Below, piece by piece: positions 1 through 64,000 of a stretch of DNA of 64,000 bases. A program made the translations under genes and the position numbers. This DNA comes from an uncultured Pelagibacteraceae bacterium (GTDB lineage: Bacteria > Pseudomonadota > Alphaproteobacteria > Pelagibacterales > Pelagibacteraceae). Where the stretch lies: contig CACMZL010000002.1 in NCBI GenBank assembly GCA_902618205.1, positions 124,001 to 188,000 on the forward strand. The letters run 5' to 3'. The first letter of the stretch is position 1, and each line of letters starts with the position of its first letter. The notes below the pieces were generated by a model that was given only the letters and a program-made list of their open reading frames with translations, did not search any database and was not told the DNA's origin.

Positions 1-342
1 ACATTTTATGCGATTTCTTTTTTAAAAAATATTAGAAATCAACATGATACTGAAAAAGCAAATGAAATTTATTTTGAAATTTTAGATAATGAACTTAAAA
101 AAAATGAAATGCCAAATGAAATATATGAAAATGCAAAAAAAAAATTTCTTGAGAGATATCAAAACATTAATTGGAATGAGTACCATGAGTCATTACCTTT
201 TAATACTAGTGCTTTATCTTTATATGAATGGTCACCAATAGCTGAAGAGTTAAAATCTTTGGACAAAAAAATAGTTTTAAATTCTATGATTCTTAAATGG
301 GATAATGTTAAAAAGGAATTTATTGAATTAATAAATTTTTAA
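1..342 (+). CDS. C-terminal part of an uncharacterised protein (5' end outside window)
   Basis: Frame 1 is open from base 1 ([16 protein letters not shown]...) through the listed 77-aa ORF to a stop at 342. Confidence 0.6.
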
Positions 343-2360
343 GTATTTTTTCTATTTTCAACTAAACTTTTTACAACACTTGGATCTGCCAAGGTAGTTG
401 TATCACCTAATTGATCATGTTCATTTGCAGCAATTTTTCTAAGTATTCTTCTCATGATCTTACCTGACCTAGTTTTTGGAAGACCAGGAGAAAATTGAAT
501 TAGATCCGGAGTAGCTATTGGACCAATTTGTTTTCTAACCCACAGCTTTAAATCTCTCTCTAAATCTAAAGTTGATTTTTCTCCCACATTTAAAGTAACG
601 TAACAATACAAACCATTACCTTTAATATCATGTGGATATCCAACCACAGCAGCCTCAGCAACTTTTGGATGAGCAACGAATGCACTTTCTATTTCGGCAG
701 TTCCAAGATTATGTCCCGATACTATTATCACATCATCAACTCTTCCTGTAATCCAGTAATATCCATCTTTATCTCTTCTGCATCCATCTCCTGTAAAATA
801 TTTTCCGTCAAATTGAGAAAAATAAGTATCAATAAATCTTTGATGATCACCGTAAACTGTCCGCATCTGACCGGGCCAAGATTGTGCAATACATAATCGA
901 CCTTCAGCTTCTCCTTTTAAAACTTTTCCATCTTTACTAACTATTACTGGTTTAATTCCATAAAATGGTTTTGTTGCTGAACCTGGTTTTAAATTTATAG
1001 CACCTGTTTGAGGACTGATTAATATTCCACCCGTTTCCGTTTGCCACCAAGTATCAACAATTGGGCAGTTCGAATCTCCAACAGTTTTATAATACCACTC
1101 CCATGCTTCTGGATTGATTGGTTCGCCCACGGTTCCTAATAATTTCAGTGATTTTCTTGATGTTTTTTTAACAGGCTTATCACCTTCTCTCATTAAAGCT
1201 CTTATTGCTGTTGGTGCTGTATAAAAAATATTCACTTTATATTTATCAACGATCTGCCACCATCTTGAACTATCAGGATAAGTTGGAATTCCCTCAAACA
1301 TTATTGTTGTTGCTCCATTTGATAATGGTCCATAAATAATATAGCTATGACCAGTTACCCAACCAATGTCAGCTGTACACCAATAAATATCTTTAGGTTT
1401 ATAATTGAATATATACTGATGAGTCATTGATGCGTAAACCATATACCCTCCTGTTGTATGCATCACCCCTTTCGGTTTTCCTGTTGATCCCGAAGTATAT
1501 AAAATAAATAAAGGATCTTCTGCATTCATTTCTTCGGGTTCACATTTATTTGAAACTTTTTTTGTTAACTCGTGGTACCAAACATCTCTCCGTTCATCCC
1601 AATTTATTCTATTGCCTGTTCTTTTTACAACAACACATTTTTTTACGTTTGGGCAATTTACTAAAGCTTCATCAGCTATTGATTTTAACGGGATTATTTT
1701 TCCACCTCTTACACCTTCATCAGCTGTAATTAGATAATCAGACTCGCAATCGTTTATTCTTCCAGAAATACTATCTGGAGAAAATCCTCCAAAGATTATT
1801 GAATGCACCGCTCCTATTCTTGCACAAGCCAACATTGTATATGCAAGTTCTGGTATCATAGTTAAATAGATTGTTACTCTATCACCTTTTTTAACCCCTA
1901 ATTCTTTAAGACCATTTGCAGCTTTAGAAACTTCTTTGTGTAATTCTTTGTAAGAAATTTTCTTTTGAACTTTTGGATCATCTCCAACCCATATAATCGC
2001 AGTTTTATCTTTATTCTTCTTTAAGTGTCTATCAATACAATTTGCCGATGCATTAAGAGTACCGTCGTAAAACCATTTTATCTTAACATCTGATTTACTA
2101 TATTTAACATCTTTAATTTTTGTATACGGTTTTATCCAATTAATTCTCTTTCCTTCTTTTTTCCAGAAGCCATCATTATCATTTATTGAAGATTTATATT
2201 TTTTTTCGTACTGAGATTTATTTACTAGGGCTTTGCTAATCCAGTCTTTCTTTGTTCTATATATAAGTTCTTTTTCTTGCTTTGGAGCTAAAGACTTTGC
2301 CTTAGTTTTTCTTTTAGTGATTATTTTTTTTTTTCTTTTTTTAACTTTTTTTTTTGGCAT
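339..2360 (-). CDS. acs: acetyl-CoA synthetase (AMP-forming)
   Basis: Full-length ANL-superfamily protein with [45 protein letters not shown] and [10 protein letters not shown] motifs; Lys-rich N-terminal extension. Confidence 0.95.
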
Positions 2361-2374
2361 CGATTATAAATTTT

Positions 2375-2788
2375 TCAGATACTACTCATCTTCAAAATAA
2401 TTTTCCAGCATTTAGTGTCGATTGGCATTACAGACAGTCTGCTTTGTTTTATTAGCGCAATATCTTTTAAATCTTTATTTTTTTTAATATTTTCAAGAGA
2501 AACTGGTGTTTTTAGTTTGCTTTTATACTTAACTTTTACTGCTACAAATCGCTTCTCTTTATCTGTTGGGTCGATAAATGCTGTTTTAATTACTTCAACA
2601 ATTCCAACGATTTCTTTACCAATATTTGAATGGTAAAAAAAACAAAGATCACCCTTCTTCATTTTTTTCAAATTATTTGCTGCTTGATAATTTCTTACAC
2701 CATCCCAGTCAGCACCTTTTGGACCAACCTTAAATTGTTGATCTATCGACCAAACATTAGGCTCCGATTTGAGCAACCAATAATTCAT
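2375..2788 (-). CDS. EVE domain-containing protein
   Basis: MNYWLLKSEPNVWSIDQ...WDGVRNYQAANNLKKMKKGDLCFFYHSN is typical of EVE/thymocyte nuclear protein 1-like proteins. Confidence 0.85.
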   Translation of the reverse strand: MNYWLLKSEPNVWSIDQQFKVGPKGADWDGVRNYQAANNLKKMKKGDLCFFYHSNIGKEIVGIVEVIKTAFIDPTDKEKRFVAVKVKYKSKLKTPVSLENIKKNKDLKDIALIKQSRLSVMPIDTKCWKIILKMSSI

Positions 2789-3858
2789 TACAAAACTACA
2801 CCAGCTCCTTTTAAAAATTTAGCACTAGCATCTAGGGCTAATCTTGGACTGGCTTCTAAATCCATATTATCAAATTTCTTTATTTTATATTTTTCTAGAC
2901 CCACCAATGCAATCATTGCTGCGTTGTCTCCACATAGTTTAATATCTGGGAAAATTGCTTTAAAGCCATTCTCATTGCTTACTTCGATTAGTTTTTTTCG
3001 TATACCTTTGTTTGCTGCAACTCCTCCCGCAACTATAAAAGATTTTTCTTTAAATGAGTTTTTTAAAAATTCCTTAAAAGCAATTCTAGATTTAATATAC
3101 AATATTTCTTCGATAGTTTTTTGAAAAGACGCTGCTAAATCATATTTTTCTTGTTCTGAATTTATATATTTTGTTATTCTTAGTATCGCAGTTTTAAGTC
3201 CTGCAAAAGATAAATTGCATCCACCTTTATTAATTATTGGTTTGGGTAATTTATATTTATTTGGATCACCCTTTTCTGCAAATTTTTCTAACTTTGGACC
3301 GCCTGGAAATTCTATTCCTAAAAGTTTTGCAGTTTTGTCAAATGCTTCTCCTAACGCATCATCAATTGTAGTTCCTAATCTTTTGTAACTACCTAATCCA
3401 TTCACACTTAAAAATTGACTGTGTCCGCCTGAAATCAATAGAAGTAAATAAGGATAATTAATATTAGTTTGAAGTTTTGGACTTAAAGCATGACCCTCTA
3501 GATGATTAACACCAATAAATGGAACCTTTAAAGATGATGCGAGTGATTTTGCAAAATTTAAACCAACACTAAGACAAATTATTAAACCAGGTCCAGATGT
3601 TGCGGAAACAGCAGATACTTTATCAAGAGTTATACCGCTTTCATCTAAAGCTTTTTTTGCAATTAAATTAATTTTTTCAACATGTGACCTTGCAGCTAAT
3701 TCTGGAACAACTCCCCCAAATTCTTTATGAATGTCAAATTGACTTGAAACTATATTTGATAAAATTTTTGGTGTACCACTTTCGTTATCTTGAATAATTG
3801 AAACCGCTGTTTCATCACAACTTGTCTCAATTCCTAATATTATTGGGCTTTTATTCAT
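2788..3858 (-). CDS. tsaD: tRNA N6-adenosine threonylcarbamoyltransferase TsaD
   Basis: GIETSCDETAVSI, GVNHLEGHA, LLISGGHSQ and FVAGGVAANKGIR motifs. Confidence 0.96.
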   Translation of the reverse strand: MNKSPIILGIETSCDETAVSIIQDNESGTPKILSNIVSSQFDIHKEFGGVVPELAARSHVEKINLIAKKALDESGITLDKVSAVSATSGPGLIICLSVGLNFAKSLASSLKVPFIGVNHLEGHALSPKLQTNINYPYLLLLISGGHSQFLSVNGLGSYKRLGTTIDDALGEAFDKTAKLLGIEFPGGPKLEKFAEKGDPNKYKLPKPIINKGGCNLSFAGLKTAILRITKYINSEQEKYDLAASFQKTIEEILYIKSRIAFKEFLKNSFKEKSFIVAGGVAANKGIRKKLIEVSNENGFKAIFPDIKLCGDNAAMIALVGLEKYKIKKFDNMDLEASPRLALDASAKFLKGAGVVL

Positions 3859-3916
3859 AAATTATTTTTTATAATTAATACAATTAATCTATAAGAATGT
3901 AATAAAAATAACTTTT

Positions 3917-4828
3917 ATGAAAAGAGCTAATCTTTTAATTGGGACACGTGGAAGTAAGTTAGCAATGATTTACGCAGAAAATGTGAAAAAAGAACTAAAA
4001 AAGTATTTTTCTAAAGAGATTGAATTAAAAAAAATAGTAACAACCGGAGATCAAAAGCAAGATGAGAGATTATCTGAAATAGGAGGTAAAGGATTATTTT
4101 TAAAACAAATTGAAAAAGATTTATTGAATAAAAATATAGATATAGCAGTACATGCCTTCAAAGATATGCCTACTGAAGAAACTGAAAATCTTTTAACTAA
4201 TAATTTTTTAAAAAGAAATTCTCCTAATGAAATTTTAATAAGTAAAAATAATATAAAATTTGAAGATTTAGAGCCAAACTCAATTATTGGCACATCATCA
4301 TATAGACGAGAATATCAACTTAAGAAAAAAAGACCCAACTTAAATTATAAACTTATAAGAGGAAATGTTGATACTAGAGTTCAAAAGTTAGAAAAAGGCG
4401 AATATGATGCAATAATTCTCTCAAAAGCAGGAGTAGATGCTTTAAATTTACAACATAAAATTTCACAGGAATTCAGTGTTGATGAACTTATACCTTGTGC
4501 GGGCCAAGGAATTATAGCAATTCAATGCAGAGAAGATGATAATGAAATTAAAAAATTACTTGAAAACATTAATGATCAAGAAACAAGAATTGTCGCAAAA
4601 GCAGAAAGAGAGGTCTTAAAAGTTCTTGAAGGAGATTGTGACACTGCAGTCGGTGTATTTGCAAAATCAAATGGTAAAAAAGTAGACCTATTGACCGAAT
4701 TGTTTTCTGTCGATGGAAAAAATAGATATTCCATAAAAAAAAGCCTTCAAAAAGATAATATTGAGTCTACTAGTAGAATGGTGGGAGAAGAGCTTAAATT
4801 AAAATCAAAAGGTTCTTATAAAAATTAA
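3917..4828 (+). CDS. hemC: hydroxymethylbilane synthase (porphobilinogen deaminase)
   Basis: IGTRGSKLAM, HAFKDMPTE, GTSSYRREYQL and LEGDCDTAVGVFA (dipyrromethane Cys region). Confidence 0.95.
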   Translation: MKRANLLIGTRGSKLAMIYAENVKKELKKYFSKEIELKKIVTTGDQKQDERLSEIGGKGLFLKQIEKDLLNKNIDIAVHAFKDMPTEETENLLTNNFLKRNSPNEILISKNNIKFEDLEPNSIIGTSSYRREYQLKKKRPNLNYKLIRGNVDTRVQKLEKGEYDAIILSKAGVDALNLQHKISQEFSVDELIPCAGQGIIAIQCREDDNEIKKLLENINDQETRIVAKAEREVLKVLEGDCDTAVGVFAKSNGKKVDLLTELFSVDGKNRYSIKKSLQKDNIESTSRMVGEELKLKSKGSYKN

Positions 4829-4829
4829 A

Positions 4830-5528
4830 ATGCATATTTTATTAACCAGACCATTAGATGATAGCAAAGAATTAATTTTAAAATTTACTTCTATGAAACA
4901 TAAAGTTTCTCATTTACCTTTATTACAAATAAAAAAAATAGAAACACAAGAAATAGATTTTAGACAATTCAAAGGCGTCATTTTCACGAGCGCTAATTCT
5001 TTAAAAAATCTAAATATTTCAAAAATAGATAAAAAAATAATTTGTTTTTGTGTTGGTCTTGCAACAGAAAGAAAGGCAAAAGAATTAGGCTTCCAAAATA
5101 TTTTCTGCGCCGAGGGTAACGTAAATAATCTTAAAGAATTAATTTTACAAAACTTTGACCCAAAGATTGGACCAATGGCCTACATTAGTGGAGAAATTGT
5201 TTCTTATAATCTTGATCAAGAATTAATTTCAGAAAACTATGTTATCAAGAGAATTACAAATTATACTGCAATACCCAATGAAAATTTAAGTGAAGATTTT
5301 TTAAAAGATATTAAATCTTCTGTGCCAGAAATTGTTTACATATATTCTGAAAATAGTGCGAAGACATTTTTTACATTAATAAAAAAATATAATTTAGATA
5401 ATATTTGGATGGAAACTAACCTAATGTGTATGGGCGAAAAAGCATCATCAGCATTGAATGACATAAAATGGAAAAAAATTTTTCTTTTTAACCCTGGTGA
5501 AGAGGAGTTTTTGCTATATAAAATTTAA
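4830..5528 (+). CDS. hemD: uroporphyrinogen-III synthase
   Basis: Adjacent to hemC; LLTRPLDDSKEL...GVIFTSANSLKNL and a HemD-like C-terminal half. Confidence 0.85.
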   Translation: MHILLTRPLDDSKELILKFTSMKHKVSHLPLLQIKKIETQEIDFRQFKGVIFTSANSLKNLNISKIDKKIICFCVGLATERKAKELGFQNIFCAEGNVNNLKELILQNFDPKIGPMAYISGEIVSYNLDQELISENYVIKRITNYTAIPNENLSEDFLKDIKSSVPEIVYIYSENSAKTFFTLIKKYNLDNIWMETNLMCMGEKASSALNDIKWKKIFLFNPGEEEFLLYKI

Positions 5529-5530
5529 AA

Positions 5531-6616
5531 ATGGACGTTTTAAATAAACTAAATGAGTTATTTTTATCTGTTTGGAAGCAGGGAATTCTTGGGGTAGATT
5601 TCTTTCAGATAATAGTAGGTCTTGGAATATTTGTATTATTTTTAATATTTAGAGGCCTAATCAGCAAACTTGTAATAAAAAAATTGGAACTAATTTCAAA
5701 AAGAACAACCAATAAATTAGATGATTCTTTTGTAAAATCTATGGAAGGTCCTGCCAGGTTTCTTCCAATTGTTCTTGGTGTCTTTTTTGCCAGTTACTAT
5801 ATGTCATTTGATAATGAGACTAGAGGTTTCATAGATAACGTTAACAGAACTCTAATAACAATTTTAATATTTTGGATAATACATCAGATAATTGAGCCTA
5901 TATCATATATTTTAAGTGGATTAGATAAAGTCCTGACAAAAGAATTAATAGGCTGGATTATAAAGTCTCTTAAAATTTTAATTTTTATTTTAGGCGCAGC
6001 GGCTGTTCTTGAGTTATGGGGAATTAAAATTGGACCAATAATTGCAGGTTTAGGTTTATTTGGAGTAGCAGTAGCATTAGGCGCTCAGGATTTATTTAAA
6101 AATTTAATCTCAGGAATTTTAGTTTTAGTTGAAAAAAGATTTAGAATTGGTGATTGGATTAAAGTTGAGGGAGTTATTGAAGGGGTTGTTGAGAACATTG
6201 GCTTCAGATCAACTGTTATAAGAAAATTTGACAAATCACTGGCAATTATTCCTAATTTTCAATTTGCAGAAAATGCAGTGATTAATAACACAAGAAAGAC
6301 TAACTGGGCTATTAGTTGGATAATAACTCTTCAATATGACACCACTATTGATCAATTAAAAACAATAAGAGACGAAATTGAAGATCATATAAATAAAGGT
6401 GACGATTATGACCAATCTGTAGGAGTCGCCGTAAGAATAGATAAGTTTTCAGATAGCTCGATTGATATGTATGTTAGATGTTTTACAAAAACAAATAGTT
6501 GGAATAATTATTTACAAGTAAAAGAAAATTTGGCACTTGAAATAAAAAAAATTGTTGAAGGTAAGGGAGCTGCTTTTGCATTTCCAAGTCAGTCTATTTA
6601 TGTTGAAAAAAAATGA
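5531..6616 (+). CDS. MscS-family mechanosensitive ion channel
   Basis: Multiple TM helices, then GLGLFGVAVALGAQDLFKNLISGILVLVEKRFRIGDWI, the MscS pore and beta-domain signature. Confidence 0.9.
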   Translation: MDVLNKLNELFLSVWKQGILGVDFFQIIVGLGIFVLFLIFRGLISKLVIKKLELISKRTTNKLDDSFVKSMEGPARFLPIVLGVFFASYYMSFDNETRGFIDNVNRTLITILIFWIIHQIIEPISYILSGLDKVLTKELIGWIIKSLKILIFILGAAAVLELWGIKIGPIIAGLGLFGVAVALGAQDLFKNLISGILVLVEKRFRIGDWIKVEGVIEGVVENIGFRSTVIRKFDKSLAIIPNFQFAENAVINNTRKTNWAISWIITLQYDTTIDQLKTIRDEIEDHINKGDDYDQSVGVAVRIDKFSDSSIDMYVRCFTKTNSWNNYLQVKENLALEIKKIVEGKGAAFAFPSQSIYVEKK

Positions 6617-6903
6617 TTGCTATATTTTATTTAGCTCTTCAAATTTTAAAACTTTATTCGTATGTTGTAATTGCCAATGTCGTTATAAGTTGGTTGGTCG
6701 CTTTTAATGTACTAAATACAAACAATCGGTTTGTATATTTAATATTAGATTTCACTTATAAAATGACAGAACCGATTTTAATGAGAATAAGAAGATTTTT
6801 ACCTAACCTTGGTGCTTTTGATATTTCTCCTATCGTACTTCTTTTGTTGATATGGTTCATAGAAATGTGTATGAAACTCTACATTGCACCAATAATATTT
6901 TAA
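6613..6903 (+). CDS. YggT family membrane protein
   Basis: 96 aa; VVIANVVISWLVAFNVLNTNNRFVYLILDFTYKMTEPILMRIRRFLP. Confidence 0.85.
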   Translation: MIAIFYLALQILKLYSYVVIANVVISWLVAFNVLNTNNRFVYLILDFTYKMTEPILMRIRRFLPNLGAFDISPIVLLLLIWFIEMCMKLYIAPIIF

Positions 6904-6906
6904 TAA

Positions 6907-7752
6907 ATGATTTTAATTGATGGAAAAAAAGCTGCTGCTGATTTAAGAGAAGAGCTCAAGAAAGAAGTCTTATCTTTAAAAGATAAGCATAATAAAGTAC
7001 CAGGTTTAACAGTCATATTGATTGGTGATTTAGCACCTAGTCAAATTTATGTTAGAAATAAAGAGAAGTCTGCCAATGAAGTGGGCCTTAAATCAGAGGT
7101 GATTAGATACCCTGACAGTGTTGAAGAAAGTGAAGTTTTAAAAAAAATCGATGAACTTAATAATGACGTTTCCGTTTCAGGAATTTTAGTTCAACTCCCG
7201 CTTCCTAAACATATTGATAAACAAAAAGTTATAGAGGCAATTATGCCAGAGAAAGATGTAGATGGATTTCATCCCATGAATGTTGGTAATCTGTCTTCAG
7301 GTTATGAAAGTTCTATTCCATGCACTCCTTTAGGTTGTTATTTATTAATAAAAAAAATTGAACCAAACCTTAATGGAAAAAAGGCTGTAATTGTTGGAAG
7401 ATCAAATTTAAATGGTAAGCCCATGACACAGTTGTTGTTGAAAGAAAATTGCACAGTTACAATTACTCATTCAAAAACAAATGATCTTAAAGGTGAATGT
7501 TTAAAAGGAGACATTATAGTTGCTGCTGTTGGGATCCCTGAGCTTGTAAAAGGTGATTGGGTTAAAAAAGATGCAATTGTGATTGACGTTGGTATTAATA
7601 AAACAGATAACGGCCTAGTTGGTGATGTTGCATTTGATGAGGTATCAAAAGTTGCAAAAGCTTTAACTCCAGTTCCAGGTGGAGTTGGACCTATGACCAT
7701 TGCTTGTTTGCTTAAAAATACAATCGAATGTTTTAAAAGAGCGAATAAATAA
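6907..7752 (+). CDS. folD: bifunctional methylenetetrahydrofolate dehydrogenase/cyclohydrolase
   Basis: GILVQLPLPKHID, PEKDVDGFHPMNVG, VIVGRSNLNGKPM and LTPVPGGVGPMT motifs. Confidence 0.96.
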   Translation: MILIDGKKAAADLREELKKEVLSLKDKHNKVPGLTVILIGDLAPSQIYVRNKEKSANEVGLKSEVIRYPDSVEESEVLKKIDELNNDVSVSGILVQLPLPKHIDKQKVIEAIMPEKDVDGFHPMNVGNLSSGYESSIPCTPLGCYLLIKKIEPNLNGKKAVIVGRSNLNGKPMTQLLLKENCTVTITHSKTNDLKGECLKGDIIVAAVGIPELVKGDWVKKDAIVIDVGINKTDNGLVGDVAFDEVSKVAKALTPVPGGVGPMTIACLLKNTIECFKRANK

Positions 7753-7758
7753 AATTTA

Positions 7759-10296
7759 CTATTGATTTCTTATTAATGGATAAACTTTAGGACTTAAGTA
7801 TTTAAGATTAGTTAGCATAATTAAAATCAAGGTCACAATTCCTATAGAGGCACCAAGGTAAATTAAAACTTTAAAATCAAATTGCCAAACTAGTTCAAAA
7901 ATATTCTCCATAATAAATTTTGATCCTATTACTGCAAAAAAAATTGCAATTAATATTACCGACATAAAAATAATTATAAATTCTATCAAAGACGAAAAAA
8001 TAATTTCTTTTTTTGAAAAACCTAAAATTTTAAATACAAGATTTTGGTACTCTTTTACTTTTCCTTGGACCATTATCGCACTTGAGATAACAATCAATCC
8101 AATTACAATTGTTACACCAGAAATTAGCGTTACAGCTATGAAGACTTTATTTAAAACCGATGTTACTTTGTTTAAGTAATCAGCAATTTTTATCATAGAC
8201 AAACTCGGTAATACTTCTAACATTTTGGTTTCATCAAAATTATTTGGATTTTTAAATTTAGCAGTTGCTAAATATTCATGAGGAATTTTTTTTGCAAATT
8301 GTGGATTAAATAACATGGCAAAATTAATACTTAGATCACGATAATCAACTTCTCTAAAATTAACTATTTCTCCATCAATTTCTCGACCATAAATGTTTAA
8401 AGTAAAAATATCCCCCAACTTAATATTAAAATCTTTAGCCACTTTTGCATCAAGTGATATCTGAAGTTGGTAAGGTTTAGATACATCCCACCATTCTCCC
8501 TTTAAAATTGGGTTATCTTTAGGTATATTTTTAACCCAAGAAGATCTTCTTTCACTTCCAATTACCCAATAACTATCATTATCTGGTTTAATATAGCTAT
8601 TTGGATTCACACCATTAATTTTTACTATTCCGGAAGAAACCATAGGTACTATTTCAATGTTTGCATCAGGGTTCATTTTGTAAACACTTTGTTCAAATTT
8701 TTTCTTTTCACCTTTTTGAATTCCTACAAAAAAATAATCAGGTGCAATATCTGGAATAGATCTTGCAATTTCTCTTTTAAAATTCGTTCCAACTAAAGCT
8801 AAAGTTAATAATAAAGTTACACCTAAGCCTAAAGACATAATCGTTATAGGAGTGATACTTTTTGTTTGAGTTATATTTTTTATCGATACTTTTAAAGAGA
8901 TATTTGAAATAAAATTAAACTTTTTCAGTAAATAAATTATAATTTTCGAAAGTAAAAAAAATACAATTAGACATACAAAAAAAGCCAGAAAATAACCTAA
9001 GCTATAAGAAGGCCTTTCAGATCCTAGTGTAAACAATAAAACTAAAAATGATAATAAGATAAAACTCAAAATAACTGACTTTTTTGAATAATAAAATTGT
9101 AGGTTTTGGAATACATTTCTAAATAGATTTGATGCTTTAACTTGATCAATTGAACTTATTGTTGGTATTGAAAAAATTATAAGAACTAACAAACCTACAA
9201 TAAATATTTTTATAAAATTAATTAAAGAGAATTTTGGATAAACATTTAATCCCAAACCATCAGATAAATATTTATCTGCAATTGGTACAATTAAAAAACT
9301 TGAGCCATAAGAAATTACAGTAATAATAAATAATAATATTAATAATTGAAGATAATAAAGTATTTTTATATTCCCTGAATAAAATCCTACAGCTTTTCTT
9401 ACAGCTATAGACATATTATTCTGGTTTATAAATGACAACAATGTATTAGCTATACCTATTCCAGCAATTAACATTGCACTAATTGAAACTAAAGAGAGAA
9501 ATTGGGAAAAATTATTAATTATCCTTTTTAAGCCACTAGCAGAATTTTCTGGAAATCTAAGCTTTACTTTTTGGTCATCTTTAAAAATATCTTTGATCTT
9601 ACTTTCTATTTTTTCTGGATCATCACTTGGTTTAAACTTTACTTTATATTCATAATTTAAAAAACTACCTATTCCATTTAGTTTTAGTATCTCCAAAGTT
9701 TGTTTTCCTGCTAATGCCCAATCTCCAAAAGCTACAAACCCACTTACATCAGGTACAGATTTTATAATTCCAACAACTATGAAACTTTGATCTTGTACCT
9801 TAACTTTGTCATTTATTTTTATCTTTAAAGTTTTTGATAAACTTTCATTAATCAAAATTGTCTTGGGTTCCTTTTGTATTCTTTCATAAGCATCTTCTGG
9901 CTCATAAACAACTTCACCGTAAAGTGGATATTTTTCATCAACTGTTTTAATCCTTGTAAATAATGATTTATTTTTTTCTCTGCCTGTCGTAGAAAGCATT
10001 GTACTGAACTCTATCATTTGTGAGACAGTTGAAAATTCCTTTACTTTATTGACTAAATTAAGATCCCCCTGATTACGGTTATAATCGATTTCGAGATCTC
10101 CACCCAAAAGAACTTTTGCATTATCATTAAGCTCTTTTTTTAAACTATCTTCGATTGTAAAGATGGCACTTAAAATAAAAAGACTGATAAACAGCGTTAC
10201 AATAATGCTTGAAATTTTTTTATAATTTCTGCTTAAATCCTTTAAAGCATACTTGAATATTAAACTTAACTCCGAAGAATTATTTAATTTTTCCAT
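7759..10296 (-). CDS. ABC transporter permease, FtsX/YbbP-like
   Basis: 845 aa with two FtsX-type membrane domains and large periplasmic loops; directly downstream of a YbbA/LolD-like ATPase gene. Confidence 0.88.
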   Translation of the reverse strand: MEKLNNSSELSLIFKYALKDLSRNYKKISSIIVTLFISLFILSAIFTIEDSLKKELNDNAKVLLGGDLEIDYNRNQGDLNLVNKVKEFSTVSQMIEFSTMLSTTGREKNKSLFTRIKTVDEKYPLYGEVVYEPEDAYERIQKEPKTILINESLSKTLKIKINDKVKVQDQSFIVVGIIKSVPDVSGFVAFGDWALAGKQTLEILKLNGIGSFLNYEYKVKFKPSDDPEKIESKIKDIFKDDQKVKLRFPENSASGLKRIINNFSQFLSLVSISAMLIAGIGIANTLLSFINQNNMSIAVRKAVGFYSGNIKILYYLQLLILLFIITVISYGSSFLIVPIADKYLSDGLGLNVYPKFSLINFIKIFIVGLLVLIIFSIPTISSIDQVKASNLFRNVFQNLQFYYSKKSVILSFILLSFLVLLFTLGSERPSYSLGYFLAFFVCLIVFFLLSKIIIYLLKKFNFISNISLKVSIKNITQTKSITPITIMSLGLGVTLLLTLALVGTNFKREIARSIPDIAPDYFFVGIQKGEKKKFEQSVYKMNPDANIEIVPMVSSGIVKINGVNPNSYIKPDNDSYWVIGSERRSSWVKNIPKDNPILKGEWWDVSKPYQLQISLDAKVAKDFNIKLGDIFTLNIYGREIDGEIVNFREVDYRDLSINFAMLFNPQFAKKIPHEYLATAKFKNPNNFDETKMLEVLPSLSMIKIADYLNKVTSVLNKVFIAVTLISGVTIVIGLIVISSAIMVQGKVKEYQNLVFKILGFSKKEIIFSSLIEFIIIFMSVILIAIFFAVIGSKFIMENIFELVWQFDFKVLIYLGASIGIVTLILIMLTNLKYLSPKVYPLIRNQ

Positions 10297-10945
10297 CTTT
10301 GATTTTAATTTTTCGTTTTGCTTTGTCTGCTAATTTTGGATCATGTGTGACAATTATTAAAGAAGACCCTTCTTCTTTGACGTATTTAAATAAAATTTCA
10401 GAGATCATTATTGAGTTTTCGGTATCTAGATTACCAGTTGGTTCATCAGCTAGAATCAAATCTGGTTTCATTGCAATAGCTCTTGCAATCGCCACACGTT
10501 GTTGCTCTCCGCCAGATAATTGACTTGGAAGATTATTGAATCTATGTTTTAGACCAAATCGATCTAATAAACTTTTTGCTTCTTTTTCGGGATTTTTAAA
10601 TTCATTAAGTTCAAGTGTTAAAGCTACATTTTCAACAGCTGTATAATTTGGAATTAAATAGAAAGATTGAAATATAATTCCTATATCTTGCCTTCTAATT
10701 TCAGATACTTCGTCTTCATTAAGATTTGTTATTTCCCTGTCTTGAAATATAATTTTCCCTGAGGTTGGACGTTCTAGTCCACCAATAAGCATAATCAAGC
10801 TTGTTTTTCCTGACCCACTTTCTCCAACCACAGATACAGTTTCTTTTTTTTTTATAGTTAAATCAATATTTTTTAAAACATTGATATTGTCCTTCCCAGT
10901 TTGGTATTTGAGATTTATTTTTTTTAATTTAAGAAGTGTGTTCAT
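10280..10945 (-). CDS. ABC transporter ATP-binding protein, YbbA/LolD-like
   Basis: Walker A GESGSGKTS, LSGGEQQRVAIARA signature, DEPTGNLD Walker B. Start moved from 10993 to the internal ATG (MNTLLKLKKI). Confidence 0.9.
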   Translation of the reverse strand: MNTLLKLKKINLKYQTGKDNINVLKNIDLTIKKKETVSVVGESGSGKTSLIMLIGGLERPTSGKIIFQDREITNLNEDEVSEIRRQDIGIIFQSFYLIPNYTAVENVALTLELNEFKNPEKEAKSLLDRFGLKHRFNNLPSQLSGGEQQRVAIARAIAMKPDLILADEPTGNLDTENSIMISEILFKYVKEEGSSLIIVTHDPKLADKAKRKIKIKDGKIK

Positions 10946-11552
10946 GAATAAAAGTTTATTTATAAAAATATTGTTATTCTTTCTAGTGCACATAAATGCA
11001 AGTGCAATAGAAAAGGTTATATTATTCGGCGATAGTTTAATGGCGGGTTATGGTCTACCTAAAGAGCAACACTTATCTTTGGTTTTAGAAAGTAATCTCG
11101 TTAGGAGTGGTTTAAATATTAAGGTAATAAATGGAAGTGTGTCAGGTAGTACTTCTTCTGGTGGATTGAATAGAGCAGAATGGAGTTTATCAGAACCCGG
11201 TATTGATCTAATCATCCTTGGTCTTGGGGCAAATGATATGCTTAGAGGAATTCAACCAGATGAAACTGAGAGAAATTTAGAAGAAATAATTAAAATCGCT
11301 AACAGTAAAAAAATAAAAATTATAATAGCTGGGATGGTTGCGCCAACAACTCATGGAACTAAGTATAAAAAAAATTTTGATGCTATTTATCCTAAATTGT
11401 CAAAAAAATATAATTTACCCTTAATTCCATTTTTGCTAGAGGGTGTTGCTCTTGATCCAAATCTAAATCAACAGGATGGCATACATCCTAACAAAGCTGG
11501 AACAATAGTTATAAGTAATACAATTCAAGATATTATTTCAAAAAATTATTAA
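10944..11552 (+). CDS. tesA: SGNH-family arylesterase/thioesterase, TesA-like
   Basis: Signal peptide then ILFGDSLMAGYGL, GSVSGSTSSGG, LGANDMLRG and DGIHPN (SGNH blocks). ATG at 10944 preferred over upstream TTG 10881. Confidence 0.88.
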   Translation: MNKSLFIKILLFFLVHINASAIEKVILFGDSLMAGYGLPKEQHLSLVLESNLVRSGLNIKVINGSVSGSTSSGGLNRAEWSLSEPGIDLIILGLGANDMLRGIQPDETERNLEEIIKIANSKKIKIIIAGMVAPTTHGTKYKKNFDAIYPKLSKKYNLPLIPFLLEGVALDPNLNQQDGIHPNKAGTIVISNTIQDIISKNY

Positions 11553-11558
11553 TCGGAT

Positions 11559-12560
11559 ATGAAAAAAAAATATCATCATTTAGCAAATGGCACATTTCGT
11601 AATCCTGAAGGATCAAAGGTGATTGATATGAATTTCAATTGGTCGTTTAAGGTCTTTAACCAAGAAAAAAAAAAATTAGATATGACTTTTCCTGAAAGTA
11701 ATATCATTAAAAAAGAAAAAGTTTTATTGGATTTAAATAATTTCCAAAAAGAAGATTATGTAGCGTGGATAGGTCATGCAACATTTTTATTAAAATTAGG
11801 GGGAATAACAATAATAACAGATCCAGTTTTTTCAAAAAATGCAGGACCTTTATTTTTTGGGCCAAAGAGATTTACCGAACCAGCATTAAAACTTAATGAG
11901 ATACCAAGAACAGATATTTTTCTACTAACTCACAATCACTACGATCATCAAGATATGAAAACAATAATGAGATTTCCTTATAAAGAATCTAAAGTTCTGT
12001 TACCTTTAGGACTAAAAAAATATTTTAAAATTAATAGATTTAAAGATGTAAATGAAATGGATTGGTATGATCAAATAAGAATAAATCAGAATTTAAAAAT
12101 TACTCTTCTGCCATCAGTCCACTGGTCAAAAAGGAGTTTAACGGATACTAACAAAACTTTATGGGGCAGCTATTTGATTGAATACAAAGGAAAAAAAATA
12201 TTATTTTCATGTGATACTGGTGTTGGAAAAATATATAAAGAATTGGGAGATAAGTATGGTCCAATTGATTTAACATTTATTAACATTGGCGCATATAATT
12301 TTTATCCTATGGCTTCAATTAAAGATTCTTCTGCTTACCACACTAACCCTGAAGAAGCCCTTGGACTTGCTAAAGATTTAAAAAGTAAAAAAGTAATTGG
12401 AATGCATTGGGGAACTTTTGTCTTATCACTTGAACCAATATTAGAGCCCCCTTTAAGGTTTAAGCAAAATGCAGAAAAATTTGGATTTAAAAAAGATGAT
12501 GCAATTATTTTTAAAATTGGTGAATTTAAATTATTTAAAGAGCTTTTTGATACTAACTAG
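11559..12560 (+). CDS. metallo-beta-lactamase-fold hydrolase (NAPE-PLD/UlaG-like)
   Basis: WIGHATFLLKLGGITIITDPVFS, LLTHNHYDHQD (HxHxDH) and FSCDTGVG. Confidence 0.88.
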   Translation: MKKKYHHLANGTFRNPEGSKVIDMNFNWSFKVFNQEKKKLDMTFPESNIIKKEKVLLDLNNFQKEDYVAWIGHATFLLKLGGITIITDPVFSKNAGPLFFGPKRFTEPALKLNEIPRTDIFLLTHNHYDHQDMKTIMRFPYKESKVLLPLGLKKYFKINRFKDVNEMDWYDQIRINQNLKITLLPSVHWSKRSLTDTNKTLWGSYLIEYKGKKILFSCDTGVGKIYKELGDKYGPIDLTFINIGAYNFYPMASIKDSSAYHTNPEEALGLAKDLKSKKVIGMHWGTFVLSLEPILEPPLRFKQNAEKFGFKKDDAIIFKIGEFKLFKELFDTN

Positions 12561-13617
12561 AATTTTCCATCAACCACAATCCATCTTGATTTAAAAAATA
12601 TAGTTTACCATTTATAGGATGAATTTGTATGTCTCTGATTCTTCCAATTTTATCTTTAAATATTATTTCCTCTTTTACGTTTGATAAATCATTAAACTCT
12701 AATTTTCTTAAAGACTTATCTTTAAGAGAAGTAATTAATGCATGACCATTCCAATCTTTAAATTCATTACCTTTATAAATCGTGATTGCACTTGTGGCTA
12801 TTGATGGAACCCAATATTGAATGGCTTTTGTAAAGCCAGGTTTCCATTTTGGCCCTATTGGTATACCTGAATAATTTGTGCCACCCCATCCAAGAATTTT
12901 CCAACCATAATTTTCACCTTTCTTTGCTTCACCAAACCAATCGCCTCCTTTTGCACCATGATTACTCATATAAATTTTTCCATCAAAAGGTGATAAAGCT
13001 AAACCTTGAGGATTTCTTACACCAATTTGATATATTTCAGGTAGCCAGTCTGATTTCCCCTCAAAACGAGGATTGTCTTTTGGAATGCCACCATCTAGAT
13101 AAATTCTAATTATACTTCCTGGATGTTTATTTCCATCTTGAGCAATCATTCCCCCGCCTCTTTCACCTGCAGAAGCAAATAAATAGTTGTCTTTAATTGC
13201 AAGTCTTGAACCAAAATGATAAGGCGAGTCAATTGGTGGATTGGCTTGAAAAATATTTTTAAAATTTAATTTGTTTTTATTAAATTTTGCACGTGCAATT
13301 GAAGTACTAGTCTTCCAATTATTTCTATTTTCTGTGTATGAGATGTAAATGTAATCTTCATGATACAGAATATCCAATAGTCCTCCCTGTCCATATTCTA
13401 CAAAATTTAAGTTATGATCAATTTCATTTATCTCTCTTGTAGAAATGTTTACAAATTTAATTTTTCCACCTTTCTCGGTAACAATCATTTCATTTTCATT
13501 AACGAACGACGAACCCCAAGGTGCTTCTAATTCAATAATTTTATTAAAATTAAAATTTTTACTAAATGAATTAGTTGATAATAGTACTAATGATAAAAGA
13601 AATAATAATTTCTTCAC
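12553..13617 (-). CDS. PQQ-dependent soluble sugar dehydrogenase-like secreted protein (YliI/Asd type)
   Basis: Signal peptide then APWGSSFVNENEMIVTEKGGKI, GQGGLLDILYH, GVRNPQGLA and NHGAKGGDWFGEAKKGENYGWK. GTG start at 13617 avoids overlap with the upstream SDR gene. Confidence 0.85.
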   Translation of the reverse strand: MKKLLFLLSLVLLSTNSFSKNFNFNKIIELEAPWGSSFVNENEMIVTEKGGKIKFVNISTREINEIDHNLNFVEYGQGGLLDILYHEDYIYISYTENRNNWKTSTSIARAKFNKNKLNFKNIFQANPPIDSPYHFGSRLAIKDNYLFASAGERGGGMIAQDGNKHPGSIIRIYLDGGIPKDNPRFEGKSDWLPEIYQIGVRNPQGLALSPFDGKIYMSNHGAKGGDWFGEAKKGENYGWKILGWGGTNYSGIPIGPKWKPGFTKAIQYWVPSIATSAITIYKGNEFKDWNGHALITSLKDKSLRKLEFNDLSNVKEEIIFKDKIGRIRDIQIHPINGKLYFLNQDGLWLMENSS

Positions 13618-13618
13618 T

Positions 13619-14329
13619 CTATGAAAGTTTTGATCTACCACCATCGACAGCAATAATTTGTCCTGTAACCCAAGAACTGTCTTCAGTTATTAGAAATTTT
13701 GCAAGCGAAGCTGAGTCTTTACCTTCTCCAAGTCTTTTTAATGGATGGGCTTTTGCTATACCATCAGCTAAAACTTTATTTTTAAGCATTGGCTCTGCAA
13801 TTTTTGAATTAGTTAAACTTGGAGCAATGCAATTTACTCTTATATTAGGAGCAAATTCTGCTGCTAAAGAAACAGTTAGTCCTTCAACAGCTGCTTTAGT
13901 TGAGGCTATAATTGCATGATTTGTAAAACCCCTTTGAGCAGCAACAGTTGAAAACAAAACAATCGATCCTTTATTTTTTTTTAAACTTTCTTGATAACCT
14001 TTAATTAAATCTACTGCGGAATATAAATTTAGTTTCATACATTTTGTAAAATCTTGTTCTGAAACCATTCTCAAAGGTTTTAAATCAATTGAACCAACAC
14101 AATAAGCTACACCTTTGATATCATTTATTTCGGACTTAATTTTTTCAACAAATCCATTTTCTAAAACATCAGAGACTGTATATTTACAATTTAGTTTTTC
14201 AGATAAAGATTTTATTCTTTCTTCATCCCTACCAACTAAATGTACTTCTTTACCGGCTGCATGTAACTGTTCGGCTAAATTAGATCCGATAGATCCTGTC
14301 GCACCTACTACTAAATATTTTTCTGACAT
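13619..14329 (-). CDS. SDR-family oxidoreductase
   Basis: GATGSIGSNLA Rossmann motif; later motifs NCIAPSLT and TGQIIAVDGG. Confidence 0.9.
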   Translation of the reverse strand: MSEKYLVVGATGSIGSNLAEQLHAAGKEVHLVGRDEERIKSLSEKLNCKYTVSDVLENGFVEKIKSEINDIKGVAYCVGSIDLKPLRMVSEQDFTKCMKLNLYSAVDLIKGYQESLKKNKGSIVLFSTVAAQRGFTNHAIIASTKAAVEGLTVSLAAEFAPNIRVNCIAPSLTNSKIAEPMLKNKVLADGIAKAHPLKRLGEGKDSASLAKFLITEDSSWVTGQIIAVDGGRSKLS

Positions 14330-14356
14330 AAATTTTTAAAGAGTTATATATAGTTA

Positions 14357-15847
14357 ATGAAATTATTTTTTCTACTTGGAAATCAGCTTTTCTCAGAAAA
14401 ATATCTTGAAAAGTACAGAAAAGATCACATTTTCTTTATGGCTGAAGATTATCAGCTCTGTACATACGAAAAGCATCATAAACAAAAGATATTATTGTTC
14501 TTATCTTGCATGCGATCTCATGCAGATAGACTAAAAAAAAATAGATTTAAATTAGAATATTCATCAATCGAGGATAAATCTTTCAAGCTGGATTACACAG
14601 AAAAATTAAAAAAAATAATTAAAGCAAAAAAAATTAAAGAAATTTCAAGTTTCGAAATTGAGGATAAGTTTTTTGAAAATAAAATTACCAATTTTTTAAA
14701 AAAGGAAAAAATTAAATGGAATATTATTCAAACACCAATGTTTTTAAATTCTAGAGAAAAATTTAAAAACTATTTATCGAAATCAAAAAAACCTTTTATG
14801 GCAGTTTTTTATAAAGAGACTAGAAGAGATTTGGATATACTCATGAAAAAAGATGGTAATCCAGAAGGAGGCAAATGGAGTTTTGACGAAGAAAATCGAA
14901 ATAAACTCCCAAAAAATATATCTATACCCAAATTTCCTAAAATAACTGAGACTGTTCATACGAAAAAACTAAAAATTTTAATTGATAAAAATTTTAAAAG
15001 TCACCCAGGTAATACGAAAGACTTTTGGTTTGCTACGGAATATGATGATGTAATTAAATTATTAAATTTTTTTATTAAAGAGAAATCAAATTTATTTGGG
15101 GATTATGAAGATGCAGTTGATCAGAAAGACAATATATTATTTCATAGTGCTTTAAGTCCTTACATCAATTTAGGTCTTATCACTCCAGAATTTATCATTA
15201 AAAAAGTTTTAGATTTTCACAACAAAAATAAAATAAGATTAAATTCCTTAGAAGGTTATATTCGTCAAGTAATCGGGTGGAGAGAATTTATGAGGGGAAT
15301 ATATCAAAGCTATTCAAAAGAAATGGAAACTAGAAATTTTTTTAAACAAAATAGAAAAATGAAAAACTCATGGTACGAAGGCACAACAGGATTACCACCT
15401 CTAGATTATGCTATTAAAAATGCAGTGAATTATGGTTGGTTACATCATATTGAAAGGTTAATGATCTTATCAAACATAATGAATTTATGTGAAGTTAAGC
15501 CAACGTATGTTTACAAATGGTTTATGGAAATGTTTGTGGATTCCTCTGACTGGGTAATGGTCCCGAATGTTTATGGAATGGGGCTTTTCAGTGATGGGGG
15601 AATATTTGCAACAAAACCATATATTTGCGGCTCCGCTTATTTCATGAAAATGATGGATTTTAAAAAAGGAGAATGGTGCAATACCATGGATGGTCTTTAT
15701 TGGAGATTCATAAATAGAAATAGAGCCTTCTTTTTAAAAAATCCCAGACTTTCTATGATGGTTAGAATTTTCGATAAAATGAAACCTGATAGAAAAAAAT
15801 TAATTTTAGCTGAGGCAGAAAAATTTATTAAACAAAATACTGCATAG
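14357..15847 (+). CDS. cryptochrome/photolyase-related protein, FeS-BCP (PhrB-like) class
   Basis: N-terminus LLGNQLFSEKYLEKY; core LEGYIRQVIGWREFMRGIY, HHIERLMILSNIMNLCEVKP and YGMGLFSDGGIFATKPYICGSAYF, typical of deoxyribodipyrimidine photolyase-related proteins. Confidence 0.88.
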   Translation: MKLFFLLGNQLFSEKYLEKYRKDHIFFMAEDYQLCTYEKHHKQKILLFLSCMRSHADRLKKNRFKLEYSSIEDKSFKLDYTEKLKKIIKAKKIKEISSFEIEDKFFENKITNFLKKEKIKWNIIQTPMFLNSREKFKNYLSKSKKPFMAVFYKETRRDLDILMKKDGNPEGGKWSFDEENRNKLPKNISIPKFPKITETVHTKKLKILIDKNFKSHPGNTKDFWFATEYDDVIKLLNFFIKEKSNLFGDYEDAVDQKDNILFHSALSPYINLGLITPEFIIKKVLDFHNKNKIRLNSLEGYIRQVIGWREFMRGIYQSYSKEMETRNFFKQNRKMKNSWYEGTTGLPPLDYAIKNAVNYGWLHHIERLMILSNIMNLCEVKPTYVYKWFMEMFVDSSDWVMVPNVYGMGLFSDGGIFATKPYICGSAYFMKMMDFKKGEWCNTMDGLYWRFINRNRAFFLKNPRLSMMVRIFDKMKPDRKKLILAEAEKFIKQNTA

Positions 15848-15975
15848 TGAGAAAAGAAAATTTACCCACAAAAATTTGCCCTGTATGTAAGAGACCTTTT
15901 ACTTGGAGAAAAAAATGGAAATTAAACTGGGATAAAGTGAAATATTGTTCTAAGAAATGTTCAAAGAACAACTAA
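15847..15975 (+). CDS. DUF2256-like small cysteine protein (42 aa)
   Basis: GTG start overlaps upstream stop (TAGTG). Translation VRKENLPTKICPVCKRPFTWRKKWKLNWDKVKYCSKKCSKNN has a CPVCxRPFxWRKKW...W..VKYCSxxC pattern. Absent from the ORF track (too short). Confidence 0.8.
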   Translation: MRKENLPTKICPVCKRPFTWRKKWKLNWDKVKYCSKKCSKNN

Positions 15976-16045
15976 GAATTTAATTTTAATAATTATTTAA
16001 TCTTTCTGAAATAATTTTGTATCTTATTTAAATTATAAATTTTTC

Positions 16046-17434
16046 ATGCAAAGAAATTTAGTACTAATTCTATTATTAATACTTTTCAACAGTTCACAAT
16101 CTCTAGCAAAAACATTTAATGTCAAAAATTCAAAAGATTCTGGTCCTGAAAGTCTAAGGCATGCACTTTTAAAGGCATCTAAAAGTAAAGAATCATCAAA
16201 AATATTAATTACAACTGAAGATGAAATAATTATTAATTCAACTTTAGAATATACAGGACTACAACCCCTAGATATAGTAGGGTCAGGACAGTCTATTAAA
16301 ACTACCCAAAATCAAACACTCCTCTTTATTTCAAATGGTGCTGACCTTACAATATCTAATTTAAATTTTTATGGAGTAGGTGGATTTAGTATTAAAAAAG
16401 GAGGATGGGGCAAAGGTATATTTGTAGATGTTAGAGACGACCAAAAAGGTTTAGTAAATGTAATTTTAAATAACGTTTCTGTTAACGATGTTGCCAGTCA
16501 TGGAATTCATATTTCTGACTGCAGTCTAGCCGATGACTGTGGTGGTGGACAAGGCGGTGGGGGAGAAGGTTCAGATGCTTCCATTAAAGTTGTAGTTGAT
16601 AATTTAACAATTAGTAATGTAGGAAATGGAAGATTTGATGCGGATGGATTTAGGATTGATGAAAGAGGCATTGGTGATATCGATTTCAAAGCAAGTAACT
16701 CTCTGTTTACTCTTGTTGGTGCGGATGGAGTTGAGTTAGATGAAGGTAATGCTGGAAATGTTAATGCTACAGTAAATAATTCATCTTTTGTTTTAAATGG
16801 AGCATATTGTGATCCAAAACTTTTAAAACCATTTATGCCCAAACAAGATGAAGGTGAATTTGATGATAATGTGAGAAAAGAAGACAGTATACCTGGAAAG
16901 ATTAAGGGTACCCCAGATGATAGATGTTTTGAGAGAGAAGTTGATTTGTATGACTCTGGTTTTGTTAAAGAATTTGAATTTGGCATAGATTTAGATGATG
17001 GTTTTGATATTGATGAAGCTGGTCCCGGAAATTTAGTTGTTACCATTAATAACTCATTTATAAATGGAAATTTAGACGAAGGTTTAGATTTTGATGAAGC
17101 AAATAATGGTGATATATTTTTAACTATCAACAACACTATTTCTATAAATAACACAGACGATGGTTTTAAAAATTCTGAAGAAGATGATGGTTCAGTTATA
17201 GCAAGTATTGATGGTGTAATTGCTGTAAAAAATGGTGGTAAAGGAATTGTGCTTGAAGAGGAAGGTGTAGGTGATGTGAGAGCGTTTATTGAAAGTACAA
17301 TTACAAACACCAATGATGATAGTGATAAAACTGGATTAGAGGCAGTGCAAGAAGATGTTGGATCTGGTATTATAAAAATTGTTAATTCTCAGTTGTTTGA
17401 TGGTATTGATGCTGAAGGTGTCCAGCTAAAATAG
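16046..17434 (+). CDS. secreted acidic repeat protein, putative right-handed beta-helix
   Basis: Signal peptide MQRNLVLILLLILFNSSQSLA, then imperfect DG(F/V)xxDE...G(D/N)(I/V)xxxxNNS repeats rich in D, E, N and G. Confidence 0.75.
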   Translation: MQRNLVLILLLILFNSSQSLAKTFNVKNSKDSGPESLRHALLKASKSKESSKILITTEDEIIINSTLEYTGLQPLDIVGSGQSIKTTQNQTLLFISNGADLTISNLNFYGVGGFSIKKGGWGKGIFVDVRDDQKGLVNVILNNVSVNDVASHGIHISDCSLADDCGGGQGGGGEGSDASIKVVVDNLTISNVGNGRFDADGFRIDERGIGDIDFKASNSLFTLVGADGVELDEGNAGNVNATVNNSSFVLNGAYCDPKLLKPFMPKQDEGEFDDNVRKEDSIPGKIKGTPDDRCFEREVDLYDSGFVKEFEFGIDLDDGFDIDEAGPGNLVVTINNSFINGNLDEGLDFDEANNGDIFLTINNTISINNTDDGFKNSEEDDGSVIASIDGVIAVKNGGKGIVLEEEGVGDVRAFIESTITNTNDDSDKTGLEAVQEDVGSGIIKIVNSQLFDGIDAEGVQLK

Positions 17435-17435
17435 A

Positions 17436-17666
17436 TTAACAACAAGAACAACTTGTCTTTTTCTCTGATTTTTTTTCTTCAATTACTTCTTCCCTAGCTG
17501 CTGATTGTTCAAGAATTTTTGCTGCTTCAGCTTCTTTCTCTTTTAATATTTTATTTTCAATGTATGCGTAAAGAGAGTTGAAACCTAATTTTGAAGCTTT
17601 CTTATCTTCGTAATTCCTTCTGCCTTTAAGATTTTCAATAATTTCAAGAACTTGCGGGTTATTCAT
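17436..17666 (-). CDS. small uncharacterised protein with C-terminal CSCC motif
   Basis: 76-aa ORF between annotated genes; charged helical body ending SEKKTSCSCC. Confidence 0.6.
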   Translation of the reverse strand: MNNPQVLEIIENLKGRRNYEDKKASKLGFNSLYAYIENKILKEKEAEAAKILEQSAAREEVIEEKKSEKKTSCSCC

Positions 17667-17707
17667 ATTATTGTTATCTCATAATTTTGATAATTTACAA
17701 TAGTTCT

Positions 17708-18850
17708 TTAAAAAAATTCTTTAATTATAGTTGGTATATACTTTTTGAAATTAAAAAAACCTTTATTGCAATATTTCCAAGAACTCCGGTCTAAATTACG
17801 ATAAAGAAATTTTATATTATTTATTCCTTGAGAAGTTAAAAAATCTAAGTTTTCTCCAACACAAGGATATAAAAAATAACTATTCTCAATTGTTTTAAGC
17901 TTACCAATATCAATAACTCCACAATCCAAAGATTTTTCATCCAACCTTCTTTTTTGATCTTGAATTAAATTAGTCTTAAATTTCACTGTTTTTTCACTAA
18001 GTTTAATATTTCTACTGTCGTTATTATTATTAACTAAATAAATCTTTTTAAATTTATGGTCTTTGAAATCAGTCAACTCAAAAGAAAGATTATTATCAAA
18101 AATAATTAAATTTTGCTCATCCAAACTTACTGGATTACTAAAATCTTTTAAGACAGCCTTGTATATTTTCTTGCTAACTTTAGGTGGCGCATTCTCATTT
18201 AAATTAATGTTATTATATCTGTTATTAGTAAATTTTTTTATATTCCATTCACTTGCCAAATAATGCTTACCTTGTGTTTGTATCCCAGCAACCCATCTCC
18301 ATCCTAATGTATTAGATGCTGCATCTCCATCATAGAGATGCTTCATAAAAAATTCAGCTCCTAATTGCCAAGGTAAATTTAAAGTAAAAATCCAGATACT
18401 GGCAAACCACATTCTTGTATGATTATGAAGGTAATTAAATTCTTTTAATTCTTTAACCCATTCATTAAAACATTCTATATTTGTATTTCCATCAATGGCA
18501 TTTAAATAATCTTTACTATCTTTGTATTTTTCTCTTATAATTTTTAGTTCTATTATATAATCTGTCCATACATTAGGTCTTAATTCTAACCATCCTTTCC
18601 AATAAGTACGCCACAAAACCTCCTGAATAAATTTTTCATTTTTAGAAAATGAAAATTTCTTTAAGGCTTTATCTATAACTTCTAACTCATTTAATATTCC
18701 ATGAGATATATATGGAGAAATACAAGATATATTTGATCTTTTATCTGGACCAAAATCAAAATTTCTCAATCTTGAATATTCAGAAAGATTATTTTCAACA
18801 AAATTATCTAGTTTATTAGTGGCTTGCGCCCGACTTGGTTCAAAATTCAT
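17708..18850 (-). CDS. photolyase/cryptochrome FAD-binding-domain protein lacking the N-terminal antenna domain
   Basis: LSPYI-like SCISPYISHGIL, EVLWRTYWKGW, YLHNHTRMWFASIWIF, WQLGAEFFMKHLYDGDAASNTLGWRWVAG; ~160-aa unassigned C-terminal region. Confidence 0.82.
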   Translation of the reverse strand: MNFEPSRAQATNKLDNFVENNLSEYSRLRNFDFGPDKRSNISCISPYISHGILNELEVIDKALKKFSFSKNEKFIQEVLWRTYWKGWLELRPNVWTDYIIELKIIREKYKDSKDYLNAIDGNTNIECFNEWVKELKEFNYLHNHTRMWFASIWIFTLNLPWQLGAEFFMKHLYDGDAASNTLGWRWVAGIQTQGKHYLASEWNIKKFTNNRYNNINLNENAPPKVSKKIYKAVLKDFSNPVSLDEQNLIIFDNNLSFELTDFKDHKFKKIYLVNNNNDSRNIKLSEKTVKFKTNLIQDQKRRLDEKSLDCGVIDIGKLKTIENSYFLYPCVGENLDFLTSQGINNIKFLYRNLDRSSWKYCNKGFFNFKKYIPTIIKEFF

Positions 18851-18856
18851 GATATT

Positions 18857-20041
18857 TTATTTTAATTTTTTCTTGTGAAAATTAATAAATCTTTCAACAT
18901 TTGATTTATTAAAAGTTTTATTTTCCTCAAATGAAACTTTTTTCATAGAATAAGCTGAACTTTTAGTTATTCTCGAATGAATAATAACATTCCCTTTATA
19001 TAACCTCAATTTAACTGATCCATTAACTTTAGTTCTCTTAAGATCTACAATTCTTTGTATTTTAAATCTCTCTTTAGAAAACCAATATCCATTGTAAATA
19101 AGTTCCGCATACCTAGGCATAACTTTCTCTTTCTTATGCATTGTATCTTTGTCAAGTGTAACAGACTCTATGGCCCTATGAGCATGCATTAATAAAGTTC
19201 CGCCTGGTGTTTCGTATACACCTCTTGATTTAATACCGATAAATCTATTTTCTACTAGATCAACTCTTCCAACAGCATTTTTTCCAGCTATGTCGTTTAA
19301 TTTTCCAAGCAATTTAGATGGAGATAATTTTTTCCCATTCACTGCAATCGGGTCTCCACCTTTAAAGTCTATTTTTACAATTGAAGATTTATTAGGTGCT
19401 TTTTCTGGAGATACCGTTCTTTGAAAGATAAAGTCAGGTGCAGAGTTTTTTGGATTTTCTAAAAACTTTCCTTCTGTTGATGTATGAAAAATATTATCGT
19501 CTACTGAAAAAGGTGGCGCTCCTTTCTTGTCTTTAGGTATTTCAATTTTATTTTTTTTTGCATAATTAATTAGATCTGATCTAGATTTCAGCTTCCAAAT
19601 TCTCCAAGGCGCAATAATTTTTATTTTAGGACCAAAATAATGATAACCTAATTCAAACCTTACTTGATCATTTCCTTTTCCTGTTGATCCATGAGACACA
19701 GCATAGGCTTTAAATTTTTTAGCAATTCTAATTTGATCTTTGGCTATTAAAGGTCTAGCAATTGAGGTCCCAAGCAAATAAACACCCTCATATATTGCAT
19801 GGCCCCTAATCATTGGATAAACATAATCTTTTACAAAAATATCTTTTAGATCTTGAATAATAATATTTTTTACACCAAGTTTTTTTGCGTTTCTGAAAAT
19901 TTTATTTCTATCTATTTCTTGACCAATGTCTGCAGTATAACAAATTACTTCTGCATCATAATTTTCCTGTAACCATTTTAATATGATTGATGTGTCCAGA
20001 CCGCCAGAATAGGCAAGAACTATCTTTTTCTTAGATTTCAT
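18857..20041 (-). CDS. argG: argininosuccinate synthase
   Basis: LAYSGGLDTSIILKWL, SHGSTGKGNDQVRFE and APWR motifs. Confidence 0.97.
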   Translation of the reverse strand: MKSKKKIVLAYSGGLDTSIILKWLQENYDAEVICYTADIGQEIDRNKIFRNAKKLGVKNIIIQDLKDIFVKDYVYPMIRGHAIYEGVYLLGTSIARPLIAKDQIRIAKKFKAYAVSHGSTGKGNDQVRFELGYHYFGPKIKIIAPWRIWKLKSRSDLINYAKKNKIEIPKDKKGAPPFSVDDNIFHTSTEGKFLENPKNSAPDFIFQRTVSPEKAPNKSSIVKIDFKGGDPIAVNGKKLSPSKLLGKLNDIAGKNAVGRVDLVENRFIGIKSRGVYETPGGTLLMHAHRAIESVTLDKDTMHKKEKVMPRYAELIYNGYWFSKERFKIQRIVDLKRTKVNGSVKLRLYKGNVIIHSRITKSSAYSMKKVSFEENKTFNKSNVERFINFHKKKLK

Positions 20042-20044
20042 TAT

Positions 20045-20545
20045 TTAACTGCAGCTTTTTTTAGCTGCGTTGTATGCTTTAGTGAAGCCCATCAAGGAAT
20101 AGTGATCAATTGTTTGAGAACCAGATTTATTATATCCAGTAACCATTAATCTAGAGGCCTTTTTCATTCTTTTAACAACTTTTTTTTCAATTTTATTGCT
20201 TGAAATCCATGCAAAATTATCTTGAGCTATATCAAATTTATATTTTGATTTACCAGAGCTAGCTGTAATTGAATTTTGACTGTTGTATTCATAGCCTGAC
20301 GTTGTGCTTACTTCGTCTTTAATTTTATCAGATGGTCTGAAAGTCACAAATAATCTTGCATCTCTATCATTTTTTTTTGGAGATTGAAGAACAGGTTTAG
20401 ATTGAGCAAAACATACTTTACTATCCCCATTAGTAACAACAATTGCATCCCAGTCTTTAAATGTTCCTATTTTATTTAATTCTTCTGAATAAGAAGTTGA
20501 TCCTAATAAGAGAATAAAAAAAATTATCTTAAAAATTATGGACAT
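20045..20545 (-). CDS. IalB-like (invasion-associated locus B family) exported protein
   Basis: Signal peptide, then GTFKDWDAIVVTNGDSKVCFAQSKP and a C-terminal MKKASRLMVTGYNKSGSQTIDHYSLMGFTKAYNAAKKSC. Confidence 0.75.
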   Translation of the reverse strand: MSIIFKIIFFILLLGSTSYSEELNKIGTFKDWDAIVVTNGDSKVCFAQSKPVLQSPKKNDRDARLFVTFRPSDKIKDEVSTTSGYEYNSQNSITASSGKSKYKFDIAQDNFAWISSNKIEKKVVKRMKKASRLMVTGYNKSGSQTIDHYSLMGFTKAYNAAKKSCS

Positions 20546-21570
20546 GGATTTGGATATTTTTTTTGAATTTCATTAATTTCATTAATTATTTCTTTATCAA
20601 GATTCACTTTTACACTTTCTATGTTTGTTTTCAACTGCTCCATTGTTGTTGCACCAATAATAACGCTAGACATAAAATCCTGTATCTCACAAAATTTTAT
20701 ACACATTTGACTCATATCAATGTTGTATTTTTCACTAATTTTAAAATATTCTTCAACAGCTTCATTAGTATTTGGTTTTCGATATCTTGTCCAAAAATCC
20801 CAATCTCTTTCCATCCGAGATCCTTTTGGAAATTGCTTATTTCTATATTTGCCACTTAAAAAACCACTGGCTAAAGGAGAATAAGATAAGCAGCCAATAT
20901 TTTCTCTTATAGACACTTCAGCTAATCCAACTTCATATGACCTATTTAATAAACTATAGGGATTTTGTATGGACATCATTCTAGGCAAACTCCTTTCCTT
21001 TGAAAGTTTGAGATAATTCATAACACCCCAAGGAGTTTCATTAGATAAACCTACATGTCTTATTTTACCTTGCTCAATATACTTTTGTAATTCAACCAAC
21101 ACGTCTTCGAATTTATTCCATTCATTTTCTTTATGCACGTAACCCAGTCTTCCAAAATTGTTTACATTTCTTTCTGGCCAGTGAAGCTGATATAAATCTA
21201 TATAATCAGTTTTAAGTCTTTTAAGGCTGTTATGAAGTGCAGTTTCGAGATTCTTCCCTACAAAACTATTTTCACCATTTCTAATATAATCTCTCGCAGG
21301 ACCACAAACTTTAGTTGCAAGTATCACATCTTTTCTTTTTTTTGTTTTTTCAAACCAATTTCCAATGATCGTTTCTGTATGACCAAAAGTTTCAGCTTTA
21401 GGAGGTACCGCATAAAGTTCTGCTGTATCCCAAAAATTAACCCCATTTTCTAGTGAGAAATCCATTTGTTCGAAGGCCTCCTCTTGGCTATTTTGTTCAC
21501 CCCAAGTCATAGTGCCGAGACAAATTGTGCTAATATCTATATCAGTTGTTCCTAATTTTTTATAATTCAT
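20536..21570 (-). CDS. aldo/keto reductase (Tas-like)
   Basis: KLGTTDIDISTICLGTMTWG, FWDTAELYAVPP, DYIDLYQLHWP and VIIGATTMEQL. Confidence 0.92.
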   Translation of the reverse strand: MNYKKLGTTDIDISTICLGTMTWGEQNSQEEAFEQMDFSLENGVNFWDTAELYAVPPKAETFGHTETIIGNWFEKTKKRKDVILATKVCGPARDYIRNGENSFVGKNLETALHNSLKRLKTDYIDLYQLHWPERNVNNFGRLGYVHKENEWNKFEDVLVELQKYIEQGKIRHVGLSNETPWGVMNYLKLSKERSLPRMMSIQNPYSLLNRSYEVGLAEVSIRENIGCLSYSPLASGFLSGKYRNKQFPKGSRMERDWDFWTRYRKPNTNEAVEEYFKISEKYNIDMSQMCIKFCEIQDFMSSVIIGATTMEQLKTNIESVKVNLDKEIINEINEIQKKYPNPCP

Positions 21571-21642
21571 TAAATATTAAGTATTTGTTACCTATATTTT
21601 GACTGCTTGAAAAATTTAAAATTTATTACTATATATTTAATT

Positions 21643-22401
21643 ATGGAATTCAATAGAGACAATATCCTAAATAGATCAACGACTGCAAAAAAAGCTGTTG
21701 TGATGGATGAAGGCCTTAGAGCCTACATGCTTAAAGTTTACAACTACATGGCAACTGGAGTTTTGTTAACAGGAATAATAGCATTGCTATCTTTTAAAAT
21801 GTCAGTAGTTACAGATGCAAATGGATCAATAGTTGCTTTAACTGAGTTCGGAAATGCAATTTATCTATCAGGATTGAAATGGGTGGTTATGTTAGCTCCT
21901 CTCGGAATTGTTTTTTATATGAGTTTTGGGATAAATAAAATGAGTTCTTCAAAAGCTCAAACGACTTTTTGGATTTTTGCAGCCTTGATGGGTTTATCAC
22001 TATCATCAATTTTATTAGTTTACACAGGACTTAGTGTGACGAGAGTATTTTTCATATCTTCAGCTACATTCGGAGCTATGAGTATATATGGTTACACGAC
22101 TAAAAGAGACCTCACAAAATTTGGATCATTCTTAATGATGGGTTTGATCGGTATTATAATCGCATCTTTAGTAAATATTTTCTTAAAATCATCAATGATG
22201 TACTTTGCTATTTCAATCATTGGAGTTCTTATATTTGTTGGATTAACTGCATATGATACACAAAAAATTAAAAATATGTACGCAGCATCAGATTCTGGTG
22301 AAGTAATTGGCAAGAAAGCTGTTATGGGAGCTTTAACATTATACTTAGATTTTATAAATTTATTTATAATGCTTTTAAGATTGTTTGGTCAAAGAAGATA
22401 A
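21643..22401 (+). CDS. Bax inhibitor-1/YccA family membrane protein
   Basis: MEFNRDNILNRSTTAKKAVVMDEGLRAYMLKVYNYMATGVLLTG plus 7 TM segments and LTAYDTQKIKNMY. Internal ATG at 21643 preferred over 21607. Confidence 0.9.
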   Translation: MEFNRDNILNRSTTAKKAVVMDEGLRAYMLKVYNYMATGVLLTGIIALLSFKMSVVTDANGSIVALTEFGNAIYLSGLKWVVMLAPLGIVFYMSFGINKMSSSKAQTTFWIFAALMGLSLSSILLVYTGLSVTRVFFISSATFGAMSIYGYTTKRDLTKFGSFLMMGLIGIIIASLVNIFLKSSMMYFAISIIGVLIFVGLTAYDTQKIKNMYAASDSGEVIGKKAVMGALTLYLDFINLFIMLLRLFGQRR

Positions 22402-22408
22402 TCAAAAA

Positions 22409-22744
22409 CTATAGTTTTTTCCAATTTGTTTTTTTTAGAAGTATTTCCAAATCATAAGCATTATTTAAAATCTTACCATTTCTATCAGTTATTAAATATT
22501 TCAAATTTTTATTAGAAGGTTTAAAATTTTTACTAATGTTGTAGATAGCTTTTTCTGCTGCATTTTTAAAAATACTAAAACTTACTCTTTTACTTGATAT
22601 TGAGAGGCCATAGTCTTTCCAAGATCCTTCAGATACCATTTTAGCATATAGGTCTAATATAATTTTTAGTTCTTTTTTCTCAAAAAAATACCTTTGGTTT
22701 TGTTCTTTATTTGAATTATTAATTACTAATTTTAAATTACTCAT
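22409..22744 (-). CDS. DUF2794-like protein
   Basis: YFEKKELKIILDLYAKMVSEGSWKDYGLSISSKRVSFSIFKNAAEKAIYNISK pattern. Confidence 0.75.
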   Translation of the reverse strand: MSNLKLVINNSNKEQNQRYFFEKKELKIILDLYAKMVSEGSWKDYGLSISSKRVSFSIFKNAAEKAIYNISKNFKPSNKNLKYLITDRNGKILNNAYDLEILLKKTNWKKL

Positions 22745-23288
22745 TTAATTTGTGTTTATTAATCAACCCAACCTGTGAAGCAGTAAAAATGAATGTAATT
22801 GGTAACATTCCCCAAACTTTAAAGTTAACCCAAAATTCTTCTGTTTGAGTTCTCCAAACAATTTCATTTAATATAGCTAAAAAAATAAAAAAATAAGTCC
22901 ATCTATTATTCAAAATTTTCCAACCTTCATCAGACATTGGTAGTGTTTTTCCTAGTATTAATTTTAAAACTGGTTCATTGGTGAAGTATTTTCCAAAGAA
23001 TAAAGCTAACGCAAATAAAATATTTATAATAGTGGGTTTCATATAAATAAAAATCGGATTATCAAAATAAATTGTTAAACCTCCAAATAGAGTAATTAAA
23101 ATTCCTCCTAACAAAGGAACCATTGGAACTTTTTTTTCCAGTACCCAAACCAAAAGAACAGAAATTATTGTTGCGACAATTAGAGGTGGTATTGCAACTT
23201 TTAAATTTTTATCACTATTATAATAAAAGAAGAAAAAAATAGCTAAAGGCCCAACGTCTGTAATGAATTTTAGAAGTGATTTATTCAC
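22737..23288 (-). CDS. yciB: inner membrane-spanning protein YciB (septation protein A)
   Basis: FITDVGPLAIFFFFYY...PTIINILFALALFFGKYF and ILNEIVWRTQTEEFWVNFKVWG. Confidence 0.92.
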   Translation of the reverse strand: MNKSLLKFITDVGPLAIFFFFYYNSDKNLKVAIPPLIVATIISVLLVWVLEKKVPMVPLLGGILITLFGGLTIYFDNPIFIYMKPTIINILFALALFFGKYFTNEPVLKLILGKTLPMSDEGWKILNNRWTYFFIFLAILNEIVWRTQTEEFWVNFKVWGMLPITFIFTASQVGLINKHKLNE

Positions 23289-23366
23289 TGCTACATATTA
23301 ACAGATTAATAAAACATTTATATTTTTTTTATTGATTTTTTTCATCAAATATCCATATTTAATATC

Positions 23367-23687
23367 GTGAGTACTCAAAAAGCCAAATTTTCAATTGGAG
23401 ATGTTGTAAAACATAGACACTTCGATTTTAGAGGTGTAATTTACGATGTTGACTTTGAATTTAATAACTCAGAAGAATGGTATCAATCAATTCCAAAAAA
23501 CGTGAGACCTAGAAAAGATCAGCCATTTTATCATTTACTAGCGGAGAATGATGAAATTACTTACGAAGCTTATGTGTCCGAGCAAAATCTATTATTTGAT
23601 GATTCTGAAGAGCCCATAAAACATCCTCTAATTAATGAAATTTTTTCAGGTAAGCGTGGATCAAGCTACTTCAAGCCTTCAAATTAA
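23367..23687 (+). CDS. hspQ: heat shock protein HspQ
   Basis: AKFSIGDVVKHRHFDFRGVIYDVDFEFNNSEEWY...QPFYHLLAENDEITYEAYVSEQNL; GTG start. Confidence 0.93.
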   Translation: MSTQKAKFSIGDVVKHRHFDFRGVIYDVDFEFNNSEEWYQSIPKNVRPRKDQPFYHLLAENDEITYEAYVSEQNLLFDDSEEPIKHPLINEIFSGKRGSSYFKPSN

Positions 23688-23709
23688 CTAATAGCCAATA
23701 TTTAAACAC

Positions 23710-23822
23710 AATTGTCCCAAACCTCTGTCATATCTGTTTATTATAAATTTTTTTATTCTGATCAAGAGTACTGTTTTTCCTCTGTCTCCCTCTGTATTCT
23801 TGGTCAGAAACTTTGAACAATT
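23710..23822 (+). ncRNA. candidate structured RNA (long hairpin) between hspQ and ccmC
   Basis: TCTGATCAAGAGTAC (23757-23771) pairs over 15/15 positions (2 G-U) with GTATTCTTGGTCAGA (23794-23808). Possible outer pairing AATTGT/CAAA (23710-23721) with TTTG/ACAATT (23812-23822). Confidence 0.5.
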
Positions 23823-23853
23823 TTAATCTTAAATTTATGTGTTATAAAAAATT

Positions 23854-24561
23854 ATGATTAATTATTTCAATCCAAATAATACTTTAAAGATAATTAATAA
23901 AATACAAAAGTTTGTATTTGCGCTATTTGTAATCGTATTGTTACTTGGATTAGTTGAAGCTTTAGTTCTTTCTCCTGAGGATTATAAGCAGAGTGACTCA
24001 GTTAGAATTATGTATGTTCATGTTCCATCGGCTTGGATATCACTTGGGATATTTTCAGTTATTTCCATTCTTTCTTTTGGAGTTTTTGTTTTTAAAAATA
24101 AAAATTTCTCTTTAATAACAAAAAGTTTAGCACCTTCTGGTTTTGTTTTTAGCATAATAGCTTTAGTTACAGGATCAATTTGGGGAAAACCAACCTGGGG
24201 AACTTGGTGGGCTTGGGATGCAAGAATAACTTCAATGCTCTTACTTTCAATTTTTTATTTATTGTTCATTACTTCTTGGAAGATTACGACAGACACTAGT
24301 AAAGCAGAAAAAATTAGCTCAATAATAGCAATTATTGGTCTTATAAATATTCCAGTTATAAAATTTTCAGTAGAATGGTGGAATACTTTACACCAACCTG
24401 CGTCAGTAAAAATTTTGGAAGAAACAACAATTCATTCTTCAATGTTGACACCATTAGCTATAATGACTGCGGCATTTGCTCTATTTTCACTTTTGATATT
24501 TTTAATGAAATATAATACAGAACTGTTAAAGATTAAAAATAAAGGCCTTAATAGATTATGA
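23854..24561 (+). CDS. ccmC: heme exporter/heme-handling protein CcmC
   Basis: MYVHVPSAWISLG, WGKPTWGTWWAWDARITS (WWD motif) and VEWWNTLHQPASV. Confidence 0.95.
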   Translation: MINYFNPNNTLKIINKIQKFVFALFVIVLLLGLVEALVLSPEDYKQSDSVRIMYVHVPSAWISLGIFSVISILSFGVFVFKNKNFSLITKSLAPSGFVFSIIALVTGSIWGKPTWGTWWAWDARITSMLLLSIFYLLFITSWKITTDTSKAEKISSIIAIIGLINIPVIKFSVEWWNTLHQPASVKILEETTIHSSMLTPLAIMTAAFALFSLLIFLMKYNTELLKIKNKGLNRL

Positions 24562-24791
24562 TTAGTGAACTACTAAATATGAATGGATACGGTGTATACG
24601 TTTGGTCATCATTTATATTTACTCTATTTTCTTTTAGCTTCTTGTACGCGGTAATAAAATTAAATTTAATTAAAGAGAAAAAGAAATTTGAGGAAAATTA
24701 TAAATCACTAGATGAAAAGAAACTTGCATCAGTAGCTAAGCAAAAAACGTACAGAGAGATATTAGCAAACACTTCCACATCTAAAGTTTAA
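24558..24791 (+). CDS. ccmD: heme exporter protein CcmD
   Basis: Small single-TM protein, [16 protein letters not shown], between ccmC and ccmE. Confidence 0.85.
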
Positions 24792-24802
24792 CTAAAATTC
24801 AC

Positions 24803-25225
24803 ATGTACGGAAAAAAAGTTAAATTTAGAGCTCTTTTTATTTTTTTAATTTTAATTTCATTAGTTCTTACAATTTTTTTGGTGGTTAAATCTCTTGAGGA
24901 AAACGTGGTATATTTTAAGTCTCCAACAGACATTAAAAACCTTAATGAAATAAAAAATGCTCAAAAAATAAGAGTTGGTGGAATGGTGAAAAAAAATTCT
25001 ATTAAAATAAACGATAAAGAAATTTTTTTTGTAATTACGGATTTCAAAAATGAATTATTAGTTAACTTTAATGGATCGGTACCTAATTTGTTTGAAGAGG
25101 GTAAGGGTGTAGTTGCTGAAGGTTTCTTAAAGGATAAAAGCTTTCTAAATGCTGACAAGATTTTAGCAAAACATGATGAAAATTATATGCCTCCTGAAGT
25201 CAGCGAAGCTATGAAAAATAATTAA
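24803..25225 (+). CDS. ccmE: cytochrome c-type biogenesis protein CcmE
   Basis: [22 protein letters not shown] and the heme-binding [13 protein letters not shown]. Confidence 0.95.
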
Positions 25226-25230
25226 TTTGT

Positions 25231-27111
25231 ATGTCTAATTATTTAGGAAATTATTCTTTATATATAGCTTTAATTGCATCTGTTTATTTAATTTTTAAGT
25301 CATACTTGGATGCAAATTCAGAAAATAAATATTTAGATAAAAACTTTATTTTAATTACTTCAATACAAACTTTAATGATTACAGTAAGTTTTTTTAGTCT
25401 AGTTGCAGCTTTTGTAATTTCAGATTTTAGTAATGAAACTGTTTTTAACAATTCTCATACTTTAAAACCCTTATTTTATAAAGTTTCAGGTACTTGGGGA
25501 AATCATGAGGGAAGTTTATTATTGTGGTTATTAGTTCTTTCAATTTTTCTATTTATTTTTTTATTAAATTCAAGATCACAAGATACTAAATACAAACTTC
25601 TAACGATACTATTTCAACAAATTATTATTTCAGGTTTTCTAGTTTTTATTTTATTAACTTCCAACCCATTCAAAACGCTATATCCAATTCCTAGCGAGGG
25701 ATTAGGTTTGAACCCTATTTTACAAGACCCTGCTTTAGCTATTCATCCTCCAATTTTATATTTAGGTTACGTCGGAACATCTATTATCTTTTCAGCTTCA
25801 CTTGCCTCAATGATTAGCGGCAATATTGGAAATAAGTGGGCAAGGCATATTAAAAAATGGGTTTTGGTATCTTGGGTATTTTTAACAATTGGTATTTTGC
25901 TTGGATCTATATGGGCATATTATGAGCTGGGCTGGGGAGGTTTTTGGTTTTGGGATCCTGTAGAAAATGTTTCATTGATGCCATGGTTTTGCTTAACAGC
26001 ACTCCTGCATACAGTAATTGTATTACAGAAAAGAAATTCATTTAAAGAGTGGACTATTATTTTGTCAATTACAACTTTTTCACTGAGTATGAGTGGTACT
26101 TTTCTTGTTAGGTCTGGAATTTTAAATTCAATTCATACTTTTGCAAACGATCCATCAAGAGGGTTATTTATATTAAGTTTTCTCTTTATCCTAATATTGA
26201 TGTCTATATTAATTTTCTTTTTTAATCAGAATAAAATATCAAACACAGCAAAAGAGAATTTTATTTTAAGTAAAGAGACCGCAATATTAGTGAATAACTG
26301 GTTTATGATGTTTTTTTTATCTGTTGTTCTTGTTGGTACAATTTATCCAATTTTTCTTGAAGTTTTAAATGGTTCAAAAATTTCTGTTGGTCCACCTTTT
26401 TATCATAATCTTTTAATACCTTTCTTAATTCCTTTTTTAATCTTCATGAGCTTTGGCCCAAGTTTGAAATGGATTAAAGATAAATTAAAAAAGTTTAACT
26501 ATAATATTTTAATTATTTTTTTAGTTTCATTGCTTATTTCATATGTCATTTTAACAAAAACAGAAAATTCATTTTTGTTATCTATTCCTCTGATAGTTTT
26601 GAGCATCTATCTCTTATTAGTAACAATTAAGGATTTTTTTGTTAGTAGGTCCTCGATTAGCCAAAAAATTTCACATTTTGGTTTTAGTTTATTAATCACA
26701 AGTATCTTATTGAATGGCCTTTTTTCTAATGAATTCAATTCAAATATGAAAGTAGGAGATGAAAGAATATTTAACGAAAAAGTTGTAAAATTAAAAGAAG
26801 TTAATGTTAAAGATGTGGACAATTATAAATCTCTTAAAGCTAGTTTTGAAGTTACAAATAAAAATTCCTCTTTTGCTTTATACCCAGAAGTTAGGATTTA
26901 CCAGCAGCCTTTAACTATTACGAGTGAAGCAGATATTAAGACAACATTATTTTCAGATAATTTTTTAGTATTTAATATTTTAAAAGACGATGGCTATTAT
27001 AACGTAAGATATCAATATAAACCCTTAATGATTTGGATATGGATCTCAACTATATTTATTAGTTTTGGTGGTTTATTAAGTGTTATTAGAAAAAATGAGC
27101 AAAAATATTAA
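25231..27111 (+). CDS. ccmF: cytochrome c-type biogenesis protein CcmF
   Basis: SGTWGNHEGSLLLW, HPPILYLGYVG, YYELGWGGFWFWDPVENVSLMPW and SGTFLVRSGILNSIHTFA. Confidence 0.96.
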   Translation: MSNYLGNYSLYIALIASVYLIFKSYLDANSENKYLDKNFILITSIQTLMITVSFFSLVAAFVISDFSNETVFNNSHTLKPLFYKVSGTWGNHEGSLLLWLLVLSIFLFIFLLNSRSQDTKYKLLTILFQQIIISGFLVFILLTSNPFKTLYPIPSEGLGLNPILQDPALAIHPPILYLGYVGTSIIFSASLASMISGNIGNKWARHIKKWVLVSWVFLTIGILLGSIWAYYELGWGGFWFWDPVENVSLMPWFCLTALLHTVIVLQKRNSFKEWTIILSITTFSLSMSGTFLVRSGILNSIHTFANDPSRGLFILSFLFILILMSILIFFFNQNKISNTAKENFILSKETAILVNNWFMMFFLSVVLVGTIYPIFLEVLNGSKISVGPPFYHNLLIPFLIPFLIFMSFGPSLKWIKDKLKKFNYNILIIFLVSLLISYVILTKTENSFLLSIPLIVLSIYLLLVTIKDFFVSRSSISQKISHFGFSLLITSILLNGLFSNEFNSNMKVGDERIFNEKVVKLKEVNVKDVDNYKSLKASFEVTNKNSSFALYPEVRIYQQPLTITSEADIKTTLFSDNFLVFNILKDDGYYNVRYQYKPLMIWIWISTIFISFGGLLSVIRKNEQKY

Positions 27112-27625
27112 ATTTTTAGGATTACTACTAACATTAATAATAATTTTTATAATCTTGCTCAAGGGATTGAACGTATCGAAAGATTACTCTAACGAGAAAT
27201 TAAAAAGTAAAATAGATTTTTCACTTAATGCAAAAAAACTATTTTCTGATGAAATAATTAATATTTCAGACTTATTTGATAAAAATAGTCCTTCTGTAGT
27301 AAATATTTGGGCATCTTGGTGTGCACCATGTAGAGAAGAGCATCAGTTTTTAATGAAATTAAAAGATATGAAAATAAATATAATTGGAATCAATTATAAA
27401 GACAGTCCAAAAAATGCGAAAAATTTTTTAAGCTCACTTGGAAATCCTTATTCAGAAGTTATTACCGATAATGATGGAACAAAATCAATAGAATTCGGAG
27501 CTATTGGTGTTCCTGAAACTTTTATTATAAGTGGTAAAACAAATGAGATAATAAAAAAGTATATTGGTCCATTGACAAGCGAAAATTTAATAGAAATAAA
27601 AAATTTATTAGAAAAAAATGCTTAA
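27095..27625 (+). CDS. ccmG: thiol:disulfide interchange protein CcmG/DsbE
   Basis: Thioredoxin fold with NIWASWCAPCREEH and GVPETFII. ATG at 27095 is a plausible start. Confidence 0.92.
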   Translation: MSKNIKFLGLLLTLIIIFIILLKGLNVSKDYSNEKLKSKIDFSLNAKKLFSDEIINISDLFDKNSPSVVNIWASWCAPCREEHQFLMKLKDMKINIIGINYKDSPKNAKNFLSSLGNPYSEVITDNDGTKSIEFGAIGVPETFIISGKTNEIIKKYIGPLTSENLIEIKNLLEKNA

Positions 27626-27977
27626 AATTTTAAAATTAATATTGCTGCTATATTTTAGTTTTAATTTTTCCTATGCTAATGAAATAAATACCAAAGTAGA
27701 TCAAATTACAAAAAACTTAAGGTGTTTGATATGCCAAGGTCAATCTGTTTACGACTCTCAGTCCGATTTTGCTGTTAGTATGAAGCTTGTTGTAAAAAAT
27801 AAGATTGATGAAGGTAAAGAAGAAGAAGAAATATATGATTATTTAAAAAATAAATATGGAGAGTGGATTGTATATGAACCAGAATTAAACCAAAATACAT
27901 TTTTACTCTGGTCAATACCTTTGATTTTGTTCGCTTTTGGCGGCCTTTTAATTATTAGAAAAGTATCTATAAAGTAA
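27618..27977 (+). CDS. ccmH: cytochrome c-type biogenesis protein CcmH
   Basis: LRCLICQGQSVYDSQSDFA, the CcmH CxxC motif. Confidence 0.94.
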   Translation: MLKILKLILLLYFSFNFSYANEINTKVDQITKNLRCLICQGQSVYDSQSDFAVSMKLVVKNKIDEGKEEEEIYDYLKNKYGEWIVYEPELNQNTFLLWSIPLILFAFGGLLIIRKVSIK

Positions 27978-27991
27978 CCAGGATTTTTAAT

Positions 27992-28477
27992 ATGAAGATT
28001 TTAATTAAAACTTTGATAATTTCATTTCTTACTGTCTCATTTTCTAACGCAGAAAATAAATGGAGTTTTTACACTGGCATGTTCGATTTCAGCGATGATG
28101 GTAAGAGAGCAAATCTATTTGGTGCCGAATATATAAATTTTAATGCTAGCAAAGATATTTTCTTAGGAAATGTTCAGCCTGTGACAGGTGCAATGATAAC
28201 AGCTGATGATGCATTATATATTTATACAGGTTATCAATTAAATCAAAAATCTAATTCAACTACTTTCTCTCCTAGTTTTGCAATTGGATATTATGACGAA
28301 GGAGATGGCAAGGACTTAGGTCACGAAATTGAATTTAAGACACAAATACAGATATTATTTGATATCTCATCTAATTCTGAATTAGGTATTTCTTATAATC
28401 ATATTTCTAATGCGAGTCTTGGAGATAAAAATCCTGGGGCAAATAGTTATATGTTTAATTTTACAAAAAAATTTTAA
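27992..28477 (+). CDS. PagL-like acyloxyacyl hydrolase (lipid A 3-O-deacylase family)
   Basis: Signal peptide; LFGAEY, terminal beta-barrel pattern and LGISYNHISNASLGDKNPGANSY (His-x-Ser active-site region) with C-terminal Phe. Confidence 0.7.
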   Translation: MKILIKTLIISFLTVSFSNAENKWSFYTGMFDFSDDGKRANLFGAEYINFNASKDIFLGNVQPVTGAMITADDALYIYTGYQLNQKSNSTTFSPSFAIGYYDEGDGKDLGHEIEFKTQIQILFDISSNSELGISYNHISNASLGDKNPGANSYMFNFTKKF

Positions 28478-28485
28478 CTTAAGAT

Positions 28486-29640
28486 ATGAGATTAAAAGAT
28501 TGTCATAACTTTTATGACTTTAGGAAATTGGCAAAACAAAAGCTTCCATCTCCAATATTTCATTATATTGATGGGGCTGCGGATGATGAAATAACTTATG
28601 CAAGAAATAGTAGTGCATTTAATGATGTTGACTTAGTTCCAAATGTCTTAAGAGGTGTTGAAAATGTGGATTTGTCGACAACTATTTTTGGAAAAAAATT
28701 AGATTTGCCTTTTTATTGTTCTCCAACAGCTTTGCAAAGGTTATTCCATTACGAAGGAGAAAGAGCGGTTGGAAAAGCTGCAAAGAAGTTTAATACGATG
28801 TTTGGTGTTTCGGCATTGGCTACAGTTAGTGTTGAGGAAATTTCATCTTTAATAGACACACCAAAAATGTTTCAATTTTATTTCCATAAAGACAGAGGAT
28901 TAAATGACTCTTGTTTAGAACGAGCAAAAGCAGCAAAATTTGATGTGATGGCTTTAACTGTTGATACGATAACTGGAGGAAATCGTGAAAGAGATTTAAG
29001 AACTGGATTTACATCACCTCCAAAATTAACACTTTCGAGTTTGTTTAGTTTTGCCACAAAACCAATGTGGGGAATAAATTATTTAACCAAAGGAAAATTT
29101 GAACTACCACATCTTCAAGATTTCGTTAAAGAAGGAACTGACACAAATACTTCAATTGGTAATTATTTTTCTACTATGTTGGATCAATCTATGAACTGGG
29201 ACGACGCTGAAAAATTGTGCTCTCAGTGGGGTGGCCATTTTGCGCTTAAGGGAGTTATGAGTGTTGAAGATGCTAAAAGAGCAGTTGATATCGGATGCAC
29301 TGGTATAATGGTATCAAATCATGGAGGAAGACAACTTGATGGATCTAGATCACCTTTCGATCAATTAGCTGAAATTGTTGATGCAGTTGGTGATAAGTTA
29401 GATGTTATTTGTGAAGGTGGATTTCAAAGAGGAACTCATATGTTAAAAGCTTTATCTATGGGTGCAAAAGCTTGTGCTGGTGGAAGATTATATCTTTATG
29501 CTTTAGCTGCAGCAGGTCAAGAAGGTGTTGAGAGAGCACTTAACTTATATAAAACCGAATTAGTAAGAGACATGAAATTAATGGGCTGCACAAAGATTAG
29601 TGATCTTAATCGAAATAATTTAAGATTCCGAAATGCATGA
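28486..29640 (+). CDS. FMN-dependent alpha-hydroxy-acid oxidase/dehydrogenase (LldD/glycolate oxidase family), copy 1
   Basis: PIFHYIDGAADDE, QFYFHKDRG, LKGVMSVEDAKRAVDIGCTGIMVSNHGGRQLDG and GGFQRGTHMLKAL. Confidence 0.93.
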   Translation: MRLKDCHNFYDFRKLAKQKLPSPIFHYIDGAADDEITYARNSSAFNDVDLVPNVLRGVENVDLSTTIFGKKLDLPFYCSPTALQRLFHYEGERAVGKAAKKFNTMFGVSALATVSVEEISSLIDTPKMFQFYFHKDRGLNDSCLERAKAAKFDVMALTVDTITGGNRERDLRTGFTSPPKLTLSSLFSFATKPMWGINYLTKGKFELPHLQDFVKEGTDTNTSIGNYFSTMLDQSMNWDDAEKLCSQWGGHFALKGVMSVEDAKRAVDIGCTGIMVSNHGGRQLDGSRSPFDQLAEIVDAVGDKLDVICEGGFQRGTHMLKALSMGAKACAGGRLYLYALAAAGQEGVERALNLYKTELVRDMKLMGCTKISDLNRNNLRFRNA

Positions 29641-30788
29641 GCTTAAAGAATTGTTATAATTTTGAAGATTTTAGAAAGCTAGCCAAAAAAAAACTTCCAG
29701 CTCCAATTTTTCATTACATTGATGGTGGTGCAGATGATGAAACCACTTTAAAAAGAAATACAAATTCATTTGATGATTGTGACTTAATCCCTAATATTCT
29801 TAGAAGCGTAGGAGAACCAGATTTATCAACCACAGTTTTTGGTAGAAAAATAGATATGCCAATTTTTTTATCACCTACTGCTATGCAAAGTTTATATCAT
29901 CCTGATGGAGATAAAGCTTCAGCTAGAGCTGCAGAAAAATTTGGTACTATGTATAGCATGTCGACAATGGCTTCATTTTCGATTGAAGAAATTGCTAACA
30001 TATCAAGTGGACCAAAATTATTTCAACTTTATATCCATAAAGATAAATCATTTACTGATGATTTGATTGATAGGTGTAAAAGAGCAAACTTTGACGGTTT
30101 ATGCTTAACTGTTGATACTTTGGTTGCAGGAAATAGAGAAAGAGATCACAGAACTGGTTTTACAACTCCTCCTAAATTCACATTAGAAAGTATAATGAAT
30201 TTCGCAATAAAACCAGGATGGTTATTCAGATATTTTACGAATAAGAAATTTGAACTTGCAAATATTAAACACAAAACTGACAAGGGAACTAACATTACAA
30301 AATCCGTAATAGATTATGTTAATGAACAGTATGATCCACAAATGAATTGGGAAGATGCAGAATACTGTATAAAAAAGTGGGACGGACCTTTTGCCTTGAA
30401 GGGTGTAATGTCTGTAGAAGATGCAAAGAGAGCAGTTGATATTGGTTGTACAGCAATAATAATATCTAATCATGGAGGAAGACAACTTGATGGATCTAGA
30501 ACTCCATTTGATCAACTAAAAGCTATTTCAGATGCTGTGGGTGATAAGGTTGAGATAATTTTAGATGGAGGTGTTAGACGGGGAACTCATGTTCTAAAGG
30601 CTTTAGCTGCAGGCGCAACTGCTTGTAGTTTTGGTAAAGCTTTTTTATTCAGCTTAGGAGCGGGTGGACAGCAAGGAGTAGAGAGGCTGCTTCAAAATAT
30701 GCACGATGAAATTAGAAGAAATATGATCCTAATGGGCTGCAAAAGTGTAAAAGAGTTAGATAGATCAAAGATAATTTACCGAAATTAA
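29637..30788 (+). CDS. FMN-dependent alpha-hydroxy-acid oxidase/dehydrogenase, copy 2
   Basis: Same family and architecture as the preceding gene; ATGA start/stop overlap; VSNHGGRQLDG-type motif and DGGVRRGTHVLKALAAGA. Confidence 0.93.
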   Translation: MSLKNCYNFEDFRKLAKKKLPAPIFHYIDGGADDETTLKRNTNSFDDCDLIPNILRSVGEPDLSTTVFGRKIDMPIFLSPTAMQSLYHPDGDKASARAAEKFGTMYSMSTMASFSIEEIANISSGPKLFQLYIHKDKSFTDDLIDRCKRANFDGLCLTVDTLVAGNRERDHRTGFTTPPKFTLESIMNFAIKPGWLFRYFTNKKFELANIKHKTDKGTNITKSVIDYVNEQYDPQMNWEDAEYCIKKWDGPFALKGVMSVEDAKRAVDIGCTAIIISNHGGRQLDGSRTPFDQLKAISDAVGDKVEIILDGGVRRGTHVLKALAAGATACSFGKAFLFSLGAGGQQGVERLLQNMHDEIRRNMILMGCKSVKELDRSKIIYRN

Positions 30789-30877
30789 ATATTTTTTATA
30801 AACAATTTTTATTATTATTTTCACTTTAAATAAATAGACATGAAGTTGCTTTTCAGTTAGTTTGTCGACGAAAAATT

Positions 30878-32047
30878 ATGATTGAACTATCAAAAGCTTT
30901 AGACCGTTTAGGAACTGAAAGTGCATTTTCTGTTTTAGCAGAAGCAAAAAAACTAGAAGCACAAGGTAAACCTATGATCCATTTAGGTCTAGGTCAGCCT
31001 GATTTCAAAACTCCGAAACATGTAGTTGAAGCTGCAAAAAAAGCACTAGATGATGGACATCACGGTTATGTATTATCAAATGGTATTCCAGAATGTCGTG
31101 AAGCTGTAGCTAGATGGGTAAAGAGACTTTACAGTACAGATATTGATCCAAATAGAGTTTTAATAATGCCAGGTGGCAAACCAACAATGTATTATGCAAT
31201 CACTTGTTTTGGTGAACCGGGTGCTGAAATAATTCATCCAACGCCAGCCTTTCCTATTTATGAATCAATGATTAACTACTCTGGAGCAAAAGCTGTTCCT
31301 TATGACTTAACTGAGGATAAAGATTTAAAATTTGATCCAGATAAGCTTTTATCTTTAATAACTGATAAAACTAGACTTTTAATTTTAATAAACCCTAATA
31401 ACCCAACTGGAAGTTTTGTTGAAAAACCTGCAATAGATTATTTAGCAAAAGAATTAGAAAAACATCCTCACGTAACAATTTTAAGTGATGAAATTTATAG
31501 TAGACAAGTTTTTGACTATAAAGAAATGCCAACTTTTTTTAATTACCCAAACTTAAGAGATAGATTAATTGTTCTTGAGGGTTGGAGTAAAGCATATTCT
31601 ATGACGGGATGGAGACTTGGATGGAGTTTTTGGCCAGAACATTTAGTTGAGCATGTAAACAAACTTTTGATTAATAGTGTATCATGTGTAAATGCTGCAG
31701 CTCAATATGCAGGTATTGCTGCATTAGATGGTCCTGAAGACTCAATTAAAGATATGTTGGATAAATTTACATTAAGAAGAAATTTAATTCATAAAGGATT
31801 AAATGATTTACCAGGAGTTGAGTGTAGTTTGCCGGGAGGAGCTTTTTATGCATTTCCGAATATAAAAGGGACTGGCATGAATGGATCTGAGTTTTGCAAA
31901 AAAGCTATGCATGAAGCAGGTGTTGCAATTGTTCCTGGTACTGCATTCGGTAAAACTTGTAATGATTACGTTAGATTTAGTTTTGCCGCATCTAGAGATA
32001 ATATAATGCAAGCCTTAGAAAATATAGGCAAGATGCTTTCTAAATAA
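30878..32047 (+). CDS. class I PLP-dependent aminotransferase
   Basis: HLGLGQPDFKTPKHV, INPNNPTGSFV, SDEIYSRQVFD and GWSKAYSMTGWRLGW. Confidence 0.93.
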   Translation: MIELSKALDRLGTESAFSVLAEAKKLEAQGKPMIHLGLGQPDFKTPKHVVEAAKKALDDGHHGYVLSNGIPECREAVARWVKRLYSTDIDPNRVLIMPGGKPTMYYAITCFGEPGAEIIHPTPAFPIYESMINYSGAKAVPYDLTEDKDLKFDPDKLLSLITDKTRLLILINPNNPTGSFVEKPAIDYLAKELEKHPHVTILSDEIYSRQVFDYKEMPTFFNYPNLRDRLIVLEGWSKAYSMTGWRLGWSFWPEHLVEHVNKLLINSVSCVNAAAQYAGIAALDGPEDSIKDMLDKFTLRRNLIHKGLNDLPGVECSLPGGAFYAFPNIKGTGMNGSEFCKKAMHEAGVAIVPGTAFGKTCNDYVRFSFAASRDNIMQALENIGKMLSK

Positions 32048-32084
32048 AATGTATTTTTAATTAATATTTTTGTATTATTAAATA

Positions 32085-33458
32085 ATGAACGAAACTGTCC
32101 AAGCAGAATTAAAAAAGATATTTAACGGGAGATTTTCCACATCCGAGTCTACTCGTGCAAATTATGCAAGAGGTGAAGATACTTATAATCCAATATTATC
32201 GAAGGCAGTTGTATTTCCAGAAACTAATGAAGAAGTTTCAAAAATTCTAAAAATTTGTAACGAGCACAAAATTCCTGTCGTCCCGTTTGGAACCGGCACC
32301 TCTCTTGAAGGTCATGTTGTTGGAAATCAAAATGGTATTACAATTTCTCTAGAAAAAATGAATAAAGTTTTAAGCGTAAACGCTGAGGATTTTGACTGCA
32401 GAGTACAAGCAAATGTAACAAGAAAGCAATTAAATGAATACTTAAGAGAGGATGGTGTATTTTTTCCAATAGACCCTGGTGCAGATGCTGCACTAGGTGG
32501 AATGGCATCTACTTCAGCTTCAGGAACTATGGCAGTTAAATATGGAACAATGAGAACAGTTATTTCTGGTTTAACAGTTGTTTTACCTAATGGAGATATA
32601 ATTAAAACTGGTGCAAGAACTAAAAAAACTTCTGCGGGATATAACTTAACTAATTTGTTTATTGGATCTGAGGGAACATTGGGAATTATTACAGAAGTCC
32701 AATTAAGATTATCACCAATACCTGAGAGCATAATGAGTGCAGTCTGCTATTTTCCAGATTTAGACTCAGCAGTAAAGACTGCGCAAGAAGTTATTCAGTA
32801 TGGTGTTCCAATTGCAAGAATTGAAATGTTAAACAAAGATCAAATGGAAATTAGCATTAAATATTCAAAGTTAGAAAATATCAAAGCATCGCCAACTTTA
32901 TTCTTCGAATTCCATGGTAGTGAGCTTACCAATAACGAGTCTATAAAAATTGTAGAAGAATTATCAAAAAATAATGGTGGAAGTGATTTTCAATGGGCAT
33001 CTTCTCCCGAAGAACAAAAAATACTATGGAAAGCAAGGCATGATGTTTATTATTCAGTAAAAGCTTTAGGTCATGATATGAAAGTGTATTCTACAGATGT
33101 TTGCGTACCAATTTCCAAGTTAGTTGAGTGCATTTCATGGGCGGAAAAAGAAGTAAAAAAATTAGGTCTAACTGCACCAATGGTTGGTCATGTTGGAGAT
33201 GGAAATTTTCACTCCATAATATTGTATGATCCTGATGATGAAGAAAAACAAAAAAAAATTAGACAGTATAGCGATGATCTAATTAACAAAGCTTTAGAGT
33301 TAGAGGGAACAATTACAGGAGAACATGGAATTGGTCTTCAAAAAAAACATTACTTATTAAGAGAGCACCCAGACAATTTGCCAGTGATGAAAGCTATTAA
33401 AAGAAGTATTGATGTAAACAATATCATGAATCCTGGTAAAGTTTTTGATCTAAATTAA
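32085..33458 (+). CDS. FAD-linked 2-hydroxyacid dehydrogenase (GlcD/D-lactate dehydrogenase family)
   Basis: PVVPFGTGTSLEGHVVG FAD-binding motif, GSEGTLGIITE, HVGDGNFHS and GEHGIGLQKK. Confidence 0.93.
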   Translation: MNETVQAELKKIFNGRFSTSESTRANYARGEDTYNPILSKAVVFPETNEEVSKILKICNEHKIPVVPFGTGTSLEGHVVGNQNGITISLEKMNKVLSVNAEDFDCRVQANVTRKQLNEYLREDGVFFPIDPGADAALGGMASTSASGTMAVKYGTMRTVISGLTVVLPNGDIIKTGARTKKTSAGYNLTNLFIGSEGTLGIITEVQLRLSPIPESIMSAVCYFPDLDSAVKTAQEVIQYGVPIARIEMLNKDQMEISIKYSKLENIKASPTLFFEFHGSELTNNESIKIVEELSKNNGGSDFQWASSPEEQKILWKARHDVYYSVKALGHDMKVYSTDVCVPISKLVECISWAEKEVKKLGLTAPMVGHVGDGNFHSIILYDPDDEEKQKKIRQYSDDLINKALELEGTITGEHGIGLQKKHYLLREHPDNLPVMKAIKRSIDVNNIMNPGKVFDLN

Positions 33459-33469
33459 TCCAAAACAAA

Positions 33470-34423
33470 ATGAAAAAAATTTTAATCACGAGAAGGCTTT
33501 TAAGATCTTGTGAGGATAAAGCTAAAGAATTATTTGATGCTAATTTTAATTTAAATGATGAACTCTACTCTCAAAAAAAGCTAATAGAGATGAGTGCAGG
33601 CTGTGATGGTATTTTATCAGCTCTAACAGATAAGTTAGATACAGAAACAATTAGTCAATTACCTGATAGTGTTAAAATTATATCAAATTTTGCTGTAGGT
33701 TTTGGAAATATAGATTTAGAAGCCGCAAAGAAAAGAGGGATCGCAGTTACGAACACTCCGGATGTTTTAACCGATGCAACAGCTGAAATAGGAATGCTGC
33801 TAATATTAGGTGCTTGTAGACGAGCTGCTGAAGGTATCGAAAGTGCTAGAGATGGTGGATGGAAGTGGTCTGCAGATTACTTAATTGGAAAGCAATTAAC
33901 AGGTGCCAGATTAGGAATACTTGGTATGGGAAGAATTGGACAAAAAATCGCTAAGGTTGCTAAATCTTTAGGAATGATCATTCATTATCATAATAGATCT
34001 AAGTTAAGTGAAGAAAAAGAAAACGGAGCTACTTACCATGATAATTTAAAAGACTTACTTTCAGTATCAGATGTATTGTCTGTTTGCTGTCCAGCCTCAA
34101 AAGAAACAGTTGATATGATCAACAAAGATACAATTGAATATTTACCTAAAGGAGCAATTGTTACAAACGTTGCAAGAGGAGATATAATTGAAGATGAAGC
34201 TTTAATAGATGCCTTAGAAAGAAGAAAAGTTTATGCAGTTGGGTTAGATGTTTACAAGAATGAGCCAAATTTAAATCCTGGATATCTTAAACATAAAAGC
34301 GCTTTTATTCTTCCCCACTTAGGTAGCGCAACTAAAGAAACTAGAACTGCAATGGCTAATTTAGCAATAGATAATATCGATGAGTTTTTTAAAACAGGCA
34401 GGTGCAAAAACAAAGTTAATTAA
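33470..34423 (+). CDS. D-2-hydroxyacid dehydrogenase (glyoxylate/hydroxypyruvate reductase-like)
   Basis: VGFGNIDLEAAKKRGIAVTNTPDVLTDATAE, LGILGMGRIGQKIAK and VNVARGDIIEDEAL-type motifs. Confidence 0.92.
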   Translation: MKKILITRRLLRSCEDKAKELFDANFNLNDELYSQKKLIEMSAGCDGILSALTDKLDTETISQLPDSVKIISNFAVGFGNIDLEAAKKRGIAVTNTPDVLTDATAEIGMLLILGACRRAAEGIESARDGGWKWSADYLIGKQLTGARLGILGMGRIGQKIAKVAKSLGMIIHYHNRSKLSEEKENGATYHDNLKDLLSVSDVLSVCCPASKETVDMINKDTIEYLPKGAIVTNVARGDIIEDEALIDALERRKVYAVGLDVYKNEPNLNPGYLKHKSAFILPHLGSATKETRTAMANLAIDNIDEFFKTGRCKNKVN

Positions 34424-34530
34424 CAATCTCAAGTTGTAATTTGCTATTTAAAATTATTCTAACTTTCTAGACATATTTTTTATTTCAATTTAAGATTTGT
34501 TTATAAAAAAAATATTTAGAGAGGAAAATA

Positions 34531-35592
34531 ATGAAAGCACAGGTTTTACATAAGTATGACCCAGAAATGAAAGCAGATGTTTGGGTCACAGGTGAAGAGT
34601 TACCAAATCCTAAAATTGAGAAAGCAAGCGATGTCATTGTTAAAATTGGAGCTGCAGGTGTTTGTAGAACTGATTTGCATATTATTGAAGGAGTTTGGAA
34701 GCACATCACAGATCAAAATAACGATCTATTGCCTATGGTTATGGGACATGAGAACGCTGGATGGATAGAGGAAGTTGGTAAAGATGTTACAGGATTTAAA
34801 AAAGGTGATGCAGTTATTTTACACCCTAAAGTTTCTGGCACAGGAGGAACATGCTTGGATTGTAGAAGAGGAAACGATATGCATGCTGAAGATCCAATTT
34901 TTGCAGGTTTGAATGTTAAACACGGAGGGTATTCAGAATTACTTCAAACTAGTGTTAGAAATTTAATAAAAATTCCAAAAGTTTTAGGTCCAATAGATGT
35001 TGCACCATTTTCGGACGCAGGCTTAACTGCTTACAGAGTTGTTAAAAAAGCTACAAGACACCTTTTGCCAGGAGAAAATTGTGTAATCATAGGTGCTGGT
35101 GGATTAGGACATATAGCAATTCAATGTATGAAAGCAATGTGTGCTGCAAATATTATTGTTGTTGAAAAAGCAAAAGCACCTTTAGATCATGCAATGGAGC
35201 TCGGAGCTGACCACGGTGTTTTAATTGATGGTAATGAAATTGAAAAAGTAAAAGAACTTACAAAAGGTAAAGGAGCAGAGGCTGTTATTGATTTTGTTGG
35301 TGAAAAGGGTTCTACGCCAATGGGAATTAAGATGACAAAAGCAACTGGGACTTTTTACATTGTAGGTTACGGAGAAGAGATAAGAGTTTTGGCAATCGAT
35401 ATGATTGATCAAGAAAAAAGTATAGTTGGAAGCTTAGTAGGTACATGGGCTGAATTATATGAATTAATGGAACTAGCAGATAAAGGTTTAGTAAAACTTT
35501 CAATGAAAGAATACAAACTTGAAGAAGCTAATAAAGCACTACATGATTTAAATGATGGTAAGATTAAAGGTCGTGCAGTGTTAGTTCCATAA
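34531..35592 (+). CDS. zinc-type alcohol dehydrogenase family protein
   Basis: GVCRTDLHI, GHENAGWIEEVG and GAGGLGHIAIQ; the structural Zn loop is reduced (GGTCLDCRRGNDMHAED). Confidence 0.92.
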   Translation: MKAQVLHKYDPEMKADVWVTGEELPNPKIEKASDVIVKIGAAGVCRTDLHIIEGVWKHITDQNNDLLPMVMGHENAGWIEEVGKDVTGFKKGDAVILHPKVSGTGGTCLDCRRGNDMHAEDPIFAGLNVKHGGYSELLQTSVRNLIKIPKVLGPIDVAPFSDAGLTAYRVVKKATRHLLPGENCVIIGAGGLGHIAIQCMKAMCAANIIVVEKAKAPLDHAMELGADHGVLIDGNEIEKVKELTKGKGAEAVIDFVGEKGSTPMGIKMTKATGTFYIVGYGEEIRVLAIDMIDQEKSIVGSLVGTWAELYELMELADKGLVKLSMKEYKLEEANKALHDLNDGKIKGRAVLVP

Positions 35593-35616
35593 TTAACAAC
35601 AAAGAGAGGAAAAAAG

Positions 35617-37152
35617 ATGAAGACAATAAAAACTTGCGTAACCGCTCTAATATCAGCTTTGTTGGTATTTAGTCCTGTTGCGTATGCTGATAAGTGGAGT
35701 GATCAGTTTCCACATATCAAAGCAACTGGGGATATTCCTGGTGATTGTTCTTACGAGTCTATGTCTAAGAAAAACTATAAAGGCAAGACGCTTAAGATTA
35801 ATACACATGCTGTACCAGTCATGGGAGAGCCAACAGCTCTACATGCTGAGCAGTTCGCTAAACTTACTGGAGCAAAAGTTGATGTTACTCATACACCAGC
35901 AGGTGACTTATATGCGAAAGCAATGGTACCATTTCAAGCTGGACAAGCTCCATATGACATCGTTTTTGGATTTTCAAACTTCATTAACGATTGGAGAAGA
36001 TACTTAGAGCCAGTTCCAAAGAAATACGTTGAGATGAAACAAATGAAAGACGTTACTCCGTCTCACATCGGTGTAGCATCTTGGGATGGTGTTATGTATC
36101 AGTTTCCGGTTGATGGAGACAGACATTATCTAAAATATAGAAAAGATGTAATTGATAATCCTGAGTACCAAAAACAATATAAGGAAGCTACTGGTAAAGA
36201 ACTAAGAGTTCCTCAAACTTGGAAAGAGTATGGAGAAATGGCAGCTTACTTTAATAATTGGGACTGGGATGGAGATGGCGAGAAAGAATACGGATCTGCT
36301 GAAGTAATGAAAAAAGACGATCTAATGTATGCTGCTTTCTATTCAAGATCTGCTGCTTACTCTAAAAATCCAAAAACACCAGGTGGTTTTTTCTTTGATT
36401 TAGAAACTATGAAACCACTAATTAACAATCCAGGTTTTGTTGAAGCATTAACAGATTGGGTTGAGGCAACTAAATATGTTCCTCCAGGAGGAATAAATTT
36501 TGGTTTAGGTGATGAAATTGGATCATTTGGTGGAGGACAAACTTTGTTTAGTTTTTCATGGGATGATGCATTTGTTGCTGCTATGCAACCAGATAGTCCA
36601 ATAAACAATAAAGTTGGTGCTGCACAGTTACCAGGAGCAATGAAAGTTTGGAATAGAAAAACTAACTCTTGGGATGAAGGCTTTAACCAAGCTCCTTTCT
36701 TCGTATGGGGATGGGCAGTTGGAGTAGCTAAGAAAAGTAAAGAGAAAGAAATGGCTTTCGATTACCTATGTTTCTTCGCTAACGAAGCTAACCACCAAGC
36801 AGATATTGGAATTGGTAGATTTGGTGTAAACCCATTTAGAAATGATGACTTTAAAGTTGATGTATGGACACAAATTGGTTGGGATAAAGATATTGCTCAA
36901 TCATATGTTGATACTCTTGCACAAATGGAACAAAGTAAAAATAGAGTATTTCCATTAAGAGTTCCTGGAACTTTTGAGTTTAATGCTGCATTGGCTACTG
37001 CTGCTGCAAAAGCATTAGCTGGTCAATTATCTCCACAAGCTGCTTTAGACGAAGCTGCTAAACAGTGGGAAGATATACTTAACAGAGTAGGAAAAGATAA
37101 CGTAAGAAAAGCCTATGCTGTTGGTGTAGCAATGGAAGATAATAAGCAATAA
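35617..37152 (+). CDS. ABC transporter extracellular solute-binding protein (sugar/polyol type)
   Basis: Signal peptide, then a large type-1 SBP (HAVPVMGEPTALHAEQFAKLTGAKVDVTHTP...); upstream of two permease genes and two ATPase genes. Confidence 0.9.
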   Translation: MKTIKTCVTALISALLVFSPVAYADKWSDQFPHIKATGDIPGDCSYESMSKKNYKGKTLKINTHAVPVMGEPTALHAEQFAKLTGAKVDVTHTPAGDLYAKAMVPFQAGQAPYDIVFGFSNFINDWRRYLEPVPKKYVEMKQMKDVTPSHIGVASWDGVMYQFPVDGDRHYLKYRKDVIDNPEYQKQYKEATGKELRVPQTWKEYGEMAAYFNNWDWDGDGEKEYGSAEVMKKDDLMYAAFYSRSAAYSKNPKTPGGFFFDLETMKPLINNPGFVEALTDWVEATKYVPPGGINFGLGDEIGSFGGGQTLFSFSWDDAFVAAMQPDSPINNKVGAAQLPGAMKVWNRKTNSWDEGFNQAPFFVWGWAVGVAKKSKEKEMAFDYLCFFANEANHQADIGIGRFGVNPFRNDDFKVDVWTQIGWDKDIAQSYVDTLAQMEQSKNRVFPLRVPGTFEFNAALATAAAKALAGQLSPQAALDEAAKQWEDILNRVGKDNVRKAYAVGVAMEDNKQ

Positions 37153-37164
37153 TTTTATAAAACT

Positions 37165-37192
37165 TGTGGCCGTTTTTTAACGGCCACATTTT
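37165..37192 (+). terminator. hairpin terminator/attenuator after SBP gene
   Basis: TGTGGCCGTT-TTTT-AACGGCCACA, perfect 10-bp stem followed by TTTT. Confidence 0.75.
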
Positions 37193-37212
37193 AAAATAAT
37201 CCAAAAAAAATT

Positions 37213-38079
37213 ATGAATTTTAAACACAAGTTTGTTTTTTTATTCCCAGGATTGTTTGTACTTATTGGAATTTTAATTTTTCCAATTATTTTTACTATTA
37301 GATTAAGTCTTTCTGGATGGAATAGTTATACACCAGAAATGAACTTCATAGGTATCACGAATTATATAAGGTTATTTACTGATGACCCGAGGTTTTGGGA
37401 GTCTTTTTTTAGGCTAAGTTTTTTATCGGTAACCACAGTTATTCTTCAATATGTTATCGGATTTGCACTAGCGATGATGGTTTGGAGAGAAATAAAATTT
37501 AAAAGATTTTTTAGAGTAATTTTTCTCGTACCAATGATGACAACTCCAGTAATAATGACAGTTATTTGGAGAACATTTTTTCATGAGTCACTAGGTCCTG
37601 TAAATGATTTGTTAGGTGGATTTGGAGTAAAACCAATTTTGTGGTTGAGTGATCCAGTTATTGCAAAGTTTACTGTTATAATTGTTGAGGTTTGGCAATG
37701 GACACCATTTATGTTTTTACTATTACTCGCTGGACTTTTGTCACTTCCAAAAGAACCCTTTTTGGCAGCCGCTATAGATGGAGCAAGTCCATTTAGAAAA
37801 TTTGTTTATGTAACTTTTCCTTTGATGGCTCCAATATCAATTGGAGCAATAATTATAAGACTTATCGAGGCTTCAAAAATAATGGATACAGTATTTGTTT
37901 TGACTTCAGGAGGACCAGGTACTGCAACTGAGACCTCAAGTTTTTATATTTATATTAAAGGATTAAGAGAATTTCAGATGGGTTATGCAGCAACCTTATC
38001 TTTCACTTATCTTGTAATAATGATTATCAGTTTAACGATAATAGCTAAAGTTTTAACCAAACTAATGATCAAAGAATAA
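37213..38079 (+). CDS. ABC sugar transporter permease (MalF/UgpA-like)
   Basis: Six-TM protein with EAA loop AAAIDGASPFRKFVYVTFPLMAP. Confidence 0.92.
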   Translation: MNFKHKFVFLFPGLFVLIGILIFPIIFTIRLSLSGWNSYTPEMNFIGITNYIRLFTDDPRFWESFFRLSFLSVTTVILQYVIGFALAMMVWREIKFKRFFRVIFLVPMMTTPVIMTVIWRTFFHESLGPVNDLLGGFGVKPILWLSDPVIAKFTVIIVEVWQWTPFMFLLLLAGLLSLPKEPFLAAAIDGASPFRKFVYVTFPLMAPISIGAIIIRLIEASKIMDTVFVLTSGGPGTATETSSFYIYIKGLREFQMGYAATLSFTYLVIMIISLTIIAKVLTKLMIKE

Positions 38080-38081
38080 AT

Positions 38082-38930
38082 ATGAGCAAACTTTACACTT
38101 TTCTTAAATATTTCTTTATTACATTTTGGACTGTATTTGTTGTTGCACCATTTCTGTGGGCTGTATCAACATCTTTTAAAGACTTCCAATCTGTAAATAG
38201 TAAAGTAACTTATATTCCTTGGTTAGATTTCGAACCAACATTGGAGGGTTGGAGAGTTTTAATTAAGTCTCCTGCGAAAGGTGGAGTAGATATTGTTGAG
38301 CCCTATTTTAATAGTATTTTTGTAACTTGTACTGCTAGTTTAATAAGTATTGTTCTTGGAACACTTGCTGCTTATGCACTATCAAGATTTACTTTTAAAG
38401 CTGGATTTGTAAGAAACAACGATATTACTTTTTTCTTCATTTCACAAAGAATCATGCCTCCAATTGTATTATCAATTCCTTTCTTTATTTTTCTAAGCAC
38501 AATAGGATTGCTTGATAGTTTATTAGGTCTAGTGGTCGTATATATCGTTTTATTAATGCCAATTGCTGTTTGGATTATGGTAGATTTTTTTAATAGAGTT
38601 CCAAAAGAATTAGATGAGACTGCATTAATTGATGGGTGTAATCCTTATCAAGCTTTCTATAAAGTTGTTTTACCAAATTCAATACCTGGTTTAATTGTTG
38701 CAGGAATGTTTTGTATTATTTTTGGATGGATAGATTTCTTTTTTGCATTTATTTTAACATTTACTGAAGTACAATTGTTACCTGTAAAAGTTGTTGCACT
38801 TAATTCATCAATAACACCATGGTGGAGCCTTTCGGCATCTGCTTTGGTTTCAGTTGCACCATTAATAATCGTTGCATTTATAGTTGAGAGATATCTATCA
38901 AAAGGAAATTTATCAGGAGCATTAAAATAA
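38082..38930 (+). CDS. ABC sugar transporter permease (MalG/UgpE-like)
   Basis: AVSTSFKDFQS and EAA loop ELDETALIDGCNPYQAFYKVVLPNSIPG. Confidence 0.92.
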   Translation: MSKLYTFLKYFFITFWTVFVVAPFLWAVSTSFKDFQSVNSKVTYIPWLDFEPTLEGWRVLIKSPAKGGVDIVEPYFNSIFVTCTASLISIVLGTLAAYALSRFTFKAGFVRNNDITFFFISQRIMPPIVLSIPFFIFLSTIGLLDSLLGLVVVYIVLLMPIAVWIMVDFFNRVPKELDETALIDGCNPYQAFYKVVLPNSIPGLIVAGMFCIIFGWIDFFFAFILTFTEVQLLPVKVVALNSSITPWWSLSASALVSVAPLIIVAFIVERYLSKGNLSGALK

Positions 38931-40009
38931 TGAATTTAATTGGAGAGAAAATTTCTTATAAACCTGATGAGCAATTTCATTTAAACGATGTCTCTTTTAA
39001 TTTTAAAAAAGGTAATTTGTATACCATTTTAGGCAGAACTTTATCTGGCAAAACGACTCTTTTAAAAACAATTGCAGGATTATTAAATCCAGATCAAGGC
39101 TCAATTTCTTTTGAGGAAAAAGACTTTATTAAAATACCAGTTTGGGAAAGAAATGTTGCTATGGTCTATCAGCAATTTATTAATTACCCTCACCTAAATG
39201 TTTATGAAAACATAACTTTTCCATTAGAACAGAGAAAATTAAGTCCTGAGCAAATAAAAAAAGATGTAGATGAAGCTCTAAAAACTGTTGGATTAGTTGG
39301 ATTTGAAAATAGAAAAATTCAGGAATTATCTGGTGGACAGCAACAAAGAGTTGCACTTGCAAGATCACTTGCAAAAAAAGCAAAAATTTTGTTGCTAGAC
39401 GAACCGTTAGTTAATTTAGATTATAAACTTAGAGAGCAGTTAAGAGAAGAATTTAAAAGAATTTTTTCAGAAGGACTATCCCAAGATACAATTTTAATTT
39501 ATTCAACAACAGACCCCCAAGAAGTAATGGAACTAAATGGAGAAGTAATTGTTTTAGATGAAGGGAAGGTATTACAAAAAGGGCCTGCTAAAGAGATTTT
39601 TGAAAATCCATCTAATTTAAAAGTTGCAGAAATATCAAATGATCCACCAATGAATGTTTTGAAGGGTTCAAAAAATTTAAAAAATGTGAACTTTGAGAAT
39701 ATTTCTTTAGAAATTCCAAATCATTTTAAAAATTTAGAAGATAAAGATTATAATTTTGGAATTAGAGCTTCAGAAATAAAACTTGATGAAAATGGTGAAG
39801 AATTCGAGATAGAATTAGCAGAGATTAGTGGTTCAGAAACATTGCTTCACTTAAAAAGAGGAAATTCAAAAATAATTGCTTTAATCGAGGAAGTAATGAA
39901 TTTTAAAATTCATGAGAAAGTAAAAATAAATTTTAATGCAAATAAGTTTTATGCTTTTGGAGAAGATGAAAAATTAGTTTCGTCGCCATATGGAGGAACA
40001 AATGGCTAA
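38930..40009 (+). CDS. ABC transporter ATP-binding protein 1 (MalK-like)
   Basis: GRTLSGKTTLL Walker A, LSGGQQQRVALARSLAK, LLDEPLVNLD and a TOBE-like C-terminus. Confidence 0.92.
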   Translation: MNLIGEKISYKPDEQFHLNDVSFNFKKGNLYTILGRTLSGKTTLLKTIAGLLNPDQGSISFEEKDFIKIPVWERNVAMVYQQFINYPHLNVYENITFPLEQRKLSPEQIKKDVDEALKTVGLVGFENRKIQELSGGQQQRVALARSLAKKAKILLLDEPLVNLDYKLREQLREEFKRIFSEGLSQDTILIYSTTDPQEVMELNGEVIVLDEGKVLQKGPAKEIFENPSNLKVAEISNDPPMNVLKGSKNLKNVNFENISLEIPNHFKNLEDKDYNFGIRASEIKLDENGEEFEIELAEISGSETLLHLKRGNSKIIALIEEVMNFKIHEKVKINFNANKFYAFGEDEKLVSSPYGGTNG

Positions 40010-41075
40010 AATTGATTTATCAAATATCTCTCATACTTATAATCCTCTAGATCCAAAACCAACATATGCTCTTAATCCGTTTTCAATGACTTGGGAAAAT
40101 GGCAAGCGGTATGCAATTTTGGGACCTTCTGGGTGTGGAAAAACCACAATGTTAAACATTGTTTCTGGACTAGTGAGGCCATCCAAAGGTGAAATATTAT
40201 TCGATGAAACACCTGTGACCGATTTAAAAACAGAAGATAGAAATATTGCCCAAGTTTTCCAATTTCCAGTAATTTACAATACAATGACTGTTTATGATAA
40301 TTTAGCTTTCCCGCTAAGATGCAGGGAATTTACAAAAGAAAAAATTGAAGAAAGAGTAAAAGCAGTTTCAGATACTTTAAACTTATCTTCATTTTTAAAC
40401 TCACCAGCAAGAAAATTAACGGCTGATCAAAAACAACTTATCTCTTTAGGTAGAGGGTTGGTTAGGGAAGACGTTGCAGCTGTTTTAATGGACGAACCTC
40501 TTACAGTTATAGACCCAGATTTAAAATTTAGACTTCGAAGAAACTTAAAAGAAATCAATGAACAATATAAAACAACATTGGTTTATGTAACTCATGATCA
40601 AAACGAAGCTATGACTTTTGCAGAAAATATAATTGTTATGGATCAAGGTGAAATCGTGCAAGTTGGATTGCCAAAAGATTTATTTGAAAAACCTAAAACA
40701 ACTTTTGTTGGTTATTTTATTGGCTCTCCTGCGATGAATATCTTTCAATCAACTGTATCCTCTGATCATGAAGTAAAAATTAATGATACCACTATTAAGA
40801 CAAATTCAAATTTAGGAAATTTAAAAGATAAAAATGTTAAACTGGGTATTAGATCCGAGTTCATAGAATTGGCTGAAAGAGAAAAAAGTAATACAGTTAA
40901 AATTAAACTCACAAGAGTTGAGGACTTTGGTAATTTTAAGCTCCTTACAGGAAAAATGGGTGATTTAGTGATTAAGTCAAAGGTAGAAAGAGAAAAACCT
41001 ATTCCAGATGGAGAATTAAATTTATATTTTCCACCAGAGAAATGTTGCGTTTATTCTGATGAAAAATTAGTTTAA
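39990..41075 (+). CDS. ABC transporter ATP-binding protein 2 (MalK-like, divergent signature)
   Basis: GPSGCGKTTML Walker A, LMDEPLTVIDP and THDQNEAM; signature region LTADQKQLISLGRGLV is atypical. Confidence 0.92.
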   Translation: MEEQMAKIDLSNISHTYNPLDPKPTYALNPFSMTWENGKRYAILGPSGCGKTTMLNIVSGLVRPSKGEILFDETPVTDLKTEDRNIAQVFQFPVIYNTMTVYDNLAFPLRCREFTKEKIEERVKAVSDTLNLSSFLNSPARKLTADQKQLISLGRGLVREDVAAVLMDEPLTVIDPDLKFRLRRNLKEINEQYKTTLVYVTHDQNEAMTFAENIIVMDQGEIVQVGLPKDLFEKPKTTFVGYFIGSPAMNIFQSTVSSDHEVKINDTTIKTNSNLGNLKDKNVKLGIRSEFIELAEREKSNTVKIKLTRVEDFGNFKLLTGKMGDLVIKSKVEREKPIPDGELNLYFPPEKCCVYSDEKLV

Positions 41076-41082
41076 TGGATAA

Positions 41083-42381
41083 ATGAAACTCCTAAATTTA
41101 TCAGCACAACAACTTTTAAAAAAACTTAAAAACAAACAATTAACTTCTGTTGAACTTTGTAAAGCATATATAAATCAAAAAAAAAAATATGATAAGAATA
41201 TTCAAGCTTGGGAATATTTTAATGAAAAAAAACTCCTAAGTGATGCGAAAAAATCTGACAATCAGAGAAAAAAATTGAAATCTTTAGGGGCTTTGCATGG
41301 TCTACCAGTAGCACTTAAAGATATTATTTCAACATCTGAAATGCCAACAAAATATGGGGCAAGAATAAAATTAAAAAAAAAGACTAATTTAGATGCCAAA
41401 ATTGTTGAGCTCTTAAAAAAGGCTGGAGCAATAATTATGGGTAAAACTGTAACTTGTGAATTAGCTTTCTTATCTCCATCAAAAACTAAAAACCCACATG
41501 ATTATTCAAGAACACCAGGAGGTTCATCTAGTGGTTCTGCAGCTGCCATTGCATCTGATATGGCGCCATTATCAATTGGAACTCAAACTGGCGGATCCGT
41601 GATTAGGCCAGCCTCTTATTGTGGAGTTGTTGGTTATAAACCTACCTATGGATTAATTTCTAGAAATGGTATTTTACAAACATCATATAATTTAGATCAA
41701 GTCGGAGTATTTGGAAAAACAATTAGTGATGTAGAACTTTTATCAAAAGTTTTGTTTGCTAGAGACGATGCAGATGCAATAACAACAAGTGTTAATTTTC
41801 TTAATAAAAAAATTAAAATAAAAAAATCAAAATTTGTTTTTTATAAAACCAAACGTTGGAGAAATGTTGATAGTATTTCTAAAAAATCATTTAACAAATT
41901 TATTTTAAATAATAAAAAAATGATAAAAGTTGAGACTGCTCCCAAATATTTTGAAGAAATGATTGATTGTCATACAATTATATATGAGACAGAGATGGCT
42001 CAAAATTTCCATAATTATTACAAAACTTCAAAAGGAAAACTTTCTATAGAAATTAAGAAAGCAATTATTAATGGACTAAAACATTCGGCTAAAGATTATG
42101 CTTTAGCTTTAGATGCGATGAGAACATATTCAAAAAACTTAGATAATATATTTGAAAGGTTTGATGCAATTATAACGCCAAGTAGTTGTGGAATTGCTGA
42201 CAAAGGATTTAAGACAACTGGGAGTCCAGAATTTAATAAGATTTGGTCTCTTGCACATGTGCCCTGCATTTCACTGCCAATTTTGAAAGGTGAAAAAAAT
42301 TTGCCTTTAGGAGTGCAAATTATAGGCAAACAATTTGAAGATCTAAGCATGTTAAAACATGCCAAAATATTCAATAATTAA
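41083..42381 (+). CDS. amidase signature-family protein
   Basis: PVALKDII, RTPGGSSSGSAAAIASDMAPLSIGTQTGGSVIRPASYCGVVGYKPTYG. Confidence 0.93.
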   Translation: MKLLNLSAQQLLKKLKNKQLTSVELCKAYINQKKKYDKNIQAWEYFNEKKLLSDAKKSDNQRKKLKSLGALHGLPVALKDIISTSEMPTKYGARIKLKKKTNLDAKIVELLKKAGAIIMGKTVTCELAFLSPSKTKNPHDYSRTPGGSSSGSAAAIASDMAPLSIGTQTGGSVIRPASYCGVVGYKPTYGLISRNGILQTSYNLDQVGVFGKTISDVELLSKVLFARDDADAITTSVNFLNKKIKIKKSKFVFYKTKRWRNVDSISKKSFNKFILNNKKMIKVETAPKYFEEMIDCHTIIYETEMAQNFHNYYKTSKGKLSIEIKKAIINGLKHSAKDYALALDAMRTYSKNLDNIFERFDAIITPSSCGIADKGFKTTGSPEFNKIWSLAHVPCISLPILKGEKNLPLGVQIIGKQFEDLSMLKHAKIFNN

Positions 42382-42398
42382 AGATAATTCATAAACAT

Positions 42399-42417
42399 TT
42401 ACAATCATAGATTGTAA
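42399..42417. promoter_or_regulatory. putative operator palindrome upstream of the TRAP operon
   Basis: TTACAATC-ATA-GATTGTAA: perfect 8-bp inverted repeat, 3-nt spacer, in the 126-bp intergenic region before dctP. Confidence 0.45.
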
Positions 42418-42507
42418 TTAAGTGAAAAATCCTCGCTTTTTTAAAATGACTCTAAGAAACATATATGCTTTAAATGCATCAGTTAATTAACTTAAAGAGG
42501 AGAAATA

Positions 42508-43638
42508 ATGATTAAAGAAAAAAAACTATTGAAGGGTAAAACTCCTTCAAGACGTAAATTCTTTAAGGCTGCTGCTGCGACTGGTGTTGCTGCTGTAGCT
42601 GCATCATCTTTAGCTGCTCCAGCCGTTGCCAAAGAAAGAATTGAAGCTTCTATGGTAGCTACATGGGGAAGAGATTTCCCAGGTTTAGGAACTGGTGCGC
42701 AAAGATTTGCTCAAAGAATTACAGACATGAGTGATGGAAGAATTCAAGTCACTTACTATGCAGCAAACGAAAGGGTTAAAGCGTTTGACTCATTTGATGA
42801 AGTTGCTTCAGGTAACTCGCAAATGTATCACGCTGCTGACTACTACTGGGTTAAAAAAGATCCAGCTTGGGGTTACTTTACAGCTGTACCTTTCGGTTTC
42901 ACTTACACTGAAATGAACGCATGGATTAGATTTGCTGGTGGTCAACAATTATGGGATGAACTATCAGACAAATTTGGTCTAAAAAACTTTATGTGTGGAA
43001 GCACAGGAGTTCAAATGGGTGGATGGTTTAACAAGAAAATTAGAAGCCCTAATGACTTCAAAGGTCTTAAAATGCGTATGCCTGGATTAGGTGGACAAGT
43101 TATCGGTAAACTTGGAGGATCTCCAGTTTCACTTCCTGGTGGACAAATTTACGAAAACCTTGTTTCTGGTGCAATTGATGCAACAGAGTGGGTAGGTCCA
43201 TGGAATGATGAAGCTATGAAATTCCAAGAAGCTGCTAAATACTACTACTATCCTGGAATGCACGAGCCAGGATCTATGTTAGCATGTGGTTCTAACAAAT
43301 CTTGGTTTACAAGCTTATCAAAATCAGATCAGCTATTAATTGAAGCTGCAGCTGCGATGGAAAATGACGTTATGATGTCAGAGTACAACGCTAAAAATGG
43401 TGCAGCGCTTGCAAGATTAATAAACGATCATGGTGTTAAACTAGAGAAGTTTAGCGACAAAGTTTATGATGGTTTTGCTAAAGCTGCTAATGAAGTATTT
43501 GAGGAAACAAGAGCAAGCAGTGGTCTCGCTGAGAGAATCCACTCTAGTTTCTTACAGGCTAGAAAAGACATTGGTTCTTGGACCAACTTGTCTGACTCGC
43601 CTTACATTTCTCAAAGAAACAGAGCATTAGGAATGTAA
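42508..43638 (+). CDS. TRAP transporter substrate-binding protein (DctP family, TakP-like)
   Basis: SRRKFFKAAAATG twin-Arg signal; KMRMPGLGGQVIGKLGGSPVSLPGGQIYENLVSGAIDATEWVGPWND. Confidence 0.92.
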   Translation: MIKEKKLLKGKTPSRRKFFKAAAATGVAAVAASSLAAPAVAKERIEASMVATWGRDFPGLGTGAQRFAQRITDMSDGRIQVTYYAANERVKAFDSFDEVASGNSQMYHAADYYWVKKDPAWGYFTAVPFGFTYTEMNAWIRFAGGQQLWDELSDKFGLKNFMCGSTGVQMGGWFNKKIRSPNDFKGLKMRMPGLGGQVIGKLGGSPVSLPGGQIYENLVSGAIDATEWVGPWNDEAMKFQEAAKYYYYPGMHEPGSMLACGSNKSWFTSLSKSDQLLIEAAAAMENDVMMSEYNAKNGAALARLINDHGVKLEKFSDKVYDGFAKAANEVFEETRASSGLAERIHSSFLQARKDIGSWTNLSDSPYISQRNRALGM

Positions 43639-43658
43639 TCTAACTAAATTTAGTTATT

Positions 43659-43688
43659 AAAGGGCCCTTAATTGGGCCCTTTTTTTTT
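43659..43688 (+). terminator. intrinsic terminator/attenuator after dctP-like gene
   Basis: AAAGGGCCC-TTAATT-GGGCCCTTT, followed by further T residues (9 T in total). Confidence 0.9.
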
Positions 43689-43726
43689 AAACAAAATCGA
43701 GTATTACTTAGGTATTTTAAAATACT

Positions 43727-44716
43727 ATGGTGACAAAAAATTCAAATCTTTCTTTATATCTTAGAATAATCAGTTATTCAGTTTTAGCTTTTACTTTAGC
43801 ATTTCTTATTAATAATGTTTTAACAGTTTGGAGTGATTGGCCAGGAATAAAAAAAATTTTTTCACATCATGAGATGTTTGGATACAAGAAAAAAGCTCTA
43901 GAGGGATCTGATTTAAATTATGGTTATATGCAAATTGGATTGTATTTGATTTGTATTGCTGCAGTCGTTTTTTACGTTTTTAAAACATATAGCCAAACTT
44001 TGGAGCAAGATTCAAAAATTTTATCAAGATTTTCAGCATATCTTGTTAGATCATCATTTTGGGCAGTATTTTTAGTTGGCGTAGCTGACTTTGTTATATC
44101 TTTTATGGTTGTTGAAAGATTATGGGAAGCAATCTTCAGTCCTGAAGTAAAAGCATTGATGGTTAAAGCCCCTGTAAGAATTACTTATATTCACTTTCCA
44201 ATAATATTAATTTCTTTCGTGATTGGATATTTTACAAAATCAGTTGGTTTTATTTGGCTAGCAGTATTGGTTGTAGTAAGTGAATTCGTAATTGTATTAT
44301 CAAGATTTATATTTTCATACGAACAAGCATTTCAAGGCGATCTAGTTAGATTTTGGTATGCTGCACTTTATTTATTTGCTAGTGCATACGCATTAATTCA
44401 TGAAGGGCACGTAAGAGTTGATGTACTCTATTCTTCTTTTAGTGAAAAAAAGAAGGCATGGACAAATATGGTTGGATCGGCAGTTCTAGGAGTACCACTT
44501 ACATTAATAGTTATATTTTTAGGTCTAAACGGAAAAGCCAGCATTATAAATGGTCCTGTTGTAGCTTTTGAAGTTACGCAACAAGGATCTAATGGTCTCT
44601 ATCTTCTATATTTGATGGCTGTTTATCTAGCTGTTTTTGCTGTTACGATGTTAATTCAATTTACTAGCTATTTTATGGAAAGTAGTCACAAAATTTTAAA
44701 AGGTGTCAAAAATTAA
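43727..44716 (+). CDS. TRAP transporter small permease (DctQ family, long form)
   Basis: 329 aa; C-terminal half YAALYLFASAYALIHEGHVRVDVLYSSFSEKKKAW is the DctQ signature; extra N-terminal TM segments. Confidence 0.88.
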   Translation: MVTKNSNLSLYLRIISYSVLAFTLAFLINNVLTVWSDWPGIKKIFSHHEMFGYKKKALEGSDLNYGYMQIGLYLICIAAVVFYVFKTYSQTLEQDSKILSRFSAYLVRSSFWAVFLVGVADFVISFMVVERLWEAIFSPEVKALMVKAPVRITYIHFPIILISFVIGYFTKSVGFIWLAVLVVVSEFVIVLSRFIFSYEQAFQGDLVRFWYAALYLFASAYALIHEGHVRVDVLYSSFSEKKKAWTNMVGSAVLGVPLTLIVIFLGLNGKASIINGPVVAFEVTQQGSNGLYLLYLMAVYLAVFAVTMLIQFTSYFMESSHKILKGVKN

Positions 44717-44719
44717 ATT

Positions 44720-47383
44720 ATGGAAACATTCTTTTTAGCTGTTCTAGTTGTGATAATGATTGTTGCTCTTGCATCGGGTTACCCTGTTGCTTTTGCACTA
44801 CCTGGTTCAGCTATAATTGCAATTGGTTTAGCTGCATTTTTTGGCTACATATTCGAGGGAGACTCCAGTGCCTTTTTTGCTGTAGATGGACCCATAGAAT
44901 GGCTTGTTGCTGGTATTACAAATTTTAGGAGTAATTACTGGGATGTAGAAACAGATACTTTGATCGCAATTCCTTTATTTATTTTCATGGGAATTATGCT
45001 TCAAAAATCAAAAATTGCCGAAGACTTATTAATAACAATGGGCCAATTATTTGGACCAATTCCTGGTGGTTTAGGAATTTCAGTTATATTTGTTGGAGCT
45101 CTATTAGCAGCAACGACTGGTATCGTTGGAGCAACTGTAATTGCGATGGGACTAATTTCGTTACCAACAATGTTAAATAACAAGTATGACAGACAACTTG
45201 CTAGTGGAATAGTTTGTTCATCAGGAACATTAGGTCAAATTATTCCTCCATCAATTGTTTTAATTATTATTGCTGACCAGTTGGCAAGTGCATCTGATGT
45301 TGCAAACAACCTAAGACAAAATGATTATAAAGCCTTAACTGGTGAATTTAATATGCCAGGTGAATTTAGAGTAGGTTCATCAAGTGCAGGTGATATGTTT
45401 TTAGGAGCACTTTTACCAGGTCTTGTTTTAGTTGCTCTTTATATGATCTATGTATTTATTTTTGCTAGAATAAAGAAAGGTGTTGCACCGCCAGTTCCAT
45501 TTAAAGGAAATTTTGATTTAAAATTTTGGTTAAGAGTAGTTGTAATCATCATACCACCACTTGCATTAATATTCGCTGTATTAGGTTCAATTTTAATGGG
45601 TATTGCTACTGTAAACCAAGCAGGTTCAATTGGAGCAATTGGTGCCACTTTGATGGCTGGTTATAGATTATATGAAGGAAAGAAAAGTGCGTTCTATCCT
45701 TTAATTTTAATTATTGGATCTCTAATTCCAATTACATTCTTTGCATCAAATTATGAATTAAATGTAAAAAATTTGGAGGAAAGAGATTTAAGTGCAATCT
45801 TTATAACCGCTTTCTTTGTGGTCATACTTGTATACGGAATAGGTTGGAGTTTTTGGAGAACTTTTAAAACAGAAAATGTTTTAAAAGAAGTTGTAACAGA
45901 AACTTGTGTAACCACTTCAATGGTATTTATTATCCTTTTAGGAGCAGCAATGCTTACTTCAGGATTTAGAGCTTTTGGGGGAGAAGAATTAGTAAGAGAC
46001 TTTTTACAAGATTTACCGGGTGGTTTTTGGACACAATTTGTTGTTGTGATGATTGTAATTTTCTTGCTAGGATTTTTCCTAGACTTTATAGAAATCGCAG
46101 TTGTTGTTGTTCCAATAATTGCACCAATATTACTAGCTGAAACAGGGGCCAACGTCACAGCCGTTTGGTTGGGAGTTATGATTGGTGTTAACTTACAGAC
46201 TTCCTTCTTAACGCCGCCATTTGGTTTTGCACTCTTTTATTTAAAAGGTGTAGCTCCAAAAATTGTTAAAACACTTGATATTTGGAAAGGTGTTGTGCCT
46301 TTTATAATTCTTCAGCTTATAGGATTGGGAATAGTCGGTGCATATCCTAGCTTAGTAAATTATCTACCAAATAGAGTATATTTAACTTCGAATGTTGCTC
46401 CTCCACCAATGAATCCTAAATTACAGTACTGTTTACAAGAGTACAAATTTGCAAGATTTGATTCAAATGGTGAGACAATTAAAAATGCAATATTAAAATT
46501 CCAATCTGAGGCACCAACTAATCTGCCAGATGATAAAATGGAAATTTTAGAAGATCATTTTGATAGTGCATTAGGAACTTTTGCTCTAGTTGATAAATTA
46601 AAAAAAGTTGAGGTCGAATACAACGCATATGCTGTTGATTATAGGGATCTGCATTTCACTGTTAGAAAGAAGCAAAAGAAAATACTTAAATTAAATAAAA
46701 AAATAGAAAAATATAAAGCAGAGATTAGAAATTTAGATGATGACGAATTAGATGAGAAAAATAAAATAGAATTAAGAATTGAGGATGTAAAACTTGAAAT
46801 TGAGGAAATTCAAAACTCAATCCCAGAAACTTGGCAAGCTAAGAATTCAGAATTCGACAAAATAAATAAAGCTAAAAATACAACAACAAAAAGATATAGA
46901 AAGAATGTAGATGAAGCCTATGATCTACTTGATCAGTTCGCAATGTTCATAAACGATGGAGCAAAACTTCAAGAAGTATCAAAAGATATTAAACAGTTAG
47001 ATTATTTTATAGCTATGGAAAGCAATACAAAAGTATATGAAAGATCAGTTACAATTATGGATGGATTGTTTGATAAGTTGAGTGAGATCTCTGGAATGGA
47101 TGAATTTTTAAATAGTGTAGATGATTTATTATCAATGGTTGACTCAGACGAACTTGATCCAATGGCGATTAGAACAAAATCAAAAGAAGTTGTTGAGTTA
47201 TTCAATAGAGAAGTTAGCTGGAGGGCAAATGCTAAAGAAAACTTAATGCCAAAACTTGAGGAATATAATAATGCAATCAAAGAAACAATTGGACTAAGGT
47301 TGCAGTCTAAACTAACCAAAGAGCAAGCTATCTATGTATCTAAATGTAATTCAATACATAGAGATATTTCACTAAATTTTTAA
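44720..47383 (+). CDS. TRAP transporter large permease (DctM family) with C-terminal coiled-coil extension
   Basis: PVAFALPGSAI, PLFIFMGIMLQKS, GIVGATVIAMGLISLPTML and IIPPSIVLI. C-terminal ~330 aa are soluble, charged and helical. Confidence 0.92.
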   Translation: METFFLAVLVVIMIVALASGYPVAFALPGSAIIAIGLAAFFGYIFEGDSSAFFAVDGPIEWLVAGITNFRSNYWDVETDTLIAIPLFIFMGIMLQKSKIAEDLLITMGQLFGPIPGGLGISVIFVGALLAATTGIVGATVIAMGLISLPTMLNNKYDRQLASGIVCSSGTLGQIIPPSIVLIIIADQLASASDVANNLRQNDYKALTGEFNMPGEFRVGSSSAGDMFLGALLPGLVLVALYMIYVFIFARIKKGVAPPVPFKGNFDLKFWLRVVVIIIPPLALIFAVLGSILMGIATVNQAGSIGAIGATLMAGYRLYEGKKSAFYPLILIIGSLIPITFFASNYELNVKNLEERDLSAIFITAFFVVILVYGIGWSFWRTFKTENVLKEVVTETCVTTSMVFIILLGAAMLTSGFRAFGGEELVRDFLQDLPGGFWTQFVVVMIVIFLLGFFLDFIEIAVVVVPIIAPILLAETGANVTAVWLGVMIGVNLQTSFLTPPFGFALFYLKGVAPKIVKTLDIWKGVVPFIILQLIGLGIVGAYPSLVNYLPNRVYLTSNVAPPPMNPKLQYCLQEYKFARFDSNGETIKNAILKFQSEAPTNLPDDKMEILEDHFDSALGTFALVDKLKKVEVEYNAYAVDYRDLHFTVRKKQKKILKLNKKIEKYKAEIRNLDDDELDEKNKIELRIEDVKLEIEEIQNSIPETWQAKNSEFDKINKAKNTTTKRYRKNVDEAYDLLDQFAMFINDGAKLQEVSKDIKQLDYFIAMESNTKVYERSVTIMDGLFDKLSEISGMDEFLNSVDDLLSMVDSDELDPMAIRTKSKEVVELFNREVSWRANAKENLMPKLEEYNNAIKETIGLRLQSKLTKEQAIYVSKCNSIHRDISLNF

Positions 47384-48399
47384 GCCGTTAATTTATCAAT
47401 TAATTCTGATCTTGTATAAAGACCCAAGTCTTCTGCTTTGGACTTTAATTTTTCATTAATCTCTTTTAATTTTGGAACATTTAAATCAAGCTTATTTGCA
47501 ATTTCTATAATTGAACCAATTATTGGATCTATTTCTAATGGTTTACCAGCATTTAAATCTTGAGCGGTCGAAGGTCTATGTCCTATAATTGAGACTCCAC
47601 CCTTAATTCGATCCTCAATTGATATATTGAACTTAACTCCGATTTTTTCCCCAACTTGTTGGCACTCCTGCATTAAAACTTTTATTAAATTGTAAGTTTC
47701 AGGATCATTACCCATTTCATCCATAGTTTTATTTGTTAGAGCACTTACTGGGTTGAATGAACAGTTCCCCCACAATTTCACCCAAATTTCGTCTCTTAAA
47801 TTTTTCTTCTGAGGAGCTTTTAAACCACCTTCTATGAATAAACTTGATATCATTTTTAGTCTTTCTGATCTGGTTCCATCTGGTTCACCTAAAGAAAATC
47901 GTTCACCATTACCATTATGTTTAATAATACCTGGCTCTAATATCTGACAGGCTGGATAAACTACACAACCAATTGCTCTTTCAGGTCCAAGAGTTTGCCA
48001 TATCTTTCCACCTGGATCCACACTTTCAACTATTTGATTGTCTAATTTGGTACCCGTATTAGCTTTATGAAAGTACCACCAAGGCAATCCATTAATGGCG
48101 CATATAATTGAAGTTTTTTTACCCATAATTGGTTTTAAGCTTTCTGAAATTTTACTAATAGCATTAGCTTTTACAGAAATAATTATGAAATCTTGTTCAT
48201 CCAAATCTTTAGGATTGTCAGTTACATCAAATTTAAAATTAACTTTATTATCACCTCTAATAAAAGTTAATCCATTTTGCTCTATTGCTTTCTTATGTTC
48301 TCCTCTAGCAATTAAAGAGACTTGAGCATTTGTTTTTTTTAGACTCGTAGCAATAAATCCACCAATAGACCCCGCTCCAAATATACAAATTTTAGTCAT
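47380..48399 (-). CDS. panE: 2-dehydropantoate 2-reductase family (PanE/ApbA)
   Basis: ICIFGAGSIGGFIATSL, EIWVKLWGNCSFNPVSALT and the C-terminal RPSTAQDLNAGKPLEIDPIIG. Confidence 0.88.
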   Translation of the reverse strand: MTKICIFGAGSIGGFIATSLKKTNAQVSLIARGEHKKAIEQNGLTFIRGDNKVNFKFDVTDNPKDLDEQDFIIISVKANAISKISESLKPIMGKKTSIICAINGLPWWYFHKANTGTKLDNQIVESVDPGGKIWQTLGPERAIGCVVYPACQILEPGIIKHNGNGERFSLGEPDGTRSERLKMISSLFIEGGLKAPQKKNLRDEIWVKLWGNCSFNPVSALTNKTMDEMGNDPETYNLIKVLMQECQQVGEKIGVKFNISIEDRIKGGVSIIGHRPSTAQDLNAGKPLEIDPIIGSIIEIANKLDLNVPKLKEINEKLKSKAEDLGLYTRSELIDKLTA

Positions 48400-49907
48400 C
48401 AGTTCACTAATCCAAACTTTTTAGCTAAAGTATTTCTTTGTAGTTTACCTGTTGCACCTTTAGGAATTTCATTTACAAAAAATATTTTCTTTGGAATTTT
48501 AAATTTTGCAAGTTTTTCATTTGCATAAATTTTTATATCATCTTCAGTACACTTCATGCCTTCTTTTATGATTATTGCGGTAGCTATATCTTCTCCAAGC
48601 ATTTTATCCTCATATCCAAAGCAAACGGCTTGCTCAATATTTGGATGATCCATAAGAATATTATCGACTTCTAAAGGTGAAATCTTTTCGCCACCTTTAT
48701 TTATTATTTCCTTTAATCTTCCAGAGATTTTTAGATAACCATCTTTATCAAAATATCCCTGATCGCCTGTTCTAAACCAACCATTTGAAAAGCTATTTTT
48801 ATTTGCATCTGGATTATTTTCATATCCGGAAGTAACATTTTCACCCCTAATGCAAACTTCTCCCTCTTCTCCTTGATTTAAAATCTTGTTATTAGTATCC
48901 ATAATACAAACTTCTGGCCCAGCAGGAATTCCGACAAATCCAGGTTTTTGGGACTTAGGCGGTAATGGATTTGAGGTCATCTGATGAGTAGCTTCCGTCA
49001 TCCCATATGCTTCTATCACTGGACAATTAAATACTTTATTTAGTTTTTCAAATACAGCCGGAGGTAGAGATGCTGATGATGATCTCAAAAATCTAAGATT
49101 TAATTGTTTAGCAGTTTCTAGATTTTTATCTGCTCTCATCAATATTGCTTGATGCATTGTTGGTACTCCAGAATACCAAGTTATTTTCTCTCTTTTTGCA
49201 TTATCTAAAAATTTTAATGCATTAAATCCACTACTTGCACATACAGATGCCCCTACCTTCATAGATGCTGCAAGAACCGCAATTAAGCCATGTATATGAA
49301 ATAATGGCATAATATTTAGACAATGATCTTTATCAGTTAAATTAAGACTTTTGGAGATATTATCTGCCGAAGAAAAAATATTTTTATTTGTTAATGGAAC
49401 AATCTTAGGTCTTGATGTAGTGCCCGAAGTATGCAGCACAAGAGCTTCATGATCTTCGCCTGGCAAAACATAATTACTGCTTTTTTCAAAAAGATTGAAA
49501 TCTCCGCTTAAATTATTTCCGTCTGATTTTATTTCGCAAACAGGAATTTTTAATTTATTTGCGACTTCTACTACTGGATTTTTAGAATTTTTCTCTACAA
49601 TCACTATCTTTGGCTTTAAATCCTCTAGGTAAAATTCGAATTCTTCAGATTTATAGTTAGGGTTTAAGGGTGCAGCAGACATGTAGCTTGAAATCGCCAA
49701 AAAACTAGTTGCCATGTAAGGACCGTTTGGCAAAACTATTGCTGCACGATCTTTATTATTAATACCATTACCTGATAATTGTTTTGAAATTCTTTCTATT
49801 AATGATTTTAAATCTACAAATTTTAGTGGAGAACTACTTTCAGATGTTATTGAAATTCGATTATCATTTTGTGTTTCTATAATATTCCTAACAATTTTAG
49901 AGTTCAT
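48399..49907 (-). CDS. AMP-dependent acyl-CoA synthetase (oxalyl-CoA synthetase/Pcs60-like)
   Basis: LHTSGTTSRPKIVPLTNKN, MPLFHIHGLIAVL, AYGMTEATHQMTSNPLPP and GWFRTGDQGYFDKDGYLKISGRLKEIINKGGEKISP. Confidence 0.88.
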   Translation of the reverse strand: MNSKIVRNIIETQNDNRISITSESSSPLKFVDLKSLIERISKQLSGNGINNKDRAAIVLPNGPYMATSFLAISSYMSAAPLNPNYKSEEFEFYLEDLKPKIVIVEKNSKNPVVEVANKLKIPVCEIKSDGNNLSGDFNLFEKSSNYVLPGEDHEALVLHTSGTTSRPKIVPLTNKNIFSSADNISKSLNLTDKDHCLNIMPLFHIHGLIAVLAASMKVGASVCASSGFNALKFLDNAKREKITWYSGVPTMHQAILMRADKNLETAKQLNLRFLRSSSASLPPAVFEKLNKVFNCPVIEAYGMTEATHQMTSNPLPPKSQKPGFVGIPAGPEVCIMDTNNKILNQGEEGEVCIRGENVTSGYENNPDANKNSFSNGWFRTGDQGYFDKDGYLKISGRLKEIINKGGEKISPLEVDNILMDHPNIEQAVCFGYEDKMLGEDIATAIIIKEGMKCTEDDIKIYANEKLAKFKIPKKIFFVNEIPKGATGKLQRNTLAKKFGLVN

Positions 49908-49912
49908 TTAAA

Positions 49913-51496
49913 TTAATAACCTTTTGCGTATCCATCTTTTCTTGGATCTGAACCGCCAACTAAATTTCCTTTTTCTCTGTCTATTTGAATTGCTTGTCCA
50001 CCTCCATGAGTACCATCTATATACTCAACATTATGACCGACTTCTTTTAAATTATTAAAAATTTTTTCATCAATACTTTTCTCTAATTTATAAATGTTAT
50101 TGAAATGGAAAGCTCTAGGAAATGAAATGGCTTGTTGAGGAGTTAAGTTATAATCAATAATGCTATTTAAAACATGAACTTGTCCAACAGGTTGATATTG
50201 TCCTCCCATTACTCCATAAGATAATTCACATTCTCCTTTGTTGTTCATAACTATTCCAGGAATTATGGTATGTAGTGGTCTTTTTAATCCTTGAATACAA
50301 TTAGGATGACCTTCTTCAACTCTAAAATTAGTTCCTCTATTGTGAAGAACCACTCCAGATTTATCACCTGTTATTCCAGATCCAAAAGCATAGCAAACAG
50401 AATTTATTATTGAAACTACATTTAAATCTCTGTCTACTACACTTAAATAAACTGTTTCAGGATGGTTTGGAATATTTAGATCTCCTACATCTGCGCAGCC
50501 ATTAATAGATATATTTTTTGAGATATTATCTATGTTTTGTTCACTTAATATTTTTTTTAAATCTAAATCTACAAATTCTGGATCACCAATATTTTCCTCT
50601 TTAAGTTTATAAGCCTGCTTTGTAACTTCTGCTTCAAGATGGAACCTTTCAAATGAATTCACATCATATTTTTCAATACCTAACTTTTCTAATAATTTCA
50701 TCATTACTAAAACTGTTATTCCAGGGCCACTCGGAGGACATTGATGAATGATAATATCTCTATATCTATCTGATAAAGTGTCTGATTTAATAGTTTTTTG
50801 CTTATGGAAATCTTCAATTGTATGCAAGCCTCCAAACTCTTTTAAGGTTTTAACTAAATCTTCAGCAATTGATCCTTCATAAAATTCTTTAACTCCATTT
50901 TTTGAAATTTTTTCAAGAGTATCTCCAAGTGCAGGATTTTTATTTACCTCGTTAAATTGATAACTCTTACCATTATTTAGCATATGTTTCCTAGAATATG
51001 GGTTATCGTTTAATTTATTAAATACGTTGCTCCAGGCGTTAGCAACAACTTTAGTCACTTTAAAACCATTCTTTGCAATATCTATACCTTTGTGAAACAA
51101 CTCCTCAAAATCGAGTTTTCCAAAATCATTATGAATTGAATTCCAAGCATCTAATGCACCAGGAATAGTTACTGCGTGAGGACTTGTTAAACCGATTTTA
51201 TCTATATTCTTTTCCTTGAAATAATCAAAATTTGCTTTTGCTGGAGCAATACCTGATCCATTATATGAAACAGGGTCTTTGCCATTCATTTTTATTATTG
51301 CAAAACAATCTCCACCTATACTTGTGGCATTAGGCTCTGCAACAGAGAGAACAACAGAAGCTGCAATAGCTGCATCCACTGCATTTCCACCTTTTTGCAA
51401 TATTCTAAGAGCTTCTTCTGTAGCTATTGGATGTGATGTTGCGGCCATACCATTTGAAGAAATGGCATCTTTATCTTTTGTTGAATGATTATTCAT
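49913..51496 (-). CDS. ggt: gamma-glutamyltransferase family protein
   Basis: GMAATSHPIATEEALRILQKGGNAVDAAIAA, Thr-nucleophile region HPETVYLSVVDRDLNVVSIINSVCYAFGSGI, and HGGGQAI. Confidence 0.93.
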   Translation of the reverse strand: MNNHSTKDKDAISSNGMAATSHPIATEEALRILQKGGNAVDAAIAASVVLSVAEPNATSIGGDCFAIIKMNGKDPVSYNGSGIAPAKANFDYFKEKNIDKIGLTSPHAVTIPGALDAWNSIHNDFGKLDFEELFHKGIDIAKNGFKVTKVVANAWSNVFNKLNDNPYSRKHMLNNGKSYQFNEVNKNPALGDTLEKISKNGVKEFYEGSIAEDLVKTLKEFGGLHTIEDFHKQKTIKSDTLSDRYRDIIIHQCPPSGPGITVLVMMKLLEKLGIEKYDVNSFERFHLEAEVTKQAYKLKEENIGDPEFVDLDLKKILSEQNIDNISKNISINGCADVGDLNIPNHPETVYLSVVDRDLNVVSIINSVCYAFGSGITGDKSGVVLHNRGTNFRVEEGHPNCIQGLKRPLHTIIPGIVMNNKGECELSYGVMGGQYQPVGQVHVLNSIIDYNLTPQQAISFPRAFHFNNIYKLEKSIDEKIFNNLKEVGHNVEYIDGTHGGGQAIQIDREKGNLVGGSDPRKDGYAKGY

Positions 51497-51526
51497 AATA
51501 GAACTGTAATTTCATAAAAAATATAA

Positions 51527-52735
51527 ATGATCAATAAAATAAATAAAAGTATTCTAATTTTTTCTGTATTTGCCTTTGGCTTTTTTATATCAAATTTACT
51601 AAGATCAATTACCGCAACATTAACACCCGCTCTTTCAACTGAATTCAATTTAAGTGCTGCAAATCTTGGACTTTTAGCTGGAGGATATTTTCTAGGGTTT
51701 TCGCTCATGCAAATTCCTACTGGTATGTTATTAGATAGATTTGGCCCAAAAAAAGTTATCGGATATTTATTAATCATTGCTCTTATTGGAACTATTTCAT
51801 TTGCTTTTGCTAAAAGTTTTGCAGGTTTATTAATTTCTAGAATTTTCATTGGTGTAGGTGTTGCTGCTTGTTTAATGGGTCCTTTAACTGGTTACAGAGT
51901 ATGGTTTGAAGAAAAATATCAACAACGTGCAAATTCATGGATGTTGATGGTTGCAAATTTTGGATTTGTTGCATCAACTCTACCAGTTCAAATTTTATTA
52001 CCAATAATTGGTTGGCGATCTATTTTTTTAATTATAGCCTCTTTAATTTTGATAAGCATAATATTAATATCAATTTTAATACCTTCGTGGGAAACTAAGA
52101 GGGATGAAGACCAAAATAATAATCTTCAAAATCTTTCCCACATATGGAAAAATAAATTCTTTATTAGCTTAGTACCGCTTGCATTTTTTAATTATGGAGG
52201 TGTTCAAGCAATACAAACATTGTGGGCTGGCCCATGGATGCTAAATGTGACAGGTTATGATGCAATACAAAGTGCGACAGGTTTATTTTGGATAAATGTA
52301 ACTATGCTTTTTTCCTTTTTAATATGGGGATATTTTTTGCCAAAACTATCTTCCAAGGGAATTGACAGTATGAGAATTGTAAAATTTACACTTCCTATAA
52401 GTTATATAATTTTATTTTTAATAGTCATAATGGGAGACAAAGCTGGTGCAACCATGTTCACTCTTTATATTTTATCATCAATAGTAATTTCTTTAACCCA
52501 ACCAGCAATAGCATTAAATTTTCCTACTAAACTAGCAGGAAAATCTTTAACTTCATTCAATGTATTTTTATTTTCTGGTACTTTTTTTGTACAATGGATA
52601 ATTGGTTTAATAATAGATTTTTCCAGAAATTTAGGTGCTACTATTGACATGAGCTATCAAATTTCTTTTTCAATTTTTTTATTTTTATGCATTTTAAGTT
52701 ACTTATTTTTTTTAATATTAAATAAAAATGAATAA
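51527..52735 (+). CDS. MFS transporter
   Basis: 12-TM profile with GGYFLGFSLMQIPTGMLLDRFGPKKVIGY. Confidence 0.9.
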   Translation: MINKINKSILIFSVFAFGFFISNLLRSITATLTPALSTEFNLSAANLGLLAGGYFLGFSLMQIPTGMLLDRFGPKKVIGYLLIIALIGTISFAFAKSFAGLLISRIFIGVGVAACLMGPLTGYRVWFEEKYQQRANSWMLMVANFGFVASTLPVQILLPIIGWRSIFLIIASLILISIILISILIPSWETKRDEDQNNNLQNLSHIWKNKFFISLVPLAFFNYGGVQAIQTLWAGPWMLNVTGYDAIQSATGLFWINVTMLFSFLIWGYFLPKLSSKGIDSMRIVKFTLPISYIILFLIVIMGDKAGATMFTLYILSSIVISLTQPAIALNFPTKLAGKSLTSFNVFLFSGTFFVQWIIGLIIDFSRNLGATIDMSYQISFSIFLFLCILSYLFFLILNKNE

Positions 52736-53630
52736 AAATTTTATCGGATATTTTCTATTATTATTTCAACCACTTTTTATGGCTAGTAATTTAATTGTAG
52801 CAAGAGGTGGTGTTGATGATGTTCCTCCCATATCTTTATCTTTTTGGAGATGGTTTATTTTTTTTATTATTTTATTCGTCCTAAATTATAAGTATTTAGT
52901 TGATAATTTTCAGACTATTAAAAAAGAGAGTAAAAGAAGTTTTTTTCTAGGTTTGATGGGATGTGGTGTTTGTGGAATATTTCCATATATGGCTGGTTCA
53001 TCTACAACCATTGTTAATATGGGAATCCTTTATACTTCTTCACCAATATTTATAATTTTAATCTCATATTTTCTTTTTAAAGATAAGATAAATATTTTCC
53101 AATTTATTGGCTTACTTTTTTGTCTAGTTGGAGTGTTTGCTGTAATTTTAAAGGGCGATATCAATTTACTTCTTGAATTAAAATTTGCTTCTGGAGATTT
53201 TTGGATGTTAGGAGCAGCATTAGGCTGGGCAATTTATACAGTTATGCTCTTTCAATGGAATTCAGAACTTAAATTTTTTCCAAGACTAACAATTATATCT
53301 TTCTTTGGTTTTTTATCTATTTTGCCTTTTTATTTTATAGAGCATTTTTATTTTGAAAAAACTTTATTCAATGAAGAATTTTATTATTGGATTTTGTTTG
53401 CAGCAATTTCTCCAGGTATAATCGCTTTCTCACTATACACATTAACTATTAAATATTTAGGACCATCAACAACTGGTTTCACGCTATACCTCTATACAAT
53501 TTATGGAGCTTTTTATGGAATAATATTTTTTTCAGAGATTTTGGAAAATTATCATTTAATAGGTACCATATTTGTGTTTTTTGGTATTTATTTGGTAAGA
53601 AGAAAAAGTAAAAATGAAATTAAAGCCTAA
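52728..53630 (+). CDS. DMT/EamA-family transporter
   Basis: 10-TM protein with two EamA-like halves (e.g. LGAALGWAIYTVMLFQW and YTIYGAFYGIIFFSEIL). Confidence 0.88.
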   Translation: MNKNFIGYFLLLFQPLFMASNLIVARGGVDDVPPISLSFWRWFIFFIILFVLNYKYLVDNFQTIKKESKRSFFLGLMGCGVCGIFPYMAGSSTTIVNMGILYTSSPIFIILISYFLFKDKINIFQFIGLLFCLVGVFAVILKGDINLLLELKFASGDFWMLGAALGWAIYTVMLFQWNSELKFFPRLTIISFFGFLSILPFYFIEHFYFEKTLFNEEFYYWILFAAISPGIIAFSLYTLTIKYLGPSTTGFTLYLYTIYGAFYGIIFFSEILENYHLIGTIFVFFGIYLVRRKSKNEIKA

Positions 53631-54426
53631 AATGTTATTTGCAAAAATTCTGTTTTATATTTTTATTATTTACTTTGGAGTTTCTCTAATAGTTTATTTT
53701 TATCAAAGAAAATTATTATACCATCCTGGAGAAAATAATTATTTAGATGAGGGACCTCTATCTCATAAAATCGAAAAAGTAACTATTCAATCTGATAATG
53801 ATCTAGTTGGATGGTATTACAAAAAAAATAATAACTCTAAAACTTTGCTTTTTTTTCACGGAAATGCTGGAAAATTAGATAATAGAATTTATAAACTAAA
53901 TGAGTTTGCAGATTTAGATTTAAACTATTTAATTTTTGCATATAGAGGCTTTAGTGGAAACAAAGGCAAACCAACAGAAATTGGACTTTACAAAGATGCA
54001 ATTAAAGCCAAGGAATGGCTTAATCAAAACAATATAGAAGATAAAGATATTGTTCTCTATGGAGAGTCTCTTGGCACTGCTGTAGCAATAGAGACCGCAA
54101 GTAACAATTTATTTGCAGGTATAATATTAGAGTCTCCATTCACATCCATGGAGATTTTGGCACAAAAATATTACCCATATCTTCCTGCAAAAATTATTTT
54201 AAAAGATAAATACAAATCCATTGAAAAAATTAACAAAATAAAGTTTCCCATGCATGTGATGCACGGGAAAAAGGATAATATTGTGCCATTTTATATGGGC
54301 GAAGAAATATTTAATAAATATGATGGTGTTAAGTCAAATTACTTTAATGACAACGACGATCATATGATGGAATTTAATAAAGGTTTAATTCAATCAATTG
54401 ACAATTTTATAAAAAGTTTAAATTAA
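53614..54426 (+). CDS. membrane-anchored alpha/beta hydrolase (ABHD13/Bem46-like)
   Basis: N-terminal TM; LLFFHGNAGKLDNR, YGESLGTAVAIE (GxSxG), ESPFTSM and MHGKKDNIVP. Confidence 0.9.
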   Translation: MKLKPKMLFAKILFYIFIIYFGVSLIVYFYQRKLLYHPGENNYLDEGPLSHKIEKVTIQSDNDLVGWYYKKNNNSKTLLFFHGNAGKLDNRIYKLNEFADLDLNYLIFAYRGFSGNKGKPTEIGLYKDAIKAKEWLNQNNIEDKDIVLYGESLGTAVAIETASNNLFAGIILESPFTSMEILAQKYYPYLPAKIILKDKYKSIEKINKIKFPMHVMHGKKDNIVPFYMGEEIFNKYDGVKSNYFNDNDDHMMEFNKGLIQSIDNFIKSLN

Positions 54427-54474
54427 GACATAATTTAAACAAATCCACATCACTTTTAAATTCTAATTTTAAAT

Positions 54475-55038
54475 ATGTTTAAACTTCTTTTATTACTTTT
54501 TTTATTAATATTGCCGACAAAACTTAGTTCAGAAATAAATAATGAGTACTATGATAACAATTATTTCCATATTGGAAAAATGAATTCTTACAATAGTGAG
54601 TTCACTCTATATTTTAAAACACGGAAGAAAGCTATTTTAGCAAAGGGAGAATTTTCTAATTATATCAATGATTTTCCACAGGACTTATACTTATATGATA
54701 AAAATTTAAATAAAGATTACCCTCTGATTTCATATGACTGGTTTCCAAAAAAAGTTAAAAAAATATCAAAAAAATATAATTACCCACTTTTCCCAGAGGA
54801 TTTTGCTTACTATTTATTAAATGACAACAACACTTTAATTTTGATAAGTGCAAAAAAAAATTTTTATGAAAATTTAAAATATGACATAAAAAATAATAAG
54901 CTAGAAATTGCTAATACCTCTGGCAAATTAAATTTTATAATCTCTTCTTATGCTGAAAACTGTGGTTATAAATCTCTAAAAAATAATTTTGAGTGCAACA
55001 TTTATAAACCTTTAATTTCTAAAAATTTGCTTAATTAA
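54475..55038 (+). CDS. exported hypothetical protein
   Basis: Signal peptide MFKLLLLLFLLILPTKLSS; 187-aa ORF convergent with ftsY; no family recognised. Confidence 0.65.
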   Translation: MFKLLLLLFLLILPTKLSSEINNEYYDNNYFHIGKMNSYNSEFTLYFKTRKKAILAKGEFSNYINDFPQDLYLYDKNLNKDYPLISYDWFPKKVKKISKKYNYPLFPEDFAYYLLNDNNTLILISAKKNFYENLKYDIKNNKLEIANTSGKLNFIISSYAENCGYKSLKNNFECNIYKPLISKNLLN

Positions 55039-55948
55039 CTTGGGTAAATGCACTTGCAAACTTCTCAGCTTCAAATATTTGTAAGTCATCCTCTTTTTCT
55101 CCAAGCCCGAGACCAACAATAGGTACTTTATATTTCTTTGAAATCGCAATTAATATTCCACCTTTTGCAGTTCCGTCAAGTTTTGTCATTATGATGCCTG
55201 TGATTGGAAGTAATTTATTAAATTCTTCGAGTTGATTAATTATATTTTGTCCCGATGTTGCATCTAAAACTAAGATAACCTCGTGAGGTGCTGTTTCATC
55301 ACTTTTTTTAATTACATTCCCTATTTTTTTTAATTCATCCATTAAATTCTTTTTATTTTGTAATCTTCCTGCCGTGTCTACTATTACTTGATTTATGTTT
55401 TGACTTTGAGCTATTTCCATTGCTTTAAAAGCAACTGAAGCTGGATCTGAACCAGGATCTGATTTTACAATTTTAGCATCAACCCTGTTAGCCCATTCTT
55501 CTAATTGATCAATAGCAGCTGCTCTAAATGTATCGCATGCTGAAAATAGAACTTTATTATTATTTTGTATAAATATTTTTCCTAATTTTCCAATAGTAGT
55601 TGTCTTACCAACTCCATTAACACCTGAAACTAATATTATATTTGTCTTTTCTTTTTTTAAGAAAAAATCTTTCTTTTCTAGGGGTTTCATTAGTTCTAAA
55701 ATATAATTATTAAGTATTTCAAAAACTTCCTTTACTGGATCATTTTTTGGATCAATCTTTTTTTGAGCAATTATAGATTTTATCTCTGATGCTGCATCTA
55801 TGCCCACGTCTGAGCCGATCAAGAATTCTTCTATTTTATCAAGAGTTGTATCGTCAATTTCTTTCTTAACTATTATTTCTTTAAGACCTGATGCTATATT
55901 ACTTGCACTTCTTTTAAATCCGATTTTAAATTTTTCAAAAATACCCAT
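55031..55948 (-). CDS. ftsY: signal recognition particle receptor FtsY
   Basis: VSGVNGVGKTTTIGKLGK, ACDTFRAAAIDQLEEWA, VDTAGRLQNKKNLMDEL and TKLDGTAKGG. Confidence 0.96.
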   Translation of the reverse strand: MGIFEKFKIGFKRSASNIASGLKEIIVKKEIDDTTLDKIEEFLIGSDVGIDAASEIKSIIAQKKIDPKNDPVKEVFEILNNYILELMKPLEKKDFFLKKEKTNIILVSGVNGVGKTTTIGKLGKIFIQNNNKVLFSACDTFRAAAIDQLEEWANRVDAKIVKSDPGSDPASVAFKAMEIAQSQNINQVIVDTAGRLQNKKNLMDELKKIGNVIKKSDETAPHEVILVLDATSGQNIINQLEEFNKLLPITGIIMTKLDGTAKGGILIAISKKYKVPIVGLGLGEKEDDLQIFEAEKFASAFTQVN

Positions 55949-56772
55949 TATATTTTGATATTAATTTTTTCAATTTCAGATACAGGACCTCTCATTTTTA
56001 TATTTAATTCATTATCAATTTGAATATTTAAAATTCCTGTTGAAAATTCTATTTTTGAATTACTATTTTGTAGTTGATTTAAATTAGCTGCGACTGCTGT
56101 TGCACATGCTGCAGTCCCGCAAGCTTTTGTTAAACCAGCGCCCCTCTCCCAAACTTTAATTTTGTAATGTTGTTCACTAATTTTTTGAGCTATTGTGACA
56201 TTACATTTTTCAGGGAAAACTTCATGATTTTCTATTAATGGTCCATACTTTTTTAAATTTATTTTTTCTATATCCTCGCAAAAATATATGACATGAGGGT
56301 TTCCAACATTCACTGCAATACCACCATTCATTTTATTTCCGTCAATATCAATCATACCAAGTGATAGATTTTTAGTATCAAGATCTTTACTTAAAGGAAT
56401 TTTGTTCCACTCTAAATTTGGAGTTCCAATTATTGTTTCAACATCTTTATTATTAAGGACCTTAGATTTTAATATTTTTGAGGATACCAAAATTTCAATT
56501 TCTTTTTTATTTTTTTCAATACTTAGTAAATAAGCAACGCATCTAGTTCCATTTCCACATGCATCTGAGCGGCTTCCATCCGAGTTAAAAAAAGCAACAT
56601 CAGCATCAGCTTTTTGACTTTTTTTTATGTAGATCAACTGATCGCACCCTATGAAATCTCTGTCACAAATTTTTAAGATTTGGTCATTTGATAAGTTTAA
56701 ATTATTTATTCTCTGATCAATAATAACAAAGTCGTTACCTAATCCATCCATTTTAAATGCTTCAAATTCCAT
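55948..56772 (-). CDS. dapF: diaminopimelate epimerase
   Basis: KMDGLGNDFVIID, NSDGSRSDACGNGTRCVA and ERGAGLTKACGTAACA. Confidence 0.96.
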   Translation of the reverse strand: MEFEAFKMDGLGNDFVIIDQRINNLNLSNDQILKICDRDFIGCDQLIYIKKSQKADADVAFFNSDGSRSDACGNGTRCVAYLLSIEKNKKEIEILVSSKILKSKVLNNKDVETIIGTPNLEWNKIPLSKDLDTKNLSLGMIDIDGNKMNGGIAVNVGNPHVIYFCEDIEKINLKKYGPLIENHEVFPEKCNVTIAQKISEQHYKIKVWERGAGLTKACGTAACATAVAANLNQLQNSNSKIEFSTGILNIQIDNELNIKMRGPVSEIEKINIKI

Positions 56773-56795
56773 ATAAATAATACTTAACTTATTTA

Positions 56796-56821
56796 TTGAC
56801 TTTTTGAACCTCTAATATAGT
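56796..56821 (+). promoter_or_regulatory. possible promoter for ffh leader RNA
   Basis: TTGACT (56796-56801) and TATAGT (56816-56821) with a short 14-nt spacer; would start an RNA near 56828. Confidence 0.35.
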
Positions 56822-56824
56822 TTA

Positions 56825-56931
56825 CGCGAACTTCCGCAAAATACAGCAATTTGCGGTGTCTTTGGAAACAAAGAGATCGACACCAGTCAGCGAGGGTTCG
56901 CCCACTGGTGCGATACTTGCTGTGCGAAATT
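56825..56931 (+). ncRNA. candidate structured RNA/5' leader upstream of ffh
   Basis: ~49% G+C by hand count in an AT-rich genome. Hairpins CCGCAAA/TTTGCGG, CTTTG(GAAA)CAAAG and ATCG-a-CACCAGT/ACTGGTG-CGAT; loop ACAGCAA complementary to TTGCTGT. Confidence 0.65.
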
Positions 56932-58290
56932 ATGTTTGAAAATTTAACTAATAAATTTGAAGAAATTTTTTCTTCATTAAAAAAAGCTCCTTCTCTTGAT
57001 GAAAAGCAAGTTGATGAGGGTTTAAAAGGTATAAGGTTGGCCTTATTAGAAGCCGATGTTTCTTTAGACGTAGTTAAGGAGTTTATTAGTAGAGTTAAGC
57101 CTAAAGCGCTAGGTCAAGAAATTATACGATCAACTTCTCCCGGGGATATGGTTGTAAAAATCGTTTATGACGAAATAGTATCTTTTTTAGGTGATAAGAA
57201 TTCTGAAATCTCCCTTAATGCTGTCCCTCCAGTTCCAATCATGTTAGTTGGGTTGCAAGGTTCAGGAAAAACTACAACAACCTCAAAATTAGCGAAATTT
57301 TTAGAGAAAAATAATAAGAAAAAAGTTATGATGGCTAGTTTGGATGTTTACAGACCTGCCGCGCAAGAGCAATTGAGACTTTTGGGTGAACAAAATAATA
57401 TTGAAACTTTGCCAATTATAGAAGGCCAGCTTCCTGCTGATATTTGTAGAAGAGCTTTAAGTGCTGCAAATTTAAATGGTTGTGAAGTAGTTTTATTTGA
57501 TACCGCTGGAAGAACACAAATAGATTTTCAAATGATGAATGAAATCAAACAAATTGAAACTATTATTAATCCTGCAGAAACTATACTAGTAGCAGATTCT
57601 CTAACAGGTCAAGTTGCTGCTAATGTAGCAAAGGAATTTAAAAATACAGTAAATTTGAGCGGCATTATACTTACAAGAGCAGATGGAGATGGAAGAGGTG
57701 GAGCTGCATTGAGTATGAAATATGTTGCTGAGGTCCCTATAAAGTTTCTTGGTGTTGGAGAAAAAATTGAGAATTTTGAAGTTTTCCATCCTGATCGAAT
57801 TGCAAATAGAATTTTGGGAATGGGAGATATCGTTTCCTTAGTTGAAAAAGCTTCAGAAGATTTAGATCAAGAAAATTTAAAGAAAACAGAAGAGAAACTT
57901 AAAAAAGGTCAATTCTCGATGGAAGATTATCTTTCTCAATTACGTCAAATGAAAAAGATGGGTGGAATAGAAGGCATAATGTCATTTCTCCCTGGAGTTT
58001 CAAAAATTAAATCACAAATGGACCAATCAGGAATAGATGAAAAAATTATAACTCAAAATGAAGCTGTTATTTTATCAATGACAAAGCAAGAAAGAGAAAA
58101 TCCTAAAATTATAAATGGATCAAGAAAAAAAAGAATTGCTAATGGCTCAGGTACAGACATTGCCACTATCAATAAGTTGTTAAAACAATTTAAGATGATG
58201 TCAGAAATGATGAAAAAAATGTCTAAAGGAAACATGAAAGGAATGGCGGATAAAGGGATCCCGCCTGAACTATTTAATCAATTAAAATAA
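56932..58290 (+). CDS. ffh: signal recognition particle protein Ffh
   Basis: MFENLTNKFEEIFSSLKK, GLQGSGKTTTTSKLAKFL, DVYRPAAQEQLRLLG, DTAGRTQID, TRADGDGRGGAAL and a Met-rich M domain. ATG 56932 preferred; the listed TTG start at 56851 runs through the structured RNA. Confidence 0.96.
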   Translation: MFENLTNKFEEIFSSLKKAPSLDEKQVDEGLKGIRLALLEADVSLDVVKEFISRVKPKALGQEIIRSTSPGDMVVKIVYDEIVSFLGDKNSEISLNAVPPVPIMLVGLQGSGKTTTTSKLAKFLEKNNKKKVMMASLDVYRPAAQEQLRLLGEQNNIETLPIIEGQLPADICRRALSAANLNGCEVVLFDTAGRTQIDFQMMNEIKQIETIINPAETILVADSLTGQVAANVAKEFKNTVNLSGIILTRADGDGRGGAALSMKYVAEVPIKFLGVGEKIENFEVFHPDRIANRILGMGDIVSLVEKASEDLDQENLKKTEEKLKKGQFSMEDYLSQLRQMKKMGGIEGIMSFLPGVSKIKSQMDQSGIDEKIITQNEAVILSMTKQERENPKIINGSRKKRIANGSGTDIATINKLLKQFKMMSEMMKKMSKGNMKGMADKGIPPELFNQLK

Positions 58291-58304
58291 AGGAGATATA
58301 AGTA

Positions 58305-58751
58305 ATGTTAAAAATGAGACTATCAATGGGAGGTACTAAAAAAAGGCCAGTATATAAAATTGTTGTGGCTGATAGTAGGTTTCCAAGAGACGGAAGGTTT
58401 ATAGAAAAATTAGGTTTTTATAATCCGTTATTACCGAAGGATAAAAAGGAAAGAATTGGCTTAGATTCTGAGCGAATTAAATATTGGTTAGGTCAAGGAG
58501 CTCAGCCAACAACAAGAGTTGCAAGGTTATTGGGAGAAAACGATATAATGCCAATGCCTGAAAAAGGAAACAATCCTCAAAAAGCAATTCCTAAAAAAGA
58601 TAGAAAAAAAGCTGACGAAGGTGGAGAAGCGAAACCAGAAGGGGATGCATCTAAACCAGCAGAAGCACCTAAGGAAGAAGCTAAGCCAGCAGAAGCACCT
58701 AAGGAAGAAGCTAAGCCAGCAGAAGCACCTAAGGAAGAAGAAAAAAAATAA
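58305..58751 (+). CDS. rpsP: 30S ribosomal protein S16 with repetitive C-terminal tail
   Basis: [42 protein letters not shown]; strong AAGGAG SD upstream; tail ([10 protein letters not shown])n. Confidence 0.96.
58656..58745 (+). repeat. in-frame 30-bp tandem repeat, three units, in rpsP 3' end
   Basis: CCAGCAGAAGCACCTAAGGAAGAAGCTAAG at 58656 and 58686, with a third copy from 58716 identical over its first 25 nt. Confidence 0.95.
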
Positions 58752-59446
58752 TGTTAGAAGCTCGTATATTCACACTCTATCCAGATTTTTTTCCAGGTTA
58801 TTTAGGTCAAGGTATTTTTGGTAAAGCACTATCAGAGAATAAATGGAAAATAGATACTGTGGATATAAGAGAGTATGCATTTGATAAACATAAAACTGTT
58901 GATGACACTCCCTATGGAGGAGGTGAAGGTATGTTAATGAAAGCAGATGTATTAGCAAAATCAATAGATAAGAATGTTAAAGATGGCGAAAAGATTATTT
59001 ATCTAAGTCCGAAGGGTAAGTTGTTCAATCATCAATTAGCAAAACAACTATCTCAAGAAAAAACAATAAATATAATTTGTGGACACTTTGAGGGAGTTGA
59101 TGAAAGATTATTAAAAACAAGAAATATTGAGGAAGTAAGTATAGGAGACTTTGTTTTGTCTGGAGGTGAAGGAGCTTCATTTGTAATTCTTGATGCAATT
59201 TTAAGATTTATTCCTGGTATTCTTGGCAATACAAATTCAGCTAAAGATGAAAGTTTTGAAAACGGACTTTTAGAGTATCCTCAATTTACAAAACCTCAAA
59301 TATGGGAGGAAAAAAGTGTTCCAGATGTGCTATTATCAGGCGATCACGCCAAAATTAAAGACTGGCGTTTATCTCAATCTGAGGCTATAACACGCGACCG
59401 AAGACCAGATTTGTGGCAATTATATAAAAAGACTAAAGAGAATTAA
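58751..59446 (+). CDS. trmD: tRNA (guanine-N1)-methyltransferase TrmD
   Basis: [42 protein letters not shown] and the rpsP-trmD-rplS gene order. Confidence 0.96.
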
Positions 59447-59447
59447 A

Positions 59448-60029
59448 ATGAAGACAATTGAAGAAATTAATCAATCTAAAGTAAAAAAAATTATTTCTGA
59501 GAGAAAGCATCCAGAATTTTTCCCAGGCGATATTGTTAAAGTAGGAGTTAGAATAACTGAAGGAAAAAGAGATCGTATTCAATATTTTGAAGGTGTGTGT
59601 ATTGCGAAAAAAAATAGAGATATCAATTCTTCTTTTACTGTAAGAAAAATTTCTTTTGGTGAGGGTGTGGAAAGAACATTTGCTTTATATAGTCCGATTG
59701 TAGATACAATTAAAGTTGTAAGGTCAGGAAAAGTTAGAAGAGCCAAGTTATATTATTTGAGAGATAGAACAGGTAAATCTGCAAGAATTGCAGAAAAAAT
59801 TAAAAAGAAAATAGGTATAGATGTCGAAACTAAGATTCACGAAGTAACAGAAGAAAATGTTATGCCTGATACAGAACAAAAAATAGCAGATAGCCAACAA
59901 GATTCCAATAAAGATGCTCCAAAAGTAGAAGCAAAAAATCCAGAAGAAAAAAAAGAAACTAAAAAAGAAACCCCATCAGTAGAAAAAAAAACTGATGAAA
60001 AAAAAGAAAATCCTGAAGTAAAAAAATAA
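59448..60029 (+). CDS. rplS: 50S ribosomal protein L19 with charged C-terminal tail
   Basis: [34 protein letters not shown]...[42 protein letters not shown]; ~60-aa K/E-rich tail. Confidence 0.96.
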
Positions 60030-60038
60030 TTTTTTACA

Positions 60039-61442
60039 ATGCCTCAAACTATATACGATAAAATATGGAATGATCATCTTGTTCATCAACAAGAGGATGG
60101 GACCTCACTTTTATTTGTTGATAGACATTTAATTCATGAAGTTACTAGTCCACAAGCATTTGAAGGTTTAAGAAATTCTAATAGAAAAGTTAGACAACCT
60201 TCTTTAACTTTAGCAGTAGCAGATCACAATGTTCCAACAACGGATAGATCAGTGCCTATTACTGACGAAGATTCAAAAATACAAATTGAGACACTAGAAA
60301 AAAACTGTGCAGAATTTGGAATAAATCTTTTTGGAATGAACGATAAAAGACAAGGAATAGTTCATATTATTGGTCCAGAACAGGGATTTACACAACCAGG
60401 AACGATTATCGTTTGTGGTGATAGTCACACTGCTACTCATGGAGCATTTGGTGCATTAGCATTTGGAATTGGAACTTCAGAAGTAGAGCATGTATTGGCA
60501 ACGCAGACTTTAGTTCAAAAAAAATCAAAAAATTTTAGAATAAACGTTAATGGTTCTCTTCCTGTTGGAGTAACATCAAAGGATGTAATATTACAAATAA
60601 TTGGAAAAATTGGTACAGCTGGCGGCACTGGTTATGTAATTGAATATGCTGGAAACTTAATTTCTAATTTAAGTGTCGAACAAAGAATGACGATTTGCAA
60701 TATGACAATTGAAGGTGGAGCAAGGGCTGGATTAATAGAGCCAGATGAAAAAGTTTTTAATTATTTAAAAGGTAAACCAATGTCTCCAAAGAATTCAAAT
60801 TGGGACAAAGCATTAGAATATTGGAGTAAATTAAAGTCTGATGGTGATGCAGTATTTGACAAAGAAATCAGTCTTGAGGGCAAAGATATTAAACCAATGG
60901 TAACTTGGGGAACTTCGCCTCAGGATGTAGTAGATATTGATGGAATTGTTCCTGATCCTGAAAATGAGCAAAACGAAGACAGAAAAAATTCTATTAATAG
61001 ATCATTAAAATATATGGGTTTAAAGCCAAAAACTAAAATAAAAGATATTAGAATAGATAAAGTTTTTATTGGAAGTTGCACAAATGGAAGAATTGAAGAT
61101 TTAAGAGAAGCTGCGAAAATCTTAAAAGATAAAAAAATTGCTTCTCATGTAAATGCAATGATAGTTCCTGGTTCAGGATTAGTAAAACAACAAGCAGAAC
61201 AAGAAGGTTTAGATGTAATATTTAAAAATTCTGGATTTGAATGGCGTGAGCCAGGTTGTTCAATGTGTTTAGCTATGAATGCAGATAAGTTAAAGCCAGA
61301 AGAAAGATGTGCATCAACATCAAATAGAAATTTCGAAGGAAGACAAGGACGAGGTGGAAGAACTCATTTAGTTAGTCCAGCTATGGCTGCTGCAGCTGCT
61401 ATATCTGGAAATTTAGATGATGTTAGAAAATACAATAGTTAA
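60039..61442 (+). CDS. leuC: 3-isopropylmalate dehydratase large subunit
   Basis: [44 protein letters not shown] and [11 protein letters not shown]. Confidence 0.96.
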
Positions 61443-62048
61443 ATGAACAAATTCTCAACATTAAAAAGTATTCCTGCATATTTACCAATTGTAAATATCG
61501 ATACAGATATGATTATTCCAAAGCAATTTTTAAAAACAATAAAAAGAACAGGACTTGGAAAAAATTTATTTTATGAAATGAGATATGACGAAAAAGGTAA
61601 AGTAGTAGATGACTTTATCTTAAATAAATCCCCATATGATAATTCTAAGATTTTAATTGCAGGGAATAATTTTGGATGTGGATCATCTAGAGAACATGCG
61701 CCATGGGCACTTTTAGACTTTGGTATAACTTGCGTTATAAGTACTAGTTACGCAGATATATTTTATAATAATTGTTTTAAAAATGGAATATTGCCTATTA
61801 AAGTTAATGATGAACAGATAAAAGAACTTTCTGAATATTCTAAGAGACAAGAAGAAATTGCAATAAATTTACCAGATCAAAAAATAATTTTTGGGAATAA
61901 AGAAATCAAATTTGAATTAGATGAATTTAAAAAAAAATGTTTAATTGAGGGACTAGATGATATTGCACTGTCTTTGGAAAAGTCTAATAATATAATTTCA
62001 TTTGAAGAAAAATTAAAATCCACAAAGCCTTGGATATTTAATGATTAA
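61443..62048 (+). CDS. leuD: 3-isopropylmalate dehydratase small subunit
   Basis: [17 protein letters not shown] and [20 protein letters not shown]. Confidence 0.95.
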
Positions 62049-63150
62049 AGTCAAAAAAAGAAAATTCTTATTATTACCAGGTGATGGCATTGGTCCCGAG
62101 GTTATTGGTGAAGTTAAAAAAATTATAACTTGGTTTAATGTAAATAAATCTCTTGATTTTGATATGGAAGAGGCTTTAGTTGGAGGAGCATCTTACGACA
62201 AGCATGGAACACCGATTACAGATGAAGTATTTTATAAATCATTAGAATGTGAAGCAGTCATTTTAGGAGCTGTGGGTGGACCAAAATATGATAATTTAGA
62301 TTTTTCCAAAAGACCTGAGAGAGCTCTTCTGAAGCTAAGAAAAGAATTAAAATTATTTGCAAATTTGAGGCCTGCAATTTGTTTTAAACAATTAGTTGAG
62401 GCATCTACGCTAAAACCTGAAATCGTATCAGGTCTAGACATCATGATTGTTAGAGAATTGACAGGTGGTATTTATTTTGGTGAGCCGAGAGGTATCAAGC
62501 CAATTGATAAAGGTGAACGTAAAGGAATAAACACTCATACTTATACTTCATCAGAAATTAAAAGAGTTGCTAGAGTTGCATTTGATCTAGCAAAGAAGAG
62601 AAACAATAAAGTTACTTCCTGTGAAAAATCGAATGTTATGGAAGCAGGTCAATTATGGAAAGAGGAAGTTCAAAATCTTCACGATAAAGAATTTAAAGAT
62701 GTTGAGTTAAATCATATGCTTGCAGATAATTGTGCAATGCAACTTTTGAGAAATCCAAAGCAATTTGATGTAATTGTGACAGATAATTTGTTTGGTGATA
62801 TGTTGTCAGATGAAGCATCTATGTTGACAGGATCTTTAGGTTTACTACCTTCAGCTTCTTTGGGTGCAAAAAATAAAGATGGTGAAATGAGAGCAATGTA
62901 TGAGCCTGTTCATGGATCTGCTCCAGATATTGCTGGAAAAGGAATTGCAAATCCAATTGCAACCATCTTGAGTTTTGCAATGGCCCTGAGGTACTCTCTT
63001 GATTTAGATAAAGAGGCTGATGACTTAGAAAAAGCAGTGCAAAATGTACTAGATGATGGGTTAAGAACTAAAGATATTATGTCAAAAGGAACAAAAGAAA
63101 TTTCAACTTCTGGTATGGGAGATGCGATTATTGCATATTTGCAAAAATAA
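62041..63150 (+). CDS. leuB: 3-isopropylmalate dehydrogenase
   Basis: [56 protein letters not shown] and [14 protein letters not shown]. Confidence 0.96.
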
Positions 63151-63182
63151 AAAAATTAACTTAATTTGATACTATTAAATTT

Positions 63183-64000
63183 ATGACTGTTTATTCCGCA
63201 CCTGTGAAAGATATGATGTTCTTATTTGAACATCTAAAAGATAATAAAAATTATAACGAAATTGAAAAATATAAAGAAGTTACTTCTGATCTAGTAAAAG
63301 ATATCTTAGAGGAAGCTGCAAAAATTAATGAAGAAATGCTTCTTCCTTTAGCAAAAGCTGGAGACGAAAATCCTTGTGTCTATGAAAATGGAGTAGTTAG
63401 AACCCCTCCAGGTTATAAAGAGGCATATTCAAAATTTATAGAAGATGGATGGGTATCTTTAACTTGTGATCCAAAATATGGTGGTCAAGGAATGCCAAAA
63501 ACTGTAAGTGCTTTTTTTGATGAAATGCTTTCATCATCAAGTTTATCTTTTAAATTATATAGTGAATTAAGTATAGGTGCATATAATTGTATTTTGAGTC
63601 ATGCAACTGAAGAAATCAAAAACACATATCTTCCTAAAATTGTTGAGGGTAAATGGAGTGGGACAATGTGTTTAACAGAGCCTCAATGTGGAACAGATTT
63701 AGGATTAATAAAAACAAAGGCAATTAAAAATGAAAATGGTACTTATAATATAAGTGGACAAAAAATCTTTATTACTTCTGGTGACCATGATTTAACTGAA
63801 AATATTATACACCTTGTTTTAGCAAGAACGCAGGACGCACCAAAAGGAACGAAGGGGATAAGTTTATTTTTAGTACCAAAATATGAAATTAATGATGATG
63901 GATCAATTGGTCCAAGAAACGGCGTCAATACTGTTTCAATTGAATCAAAAATGGGTATTAAAGGTTCACCGGCATGTGTATTAAGTTTTGATGATGCCAA
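63183..64000 (+). CDS. acyl-CoA dehydrogenase family protein, N-terminal part (runs off window)
   Basis: ATG at 63183, open to window end: MTVYSAPVKDMMFLFEHLKDNKNYNEIEKYKEV...; later WSGTMCLTEPQCGTDLGLIKTKA and ISGQKIFITSGDHD. Missing from the ORF track, apparently because no stop is in the window. Confidence 0.92.
   Translation, partial: MTVYSAPVKDMMFLFEHLKDNKNYNEIEKYKEVTSDLVKDILEEAAKINEEMLLPLAKAGDENPCVYENGVVRTPPGYKEAYSKFIEDGWVSLTCDPKYGGQGMPKTVSAFFDEMLSSSSLSFKLYSELSIGAYNCILSHATEEIKNTYLPKIVEGKWSGTMCLTEPQCGTDLGLIKTKAIKNENGTYNISGQKIFITSGDHDLTENIIHLVLARTQDAPKGTKGISLFLVPKYEINDDGSIGPRNGVNTVSIESKMGIKGSPACVLSFDDA

Follow-up and report, generated by a model that had tools for sequence, protein, structure and literature searches.

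Evidence for a three-hairpin structure in the ffh leader RNA of Pelagibacterales

The ffh locus and its leader

The leader region lies at positions 56825-56931 of the window (the whole 64,000-nt stretch of DNA that was analysed), directly before ffh, the first gene of ffh-rpsP-trmD-rplS. ftsY and dapF are located just upstream in divergent orientation (55031-56772), so that the two SRP GTPase genes, ftsY and ffh, flank the leader in opposite directions. As the initial annotation had estimated by hand (about 49%), the region is rich in G+C, with 50.5% compared with 30.6% in the whole window, and merely 0.05% of 107-nt windows are as G+C-rich. The segment 56815-56935 also folds better than its dinucleotide shuffles (z -3.9; 1 of 200 shuffles equally good). 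No coding role has been proposed, and the TTG-initiated reading frame running across the leader is just an upstream extension of the ffh frame. The features referred to below are as follows.

56796..56821, + strand: predicted sigma-70-type promoter, -35 TTGACT (56796-56801) and -10-like TATAGT (56816-56821)
56834..56856, + strand: hairpin P1, CCGCAAA (56834-56840) with TTTGCGG (56850-56856), outside the Rfam model
56854..56879, + strand: possible P2 extension, CGGU (56854-56857) with AUCG (56876-56879), from pairing in relatives
56859..56874, + strand: hairpin P2, TCTTTG(GAAA)CAAAGA, outside the Rfam base-paired model
56866..56918, + strand: RF01793 'ffh' match, 58.2 bits (gathering cut-off 35), E 1.7e-08
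56881..56910, + strand: hairpin P3, CACCAGT-CA-GCGA...TCGC-CC-ACTGGTG, with the strongest covariation of the element
56917..56923, + strand: conserved tail TTGCTGT (consensus TTGYTGG in the order), from position frequencies downstream of P3
56932..58290, + strand: ffh (Pfam SRP54, SRP54_N, SRP_SPB)

RF01793 was the sole Rfam match above cut-off in a scan of the whole window, a weak match to rli49 (19 bits, cut-off 40) being dismissed as chance. By this match, the core of the leader is a member of an already catalogued family found across the alphaproteobacteria. The novelty that the initial annotation had entertained, and against which it had itself set a match to a known family, is not borne out, and the element is ordinary as a discovery because the family is already known. 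Its reading as a structured RNA leading ffh is upheld by the RF01793 match, by the covarying hairpins described below and by the position of ffh directly downstream. Meyer et al. 2009 (PMC2704228) described the ffh motif, from the dapF/ffh intergenic region of 'Cand. Pelagibacter ubique', as one bulged hairpin in which two cytosines are conserved, and proposed for it a role in ffh regulation. The leader shares with the motif, as described there, the P3 hairpin, the conserved cytosines of the internal loop, the dapF/ffh intergenic region and the lineage. Whereas the 52 positions of the published and Rfam model form one bulged hairpin, the model presented here adds P1 and P2 with covariation support and ties the leader to a promoter and to the whole 5' UTR. 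Both features that characterize RF01793 are present, namely the bulged hairpin with conserved internal-loop cytosines (the C.C mismatch is kept in all 60 aligned sequences) and the position directly upstream of ffh, the ATG of which is at 56932.

The leader is not SRP RNA, as the initial annotation had likewise concluded. In a search with Rfam models, RF00169 did not match the leader at E<=1. Small SRP RNA (RF00169) belongs to the same targeting system as the gene that the leader precedes, but is encoded as a separate gene on another contig (L001:1501-1595), where the leader model finds no match. We note that this SRP RNA is barely above the Rfam cut-off (42 bits, cut-off 40).

Of 398 genomes of the order, 351 contain RF01793. 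Twenty of the no-match genomes were checked, and all 20 assemblies lack the 5' end of ffh; the ffh matches in them are contig-edge fragments or stretches of about 30% identity, which most likely represent the paralogue FtsY. Thus, the leader is seemingly present wherever the locus has been assembled. A sample of the class contained RF01793 in 106 of 387 genomes, and all 80 matches in a sample of the phylum (399 genomes) fell within this same class, with one leader copy per genome in the searches. When the exact apex pattern was scanned over named genomes, at least 80 loci were readable; among the pattern matches listed, 79 of 80 share the strand of ffh and immediately precede it. The listed loci include Pelagibacteraceae, HIMB114, Rhodobacteraceae, Sphingomonadaceae, Kordiimonas, Rhodothalassium and Caedimonas, and Rfam confirms four of them. 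The last three are genera not named in the available part of Meyer et al. (PMC2704228). The remaining pattern match, in Frankia, has neither flanking helix nor ffh and was rejected as chance.

Three hairpins in the predicted 5' UTR

The hairpins drawn in the initial annotation have all of their arms where it had placed them, and P1, P2 and P3 each covary beyond a tree-aware null in the class-wide set. P3 consists of an outer helix, CACCAGT/ACTGGTG (56881-56887/56904-56910), and an inner helix, GCGA/TCGC (56890-56901). Among 40 dereplicated leaders of the order, about 95% of cells are paired in each of the three hairpins, and two-sided changes are seen at three pairs of P1, all six pairs of P2 and two pairs of P3. 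Covariation was scored by a G-test with average-product correction (own implementation) against a null in which substitutions were re-placed on the Ffh tree (30-40 replicates, E floor ~0.03). Within the order, one P3 pair and two P2 pairs (46-61 and 48-59) reach E <=0.05 under this null. Class-wide (55 sequences), E <=0.033 is reached by six pairs in P3 and by three each in P2 and P1. The 14 best-scoring of 4560 column pairs are without exception in P1, P2 or P3; this class-wide alignment was fitted to the three-hairpin model and so favours it.

An alignment-free comparison of matched with mismatched strands supports P1 and P3 both in the order and in the class-wide group; P2 is supported class-wide, its value in the order being compromised by pairs that gave no duplex. 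In addition, a covariance model built from Pelagibacterales only recovers full-length matches in distant G+C-rich alphaproteobacteria (best E 8.5e-15). Because they covary across relatives, the three hairpins go beyond chance, and the comparative data provide good evidence that the ffh leader comprises three conserved hairpins rather than the single published one. What is new here is an improved structural model of a conserved leader, the family itself being known; with it, the 52 positions of RF01793 could grow to about 100.

Within P3, the C.C mismatch formed by C56888 and C56903 is invariant in 60 of 60 sequences. The adjacent A.C position (A56889 and C56902) has G.U, G-C or C-G instead in 6 of 60, as would be expected if A.C forms a wobble pair. 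In other leaders, the 5' base of this position is C, G or U. With its fixed start and invariant C.C mismatch, the three-hairpin model offers a concrete construct for binding and reporter tests.

The predicted promoter places the start of this RNA. The 130 nt before the core contain TTGAC in every leader compared, both from Pelagibacterales (40 of 40) and from other alphaproteobacteria (92 of 92), against a background of 0.11 per 130 nt, and its distance to the core is about equal in most of these 132 leaders. The spacing to TATAGT is 14, the alternative TAGTTT (56818-56823) giving 16, and this short spacing is the reason why a simple consensus scan missed the promoter. From TTGAC at 56796-56800, transcription is predicted to start near 56827-56831, just before P1, such that P1, P2 and P3 fill the whole predicted 5' UTR of ffh. 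The core is separated from the ffh ATG by 17-30 nt in most Pelagibacterales. No Shine-Dalgarno-like sequence precedes ffh in the window (56917-56931), and 16 of 40 leaders of the order have no Shine-Dalgarno of at least three bases.

Alternative pairings and the conserved tail

The competing fold suggested in the initial annotation, in which GGTGTC pairs with GACACC, found no support: none of its pairs has a two-sided change in 40 relatives, pairs are broken in up to 18 of 40 (46-67 being broken in 18), and matched strands perform no better than mismatched ones. Nor could the proposed pseudoknot between a hairpin loop and the tail be sustained as a conserved feature, with 51.3% paired compared with 50.8% in shuffles; a test for a loop-tail duplex in 40 sequences gave a weak positive (p 0.014). 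A pairing of the tail with a wider 5' region gave p 0.0004 (n=40), which rose to ~0.05 after thinning and disappeared in a narrower test. These tests demonstrated no pairing partner for the tail TTGCTGT.

A basal extension of P3, AUCG/CGAU, is poorly kept in relatives and was rejected. The minimum-energy structure contains an outer stem in which AUAUAGUUU pairs with the ATG region, and this stem requires bases in and next to the -10 box. Given the predicted start near 56827-56831, such a stem over the ATG would draw on promoter DNA, and with its bases upstream of the transcript start it is probably absent from the RNA.

The pairing CGGU/AUCG, by which P2 may be extended, cannot form together with the last three pairs of P1, nor with AUCG/CGAU. 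It is paired in 160 of 160 cells (40 relatives), and among other alphaproteobacteria in 81% of cells compared with 59% for AUCG/CGAU. Outside the order, its outermost pair is often mismatched, with C-A mismatches in many other alphaproteobacteria. Columns 20, 41 and 66 change jointly from G-C-G to A-U-A, which amounts to one co-change event on the tree, and the covariation of the extension is not significant under the tree-aware null, either within the order (E ~0.7) or class-wide. The idea of mutually exclusive folds survives only in altered form, with the P2 extension that overlaps P1 in place of the unsupported fold, and even this altered form rests on that one tree event. The sequence comparison makes the overlap suggestive only, a lead rather than a result. 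The P1 and extended-P2 folds lie within 3 kcal/mol of each other in 20 of 40 relatives, and pairing around the start codon is alike in the two candidate folds (0.42 and 0.45), for which reason a translational switch acting through start-codon pairing was rejected.

Possible functions of the leader

A U-rich tract follows P3 in 67% of other alphaproteobacteria, compared with 2% at control sites, and in 33% of Pelagibacterales leaders, compared with 12% at control sites; no terminator-like site was found in the window itself. RNAs from this intergenic region have been reported in relatives. In S. meliloti, sm5, between dapF and ffh, has a sigma-70 promoter and a predicted terminator and is enriched in the <200-nt fraction (PMC2573895), and the same RNA, as SmelC778, was observed as a discrete 115-nt species by deep sequencing (PMC2873474). 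This RNA is presumably the RF01793 counterpart, matched by position and size rather than by sequence alignment; it resembles the leader in its dapF/ffh location, sigma-70 promoter, length of ~110-115 nt and predicted terminator, and differs in being treated as an sRNA gene (PMC2573895, PMC2873474). Similarly, an 'ffH leader RNA' is listed among the expressed sRNAs of Bartonella bacilliformis (PMC7717549), and an RF01793 match with mapped ends among the predicted sRNAs of Mesorhizobium huakuii (PMC5596092).

We favour, at a probability of roughly one half, a cis-acting feedback leader of ffh-rpsP-trmD-rplS with an attenuator-like P3 that also yields a short leader RNA; its regulation, attenuation and ligand are what we infer from the comparisons above. 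The leader would constitute the ~100-nt 5' UTR of the operon, with P1, P2 and P3 following one another from the predicted transcription start. Ffh, S16, L19 or another RNA-binding factor would recognize P3 with its invariant C.C mismatch, and the bound factor would set the level of operon expression. In most alphaproteobacteria, P3 with its U-rich tract resembles a leaky intrinsic terminator, where premature termination, or processing, may release the ~100-115-nt leader RNA. In Pelagibacterales, which have a weak U tract and an ATG 17 nt past the core, control may instead be exerted at the translation start.

Among the factors that could bind, S16 or L19, whose genes lie further down the operon, may recognize the leader in place of Ffh, a possibility that we hold tentatively. 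In each of 20 diverse alphaproteobacteria, ffh is followed by rpsP, with rplS close by in 18. The operon ffh-rpsP-trmD-rplS encodes the candidate ligands, as is typical of ribosomal-protein leaders. S16 leader motifs are known elsewhere, and that of Flavobacteria (PMC7247131) is likewise a structured 5' UTR before an operon with ribosomal protein genes. The ffh leader differs in sitting before ffh. Ribosomal-protein leaders often bind their protein through resemblance to its rRNA site, but no mimicry was found in 16S, the leader model having no match in the genome's own 16S locus, a point against S16 or L19 as ligand. It appears rather unlikely that the element is instead an independent trans-acting sRNA that has a promoter and terminator of its own and happens to neighbour ffh on the upstream side. 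Such a reading would accord with the Rfam type 'Gene; sRNA', the discrete 115-nt RNA of S. meliloti (PMC2873474) and the terminator-like end in many alphaproteobacteria, but less readily with the same-strand position directly upstream of ffh in 79 of the 80 matches listed, with the single copy per genome in the searches, or with the 17-30 nt between leader and ATG in most Pelagibacterales, which leave no evident room for a separate ffh promoter.

A translational switch in which P1 and the extended P2 (CGGU/AUCG) alternate to control access to the ffh start seems quite improbable: the fully paired extension, the joint change of columns 20-41-66 and the similar energies of the two folds in half of the relatives are offset by the single tree event (E ~0.7 under the tree null), the C-A mismatches in many other alphaproteobacteria, the same start-codon pairing in both folds and the failed tests for a tail partner. 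A broader version, a three-hairpin RNA switch with P1 and extended P2 mutually exclusive and both conserved, which would tune synthesis of Ffh, S16, TrmD and L19 to the supply of SRP or ribosomes, we regard as doubtful; no description of switch-type control of ffh was found in the literature consulted. That the leader is a relic of, or stand-in for, domain IV of SRP RNA, binding Ffh by mimicry, is hardly credible. Its position upstream of ffh would fit, and UCAG together with the A.C pair of the leader superficially recalls the symmetric loop of domain IV. However, a full SRP RNA exists in the genome, the leader has no GNRA-capped domain IV, and G.U, G-C and C-G freely take the place of the A.C pair; Meyer et al. 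(PMC2704228) saw no resemblance either.

The cis-acting feedback leader that we favour would bear on how the amount of Ffh is set against SRP RNA, which a 2009 paper describes as not fully understood (PMC2704228). A large part of the alphaproteobacteria has kept the leader, which heads an operon that joins protein targeting to parts of the ribosome. Within this operon, rpsP and trmD abut or overlap in the window (58748-58751), compared with a gap of 0.65-0.9 kb in other alphaproteobacteria that is probably occupied by rimM, a gene that appears to be absent from the operon here. The low-complexity C-terminal tail of S16, the rpsP product, is encoded by three 30-bp tandem repeats (58651-58740, 98% matches). 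Contigs of many relatives, among them G295:C3, G233:C3 and G088:C1, break off ~1.65-1.85 kb downstream of the leader, in or near rpsP, and repeats of the rpsP type may therefore break assemblies.
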